A stretch of DNA of 32,454 bases, from contig JABHWG010000026.1 in assembly GCA_018657885.1 (NCBI GenBank), forward strand, positions 1 through 32,454, read 5' to 3'. The position numbers and the translations under genes were made by a program. Below the pieces are notes generated by a model that saw only the letters and a list, made by a program, of their open reading frames with translations, was not told the origin of the DNA and made no database searches. Shown here piece by piece: positions 1 through 32,454 of this stretch. The DNA comes from Pelagibacteraceae bacterium (lineage in GTDB: Bacteria; Pseudomonadota; Alphaproteobacteria; HIMB59; GCA-002718135). Numbering within the stretch: the first letter of the stretch is position 1; every line of letters begins with the position of its first letter.

Positions 1-1
1 A

Positions 2-625
2 CTTGCCGCTGATTTAATTAATATAAAAGAAGAAGTTAAATTAGTTGATATTAATGGAGCAGAATATATTCATATTGATATAATGGATGGGCATTATGTT
101 CCCAATATTACTTTTGGACCCAATATAGTTAAATCACTTCGACCTATAACAAAAAAAGTGCTTGATGTTCATCTAATGATAACTCCAGTCGCTAAATATA
201 TTGATAGTTTCATTGAAGCTGGAGCTGACATTGTAAGTTTTCACCCAGATGCAGATGAAACTTTTGTAGATATTATTAAACAAATTAAATCTAACAACTG
301 TAAAGCTGGAATTGCTATTCATCCAAATATAGATGTGTCAGATATTGTTCAATATTTGGAGATGGAAGATTTAGTTGTTGTCATGACTGTTGTGCCTGGA
401 TTTGGTGGTCAAAAGTTTATGGAATCTGAAGTAAATAAAATTATAGAGCTCAAAAAAATTAAAGATGATAAAAGATTTAGTTTTGAAATTGAAATTGATG
501 GTGGAATAAATCAAGAAACTGCAAAAATTTGCAAAAGAAATGGTGCGGATGTTTTAGTTGCTGGATCTTATATATTTTCAAAAAATAAAGAAAATTACAA
601 ATCAATGATAGAGTCGCTTAGATAA
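2..625 (+). CDS. rpe: Ribulose-phosphate 3-epimerase, 5'-truncated by window edge
   Basis: The frame stays open upstream of the listed ATG at 83 (LAADLINIKEEVKLVDINGAEYIHIDIMDGHYVPN), matching the Rpe N-terminal block. VPGFGGQKF and DGGI motifs present. Confidence 0.93.
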   Translation, partial: LAADLINIKEEVKLVDINGAEYIHIDIMDGHYVPNITFGPNIVKSLRPITKKVLDVHLMITPVAKYIDSFIEAGADIVSFHPDADETFVDIIKQIKSNNCKAGIAIHPNIDVSDIVQYLEMEDLVVVMTVVPGFGGQKFMESEVNKIIELKKIKDDKRFSFEIEIDGGINQETAKICKRNGADVLVAGSYIFSKNKENYKSMIESLR

Positions 626-1512
626 TGGACTGGGATAAATTAAAATCATTTTATGAAATAGCGCTTTCAAAAAGTATATCTAAAGCTAGTGCAAAACTAA
701 ATATTAGTCAATCAGCTCTAAGTAGACAAATTCAAGATTTAGAATATGATTTAAAAACACCATTGTTTATTAGACATCAAAAAGGTGTAAGATTAACAGA
801 GCAGGGTGAAAATTTATTTACTACTGTTAGCCAAATCAATACATCCGTTTCAGGTTTTGAAAAAAAACTAATTGATAAAAAAACAAAACCCGTTGGAAGA
901 CTTAATATAAGCACCACAGTAGGGTTTGGATCTACATGGTTAACACCAAGAATTACTAAATTTACTAACCAATATCCAGATATGGAAGTTAGCATTATTA
1001 TGTCAGATGAAGAAGTAGATTTAGCCAGTAGAATTGCTGATGTCGCTGTACGTGTAAAAAAACCCACTCAAGCAAATTTAATTTTTAAAAAATTTGTCAA
1101 TTTTCATAATCATATTTATGGATCTTCTGATTATTTAAAAAGTGTAGGTATTCCAAGAAATATTAATGATTTAGATAAACACAGTTTAATATGTTTTGGA
1201 TCAGGATTACCCTCTCCTATCTCAAATATTGACTGGATTTTAAAATTAGGGAAAGAAGGCATTAAAAGAAAACCAAAATTTAGAGTTAATAGTATTTATG
1301 GCATGTCATTAGCTGTTGAAAAAGGAGCTGGTTTGGCTTCACTTCCAGACTATATGGTTGCTGACAAACCCCATTTAGTAAGAGTTCTGCCCAACATAGA
1401 AGGGCCTTCATATCAAACTTACTTTGTTTATACGGAAGCTTTCAAAAATGATCGTAGATTAGAGGTTTTTAGAGATTTTTTGTTTAACGAAGCAAAAGAT
1501 TGGCATTATTAA
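625..1512 (+). CDS. LysR-family transcriptional regulator
   Basis: N-terminal LysR HTH (LKSFYEIALSKSISKASAKLNISQSALSRQIQDLE) and substrate-binding domain. Overlaps the rpe stop by 1 nt (TAATG). Confidence 0.95.
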   Translation: MDWDKLKSFYEIALSKSISKASAKLNISQSALSRQIQDLEYDLKTPLFIRHQKGVRLTEQGENLFTTVSQINTSVSGFEKKLIDKKTKPVGRLNISTTVGFGSTWLTPRITKFTNQYPDMEVSIIMSDEEVDLASRIADVAVRVKKPTQANLIFKKFVNFHNHIYGSSDYLKSVGIPRNINDLDKHSLICFGSGLPSPISNIDWILKLGKEGIKRKPKFRVNSIYGMSLAVEKGAGLASLPDYMVADKPHLVRVLPNIEGPSYQTYFVYTEAFKNDRRLEVFRDFLFNEAKDWHY

Positions 1513-1515
1513 TCT

Positions 1516-1543
1516 TTGACTTACTTAAAAGAATTTGTATAAA
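1516..1543 (+). promoter_or_regulatory. Putative sigma70 promoter (TTGACT - 16 nt - TATAAA)
   Basis: TTGACT at 1516-1521 and TATAAA at 1538-1543, just upstream of the 1555 mini-ORF. Predicted start near 1550 would leave a leader of only a few nt. Confidence 0.5.
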
Positions 1544-1554
1544 CCTTCATAAAT

Positions 1555-1638
1555 ATGGGATATCCAAAAAAACATCGTGGTCGTCGTAAAAGAGGGTCTA
1601 AATACAGACGCAATAAAAGACGTCAAAAGAAGAAATAA
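1555..1638 (+). CDS. 27-aa very basic peptide MGYPKKHRGRRKRGSKYRRNKRRQKKK; possible bTHX-like ribosomal peptide
   Basis: Manual translation of ATG 1555 to TAA 1638; below the cutoff of the ORF track. Preceded by a promoter-like sequence, uses CGT/CGC Arg codons in an AT-rich genome, fills an otherwise empty gap. Confidence 0.55.
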   Translation: MGYPKKHRGRRKRGSKYRRNKRRQKKK

Positions 1639-1681
1639 CTACTTTACCACCTTTAATCTTTTTCTTTTCTAATCTATTATG

Positions 1682-1699
1682 TTCTCCAACCTAGGAGAA
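1682..1699 (+). promoter_or_regulatory. Inverted repeat TTCTCC-AACCTA-GGAGAA masking the Shine-Dalgarno of the next gene
   Basis: Perfect 6-bp arms (1682-1687 / 1694-1699). The right arm contains GGAG, 5 nt upstream of ATG 1703. Confidence 0.45.
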
Positions 1700-1702
1700 A
1701 TT

Positions 1703-2095
1703 ATGTCTATTTTTAACCCTATTGAAGAAAAAAAAGCGACAGGAAAAGTAAAAAAGATTTTTAATAATATTAAAAAAGAAAGAAAAATAAAATCAATTCC
1801 AAATTTTTGGCGAACTATCGCTAATGATCCCGATACCCTTGAAAGAACTTGGACTTCTCTAAAAGCAATTATGAAGAAAGGTGCTTTAGATCCTTTAACT
1901 AAAGAAATGATTTATATGGCCGTTTCCATGACTAATAGTTGTGAATATTGTATCCGCTCTCATACAGCAGCAGCAAAAAAAAAGGGGATGTCAGATAAGA
2001 TGTTAAAAGAACTTATCGCCATTGTAGGTATGGCAAATGAAACTAATAGGCTTGTAGAGTCTTATCAAGTTGAAGTAGATAACTTTCTAAAGTAA
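1703..2095 (+). CDS. Carboxymuconolactone decarboxylase / AhpD-like alkylhydroperoxidase-family protein
   Basis: CxxC-x3-H motif (SCEYCIRSHT). ORF track starts at 1679, but ATG 1703 has a well-placed AGGAG and begins MSIFNPIEEKKATG. Confidence 0.85.
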   Translation: MSIFNPIEEKKATGKVKKIFNNIKKERKIKSIPNFWRTIANDPDTLERTWTSLKAIMKKGALDPLTKEMIYMAVSMTNSCEYCIRSHTAAAKKKGMSDKMLKELIAIVGMANETNRLVESYQVEVDNFLK

Positions 2096-2142
2096 TATCA
2101 ATGATTGTTTAAAACTATAAAATAAACCATATATATTTAAAT

Positions 2143-3147
2143 ATGTTTAAATTCTTCACTAATCCTAAATGGTATTCTTGGGCATACATTGGTTCAGTCG
2201 TTATTCTAACTTCAATCTGGGTCCAGGTACAAATTGATGTAAAAATTAATGAGTGGTTCGGTGAGTTTTATGACATGATTCAAAAAGCACTTGGCACTCC
2301 TAATGCAATAACTATGCAAGAATACATGGGAGGATTAGCTGACTTTGCTAAACTTGCAGCATTATCTATTATTTTAGGTTTGGGTATTTCATTTTTGACA
2401 TCACACTTTTTGTTCCGTTGGAGAACTGCAATGGTAGAATGGTATCACAGTGTTTATGATAAAGCCCGTACAATTGAAGGTGCTAGTCAAAGGGTTCAAG
2501 AAGATACAATTAAATTTAGCAGAATTATGGAAGGGCTAGGAACCAGCTTAATTGAGTCTGTTTTGGTGCTTATAGAATTCTTTCCTCTATTAATGACATT
2601 ATCAGTGGGCATCCCAATTTTATGGTTTGGAGATTGGCAATATGGGCTTGTATCTGGTGCATTCATATGGGCAGTCGGTGGAACGATATTAATGATAGTG
2701 TTAGCGTGGATATTACGTTTAGTAGGCATAGAATATGATCTTCAAAAAAAAGAAGCCGCTTATAGAAAAGTATTAGTTATTGCTGAAGATGATGGCGGGG
2801 TAAGACCTAAAACTCTTGAAGAACTTTTTCAAGGAGTCAGACAAATACATTTCAAAAGTTATTTATATTATCTCTATTTTAGTATCGGCCGATTAGCTTA
2901 TCTGCAAGCAAATGTTCTTGCGGCCTATATATTTCTTGCACCTGCAATTGTTGCTGGGGTAATGACTTTAGGCGTGATGCAACAAATTATTAGAGCATTT
3001 GGGCGTGTAGAGGGATCATTACAATATCTCTTTAGGGCTTGGCCTACTATAATTGAATTTGCAAGTGTGTTTAAGCGTTTACGAGAATTTGAAATTCAAA
3101 TTGAAATAAATTTAAAAGAAGAAAATTTAAACCCCACACCTGAATGA
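2143..3147 (+). CDS. sbmA: SbmA/BacA-family peptide antibiotic transporter
   Basis: Multi-TM protein with SbmA-type blocks (FRWRTAMVEWYHSVYDKARTIEGASQRVQEDT...; FRAWPTIIEFASVFKRLREFE). Confidence 0.9.
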   Translation: MFKFFTNPKWYSWAYIGSVVILTSIWVQVQIDVKINEWFGEFYDMIQKALGTPNAITMQEYMGGLADFAKLAALSIILGLGISFLTSHFLFRWRTAMVEWYHSVYDKARTIEGASQRVQEDTIKFSRIMEGLGTSLIESVLVLIEFFPLLMTLSVGIPILWFGDWQYGLVSGAFIWAVGGTILMIVLAWILRLVGIEYDLQKKEAAYRKVLVIAEDDGGVRPKTLEELFQGVRQIHFKSYLYYLYFSIGRLAYLQANVLAAYIFLAPAIVAGVMTLGVMQQIIRAFGRVEGSLQYLFRAWPTIIEFASVFKRLREFEIQIEINLKEENLNPTPE

Positions 3148-3506
3148 TATTTTTAATTTTTATAATAATTCCCATAATTGAAATTATTATTTTTATTACA
3201 ATTGGTTCTAATATTGGAATTTTAAACACAGTCGCTATTATTTTATTAACAGCCCTAGTTGGTATATTTTTAGTAAGAAAAAGAGGGTTAAGTCTTCTTT
3301 TAAATGCCCGTCAAAATATGGCAGAAGGCGTGATGCCTACAGATGAAATTAAGGGTGGTATTTTTTTACTAATTTCTGGTTTACTCTTAATTACACCGGG
3401 TTTTTTTACAGATTGTGTTGGTTTTGCTGTTTTTCTAAAACCCGTTCAAGATATTATTGCTTTAAAAGCTAAAGATTATTTTACCTCAAGAACTAGAAGG
3501 TACTAA
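3144..3506 (+). CDS. fxsA: FxsA-family membrane protein
   Basis: FxsA profile: N-terminal TM segments, then GGIFLLISGLLLITPGFFTDCVGF. ATGA overlap with sbmA. Confidence 0.9.
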   Translation: MIFLIFIIIPIIEIIIFITIGSNIGILNTVAIILLTALVGIFLVRKRGLSLLLNARQNMAEGVMPTDEIKGGIFLLISGLLLITPGFFTDCVGFAVFLKPVQDIIALKAKDYFTSRTRRY

Positions 3507-4418
3507 GGTATCGATTTGATTCACTAAATCTAATAAAGCAGTTACTTGCTTATTATTAGATGGATCATCAATTTTTTTAAGTGGAGGCATAATATTATTC
3601 CAATTTGGTATATTATCAGCAACACTATGATAAGCTTTAAGAAGACTTATTTGTTCATGGCTTGCTAAAACATTTCTAATTTTTTCAATCAAACTTTGAA
3701 TTTCCATAAAATTATTGATTTGTTTTTCATTTTTAAAGTTATGAATTATAAAACTAAGGAGTTTAGCAGTAATATTTGCATCACCTGTAATAGCTCCAGC
3801 ACCACCTCTTTTGCTAGTATGTAAAGCAAGGGCTCCATTTCCACAAAAAACAGCTAGTTCATTAAAATATTTTATAGTTTTGAGCATACTCTCTAAATCT
3901 CCAGTAGAATCCTTAAGGCCAACAACATTATTTGGATAGAGCTTTAGGAGGTTTTCGATTAGGTTAAAGCTGATGGTAACACCCGAGTGTTGAGGTATAT
4001 TGTATAATAAATATCTATACTCATTTTCCCCAATTTGCTCAATTATATTTCTGTAATAAGTTATCACTCCATCATCGCTTACATTTTTAAAATAATATGG
4101 AGGTAAAACCAAAGCTGCTTTTGCCCCTATCTCAACGGAAAACTTCGTCATATCTATTGCATCCTCAAGAGATGAGGATCCCGTTCCTAATATTAAGTTT
4201 TTTGGATCAATTCGATTTTCTAGTAAAAAATGTATACTTTCTTTTTTTTGCTTTATCGAAAAACTACTAGCCTCACCATTTGTTCCAAATAATGTTAAGC
4301 CATCTAACCCTTTTCTTATAAGTGATTGACAATGTCTGAGGTATAAATCTTTATTGACTGTTAAGTCCTGATTTATTGGCGTAATTGCTGCGCAGTAAGC
4401 GCCATTAATTTTGTGCAT
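3486..4418 (-). CDS. Dihydrodipicolinate synthase / N-acetylneuraminate lyase superfamily protein
   Basis: GTNGEASS, YNIPQHSG and GLKDSTGD motifs. GTNGE instead of canonical GTTGE argues against confidently naming it dapA. Confidence 0.88.
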   Translation of the reverse strand: MHKINGAYCAAITPINQDLTVNKDLYLRHCQSLIRKGLDGLTLFGTNGEASSFSIKQKKESIHFLLENRIDPKNLILGTGSSSLEDAIDMTKFSVEIGAKAALVLPPYYFKNVSDDGVITYYRNIIEQIGENEYRYLLYNIPQHSGVTISFNLIENLLKLYPNNVVGLKDSTGDLESMLKTIKYFNELAVFCGNGALALHTSKRGGAGAITGDANITAKLLSFIIHNFKNEKQINNFMEIQSLIEKIRNVLASHEQISLLKAYHSVADNIPNWNNIMPPLKKIDDPSNNKQVTALLDLVNQIDTLVPSSS

Positions 4419-4462
4419 ATATTTACTGTTTTATAAATATATCTTTACACAGACTAACTGAT

Positions 4463-5245
4463 TTATACAAATAGAAATATAAAAATTCCTAATAAGATTC
4501 TATAGAGAATAAAGATATTAAAATTAGTTATTAAAATTAATCTCATCATAAAAGTAATAGATAATAAAGCTGTTATAAAAGCTACAAAAGAAGCAAAAAT
4601 AGATGGATATAAATTAGTTACTGAATCACTTGAATTATAAAAATTGATAAGAGATAGCGATAATGAGGCTAAAATAATCGGGATAGATAATAGCATTGAA
4701 AATTTTGTTGCATTAAATCTATTAAATTTTAAAAATCGTGCTCCAGTAATAGTGACTCCTGCCCTACTAGCCCCAGGAATAAAAGCCATTACTTGCCATA
4801 GGCCTATAATTAAAGCTTCTTTAAAAGTAATATTTTTCCAACTCTTACTTTTAGTAATTTTTTGATCAGCAACATATAATATTATAGCAAACACTATACT
4901 TGATATAGCCATTACTTTAATATTTCTGAAATATAAAGTTACAAAATCATAAATAAAAAAACCAATAATAATTGCTGGTATAGTTGCTATCACAATCTTA
5001 AGTATAATTTTATTGTCAAATATTTGAAATTTAAAAATATTTAAAATTAGATAATAAATTTCTTTTCTCATATAAAAAATAACTGCAAATAGTGTACCAA
5101 AGTGTACTGCAACATCAGTAAATAATCCTTGGTCTTCCCAGCTGGTCAATTCAGCAAATAATACTAAATGTCCTGATGAGCTAATAGGTAAAAATTCTGT
5201 AATCCCTTGTATAATACCAATTAAAAAAAACTGTAATTCGAACAT
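4463..5245 (-). CDS. uppP: Undecaprenyl-diphosphate phosphatase
   Basis: QGITEFLPISSSGHL and PGASRAGVTITGARFL motifs; multi-TM. Confidence 0.95.
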   Translation of the reverse strand: MFELQFFLIGIIQGITEFLPISSSGHLVLFAELTSWEDQGLFTDVAVHFGTLFAVIFYMRKEIYYLILNIFKFQIFDNKIILKIVIATIPAIIIGFFIYDFVTLYFRNIKVMAISSIVFAIILYVADQKITKSKSWKNITFKEALIIGLWQVMAFIPGASRAGVTITGARFLKFNRFNATKFSMLLSIPIILASLSLSLINFYNSSDSVTNLYPSIFASFVAFITALLSITFMMRLILITNFNIFILYRILLGIFIFLFV

Positions 5246-6759
5246 TAACTAAAAATAATTTTAGCTAATTCTGGTCCGCTTGGAAGCGGTTCTGCATTTT
5301 TATTAGTAAAATATTTTTCTAAAAATAATAAATATTTATTGTAATCTTTTAAGATTGTTAGTTTTTTCTCTTTTTCCTCATCAGCATTCTCTTCTAATTT
5401 AGTAAATTCTGTATCAACATAATTCATCGCTTCAGGAATGGTGGTAAAAGGTCGTTCTTGATTAATTACCAACCTATCGTGTAGTTCACGATGCACCATT
5501 TTAAAATCTTCATTAGAAAGTATTTTTGGACTCTCATCAAAGATTAGACGTTTTAACATAAAGTTAGCACGTGGATCTTTTATGCTAAGTGCAATTTTAT
5601 ATTTATCTTCCCAAGTTTCTTTTTCATGAAATTCAGCAAGGTCTGATGCTTGACCAAACTGAGTAAAAAGATTTGCTTTGCTCTCAGGAAAAATATTATC
5701 CTGAGAAGACTCTTCTTCTTTTTCAATTTGACGATCAATTTCCATTAACTTAAATTTATCTGCAAGAGTTTTATTTTTATAAACCATCTTCGCTCTTTCA
5801 TTTAAAACCTCTGCACCAATCTCATTATAAGGTTCATAGTTAGAAGCTATTTTACCAGGCAATAAAATAGGATGTTGATTACAAATAACATACCTGTTTT
5901 TCTTTTTTATTAATTTTTTAAATTCTTCTGCGCTACATTCAATCAAAGGTTCAGGGTCATGAGCTAAATCAATCGTATGAAACCATCCACTGTATTGTGA
6001 CTCACATACCATTGATAATGCCTGAAGTTTTACCCTGCCAGCAAAACTAGTCATATAACAAAATCCTTTATTTGAACTAACATAGTTCATCGCTTTTTCT
6101 TTATTCATCGTCATCTGTAGTTGATTCCAGTTATCTTTATCACTTTCTTGTATATATTTTGTAAGAGCAATAGATGTTCTAACATCACTTAATGCATCGT
6201 GAGCAAATTCTATTGGTAAATTATTTAACTCAGCTAATTTTTCTAATTTAAAACTAGGATTTCCTCTGGCTGTTAAAGGTGTTTTAATACTACTGGGATT
6301 TAAAGCGTATAGCGCTCTTGCTAAGCTTAAAGTATCACCCCTATTCTTTCTTGTAATATAAGGAAAAAATAAATTATGGAATAAATTGTATTCCAAAACT
6401 GACTCATCAAAATCTATAATATTGTGGCCAATAAATACTGGTTCTTGAGTATCTTTTTTCCACTCATCAAAGGTAGCATTAATCTTTTTCATTAATTCAT
6501 AAGAGGACATTTCAGCATGAAGAGCTTCTTTGATACCCTTTTGTGTTGTTAGCAATGCTCCTGGTTGCGATATAATTGACGTTCGTGGTCTACAAAATTC
6601 GTTAATATTTTGATTTGTTTCCTGAAAATTTTCATCTGTCACAATTGCAGCTATTTGCATTATCTGCTCCCATTTAGGAGTAGTACCAAAAGCCTTAGGG
6701 CTTTCTTTTTTCCCTCTCCCAGTTGTTTCTAAATCATAGAAAATATACTTTGGTGGCAT
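5245..6759 (-). CDS. sbcB: Exodeoxyribonuclease I
   Basis: DEDD exonuclease motifs (YDLETTG, GHNIIDFDESVLEY, AHDALSDVRTSIAL) and an ExoI-type C-terminal region. Confidence 0.88.
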   Translation of the reverse strand: MPPKYIFYDLETTGRGKKESPKAFGTTPKWEQIMQIAAIVTDENFQETNQNINEFCRPRTSIISQPGALLTTQKGIKEALHAEMSSYELMKKINATFDEWKKDTQEPVFIGHNIIDFDESVLEYNLFHNLFFPYITRKNRGDTLSLARALYALNPSSIKTPLTARGNPSFKLEKLAELNNLPIEFAHDALSDVRTSIALTKYIQESDKDNWNQLQMTMNKEKAMNYVSSNKGFCYMTSFAGRVKLQALSMVCESQYSGWFHTIDLAHDPEPLIECSAEEFKKLIKKKNRYVICNQHPILLPGKIASNYEPYNEIGAEVLNERAKMVYKNKTLADKFKLMEIDRQIEKEEESSQDNIFPESKANLFTQFGQASDLAEFHEKETWEDKYKIALSIKDPRANFMLKRLIFDESPKILSNEDFKMVHRELHDRLVINQERPFTTIPEAMNYVDTEFTKLEENADEEKEKKLTILKDYNKYLLFLEKYFTNKNAEPLPSGPELAKIIFS

Positions 6760-6800
6760 TAAACATATCTACACTAATTTTTAGATTTGGAAAATAATTG

Positions 6801-6977
6801 CTAATTTTTTTTTGACCAATAAAAATGGTAAAAAATAGTCGCTACTATTGCTATAAATAAGCATATGAAAGCAACCCATATTATGGTCCAAATTGTCCAT
6901 ATAATTATAACTAAAAAAAGTCCAATAGCTGTAATGGCTGCCCAAAAATATAATAATCTTTCAAGAAATTGTTGCAT
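6801..6977 (-). CDS. Small hydrophobic membrane protein, 58 aa, unknown function
   Basis: Manual translation MQQFLERLLYFWAAITAIGLFLVIIIWTIWTIIWVAFICLFIAIVATIFYHFYWSKKN*. Starts 18 nt after the rbsK stop and fills the only sizeable gap in this minus-strand cluster. Not in the ORF track. Confidence 0.55.
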   Translation of the reverse strand: MQQFLERLLYFWAAITAIGLFLVIIIWTIWTIIWVAFICLFIAIVATIFYHFYWSKKN

Positions 6978-6995
6978 AATTCTATATTACATTAA

Positions 6996-7910
6996 TTAGA
7001 GAATTTTATCAATTTCCTCTCGATTTGGCATTGAATTTGCTGTTCCAATCTTCGTTGTCGATAATCCTGCAGTAGCACTAGCAAATGAAATAGCGTCCTT
7101 CATATTTTGATTTTCTGTTAATGCTGCAGCAAAACCAGCATTAAAAGCATCGCCTGCACCAGTTGTATCAACAACTGGATTAGGTAAATTTGCTATGGGG
7201 GAAGAAAATGTTTCTTCAGCATTAGCAAAATATGCTCCTTTTTCACCAAGTGTAATGATCACGTTTTTTATCCCCATGCCTAATAACGTTGAAGCGGCTT
7301 TACTTGCATCATCGTGTGTCTCAACAGGATGATCAACATAAAAACTTGCTTCTGTTTCATTTGGAGTGAAATAATCAACAAAGGGAAAAATACTTTTATC
7401 AATGTCTGCTGCTGGTGCTGGGTTAAGTATAGTTTGTAAACCTAATTCTTTAGCTTTTTTAATTGCATACATCACTGTATCTTTTGGTGCCTCTAATTGT
7501 GTTAGAAAGATTTTAGAATTTTTGATAGCCTCTTCTGCTTTATCAATATCACTATTTGTAATAGCGCCTGCTGCTCCTGGAAATACGTTAATAGCATTAG
7601 TACCTGATTGTTCATTGACCATGATAGCCGCTGCTCCTGTTGAATGTTCTTTTGAAATAATAACATTCGAGTAATCAACTTTTGCTTCATCATAAATTTT
7701 AATTGCCATTTCACCAAATTGATCTTCTCCAATTTTGGAAATAAAGTAAGTTTTAACACCTGCTTTAGCTGCAGCAACAGCTTGATTAGAACCTTTACCT
7801 CCAGGACCAATGACAAAATTATTGCCTAAAATTGTCTCACCTTCTTCAGGAATTTTTTTTCCAAAAAAAACAAGATCAGCAACATAAATACCAAGTACAC
7901 TTATGCTCAT
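6996..7910 (-). CDS. rbsK: Ribokinase / PfkB-family sugar kinase
   Basis: GPGGKGSNQAVAAAKAG and DTTGAGDAFNAGFAAAL signatures. Confidence 0.9.
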   Translation of the reverse strand: MSISVLGIYVADLVFFGKKIPEEGETILGNNFVIGPGGKGSNQAVAAAKAGVKTYFISKIGEDQFGEMAIKIYDEAKVDYSNVIISKEHSTGAAAIMVNEQSGTNAINVFPGAAGAITNSDIDKAEEAIKNSKIFLTQLEAPKDTVMYAIKKAKELGLQTILNPAPAADIDKSIFPFVDYFTPNETEASFYVDHPVETHDDASKAASTLLGMGIKNVIITLGEKGAYFANAEETFSSPIANLPNPVVDTTGAGDAFNAGFAAALTENQNMKDAISFASATAGLSTTKIGTANSMPNREEIDKIL

Positions 7911-8368
7911 TATTTATCTAAAAGCCAAACAGTTCCATCTGGTTTAATAACACCTTTTGTTAAAATAAAGTTACAATATGGTCGTCTCTCGCTTGTTGTA
8001 ATAATGGCATACGTATTTTTGGACTCTTTATAAAACTGTTGACGCTCAAATGAACCAATTTTCCAATAACCTCCTGATACTTCTTTAATTGCATTAAAAA
8101 CTTCCTGATTAGCTTCATTGATTTCATCAGGGCTATCATCTATTTCCATTCTATGTACTGCTGCCGGAACGAAACTATCCAAAGGAAAAGCAGAAAGAAC
8201 AGCACGCATAACAGTTGTCATATCTAAACCATCAAGTCGGTGCACCCGGTTGTGATTAGAGTGAGCAGGAAAATTAATATCAGAGATAACTAGACGATCA
8301 CCATGACCCATTTCACGCATTGTTTTTAAAATTTCAGGACTAAGAATAGGATCAATATTAATTAGCAT
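7910..8368 (-). CDS. RbsD/FucU-family sugar mutarotase
   Basis: MLINIDPILSPEILKTMREMGHGDRLVISDINFPAHS matches RbsD/FucU. Track start 8404 gives a 12-aa extension overlapping the ALDH; internal ATG at 8368 fits the family N-terminus better. Confidence 0.88.
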   Translation of the reverse strand: MLINIDPILSPEILKTMREMGHGDRLVISDINFPAHSNHNRVHRLDGLDMTTVMRAVLSAFPLDSFVPAAVHRMEIDDSPDEINEANQEVFNAIKEVSGGYWKIGSFERQQFYKESKNTYAIITTSERRPYCNFILTKGVIKPDGTVWLLDK

Positions 8369-8382
8369 AGTACTTTTATAGC

Positions 8383-10743
8383 TTATTCTCCGTATGGGAT
8401 CCAAATATTTTTTACCTGTGATCCTTCATGTAGAAATTCATTAAGAAACTCTTCAGAATTATTTGACCAATCTATATTGGTATTTATTGGGCACCAATAT
8501 CTTTTTAAATTAAATACAGTGCCATGAATAATAGATGATCGCACTTTTGTATCACTTGAAAAAGCCCATATTCCGTGAACATTTTCATGCTGTGTTAATG
8601 TTTCATTAAGTTCATTTTCTTTTGCTGTTAAAATATTAATCGATCCTGCTGGAATGTCAGAGGTATCAAAAACTTGATACAAAGATGTTGCAATTAATGA
8701 TGTTTTTTCTGAGGGAACAATAATGCTCGCATTACCATTTGCAAAAAGAGAAGAGATAATAGTTGATAAACTAAGAAGTGGTTTATTATCGTTCATGATG
8801 CTTGCCACAATACCTATTGATTCTTTTACAGCCAACGTTAAGCCGCGCATAGGAGGATTATGAATATTACCTTCAAACTTATCAGCCATCGAAGCATAAT
8901 AAAAAATTCTCTCACAAGATTGCTCAAATTCTTTTAACGCTTGATTTTTATTCACACCCGTGATGCTCATTAATAAATTAACAAATGTTTCTTTTCGTTG
9001 TGATAAATTCTCTGCTAAATAAAATAAAATCTGAGAACGATTGAAATTATTTAAACTTCCTATCTTTGATTTTGATGCAGCCTCAACCGTATCTCTAACA
9101 TCTTTTCTGTTAGCTCTAGCAATATCGCAAATAAAATCTTTTTGCGCAGATAACTGATTAAAAGAATACCCGCTATCAGGTCTTTTTTGTTTACCCCCAA
9201 CATATAATTTGGGAGTCGCATCTATTGAAGGGAGCTCGACTTTATTTTTATTTATTTTTTTGGAAATTTTACTAGCTTCAGGAAGAGTGCTATTTTGATA
9301 TGCTCTTATCCCTTCAGCACCACCTTCTCTTCCAAACCCACTTTCTTTATATCCACCAAATCCACAAGAAGCATCGAATAGATTAGTTGAGTTTATCCAT
9401 ATAACACCTGCTTTTATTTTTGGCGCTATATCTAAAGCCAGATTAATATTTTCAGACCAAACACTTGCGGCTAGCCCATAAGGTGTATTATTGGCAATAG
9501 ATACTGCTTCACTAGGCGTTCTAAAGCTAAGTATTGATAAGACAGGTCCAAATATTTCAACTTGAGCTATGAAAGATGATGGAGAAACATTAGTAAAGAT
9601 CGAAGGTGGATAAAATAACCCTTCTTTAGGACAAGCCCAACTTGGTTGCCATAATTTAGATCCTTCCTTTTCACCTTTTTTAACTATCGATTGTATCTTT
9701 TTTAATTGTACAGGGGCAACAATTGCACCAATATCAATAGATTTATCAAGAGGATTCCCAACTCTCAATTTTTCCATTCGTGCCTTCAATTTTTTTATAA
9801 CAATTTTTTCAACACTCTCTTGAACTAATAAACGTGAGCCAGCACAACATACCTGACCTTGATTAAACCAGATTGCATCAACAACACCCTCAACTGCGCT
9901 ATCAAGATCAGCATCGTCAAAAACTATAAAAGGTGACTTTCCACCAAGCTCCATTGTTAGTTTTTTTTCTTGTTTAGCAGTTGATTGAATTATTTTTTTC
10001 CCAACTTCAGTTGATCCTGTAAAAGCAATTTTTTTAGTATCAGGATGTGATGTAATCAGTTCCCCTGTGCTACCGTCTCCAGTAATAATATTTATCACAC
10101 CCTTTGGAATTCTAGCTTTTTGACATAACTCAGCAAAATACAGTGCAGTTAAAGAAGTAAATTCAGCAGGTTTTAAAACAACTGTGTTGCCTGCAGCAAT
10201 AGCTGGCGCTATTTTCCAAGCCATCATCAATAATGGAAAATTCCATGGAATAATCTGGCCAATAACACCAATGGGTTTATGAGTTTTTGTGTCAATTTTT
10301 TTTGCCCAACCAGCATGATAATAAAAATGTCTTGCTACTAATGGTATATCTATATCTCTAGTTTCTCTGATAGGTTTTCCATTATCAATTGTTTCTAATA
10401 CAGATAAAAAACGAGAATGCTTTTGAATTAACCTTGCTAATGCATAAAGATATTTTGCTCTCTTATCTGAGGTTGTTTTAGACCATAAGATAAAAGCTTT
10501 TTTAGCAGCTCCTACAGCGGCATTAACATCTGCTTTATTAGCAATTGATAAATTAGTGAGTTTAGCATTAGTTCCTGGATTAATAACTTGAATTTTTTTT
10601 AAAGATTTAGATTTTATCCATGAGCCATTAATAAATAAAAGATTTGGATTTTCTAAAGAGTTTATCCACGACACTACATCTTTACTGTCTTCTGGTGCTG
10701 GACCGTAAGAAATATTTTTAAAGTTTTGTATAATTTTACTCAT
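8383..10743 (-). CDS. Double-domain aldehyde dehydrogenase (ALDH16-like)
   Basis: 786 aa. First half has full ALDH motifs (PWNFPLLM, FTGSTEVGK, MELGGKSPFIVFDDAD, FNQGQVCCAGSRL). Second half is ALDH-like but has no recognisable GQxC active site. Confidence 0.88.
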   Translation of the reverse strand: MSKIIQNFKNISYGPAPEDSKDVVSWINSLENPNLLFINGSWIKSKSLKKIQVINPGTNAKLTNLSIANKADVNAAVGAAKKAFILWSKTTSDKRAKYLYALARLIQKHSRFLSVLETIDNGKPIRETRDIDIPLVARHFYYHAGWAKKIDTKTHKPIGVIGQIIPWNFPLLMMAWKIAPAIAAGNTVVLKPAEFTSLTALYFAELCQKARIPKGVINIITGDGSTGELITSHPDTKKIAFTGSTEVGKKIIQSTAKQEKKLTMELGGKSPFIVFDDADLDSAVEGVVDAIWFNQGQVCCAGSRLLVQESVEKIVIKKLKARMEKLRVGNPLDKSIDIGAIVAPVQLKKIQSIVKKGEKEGSKLWQPSWACPKEGLFYPPSIFTNVSPSSFIAQVEIFGPVLSILSFRTPSEAVSIANNTPYGLAASVWSENINLALDIAPKIKAGVIWINSTNLFDASCGFGGYKESGFGREGGAEGIRAYQNSTLPEASKISKKINKNKVELPSIDATPKLYVGGKQKRPDSGYSFNQLSAQKDFICDIARANRKDVRDTVEAASKSKIGSLNNFNRSQILFYLAENLSQRKETFVNLLMSITGVNKNQALKEFEQSCERIFYYASMADKFEGNIHNPPMRGLTLAVKESIGIVASIMNDNKPLLSLSTIISSLFANGNASIIVPSEKTSLIATSLYQVFDTSDIPAGSINILTAKENELNETLTQHENVHGIWAFSSDTKVRSSIIHGTVFNLKRYWCPINTNIDWSNNSEEFLNEFLHEGSQVKNIWIPYGE

Positions 10744-11669
10744 TATCCAATCGCTAATTTTTCTTTATTTGCATATCTACCTAAAGCAAAGTGATAGAGT
10801 TGTCTCTCAATATCAATAAGTAGACTGGAAGCACCAATACGCAAATATTTTGGATTGATCCAATCATGACCAAGTTCTTCCATCACTAATATTAAAAATT
10901 CAATCACTGTTTTAGCAGTAGAAATTCCTCCGGCGGGTTTAAAGCCAATTTTTTTACCAGTCATTTGATAATAATGCCTTATCATACGGAGCATCACAAG
11001 ACTGTTATTTAAGTTTGCATTTATCGTTTCTTTACCTGTTGACGTTTTAATAAAATCTGCACCTGCCATCATACAAACCATCGATGCTTTAGCAACATTT
11101 CTAAGTGTTTCTAGGTCACCTACACCTAATATCGCTTTAATATGCTTGTTCTTTGCCACTTTTTTAAAATCTGCTACCTCTTCATAAAGTTTTTTCCAAT
11201 TATTTTGCAAAACAAAACCTCTATTAATAACAATATCTATTTCATCAGCACCATTCTTTATAGACTCAGTGATTTCAATTTTTCTAGTTTTGTAAGATGA
11301 TAAACCTGCAGGAAAACCCGTTGATACAGCAGCTACTGGAATATTATTAGGTAAATTTTTTTTAGCCTCTTTAATTAGATGATGATAAACACAAACTGCA
11401 CCAACTTGTACATCACCTTGTTTCAAACCTAATAGATTCAGAAGATCAGAAGAGATTGGTCTTTTAGCTTTTTCACATAAACGCTCTACTTTACCTGCAG
11501 TATCGTCACCACTTAACGTTGTTAAATCAATTAAAGAAATTGCTTTAAGAAGCCAGGCAGCTTGATATTCTTTTTTGACTGAACGTCTTTTCGTTAATGT
11601 AGAGGTTCTTCTTTCAATAGCGCTAAGATTAACGCGAATATTACTCACTAAATCTGTATCTAGTTTCAT
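10743..11669 (-). CDS. deoC: Deoxyribose-phosphate aldolase
   Basis: DeoC motifs including DEIDIVINRG, DFIKTSTGK and GFKPAGGI (Schiff-base region). Confidence 0.93.
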   Translation of the reverse strand: MKLDTDLVSNIRVNLSAIERRTSTLTKRRSVKKEYQAAWLLKAISLIDLTTLSGDDTAGKVERLCEKAKRPISSDLLNLLGLKQGDVQVGAVCVYHHLIKEAKKNLPNNIPVAAVSTGFPAGLSSYKTRKIEITESIKNGADEIDIVINRGFVLQNNWKKLYEEVADFKKVAKNKHIKAILGVGDLETLRNVAKASMVCMMAGADFIKTSTGKETINANLNNSLVMLRMIRHYYQMTGKKIGFKPAGGISTAKTVIEFLILVMEELGHDWINPKYLRIGASSLLIDIERQLYHFALGRYANKEKLAIG

Positions 11670-11678
11670 TTATATTAT

Positions 11679-12656
11679 TTAATTTTCTATTGTTAGCGGT
11701 CTTGCCATTAATTTATTAATTTCGTCTTCTATATTAAATTCATTATATAGAATATTAAAAACAGACTCTAAAATTGGCATATCAATATTATTTTCTGATG
11801 CAATTTTTATGGTTGCTTTAGCAGTATAATACCCTTCTGTAATTGCATTTTTATCAAGTTCTTTCTCAAAATTTTCGTGCTTGATATTCGCAATTTTAAT
11901 ACCAAAATTAGTATTTCTAGATTTAGCAGAATTACAAGTTAACATTAAATCACCTAAACCAGATAAGCCAAAAATTGTTTCTTTTTTTGCATTAAAAAAC
12001 ATTGCAAATCTTGATATTTCTACAAAAGATCGAGTAATCAGTGCACTTCTTGCGTTTTCACCTAAATTTAAACCATCTGAAATGCCTGCAGCAATAGCAT
12101 AAATATTTTTTAAGGCGCCGCCAATTTGACATCCTATTAAATCTTCTGAATAGTAAATACGGAATCTCTTATCACTTATCATTTTAGATACCTTTTCAAA
12201 TACTTGAAAATTAGAAGAGGCAAAAGTTGCTGCTGTTGGCAGATCCTGCGCTACCTCATCTGAGAAACATGGGCCTGATAAAATACTTAATGAATTTGGC
12301 TTTATTAAATTTTCTACTACTTGAGATAAAAATAAAGACGAAGTAATCTCAATCCCTTTAGAGGCGATAATTATATCAGCATTTATATTATTAAAATATG
12401 ATTGTGATAATACCTCACGTATTTTTTGACTAGGGAGAGCAATAAAAATTAATTTTTTTTTGCTAATTTCTTCTAAATCATCTGTAGCTTTAACATTATC
12501 ATTAAATATGACATATTTTAATTTAGGATTAAAATGATGGTTATTAATCGAGCTCATCGTTTTTTTATCTCTTGTATAAATTAATACTTCTTGATCACTA
12601 AAAAGTTTTGCTAGAGCGCTTCCCCAAACTCCTCCACCTAAAATTCCAATTGTCAT
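11679..12656 (-). CDS. gpsA: NAD(P)H-dependent glycerol-3-phosphate dehydrogenase
   Basis: N-terminal GGGVWGSALAKL, SGPCFSDEVA, GGALKNIYAIAAGISDGL, GLSGLGDLMLTC. Confidence 0.95.
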   Translation of the reverse strand: MTIGILGGGVWGSALAKLFSDQEVLIYTRDKKTMSSINNHHFNPKLKYVIFNDNVKATDDLEEISKKKLIFIALPSQKIREVLSQSYFNNINADIIIASKGIEITSSLFLSQVVENLIKPNSLSILSGPCFSDEVAQDLPTAATFASSNFQVFEKVSKMISDKRFRIYYSEDLIGCQIGGALKNIYAIAAGISDGLNLGENARSALITRSFVEISRFAMFFNAKKETIFGLSGLGDLMLTCNSAKSRNTNFGIKIANIKHENFEKELDKNAITEGYYTAKATIKIASENNIDMPILESVFNILYNEFNIEDEINKLMARPLTIEN

Positions 12657-13769
12657 TTACAATCTTTCCGTAACATATTTAGCTATTGCTAATGAAGATG
12701 TTAAGCCTGGAGATTCTATACCATATAAATTAATTAAATTTTCTATTTTATGGTTTTCAACAGTACTAATTGTAAAGTCTCGCTTTGTCTTATCATCTTT
12801 ACTATTAATTGGTCGTAACCCTGAATAGGCAGGGAATAACATACTTTCTTCAATATCTGGTAAATAGTTTTTTATTGAATGATAAAACTTTGTCTTTAAC
12901 CTCTCGTTCACAGAATAATCATAGGGATCATCAACCCATTCAGCATCTGGACCAAATTTAACAGAATGATCTATTTCTAAAGTTAAATGAATACCAAGAC
13001 TTATTTTTTCTGGAATAGGATAAATCAAATGATTGATAGGAAGTTTTTTATTTAAAGAAAAATAATTTCCTTTGGCTAGATATGTAATGGGTACATATTT
13101 TTTATCAAGACCATCAATACAGTTAGCAATATCAGAAGAAAATATGCCAGCAGCATTAATTAAGTAATCACAAATAATAACGGTTTGATTATGTTGTTTA
13201 TCCTCAACTACAATTTCAAATTTTTTATTTTTAGAAAATATTTTTTTTACTTCTGAACTATAAGAAACCATACCACCATTATTTTCAAACTCACCAAGGT
13301 AGGATTGCATCAACGTATGTTGATCGATTATACCAGTAGAGGGAACTAATAAACCTCCAGAAGATTTAATTAATGGCTCTAATATTTTAATTTGTTTTTC
13401 ATCTAAAATTTCTAAATTTTCAACACCATTTAATTCAGCTTTATTTTTTATTTCAAATACTTGTTCTATTTGTGATTCATCATTAGCTACAATTAATTTT
13501 TTTGTATTAATATAAGGGACATTAAATTTTTTAGCATAAGCATAAAGTAATTGATTTCCTTCAACGCAAAACTTAGATTTTAAAGTATGTGATTGATAAT
13601 AAATGCCTGCATGAATAACTCCAGAGTTTCTAGAACTCGTTATTTGTCCAATTTTATCTTCTTTTTCTAAAATAATAACTTCATTATTTTTTTCACTAAT
13701 TGCTTTAGCAATAGCTAAACCTACAACTCCAGCCCCAATAACCACCGTATTTGTATAAAATTCTTCCAT
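12657..13769 (-). CDS. lhgO: FAD-dependent oxidoreductase, L-2-hydroxyglutarate oxidase-like
   Basis: DAO fold (VVIGAGVVGLAIA), SSRNSGVIHAGIYY and C-terminal GIESPGLTSSLAIAKYV. Substrate assignment is by family resemblance only. Confidence 0.78.
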   Translation of the reverse strand: MEEFYTNTVVIGAGVVGLAIAKAISEKNNEVIILEKEDKIGQITSSRNSGVIHAGIYYQSHTLKSKFCVEGNQLLYAYAKKFNVPYINTKKLIVANDESQIEQVFEIKNKAELNGVENLEILDEKQIKILEPLIKSSGGLLVPSTGIIDQHTLMQSYLGEFENNGGMVSYSSEVKKIFSKNKKFEIVVEDKQHNQTVIICDYLINAAGIFSSDIANCIDGLDKKYVPITYLAKGNYFSLNKKLPINHLIYPIPEKISLGIHLTLEIDHSVKFGPDAEWVDDPYDYSVNERLKTKFYHSIKNYLPDIEESMLFPAYSGLRPINSKDDKTKRDFTISTVENHKIENLINLYGIESPGLTSSLAIAKYVTERL

Positions 13770-13873
13770 TTTTTGGTATTTTTTACTAATTTAACTAATT
13801 CAATATCATTGATTTCTGTACCTTGGAATTGATTTGATCTATATAAAAAAAATTATAATTTCTCGGAGGAAAT

Positions 13874-15055
13874 ATGAAAAAATTACTAGTTGCGGCTATC
13901 ATCAGTTTGTCTTCGATTACAACTGTTGCTTTAGCTGAAATTAAAGTGGGTATTATTCTTGGTTTTACAGGACCAATTGAATCTTTAACTCCTGCTATGA
14001 GAGATGGAGCTAGATTAGCTTTTTTAGAAGCATCTAATTCTGGAAATCTTTTAGATGGAGAGACGTTAACAATTATGGAAGCTGACTCAACTTGTGTTGA
14101 CTCTGCTGCTGCTACTGCTGCTGCTGAGCAAATGGTTGCTGATGGCGTTGCTGCAATAATGGGTGCTGACTGTTCTGGTGTTACTGGAGCTATCAATGCC
14201 AATGTAGCTGTTCCTAACGGAGTACTAATGGTATCTCCTTCTGCAACTTCTCCTGGTTTGAGTAAAGTTGCTGATAATGGTACATTCTGGAGAACTGCTC
14301 CTTCTGATGCAATGGGTGGTAAAGTTTTAGCTAACCTTGCTCTTAAAAGAGGTATTGAAAGTATTGCTGTAACTTACACTAACAATGACTATGGTAAAGG
14401 TCTAGCTGAAGTATTTGAAGCTTCTTTTGCTGCTGGTGGTGGCACAATTACTGCTTCTGCTTCTCACGAAGATGGTAAAGCTGATTATTCATCAGAAGTA
14501 GGTGTTTTAGCATCTGCTGGTGGTGATGCTCTTTTAGTTATTGGTTATATTGATGATGGTGGAAAAGGTATGATCGAAGCATCTCTTGATTCTGGTGCGT
14601 TTGATCTTTTTGTTCTATCTGATGGTATGATTGGTCAATCAATTGTTGATAATATCGGTGCTGACCTTGAAGGCTCATTTGGTTCTATGCCAGGTGCAAT
14701 TTCAAAAGGTTCTGCCAAATTTGGTGAACTTGCTGCTGCAAACGGTATGGATGGATCTGGTCCTTACGTAGGAGAGTCTTATGATGCCGCTGCTATTATT
14801 GCTCTTGCAATTCAAGCAGGTGGTTCAGCTGATAGAAAATCAATCCTATCAAATATTCTCAAAGTATCTAATGCCCCTGGAATAATTATTAATCCAGGTC
14901 AATTATCTTACGGTCTGCAAATGTTAGCAGATGGTAAAGATATTGATTACCAAGGCGCAACTGATGTTGAGTTTAATGTATTTGGTGATGCAGCCGGTGC
15001 ATTTAAGGAACTTGAAGTTTCTGGTGGTGGTTTTGTAACAGTAGGTGCCTTATAA
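13874..15055 (+). CDS. ABC transporter periplasmic substrate-binding protein, branched-chain amino acid type
   Basis: Signal peptide MKKLLVAAIISLSSITTVALA followed by a LivJ/LivK-type Peripla_BP fold. GGAGGA Shine-Dalgarno at 13865-13870. Confidence 0.92.
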   Translation: MKKLLVAAIISLSSITTVALAEIKVGIILGFTGPIESLTPAMRDGARLAFLEASNSGNLLDGETLTIMEADSTCVDSAAATAAAEQMVADGVAAIMGADCSGVTGAINANVAVPNGVLMVSPSATSPGLSKVADNGTFWRTAPSDAMGGKVLANLALKRGIESIAVTYTNNDYGKGLAEVFEASFAAGGGTITASASHEDGKADYSSEVGVLASAGGDALLVIGYIDDGGKGMIEASLDSGAFDLFVLSDGMIGQSIVDNIGADLEGSFGSMPGAISKGSAKFGELAAANGMDGSGPYVGESYDAAAIIALAIQAGGSADRKSILSNILKVSNAPGIIINPGQLSYGLQMLADGKDIDYQGATDVEFNVFGDAAGAFKELEVSGGGFVTVGAL

Positions 15056-15081
15056 TATTATTTACTAAATTATTTAATTCT

Positions 15082-15112
15082 AAAAACCCAGCTTATTTAG
15101 CTGGGTTTTTTT
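15082..15112. terminator. Intrinsic terminator, likely bidirectional
   Basis: AAAAACCCAGCT-TATTT-AGCTGGGTTTTTTT: 7 bp GC-containing core extended by A/T pairs. Lies between convergent stops at 15055 and 15122, with U tracts on both strands. Confidence 0.9.
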
Positions 15113-15121
15113 GTGCCCTAA

Positions 15122-16738
15122 CTAAGAACCTAAAATTAAATCTGCACATCTTAAACCTAGCATCATTGCTGGAGCAGACGTATTTCCAGAATTAATATTA
15201 GGCATTGCAGATAAATCACAAACTCTTAAATTCTCTATACCTCTGACTCTCATTCTAGAGTCAAGGACGGCCATCTTATCATTATCAGCACCCATTTTAG
15301 TGGTTCCAGATGGGTGATAGTTAGTTTTAACAGATTTACGACAATGCTCTTCTAAGTTTCTATCCTCTAAATTATCTAAATCAGGAAAAATAATTTTTTC
15401 AATTTTATTTGATAAAGGTTTTGTCTTTAGAACCTCTAAAAAAAAACGTTGGCCAGCTATCATCATTTTCATATCCTCTTCATGACTTAAAAGATTTAAA
15501 TGGATTTCTGGAGGATCTTTATAGTTTGCAGACCTAAGTTTAACAAATCCTCGAGATTTAGGTTTAGTCATTACTGTTGTGATACTCATTCCATAATCTT
15601 CTTTAATTACTCCTATAGTATCAGCATACATGTACATACTAGGTATAAAAAAGGCTTGAATATATGATAAATCTTTTGGATTAATAGGATTTAGAAAAGC
15701 TCCAGCCTCTACTCCAGTAGAATTTACTGGACCAGATCCAAAGAGTAAAAACTCTAGACCATTTTTAATCATCCTCCATCCTTCTCCCTCTTTAAAATAA
15801 CCATATTTTCCATTAGCCTTAGCTATTATGGGACATTCTGGATGATCAATTAAATTTTTTCCCACACCCGGTAAATGATTGATACAATTAATTTCATGTT
15901 GATTAAGTTCTTCACTATCTCCAATACCAGATAGATTTAAAATCTTAGGAGTTACAAAAGAACCAGCAGCAAGTACCACTTCATTTTTTGCATAAATTTT
16001 TTCAATTACACCATTTTTTCCCTCATACTGAACTCCTATCGCTTTAGAATTCTCAATAATAATCTTAATTACTTTTGTATTTAATTTTAGATTAAGATTT
16101 GGATTATTAATTTCAGGATCTATAAATGCATGAGCCGCAGAAGATCGCCTTCCTTTTGCATTCATATATTGGTATTTTCCAACACCTTGTTGAAATTCTC
16201 CATTAAAGTCTTCCGTTTTTCTAACTCCTAAATTTGACACTGAATCAATAAAATCATAAGTTAGGGGGTTAATAAATTTAGAATTTGAAACATTTAGTTG
16301 TCCTTTTTTTCCATGATATTCATTCTCAAATCTTTCATTATTTTCCATTGATTTAAAGTATGGAAGTAGTGTCTCCCAATTCCATTCTACATTGTCATTA
16401 TTGACTCTTAAAATATCATTCCATTCATTATAATCTTCACTTCTACCTCTCATATAAATTTGTGAATTTATAGACGTCCCTCCGCCAAGAACATTACCTT
16501 GAGGAATAATACTTGTCTTACCTCCTAAATGATGTTGTGGTTTAGTTTTATAATACTCAGCATATTTTGTACTGTTAAGAAGTTTAAAAAAACCAGCTGG
16601 AACATTTAATAAAAAATTATGATGTGAATGTCCAGCCTCAAATAAAGTTACTTTTGAATTATTTTTTAACAATGAAGATGTAATTGCACAACCTGATGCC
16701 CCTCCCCCGATTACAATATAGTCAGTATCACTTAACAT
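15122..16738 (-). CDS. GMC-family FAD oxidoreductase (choline dehydrogenase-like)
   Basis: YIVIGGGASGCAITSSLL, GGTSINSQIYMRGRSEDYNEW, and C-terminal HPSGTTKMG / NTSAPAMMLGLRCAD. Confidence 0.93.
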   Translation of the reverse strand: MLSDTDYIVIGGGASGCAITSSLLKNNSKVTLFEAGHSHHNFLLNVPAGFFKLLNSTKYAEYYKTKPQHHLGGKTSIIPQGNVLGGGTSINSQIYMRGRSEDYNEWNDILRVNNDNVEWNWETLLPYFKSMENNERFENEYHGKKGQLNVSNSKFINPLTYDFIDSVSNLGVRKTEDFNGEFQQGVGKYQYMNAKGRRSSAAHAFIDPEINNPNLNLKLNTKVIKIIIENSKAIGVQYEGKNGVIEKIYAKNEVVLAAGSFVTPKILNLSGIGDSEELNQHEINCINHLPGVGKNLIDHPECPIIAKANGKYGYFKEGEGWRMIKNGLEFLLFGSGPVNSTGVEAGAFLNPINPKDLSYIQAFFIPSMYMYADTIGVIKEDYGMSITTVMTKPKSRGFVKLRSANYKDPPEIHLNLLSHEEDMKMMIAGQRFFLEVLKTKPLSNKIEKIIFPDLDNLEDRNLEEHCRKSVKTNYHPSGTTKMGADNDKMAVLDSRMRVRGIENLRVCDLSAMPNINSGNTSAPAMMLGLRCADLILGS

Positions 16739-16746
16739 AAAAAAAT

Positions 16747-16774
16747 ATTATAGAATTAATAATAAAAAAAACAA
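16747..16774 (-). promoter_or_regulatory. Putative promoter for the GMC oxidoreductase (TTGTTT - 16 nt - TATAAT)
   Basis: On minus: TTGTTT at 16774-16769 and TATAAT at 16752-16747, only 8 nt upstream of the ATG at 16738. Confidence 0.4.
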
Positions 16775-16849
16775 ATTCTAAAATTGTTGATTTAAAAAAT
16801 ATTTAAATATTAGTTTATCAAGTATTTACAATTATTTGATATGATTAGG

Positions 16850-16917
16850 CTTTAAAAGTTTTATATAGTTATTGGGGGGGAACAAAGTCTCTTCTCCACG
16901 GAGAGAAATTTTTTTTC
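16850..16917 (+). ncRNA. Candidate small RNA with intrinsic terminator
   Basis: Extended -10 (TGA-TATGAT, 16837-16845), then a G7 tract (16874-16880) and a hairpin TCTCTT-CTCCACG-GAGAGA (16888-16906), then U8 (16909-16916). No ORF in the interval. Confidence 0.35.
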
Positions 16918-16949
16918 CTATTTAAAAAAATTAAAGTAAATTACAAAGT

Positions 16950-18320
16950 CTAAGAATGCCTTACTTTCTCTGGAATAATTCCTTTAGGTCTGTAACGTAA
17001 GATCAAAAGTAGTACCATTCCCATTAATAAATACCTAAAATACGGAACACTATCCAATAAATGTAAGCGAATAGCATTTTGTTGATCTAGTCCTGAGGTA
17101 AATAAGTTAATTAAAAAAGTAGTTATAGGGGCCACTTCAATCCATGAAAACCAAATAACAAAACCTCCAAATATTGCACCAAGATTATTACCGCTTCCTC
17201 CCACAATAACCATAATCCAAATAATAAAGGTAAAACGAAGTGGTCTGTATCCAGATGGTGTAAATAAACCATCTAACGTAACTAGCATTGCCCCAGCGAC
17301 ACCAACTATAGCTGCACCAATCACAAAGATGATTAAATGCTGTTTCACAATATCTTTTCCCATCGCATTTGCTGAGACTTCATTATCGCGAATAGCGCGC
17401 ATCATACGCCCCCAAGGAGATATTTGCGCTTTATTAGCAAAATAATAAATAACAATCATGACAGTGAAAAATAATATCGCATAATTTAGTTTCACAAATA
17501 AACTGGAGCTATCAATTATTAAATTATTTAGTATTTGTTGCTTTTGATCAGGATCTATAATTTGATTGAGTTTTGATGAGTTAAACCAAGTCACCATAGT
17601 GATAAACCAATCAGAAACTTGGAGATTAATCTCATAGGGCACAGGTCTTTTAAGGCCAATAACATTTTTAACACCTCTAGATAGCCATTCTTCATGTTTA
17701 AGAACACTAACAACAATCTCGGAGATACCAAGTGTGACGATTGCTAAATAATCAGAGCGTAATCCAAGTGCTACTTTTCCAATAACAAAGGCAACACCAC
17801 CGGCAAAAAAACCTCCTACAACCCATGAAAAGATAATAGGTAAATTAGCTCCACCCAAAAACCCCGCTAAAGCTGGATCAACTTCTTCAATTCTATCTGT
17901 CGCATTAAGAAAAAAATATCGAATGATGATTAAGCCAAAGAAAATTACCAAACCGTTTAACCAATATTGATGTGATTTTTTTTCTACTAATTTGGTAATA
18001 AAATATACAGTTGTTACTAATGCTATTAATAAAACAAAACTAATACCAAGTCCTGATCCACCAACGTGCCAGGCTTCTTTGACAGGTGGATACGATACCA
18101 ACACGGCTGCTAAACCTCCCATCGCTAAAAAACCCATTACACCAAAATTAATGACACCTGCATATCCCCATGAAATATTAACACCCATGGTCATGATAGC
18201 AGAGATGATACACATATTAAGAATAACTAAACTAACTGACCATCCTTGAATAAAACCAACTAAAATAAATAAGGACACCATAATAGATATTGCAATCCAC
18301 TCATATTTATCAAATCTCAT
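16950..18320 (-). CDS. livM: Branched-chain amino acid-type ABC transporter permease LivM
   Basis: LivM-type permease (NISWGYAGVINFGVMGFLAMGG; GRMMRAIRDNEVSANAMG). Confidence 0.92.
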   Translation of the reverse strand: MRFDKYEWIAISIMVSLFILVGFIQGWSVSLVILNMCIISAIMTMGVNISWGYAGVINFGVMGFLAMGGLAAVLVSYPPVKEAWHVGGSGLGISFVLLIALVTTVYFITKLVEKKSHQYWLNGLVIFFGLIIIRYFFLNATDRIEEVDPALAGFLGGANLPIIFSWVVGGFFAGGVAFVIGKVALGLRSDYLAIVTLGISEIVVSVLKHEEWLSRGVKNVIGLKRPVPYEINLQVSDWFITMVTWFNSSKLNQIIDPDQKQQILNNLIIDSSSLFVKLNYAILFFTVMIVIYYFANKAQISPWGRMMRAIRDNEVSANAMGKDIVKQHLIIFVIGAAIVGVAGAMLVTLDGLFTPSGYRPLRFTFIIWIMVIVGGSGNNLGAIFGGFVIWFSWIEVAPITTFLINLFTSGLDQQNAIRLHLLDSVPYFRYLLMGMVLLLILRYRPKGIIPEKVRHS

Positions 18321-19333
18321 TACAGAACCTTTCCTCTAAATATGCCTGAAGGTCTAATTAATAAAACAATCACTAGAATTGTAAAGGATACGGCAAATTT
18401 ATAATCTGTGGAGAGTAATTGTACTAGACTAGATGGCTCAAGACTCTCTGGCATTATATATTTAAAGAATTTTTTATATGCATAAGTGACCATGATTTCT
18501 GAAAAAGCTATAACATACCCACCTACCACTGCCCCAAAAGGACTGCCTATCCCTCCAACGATAGCAGAAGCAAATATCGGTAATACCAGATTTAAATAAA
18601 TGATAGGTTTATAACTTTTATCCAAGCCATATAACGTTCCAGCAACACAAGCTAATGTTCCTACAATTAACCACGTAATAAAAACAACACGGTCTGGATT
18701 GATCCCAGATAATAAAGCTAAATCTTCATTATCCGAAAACGCACGCATTGATTTTCCTGTTTTCGTTTTTTGCAAAAACCAAAAAGTAAATGTTAATAGT
18801 GCAATCGTAATGAAAATAGTAATAACTTGAGAAAATTTTAACGCCAATCCTTCATTTAATCCTGTCATCACTTTAAATTGTTTTGCTTTCATGATGAATT
18901 TTTGTCCATCAGAAAATTTAATAGTTTGGGTGCCAACGATAATCCTAATGATGGCATTGACTACAAACATAACACCAATAGAAACCATAGCTAATACAAC
19001 CGGGACACTTTTTTGTGTTCGGTAATATTTAAAAACAAATTTATCAGAGAGTAAACCCAGAACAATTGTAGCTAATATTCCAAATGGTAATGCTAGTAGC
19101 GCTGTTGGAAGGATACCTAAGCCAATATTCTGTGACTGAAAAAACCATGTGAATAATATTGTAATCATTGCTCCAAATGACATGAGTTCACCATGAGCAA
19201 AATTAGCAAATCTTAATATAGCGTAAACAAATGTTACACCCAAAGCTCCAAGAGCTAATTGAGAACCATACGTTAATCCAGGTATGATCACAAAATTCAG
19301 AAGAACAACGATAGCATTAATAAAATCAATCAA
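18320..19333 (-). CDS. livH: Branched-chain amino acid-type ABC transporter permease LivH
   Basis: GLTYGSQLALGALGVTFVYAILRFANFAHGELMSFGA; C-terminal IRPSGIFRGKVL. Confidence 0.93.
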   Translation of the reverse strand: MIDFINAIVVLLNFVIIPGLTYGSQLALGALGVTFVYAILRFANFAHGELMSFGAMITILFTWFFQSQNIGLGILPTALLALPFGILATIVLGLLSDKFVFKYYRTQKSVPVVLAMVSIGVMFVVNAIIRIIVGTQTIKFSDGQKFIMKAKQFKVMTGLNEGLALKFSQVITIFITIALLTFTFWFLQKTKTGKSMRAFSDNEDLALLSGINPDRVVFITWLIVGTLACVAGTLYGLDKSYKPIIYLNLVLPIFASAIVGGIGSPFGAVVGGYVIAFSEIMVTYAYKKFFKYIMPESLEPSSLVQLLSTDYKFAVSFTILVIVLLIRPSGIFRGKVL

Positions 19334-19334
19334 A

Positions 19335-20039
19335 CTAACCTCCTAAAAATGATTTTCTAACTTCAGGATTATTAAGTAATTCTTGGCCTGTACCCTCTCT
19401 ACTATTTTTACCATTAACTAATACATAGCCTCTATCTGCTATATTGAGAGCCTGTTTAGCGTTTTGCTCAACCATTAAAATTCCAACACCTGTTTTACCA
19501 ACTTCAATAATACGTGAGAACAATTCATCCATAACAATAGGGGAAACGCCAGCAGTTGGCTCATCTAACATTAAAATCGTGGGTTTCGTCATTAAAGCTC
19601 TTCCAAAAGCAACTTGCTGACGTTGACCACCTGATAATTCACCTGCATTTTGATTTCTTTTTTCTTTAAGAACAGGAAAGAGATTATAAATATCTTCAAT
19701 TGTATGATTAATATCATCTTTCCGTATAAATCCGCCCATCTCTAAATTTTCTTCCACACTCATTCCTGTAAAAACATTATGTGTCTGAGGGACAAAAGCG
19801 ATACCTAAATTAACACGGTCTTGAGGAAGCATTATAGAAATATCATCTTGAGCAAAACTCACCGATCCATCCGTTAATTTTAGCATTCCTAATAAAGCTT
19901 TCATAGCTGTTGATTTTCCTGCACCATTTGGTCCAACAATAACAGCAATTTCTCCTTGCTTGACTTCTAAGGTAATATTTTTAATAATATCCACACCACC
20001 GTATCCTGCTGTTAAATTATTACCAACTAAACTAATCAT
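19335..20039 (-). CDS. livF: ABC transporter ATP-binding protein LivF
   Basis: Walker A GPNGAGKST, signature LSGGQRQQ, Walker B ILMLDEPTAGVSP. Confidence 0.93.
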   Translation of the reverse strand: MISLVGNNLTAGYGGVDIIKNITLEVKQGEIAVIVGPNGAGKSTAMKALLGMLKLTDGSVSFAQDDISIMLPQDRVNLGIAFVPQTHNVFTGMSVEENLEMGGFIRKDDINHTIEDIYNLFPVLKEKRNQNAGELSGGQRQQVAFGRALMTKPTILMLDEPTAGVSPIVMDELFSRIIEVGKTGVGILMVEQNAKQALNIADRGYVLVNGKNSREGTGQELLNNPEVRKSFLGG

Positions 20040-20809
20040 TATTTTTTATTTTCTAACCCTCTACCTAAATATGCCTCAATAACATTTTCATTTGATTTGA
20101 CATCAGAAAATTTGCCTTCAAATAATACGCTGCCCTCTGCCATTACTATGACAGGATCGCAAATTTTTTCTATTAAATCCATGTCATGCTCAATAACAAA
20201 AAAAGTATAATTTCTTTCTTTATTTAATCTTAATATAACATCAGAAATTTCATTAAGAAGAGTTCTATTAACACCAGCTCCAACTTCATCTAATAAAACT
20301 AATTGGGCATCAACCATCATAGTTCTACCAAGTTCTAAAAGTTTTTTTTGTCCACCAGATAAATTTCCAGCTATCTCTTGTGTTAAATGTGTTAAATTTA
20401 GAAAATCAATAACTTCAATCGCTTTAACTCTTATTTCCTCTTCTTGATTCTTTACTGATTGATCAGCAAATAAAGCAAACATTAATTTTTCACCACGTTG
20501 ATTCCCAGGAACCATCATTAAATTTTCTAAAACAGTAAGAGATGTAAATTCATGAGCTATCTGAAAAGTTCTTAAGACACCCATATTAAATAATTCATGA
20601 GGTTTTAATCTAGCAATATTTTTTTCCTCTAAAAAAATTTCCCCATTATTGGGTGTATAAAGTCCAGCAATCGTATTAAATAAGGTAGTTTTTCCAGCTC
20701 CATTTGGTCCAATTAAACCAGTAATAGAGCCTTTTTGTACATTGAGATTAACGTTATTAACTGCCTTTAAGCCTCCAAAATATTTATGTAAGTTTTTAAC
20801 TTTAAGCAT
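20039..20809 (-). CDS. livG: ABC transporter ATP-binding protein LivG
   Basis: Walker A GPNGAGKTT, LSGGQKKLLELGR, LVLLDEVGAGVN. Confidence 0.93.
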   Translation of the reverse strand: MLKVKNLHKYFGGLKAVNNVNLNVQKGSITGLIGPNGAGKTTLFNTIAGLYTPNNGEIFLEEKNIARLKPHELFNMGVLRTFQIAHEFTSLTVLENLMMVPGNQRGEKLMFALFADQSVKNQEEEIRVKAIEVIDFLNLTHLTQEIAGNLSGGQKKLLELGRTMMVDAQLVLLDEVGAGVNRTLLNEISDVILRLNKERNYTFFVIEHDMDLIEKICDPVIVMAEGSVLFEGKFSDVKSNENVIEAYLGRGLENKK

Positions 20810-21902
20810 TATTAAATTTTTTTAAATTATAATTGAGTTCAACGTTTAGTACTAATCCTATGGATATCATTATTGATAACATTACTGATCCGCCATAAGA
20901 AATTAGAGGTAAAGGTATTCCAACTACGGGCATTAACCCTGATACCATAGCTATATTCATAAAAACATAAATAAATATATTTGACGCAACTCCAAGAGCT
21001 ATAATTCTTCCAAAAACATGAAAGCATTTGATGCTAATAAAATAACAAACTCCGATTAATAAAATAAAAAGAAAAATTATAAATATAGTTCCAAGAAAGC
21101 CAAACTCTTCTCCAATAAGAGTGAATATAAAGTCAGTTTGTTTTTCTGGGAGGTATTCAAGATAAGATTGTGTTCCCTGTAAAAAACCTTTACCTGTTCC
21201 TCCACCTGATCCTAGTGCTATTTTTGATTGAATAAGCTGATAGCCTTTGCCAAGTGGATCTGACTCTGGATCTAGAAATGAAATTACTCTATCTCTCTGA
21301 TATGGCTTAATAAATCGTAAAAAAAGAGGTATGGAGATTATTATTACAGTAAAACCTAATAGAAATTTCCACAACCTAATACCTGCTAAAAAAAGAATAA
21401 AAATACCTAATATTAAAATACTTAATGATGTTCCTAAATCTGGTTGAATCACAACAAATATGAAAGGAATAGTTAATATTAAAAAAGGAAAAAATAAAAA
21501 ACTAATCTTTTTAATATTTTCAAATTTTAGATCATGATAAAATTTTGCTAAAGCTAAAATAATAGTAACCTTAACAAGCTCAGATGGCTGAATACTAAAA
21601 CCAAATATTTTTATCCATCGTGTAGCTCCTTTTCCAAGTACACCAATAATTTCTACTGAGATTAATAAAACTAAACTTAAAATAAATAATAGATAGGAGT
21701 ATTTATAAATAATTTTTATATCAATCACACTAATTATTACTGCCATTATTAAAAAAATATAAAATCTTATTAAATGTCTCGATGTCCAGGGCTGATATGA
21801 ACCCTCAGCTGCTGAATATAGTCCTGCGGCACCTATAAAAGATAAAAGAATAAGTAAAAAAATAAGTAGATAATTTAAATTTTTGATTTTTTCTATAATC
21901 AT
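20802..21902 (-). CDS. rodA: Rod shape-determining peptidoglycan glycosyltransferase RodA
   Basis: SEDS protein: ATRWIKIFGFSIQPSELVK, EEFGFLGTIFI, GIPLPLISYGGSVML. Confidence 0.95.
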   Translation of the reverse strand: MIIEKIKNLNYLLIFLLILLSFIGAAGLYSAAEGSYQPWTSRHLIRFYIFLIMAVIISVIDIKIIYKYSYLLFILSLVLLISVEIIGVLGKGATRWIKIFGFSIQPSELVKVTIILALAKFYHDLKFENIKKISFLFFPFLILTIPFIFVVIQPDLGTSLSILILGIFILFLAGIRLWKFLLGFTVIIISIPLFLRFIKPYQRDRVISFLDPESDPLGKGYQLIQSKIALGSGGGTGKGFLQGTQSYLEYLPEKQTDFIFTLIGEEFGFLGTIFIIFLFILLIGVCYFISIKCFHVFGRIIALGVASNIFIYVFMNIAMVSGLMPVVGIPLPLISYGGSVMLSIMISIGLVLNVELNYNLKKFNNA

Positions 21903-23698
21903 ATCTTATTATTATAAATGTACTTAAATATCTGACTAGCAATTGGAGCAGCAGTTGATGCCCCTGAGCCACCGTGTTCAATAACTACTGATATTGCAAA
22001 TTTAGGATTATCAAAAGGCATATAACCAACAAATAATGCATGGTCTCTACTTTTCCATTCTTTTTCTTTTTTTCGAAAATCATCACTTTCTCTTTCAGAT
22101 AAAGAAATTCGTTTAACTTGAGATGTTCCGGTTTTACCTGCAAATTTTACATCTTCTAATCTTGATTTGTAAGCAGTTCCTTTATTTTCGTTAACAACTT
22201 TATACATAGCTTCTTTAATTATTTTAATTTCATTGGAATATTTAGTGTTTACTTTAAAATTTGATCTCTGATTTTTTAATATTGATGGTTTAATCATTTT
22301 ACCATTAGAGGCTATAATTGACGTCATTACGGCTAACTGTAAGGGATTAGTTAAAACAAAACCTTGCCCAATAGCTGAAATAAGTGTCTCACCAGGGTAC
22401 CAACTTTCATCCATTCTATTTTTTTTCCAAGATTTATTAGGAATAATACCTTTTTTTTGATTAGGCATTGAGATATCATATGATTGACCAAGTCCAAAAT
22501 CTAATGCCACTTCAGCTATTTTGTCTATTCCTACTTTTTTAGATATTTCATAAAAGAATACATCACAGGATTGCTTAATAGCATCAGTAACATTCATTTT
22601 GCCATGTCCATTAGTTTTCCAACAATGATACAATCTATTTCCAAATTTAATTTTACCTCTACAAGTATGTGTTGTATTTGAATTTATTAAACCATGTTTT
22701 AGTGCCGCAATTGCCACTATCATTTTAAAAGTTGATCCAGGAGAGTATAGACCTTGTATACTTCTATTTGTAAGCGGGGATAAAGAGTTAGTAAGAATAC
22801 TTTCCCAATATAACTTATTAGGTTTTTTAACTATCTGATTAGGATCATATGTTGGTGTTGATATCATACATAAAATTTCAGCAGTTTTAATATTAATGAT
22901 ATTTATGGAACCAGCTTTATAAGATTTTAATAAATTGTATGCATATTCTTGTAATCTCAAATCAATAGATAAAAATATTTCATCCCCTTTTATGCTATCA
23001 ACTTTTGAAATTTCTCTTATTATTCTCCCATTTGAATTAACCTCAATTTCTCTTTGACCCGGTTTACCAACAAGGGTCGGGTTATAAGATTTTTCTAAAC
23101 CTTCCTTTCCTATATCCAAATTTGGCATTTTGGAAATAAAAGGCAAAGAAAGTTCTTTTTGATTAGGTTTACTTATGTATCCAAGTAAATGAGAAAAAAT
23201 TTCTTTATAAGGATATACTCTTAAGTAGTCTTCAGCGATAAAAATTCCTTGTAAACTATATTTATTTGACTCTACTTTTTCTAAGACTGACCAAGTAATA
23301 TTTTCAAAAATTTTAATTTTTTCAAACTTTCTTACTTTTGAGCTTAAATCAATAATTTTTCTTCTTTTTTCAAAATCTATTTCAACAAACTTTGAGAGTG
23401 AATTTAAGGTATTATTAATAGATTTTGTATTTTCAGGAATTAAATATAAATCGAATACTTTTTCATTTGTTGCAATTATATTGTTATTTCTATCAAAAAT
23501 CTTTCCTCTGGTTGGAAAAATAATTTCAAGATCAATCTGATTTTTTTTTGATAATGTTTTATATTTTGATGAATTTTTAATCTGTATATCGTACAATCTC
23601 CACCCTAATGTTGAAAATAAAGATAACTTCAAAAGAAATAAAATAAAAGTTCTTCTATTGTAGGTACTAACCTGTTTTTTTTGCTCAGAATAAAACAC
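21899..23698 (-). CDS. mrdA: Penicillin-binding protein 2
   Basis: PBP dimerization domain (RGKIFDRNNNIIATN), active-site SPGSTFKM, QSCDVFFYE, KTGTSQ. Confidence 0.95.
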   Translation of the reverse strand: MFYSEQKKQVSTYNRRTFILFLLKLSLFSTLGWRLYDIQIKNSSKYKTLSKKNQIDLEIIFPTRGKIFDRNNNIIATNEKVFDLYLIPENTKSINNTLNSLSKFVEIDFEKRRKIIDLSSKVRKFEKIKIFENITWSVLEKVESNKYSLQGIFIAEDYLRVYPYKEIFSHLLGYISKPNQKELSLPFISKMPNLDIGKEGLEKSYNPTLVGKPGQREIEVNSNGRIIREISKVDSIKGDEIFLSIDLRLQEYAYNLLKSYKAGSINIINIKTAEILCMISTPTYDPNQIVKKPNKLYWESILTNSLSPLTNRSIQGLYSPGSTFKMIVAIAALKHGLINSNTTHTCRGKIKFGNRLYHCWKTNGHGKMNVTDAIKQSCDVFFYEISKKVGIDKIAEVALDFGLGQSYDISMPNQKKGIIPNKSWKKNRMDESWYPGETLISAIGQGFVLTNPLQLAVMTSIIASNGKMIKPSILKNQRSNFKVNTKYSNEIKIIKEAMYKVVNENKGTAYKSRLEDVKFAGKTGTSQVKRISLSERESDDFRKKEKEWKSRDHALFVGYMPFDNPKFAISVVIEHGGSGASTAAPIASQIFKYIYNNKI

Positions 23699-24186
23699 TA
23701 TAACTTATCTATTCTAGAAAATAACAATAGAGAAGGTAAAAAAATAGCAATAGTTGTTATAATTAACCAACCTAAATCATCAAATTTAAAAGGGTAGTTA
23801 AATAGAATTTTTGCAAGCAACGATTCCTCAATGAACATGATAAGTATGCTAAAAAAAATTATATATGAAATTTTATTTGAAGAAAAATTTAATAAATATT
23901 TTTTAGTAAAATAAAATAAAAGAATAAATGATAAAAAAGAAATCAAGTGAGGAGAAATATAATTTATTAAAAAAAAATCTAATAAAACACCATAAGTAAA
24001 AAAAATAAAAAAAAGAATAAAACTAAAATAATAAAATACTAAATAAATTAATGTTAAATGAAAAAAAACATATGCTACATAATTAATAAACTTCAGATCA
24101 TTAAAGTGATTAACACTAATACAAAATAAAATAAAAAGTATGATGTGATATATTATTGTCTTACTACTAAGTAGCTTTAGTGACAT
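23698..24186 (-). CDS. mreD: Rod shape-determining protein MreD
   Basis: Small multi-TM protein located between mreC and mrdA; assignment rests partly on synteny. Confidence 0.82.
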   Translation of the reverse strand: MSLKLLSSKTIIYHIILFILFCISVNHFNDLKFINYVAYVFFHLTLIYLVFYYFSFILFFIFFTYGVLLDFFLINYISPHLISFLSFILLFYFTKKYLLNFSSNKISYIIFFSILIMFIEESLLAKILFNYPFKFDDLGWLIITTIAIFLPSLLLFSRIDKL

Positions 24187-25007
24187 TATCTATTTTCAAC
24201 AACTTGCACGTAATTAATATTTTTAAAATCAACAAAAGGTAACACATAAAATTTATATTTGGTTTTTTTAACAATTTTTCCTACCAAAATATCAGATGGA
24301 AAAATTTGAGCACTTCCACTAGTTACAACTAAATCACCAATTGAAGGTAACTGATCCTCTTTATTAAATATACTTACCAAATGAACGCCGTCATCAGCTC
24401 CTTGAAGAAGTGAGTAATTTTGATTTGAAATAGTTTTTACTGAAATAGATGAGTTATGATCAGTTAACAAAAGAACCCTAGAGTTATTAATAGAAGTATC
24501 GACTGTTCTCCCTACTAATCCTCTATGATTAACAACTGCCATGTTGTTTATAACACCATCTTTAAGGCCTGCATTAATATTAATCATCTTAGAAAACATA
24601 AAAGCACTTTTAGTTATAAGAGAAGCAGTCTTAACTAGTGCTAAATTATTATCAGTGGCATTAAGTAATTTTTTAAAAACTTTATTTTCCGAACTATTTT
24701 GAATTGCTAAAGTTTGCCATTTCTTCAATCGCATAATTTCTTCTTTAAGAATAGTATTTTCAGTTTTTAAATTTTTAAATTCATTAAATTGTGTTTTAAT
24801 GCCAGATATTATATTTATAGGCGCTACTACAAAAGAAGTAATCGGATGAATATAATTATTTGAAATCACCTTAAACTTGTTAACAAGAAAATAATCAGAT
24901 TTAGAAAAAAAAATTAATAAAAAAGATAATAAAAAAATAATCGATAAAGATAAATTTTTTAAAAAATTTGATCGTGATATTGCTTTAACTTTAAAAGATA
25001 GAGCCAT
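24186..25007 (-). CDS. mreC: Rod shape-determining protein MreC
   Basis: N-terminal TM, coiled coil, MreC beta domain (MININAGLKDGVINNMAVVNHRGLVGRTV). Confidence 0.93.
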   Translation of the reverse strand: MALSFKVKAISRSNFLKNLSLSIIFLLSFLLIFFSKSDYFLVNKFKVISNNYIHPITSFVVAPINIISGIKTQFNEFKNLKTENTILKEEIMRLKKWQTLAIQNSSENKVFKKLLNATDNNLALVKTASLITKSAFMFSKMININAGLKDGVINNMAVVNHRGLVGRTVDTSINNSRVLLLTDHNSSISVKTISNQNYSLLQGADDGVHLVSIFNKEDQLPSIGDLVVTSGSAQIFPSDILVGKIVKKTKYKFYVLPFVDFKNINYVQVVENR

Positions 25008-25012
25008 AAAAT

Positions 25013-26059
<1,047 letters not shown>

Positions 26060-27616
26060 TTATACTCCTTCTATTTTGATTTCGGCAGACTTTTTTACAA
26101 TCGATTTAGTTTTTTTAAATACCAACCTGTTTAAAGCACTTATATAGGCTTTTGCTGATGCAACTATAATATCTGGATCACTTCCTTTTGCTTGTGATGA
26201 TAAATCATCATCCTCCAAGCGAACTGTTACCTCACCTTGAGCATCAGTTCCTGCAGTAATAGCATGAACCTGAAATAATTTTAAACGAAAATCTGTTTTA
26301 GTTATTTCTTTAATAGCATTAAATGTAGCATCTACTGGACCATTACCTTGGCTTATATTCTGCTTTTTTTTATCATCCATAATTAAATTTAATTTAGCTT
26401 CATGCTTTAATAAAGAGCCTGCATTAACTTCTAATGATACAAATTTAATATGTTCATCGTATGTCAGTGTTCTCTCACCTGCTAAGGCTATTAAATCTTC
26501 TTCAAATATTTCTTTTTTCTTATCAGCCAAATCTTTAAAGCGTCCAAAAAGCTCCATTAAAGTGTTATCACCAAAATCATATCCTAATTCTTTTAATTTT
26601 TCAGAGAAAGCATGTTTTCCAGAATGCTTTCCCAAGACTAATGAAGATTTGTTAAGACCAACAGACTCTGGTGTCATAATTTCATATGTTTCTGCATTCT
26701 TTAACATACCATCTTGATGAATACCTGCTTCATGCGCAAAAGCATTAGCTCCCACTATTGCCTTATTAGGCTGAACAGTAAAACCAGTAATTGACGATAC
26801 CAATCTTGATGCTTTTGTAATGAATTCTGACTTAACATTTGTGTGAAATGGAATTAAATCTTTTTTTACTTTTAAAGTCATTACTACTTCTTCTAAAGCT
26901 GCATTACCTGCTCTTTCTCCAAGTCCATTAATTGTACACTCAACCTGTCTTGCACCCTCTTGTATTGCAGATACGCTGTTAGCAACTGCTAATCCAAGAT
27001 CATTATGAGTATGTGTTGATAATATTGCTTTATCTATATTAGGCACATTATTTCTTACAAACTTAAAAATTGAACCAAACTCTGAAGGTAAAGTAAATCC
27101 AACTGTATCAGGAATATTTATTGTCGAAGCACCAGACGAAATAGCAAGCTCAATACATCTGTAAAGAAAGTCTAGATCAGATCTTCCTCCATCCTCACAG
27201 CTCCATTCAATATTATCACATAAATTTCTAGCATGAGTTACAGTATATTTAATTAACTCTAAAACCTCTTCTTCAGTTTTCATTAGTTTAAATTTCATAT
27301 GAATAGGACTAGTGGCTATAAAAGTATGAATTCTCGGCGACTTAGCATGTTTTACTGCTTCCCATGCTCTATCAATATCCGAAATTTTTGCTCGAGCAAG
27401 ACCAGCAATTGTTGAGTTTTTTATATTTTTACTAATTTCTGAGACAGCTTCAAAATCTCCATTTGAAGCAATTGGAAAACCTGCCTCAATAATATCAACT
27501 TGCATTTCTTCCAAAAGTTGAGCAATTTGCATCTTTTCATCAAGATTCATAGTTGCACCAGGAGATTGCTCTCCATCTCTCAGTGTTGTGTCAAAAATAT
27601 ATACTCTATCACTCAT
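26060..27616 (-). CDS. leuA: 2-isopropylmalate synthase
   Basis: FDTTLRDGEQSPGATMN; STHTHNDLGLAVANS; LeuA dimer domain at C-terminus. Confidence 0.97.
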   Translation of the reverse strand: MSDRVYIFDTTLRDGEQSPGATMNLDEKMQIAQLLEEMQVDIIEAGFPIASNGDFEAVSEISKNIKNSTIAGLARAKISDIDRAWEAVKHAKSPRIHTFIATSPIHMKFKLMKTEEEVLELIKYTVTHARNLCDNIEWSCEDGGRSDLDFLYRCIELAISSGASTINIPDTVGFTLPSEFGSIFKFVRNNVPNIDKAILSTHTHNDLGLAVANSVSAIQEGARQVECTINGLGERAGNAALEEVVMTLKVKKDLIPFHTNVKSEFITKASRLVSSITGFTVQPNKAIVGANAFAHEAGIHQDGMLKNAETYEIMTPESVGLNKSSLVLGKHSGKHAFSEKLKELGYDFGDNTLMELFGRFKDLADKKKEIFEEDLIALAGERTLTYDEHIKFVSLEVNAGSLLKHEAKLNLIMDDKKKQNISQGNGPVDATFNAIKEITKTDFRLKLFQVHAITAGTDAQGEVTVRLEDDDLSSQAKGSDPDIIVASAKAYISALNRLVFKKTKSIVKKSAEIKIEGV

Positions 27617-27687
27617 TTTGAATACTTATATACTAATATTTAATAGTTTAAAATTAATGACTTTTTAACCAAAGATACTCTGCATTT

Positions 27688-29248
<1,561 letters not shown>

Positions 29249-29249
<1 letters not shown>

Positions 29250-31021
29250 TACACTAAAACTTTCCCTTTTTCTGCAGCTTCCCTATCTTGTTTTTGATCT
29301 TTGCTTAGAACCATCTCATTATGAGCAGAACCACTCTGTATCATAGGGAAACAGTTCTCTTCCTTGCTTATCCATATGTCTGCAATAACTGTTTTATCAG
29401 TATTAATCATTTCATTAATAACATTATCTAAGTCTTCTGGTTTTTTTGCACGTAAACCAACTGCTTTATAACTTTCTGCTAGTTTAACAAAATCTGGTAA
29501 ACTATCAGTATAGCTTTCAGAATATCGACCACCATGTAAAAGTTCCTGCCATTGTCTTACCATTCCCATATATTCATTGTTAAGGATAAAAATTTTAACA
29601 GGCAGTCTATATTGAACAGCAGTACTCATTTCTTGAATATTCATTAAAATTGATGCATCTCCAGCAATATCTACAACTAGAGCATCTGGATTTGCAATTT
29701 GCGCACCTATAGCAGCTGGAAATCCATAACCCATTGTCCCTAAACCACCTGAAGTAAGCCATCTATTTGGTTTTTCAAATTTATAATATTGTGCAGCCCA
29801 CATCTGATGTTGTCCTACCTCAGTAGTAATAAATGTTTTTTTATTTTTAGTTAATTCATATAATCTTTGAATTGCATATTGGGGCTTAATTTCTTTTTCA
29901 TTATTTATAAAATGTAAACAATCTATTTTTTTCCAATTATTAATTTGATCCCACCATAATTTAATGTCTGTTTGATTTATTTTTAAATTTTTTTTCTTCC
30001 ATATCTTAATAATTTCTGTCAAAACATTCGTCACATCACCAACCACTGGAACATCTACATTTATCGTTTTATTAATATTGCTTTCATCGATATCAATATG
30101 AATTTTTTTTGAATTTGGAGAAAATGCGTCTAATCTTCCTGTAACTCTATCATCAAAACGTGCGCCAATATTAATCATTATATCACAATCATGCATTGCC
30201 ATATTTGCTTCGTACATCCCGTGCATTCCAAGCATTCCAAGAGAGTTTTGATGCGAAGATCCTAAAACACCAAGGCCCATAAGCGTCATGGTAGCAGGTG
30301 CTCCTGTCATTTCAACAAATTGTGTAACTAGTTCAGAGGCTTTGGGACCAGAATTAATACAACCACCACCTATATAAAAAATAGGTTTTTTAGCTTTGGA
30401 AATTAAATCAACTACTTCATTTATTTTTTCATTATTATTAAATATTCTTGGCTCAAATAATCTGTGAGATGGTATAATTATATTTTCTTTTTTTGTATAA
30501 TTTCCATTTGCAAATTGCACATCTTTAGGAATATCTACTAAGACAGGGCCAGGTCTTCCGTTTTGAGCAATTACAAATGCTTCATGAAAAACTGGAGAGA
30601 GTTTATTGGGATCTTTAACAAGATAATTATGTTTAGTGCAAGGTCTAGTTATACCTGTTGTATCACACTCTTGAAATGCATCACTACCAATTAAATGCTG
30701 AGGTACTTGACCGGTAATACACACGATTGGTATGCTATCCATCAAGGCATCTGTTAATCCAGTAACAACATTTGTTGCTCCAGGCCCCGATGTAACTAAC
30801 ACAACACCAACTTTGCCAGTTGAGCGAGCATAACCTTCTGCAGCATGTATTGCTCCGCCTTCTTGTCTAACTAAAACATGCTTAATGGAATTTTGTTTAA
30901 ACAAGGTATCATATATGGGTAAAACAGCACCACCAGGGTAACCAAAGACCACCTCAACACTTTGATCTACAAGTGATTGTAATACTATTTCAGCGCCTGT
31001 CATTTCTTGTTTCATTGCCAT
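29249..31021 (-). CDS. ilvB: Acetolactate synthase large subunit
   Basis: ThDP enzyme: VFGYPGGAVLPIYD, HAAEGYARSTGKVGVVLVTSGPGATN, GDASILMNIQEMSTA. Confidence 0.97.
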
Positions 31022-31068
31022 GATCTCATAGGCTGTGGATAAAATAAAATCAATAATTTACTTTAAAA

Positions 31069-31986
31069 TCACTCAAATTTAACTGAATTTATATCAATTT
31101 CATCCGGAAACTTATCAAATTTGTGAAAAATTTCTAATTTTGATGAATTCCACCAGGTATGTTGTCGTTTAACATAATTTCTAGTGACTTGTTGTCCTTT
31201 CACAATACATTCTTCTAAAGTGGTGTCATTTTCTAAATATTTTTTAATTTCTGGGACCCCGTGAGCTCTCATTACAGGCAAAGATTCATTTAGGTTTTCA
31301 CCTAATAAACTTTTAACCTCTTCTATTGCACCTCCATTAATCATTTTAATAAATCTAGAATTAACTATCTCATAATTTTTCTTTCGATCAGGTAAAAATA
31401 ATATTAATTTAAAATTATAATTTTTAATAAATGATTTATTTTCATTTAATTTCCATTCACTAAATTTTTTCCCAGTAGTTTCAAAAACTTCCCAAATTCT
31501 CCTCAAGCGAACATTATCATTTATATTAATTTCCTTAAGTGAATCTGGATCTATGTTTTTAATTTGATTAATAAGAAAATCTTTGCCAAATTTTGTTAAA
31601 ATTCTTTCTGACTCAATTTTTATTTCCTCAGGTATAGAAGGAATATTAATTATACCATTGATTAAAGTATTTATATACAACCCAGTTCCTCCAACTAAAA
31701 TAGGAGTAATATTTTTTTCAAAACTTTCTTCAATAACTTTAGATGCATCCTTACACCACTTTTCAACATTATATCTTTTACCACCATCAACATAACCATA
31801 TAAGGAATGTTCAACATTATTCATGTCTTCTGTTGTTGGTCGTGCTGTTAAGATACTTAAATTCTTATAGACTTGCATACTATCTGAATTAATTATTATT
31901 CCATTTAATTTTTTTGCAAGATCTAAAGAAAATTTGGATTTTCCAGTAGCTGTTGGACCAGCTATAACAAAAACAGCTTTTATCAA
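31069..31986 (-). CDS. miaA: tRNA dimethylallyltransferase
   Basis: P-loop AGPTATGKSKFSLDLA; INSDSMQVYKNLSILTARP; VGGTGLYINTLI. Confidence 0.96.
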   Translation of the reverse strand: MIKAVFVIAGPTATGKSKFSLDLAKKLNGIIINSDSMQVYKNLSILTARPTTEDMNNVEHSLYGYVDGGKRYNVEKWCKDASKVIEESFEKNITPILVGGTGLYINTLINGIINIPSIPEEIKIESERILTKFGKDFLINQIKNIDPDSLKEININDNVRLRRIWEVFETTGKKFSEWKLNENKSFIKNYNFKLILFLPDRKKNYEIVNSRFIKMINGGAIEEVKSLLGENLNESLPVMRAHGVPEIKKYLENDTTLEECIVKGQQVTRNYVKRQHTWWNSSKLEIFHKFDKFPDEIDINSVKFE

Positions 31987-32454
31987 TTAATAAGAAACTT
32001 TATTGTTACCCAGCTCTTCTCCTCACCTCTTTGAATTTTCAATAATAGAGACGATCTTCCTGTTTCTTTGTACTTATCAACGATTAATAATAATGACTTT
32101 ATTGAACTAACTATCTCCCTATTTACTTCTAAAATTATATCTCCCTTTACCAAATTAACAGTTTCAGAATTAACCTTATTAACTAGAACTCCTTTTGAAT
32201 CTTTAGTTTTGGTAACAGTGATACCAAGAGATTTAACAAAACTTTCTTCAATTTTTTTTTCTTTATTTTGGAGATTTTTTTTAGTAAAAGTTTGTTCTGG
32301 CAATTCCCCAAGTTCAACTTGAATAATAATTTTTTTATTTTTACGCCAAATTTCTACATTAGCAACAGAGCCAATATCAGACTCAGCTACAACTCTTGGA
32401 AGATCAGTCATCTTGATAATATCAATTTCATTAAATCTTAAAATTATATCACCA
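31983..32454 (-). CDS. degP: Do/DegP-like periplasmic serine protease, C-terminal PDZ region, 5' end beyond window
   Basis: Frame open to the window edge (GDIILRFNEIDIIKMTDLPRVVAESDIGSVANVEIWRKNK). PDZ2-like GVLVNKVNSETVNLVKGDIILEVN. ATGA overlap with miaA. Confidence 0.87.
   Translation of the reverse strand, partial: GDIILRFNEIDIIKMTDLPRVVAESDIGSVANVEIWRKNKKIIIQVELGELPEQTFTKKNLQNKEKKIEESFVKSLGITVTKTKDSKGVLVNKVNSETVNLVKGDIILEVNREIVSSIKSLLLIVDKYKETGRSSLLLKIQRGEEKSWVTIKFLIN

Follow-up and report, generated by a model that had tools for sequence, protein, structure and literature searches.

Does the short open reading frame that begins at position 1555 of the analysed DNA encode a genuine peptide, and if so, to which family does the peptide belong and what might it do in the cell? 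The frame lies on the forward strand of the window (the whole stretch of 32,454 nucleotides analysed here, from a genome of 1.63 Mb), starts with the ATG at 1555, ends with the TAA at 1638 and encodes the 27-residue peptide MGYPKKHRGRRKRGSKYRRNKRRQKKK. The initial annotation had described it as an arginine- and lysine-rich mini-gene with a promoter of its own, and had offered a divergent bTHX (Thx) ribosomal peptide as a possible identity.

A conserved gene for a basic peptide

The frame was found where it had been placed, and 17 of its 27 residues are lysine, arginine or histidine. Among the 118 ATG-initiated frames of 20 to 45 residues in the window it is the sole one with at least 60% of these residues, and no frame as basic was found in fifty shuffled windows; composition by itself therefore cannot account for it. 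Further evidence comes from homologue searches and from the substitution pattern, which we analysed on 115 distinct nucleotide sequences. The pN/pS ratio rises from 0.065 in the window's family to 0.107 in SAR11, and all groups taken together give 0.214; the variable sites in the window's family number 6, 1 and 22 at the first, second and third codon positions respectively, so that 22 of 29 fall at the third position. In an alignment of ten sequences from two orders, seventeen of the 27 positions are invariant (1, 3-12, 14, 15, 18, 19, 25 and 27). The frame is under purifying selection and is a genuine gene. The data thus bear out the proposal of a conserved mini-gene that has a promoter of its own: the frame is conserved, change is biased towards synonymous sites, which had been suggested as a check, and the gene occurs in two orders; conservation in relatives involves the reading frame and not the nucleotides only.

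Occurrence in bacteria

The peptide is common to the HIMB59/AEGEAN-169 order, to which the window belongs, and to the SAR11 order, with M-G-Y-P-K-K-H-R-G-R-R-K-x-G-S-(K)-x-R-R as the core shared by both. A protein search found it in 65 of 81 genomes of relatives. Within the window's order 126 of 162 genomes carry it, as do all twenty of those that are at least 90% complete; the genomes without it are incomplete ones. Peptide identity is 96-100% within the window's family and 81% in the order's second family, and a class-wide search added the same peptide in a third family with genomes of 1.2-1.3 Mb. A scan of the genome collection showed that relatives in the Pelagibacteraceae, including Ca. 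Pelagibacter ubique HIMB058, carry the same peptides.

A total of 112 out of 135 good genomes of the SAR11 order have the peptide. One family of this order has it almost universally whereas the other (f143; G446, G447, G449 and others) has none, and a further family, f146, encodes MGYPKKHRGRRKRGSTWRRNKRRNKKK. The gene is single copy and near-universal in HIMB59/AEGEAN-169 and in the Pelagibacteraceae. Elsewhere, a search of 386 genomes of the class and 299 of the phylum (about 680) gave no peptide and only weak matches at E > 0.001. Ten of these weak outside matches (E 0.001-1) were inspected; each is a chance translation of GC-rich sequence, and the MxYPKKHRGRR start is missing from all ten.

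Few cells in the sea are as numerous as those of SAR11 and AEGEAN-169/HIMB59, and this near-universal gene is absent from the protein family libraries searched. The kinship of HIMB59/AEGEAN-169 with SAR11 is disputed, and the peptide is a rare shared character bearing on whether HIMB59 belongs with SAR11 (PMC3815206, PMC10308909). The gene is nevertheless missing from family f143 and, given the phage copies, its shared presence may stem either from transfer or from common descent with loss.

Gene neighbours

The upstream neighbour in the window is a LysR-family regulator (625-1512, forward strand; Pfam PF00126/PF03466) and the downstream neighbour is a carboxymuconolactone decarboxylase-like protein (1679-2095, forward strand; PF02627). 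The lysR gene adjoins the peptide gene in the window's family only, where the peptide gene lies either between lysR and the carboxymuconolactone decarboxylase gene or directly before sbmA. The carboxymuconolactone decarboxylase-like gene is kept in some relatives and missing in several, and sbmA is then the next gene.

Other lineages have a different context; the names lyase, MFS, rpoH and mnmA used for it are our own reading of the sequences. MFS and SelR genes lie close to the peptide gene in the second family, and in f146 it stands beside rpoH. In most SAR11 genomes it is flanked by a cystathionine-lyase-like gene and by a Frag1-like membrane-protein gene, which it precedes by about 6 nt and which is followed by mnmA; in the deeper SAR11 genera it and mnmA converge directly. 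This places it next to mnmA, a possible link to translation, in several SAR11 genera; the window's family shows no such link. Since the neighbours differ between lineages, the peptide gene is an independent unit; it is not a leader peptide and does not belong to a LysR operon.

Phage copies

Scans of IMG/VR gave 30 distinct viral contigs (predicted viral) that encode the peptide core, M[GASP]YPKKH[RK]GRRKxGS..., in products of 28-40 residues, a few of which start with GTG. These copies are also under purifying selection, with pN/pS of 0.10-0.28. The contigs fall into at least four unrelated kinds of context. The first contains a phage endonuclease I, a DnaA C-terminal domain and HNH. The second is the head module of HTVC023P-type podoviruses (L209-L211, L220, L222, L225, L227, L229, L234-L239, L248-L250 and L252), where the gene lies upstream of GroES and beside scaffold and capsid genes and other basic small frames. 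The immediate flanks in these contigs are a 154-aa and a 63-aa open reading frame, with GroES downstream. Cultured capsid relatives of this kind include the Pelagibacter phages HTVC023P and HTVC027P; in these two and in five others sharing the group-B capsid, no peptide was found in the region read.

The third kind comprises large phages with tRNA arrays (L214, L228 and L223), two of which, L214 and L228, also have a tmRNA. The arrays enclosing the peptide gene (L214:4388-10070 and L228:638-10433) hold 10-13 tRNA genes and a tmRNA gene, and in L214 the peptide gene starts 19 nt past a tRNA-Ser. This context amounts to three contigs, which may be from related phages, and such arrays also gather unrelated frames. 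The fourth kind includes the contigs L206/L240 and L232/L246. Nucleotide searches with the phage contexts gave no annotated peptide; the matches of L214 are short and the identified ones are tRNA genes. A tblastn search of cultured phages with the peptide gave no match either, but such a query is probably masked by the low-complexity filter, and we do not count this result as a negative.

Proposed function

Judging from the sequences, we favour, at a probability of roughly one half, a new peptide family whose members would bind rRNA, associate with the ribosome and be exchanged between marine bacteria and phages in the way bS21 is. RNA binding, association with the ribosome and an effect on translation are what we infer, and a ribosomal role is plausible in a wider sense than that of a bTHX. 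The 27-residue housekeeping peptide would be a small ribosome-associated protein, specific to its lineages, that binds ribosomal RNA. It would consist of an extended arm (residues 1-14), in which YPKKHRGRRKxGS hardly varies, and of a basic helix that begins near S15. Its mode of action would be as in bTHX, bS22/mS38 or eL41, yet it would form a separate family, and the phage copies, like phage bS21, might be supplied to host ribosomes or remodel them in the course of infection.

An AlphaFold2 model, made with 13 relatives on a 35-residue phage relative and not on the 27-residue window peptide, has an extended arm at residues 1-14 and a helix at 15-34, with a mean pLDDT of 84 and a pTM of 0.42. 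The conserved part is thus probably the arm and the tail a basic helix, and from so short a peptide the model says nothing further.

Several observations point to the ribosome. Invariance to this extent is what one would expect if the peptide were packed onto an unchanging surface of nucleic acid. Glycine, proline, histidine, tyrosine and serine are fixed among the basic residues, the gene is near-universal, single copy and independent of its neighbours, and it is carried by unrelated phages, some of them with a neighbourhood of translation genes. Phages are known to encode fourteen ribosomal proteins, and phage bS21 and bL12 enter 70S ribosomes (PMC6375957). The peptide resembles bS21 (as in pelagiphage HTVC008M) and bL12 in being small and possibly translation-linked and in its occurrence, amid various gene neighbours, in hosts as well as in unrelated phages (PMC6375957); unlike them, it stands outside the described ribosomal protein families, and its entry into the ribosome is here only proposed.

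Other observations argue against the ribosomal reading. The peptide matches no solved ribosomal chain and no curated family, its arginine codon pattern differs from that of the ribosomal-protein cluster (described below), and family f143 of the SAR11 order lives without it. The tRNA-array contexts are few and possibly related, as noted above, and a basic peptide could equally bind DNA. The fuller proposal, namely an undescribed ribosome component of SAR11 and HIMB59 whose phage versions retune host translation and whose chromosomal and phage copies are exchanged, is put forward as more tentative, with odds somewhat below even. A peptide that did sit on the ribosome would enlarge a minimal ribosome by one component and give phages a new means of acting on translation.

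The main rival is a nucleic-acid-condensing role, in which the bacterial peptide would belong to the nucleoid and resemble a protamine or an AT-hook, whereas the phage version would help to package DNA or lie inside the virion. Its lysine and arginine content and the HRGRRK core in AT-rich genomes fit such a role, as does the head-module location in one phage group, close to scaffold and capsid genes and other basic small frames. However, HTVC023P and HTVC027P, close relatives of that very group, are without the peptide at the head-module place, and other phages have the gene in a nuclease and replication module or in a tRNA array. The invariant Y3, P4, H7, G9, G14 and S15 exceed what charge would need, and no AT-hook or histone-like family matched at E<=10. 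We regard condensation as rather unlikely, at about half the weight given to ribosome association.

Relation to known families

No match to the peptide was found in Pfam, NCBIfam, PHROGs, Rfam (over threshold) or the PDB sequences, and in the literature we found no paper with its sequence and no named family. A 2019 study reported at least three short open reading frames of unknown function in intergenic regions of the SAR11 strain HIMB5 (PMC6429828). These resemble the peptide gene in being short SAR11 intergenic frames, and the peptide gene may be among them; HIMB59 is unmentioned in the main text of that study.

Two known kinds of small basic ribosomal protein were compared with the peptide through HMMs, one built from Thermus and gammaproteobacterial Thx and the other from bS22, with nine peptides and 1000 shuffles of each. 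The first comparison asks whether the peptide could be a divergent bS22/mS38 (COX24_C, PF08213) or eL41, or an analogue of either, and thus a basic peptide of the h44/h45 bridge. These proteins are alike in charge and size, with 25-35 residues of which 55-65% are basic and a basic helix, which in our peptide is predicted. Both bS22 and eL41, themselves small and basic, sit at an inter-subunit bridge, and a bS22-like site requires a basic helix (PMC10085706). The peptides score slightly above their shuffles with the bS22 HMM, but 6-27% of the shuffles reach the observed score and the hhalign probability is 0.4%, so the similarity is not significant. Neither the peptides nor eleven genomes of the group gave a match to PF08213, and the invariant extended YPKKHRG arm before the helix is a further difference from bS22/mS38 and eL41. 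We consider this relationship improbable.

The second comparison concerns the bTHX identity. What stands of the resemblance noted in the initial annotation is a length of 27 residues, the MG start, the KKK tail and the internal GS, and the Thermus Thx sequence quoted there proved correct; the peptide and Thx are each the very basic product of a single short gene. Similarity beyond composition did not hold up. Searches with the Pfam Thx model, PF17070, which had been suggested as a check, gave no match at E<=10 for the window peptide or six relatives, and NCBIfam was likewise without a match. With the Thx HMM, 65-99% of the shuffles, which have the peptides' own composition, reach or exceed the scores of the real peptides, whereas in the positive control the gammaproteobacterial Thx model scored Thermus Thx at 49.3 against a null maximum of 20.5. 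The hhalign probability is 0.1% for the peptide against Thx and 98.9% for true Thx pairs.

The signatures of the family are also missing. Thermus Thx and six gammaproteobacterial Thx share GKGD together with a central GK-xxx-G(S/T)YG or a close variant, and neither is present in any of the peptides, which thus are without GKGD, T8 and GSYG. The two are taxonomically separate as well: no genome of the window's order and none of 241 sampled alphaproteobacteria has a Thx match over the cut-off. Membership of bTHX is therefore not supported, and we give it very little credence.

A leader peptide (uORF) that controls the gene after it, or else conservation of an RNA element, would explain a short frame near the start of a transcript and the SAR11 copy placed some 6 nt before the membrane-protein gene. 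The downstream gene, however, varies by lineage and is sometimes convergent, changes concentrate at third positions in the window's family, and the start and the peptide are retained in phages with other neighbours. The sole Rfam match is a sub-threshold nuoG RNA, and this explanation fares slightly worse still than bTHX. A spurious frame, or conservation of the DNA alone, which small size and unusual composition might suggest, is virtually precluded by the pN/pS of 0.065-0.107, by conservation across orders and phages and by the absence of comparable frames from shuffled windows.

Promoter, leader and codon usage

The upstream sequence TTGACT-N16-TATAAA, proposed earlier as the promoter, was confirmed and is conserved in the family. 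The -35-like hexamer TTGACT occupies 1516-1521 and the -10-like hexamer TATAAA occupies 1538-1543 on the forward strand, with a 16-nt spacer between them and 11 nt from the latter to the ATG. The LysR stop (1512) is separated from the ATG by 42 nt only, and these contain both hexamers, the spacer and the 11 further nucleotides. TTGACTT is present in all 47 distinct sequences of the window's family and is combined with the conserved TGTATA core at a constant 16-nt spacer in 46 of them; the distance from promoter to ATG shifts by a few nucleotides. A generic promoter scan of the window left the pair unreported because the -10 hexamer ends in A at its sixth position. In the second family of the HIMB59 order, TATTAT or TATAGT is found instead, some 8 nt upstream of the ATG.

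No Shine-Dalgarno sequence was found upstream of the window ATG. Motifs of this kind were found in 60 of 64 SAR11 copies versus none of 47 in the window's family, the motif set being slightly wider for SAR11. From the sequences, the copies of the HIMB59 order would have a short 5' leader of a few nucleotides or none. Copies of this order (window 1516-1554, its relatives and L047-L049) appear leaderless-like, with the promoter 8-11 nt before the ATG and no Shine-Dalgarno sequence.

CGT and CGC arginine codons had been read as a sign of strong expression. The ribosomal-protein cluster of the same genome (L205, G000:C127:4000-20000) contradicts this, as 82% of its arginine codons are AGA and 5% are CGT, whereas CGT makes up 50% of those in the peptide gene. 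AGA accounts for 64% of arginine codons in the other genes of the window, and its preference in the ribosomal-protein cluster is the reverse of the usual rule of CGT in highly expressed genes.
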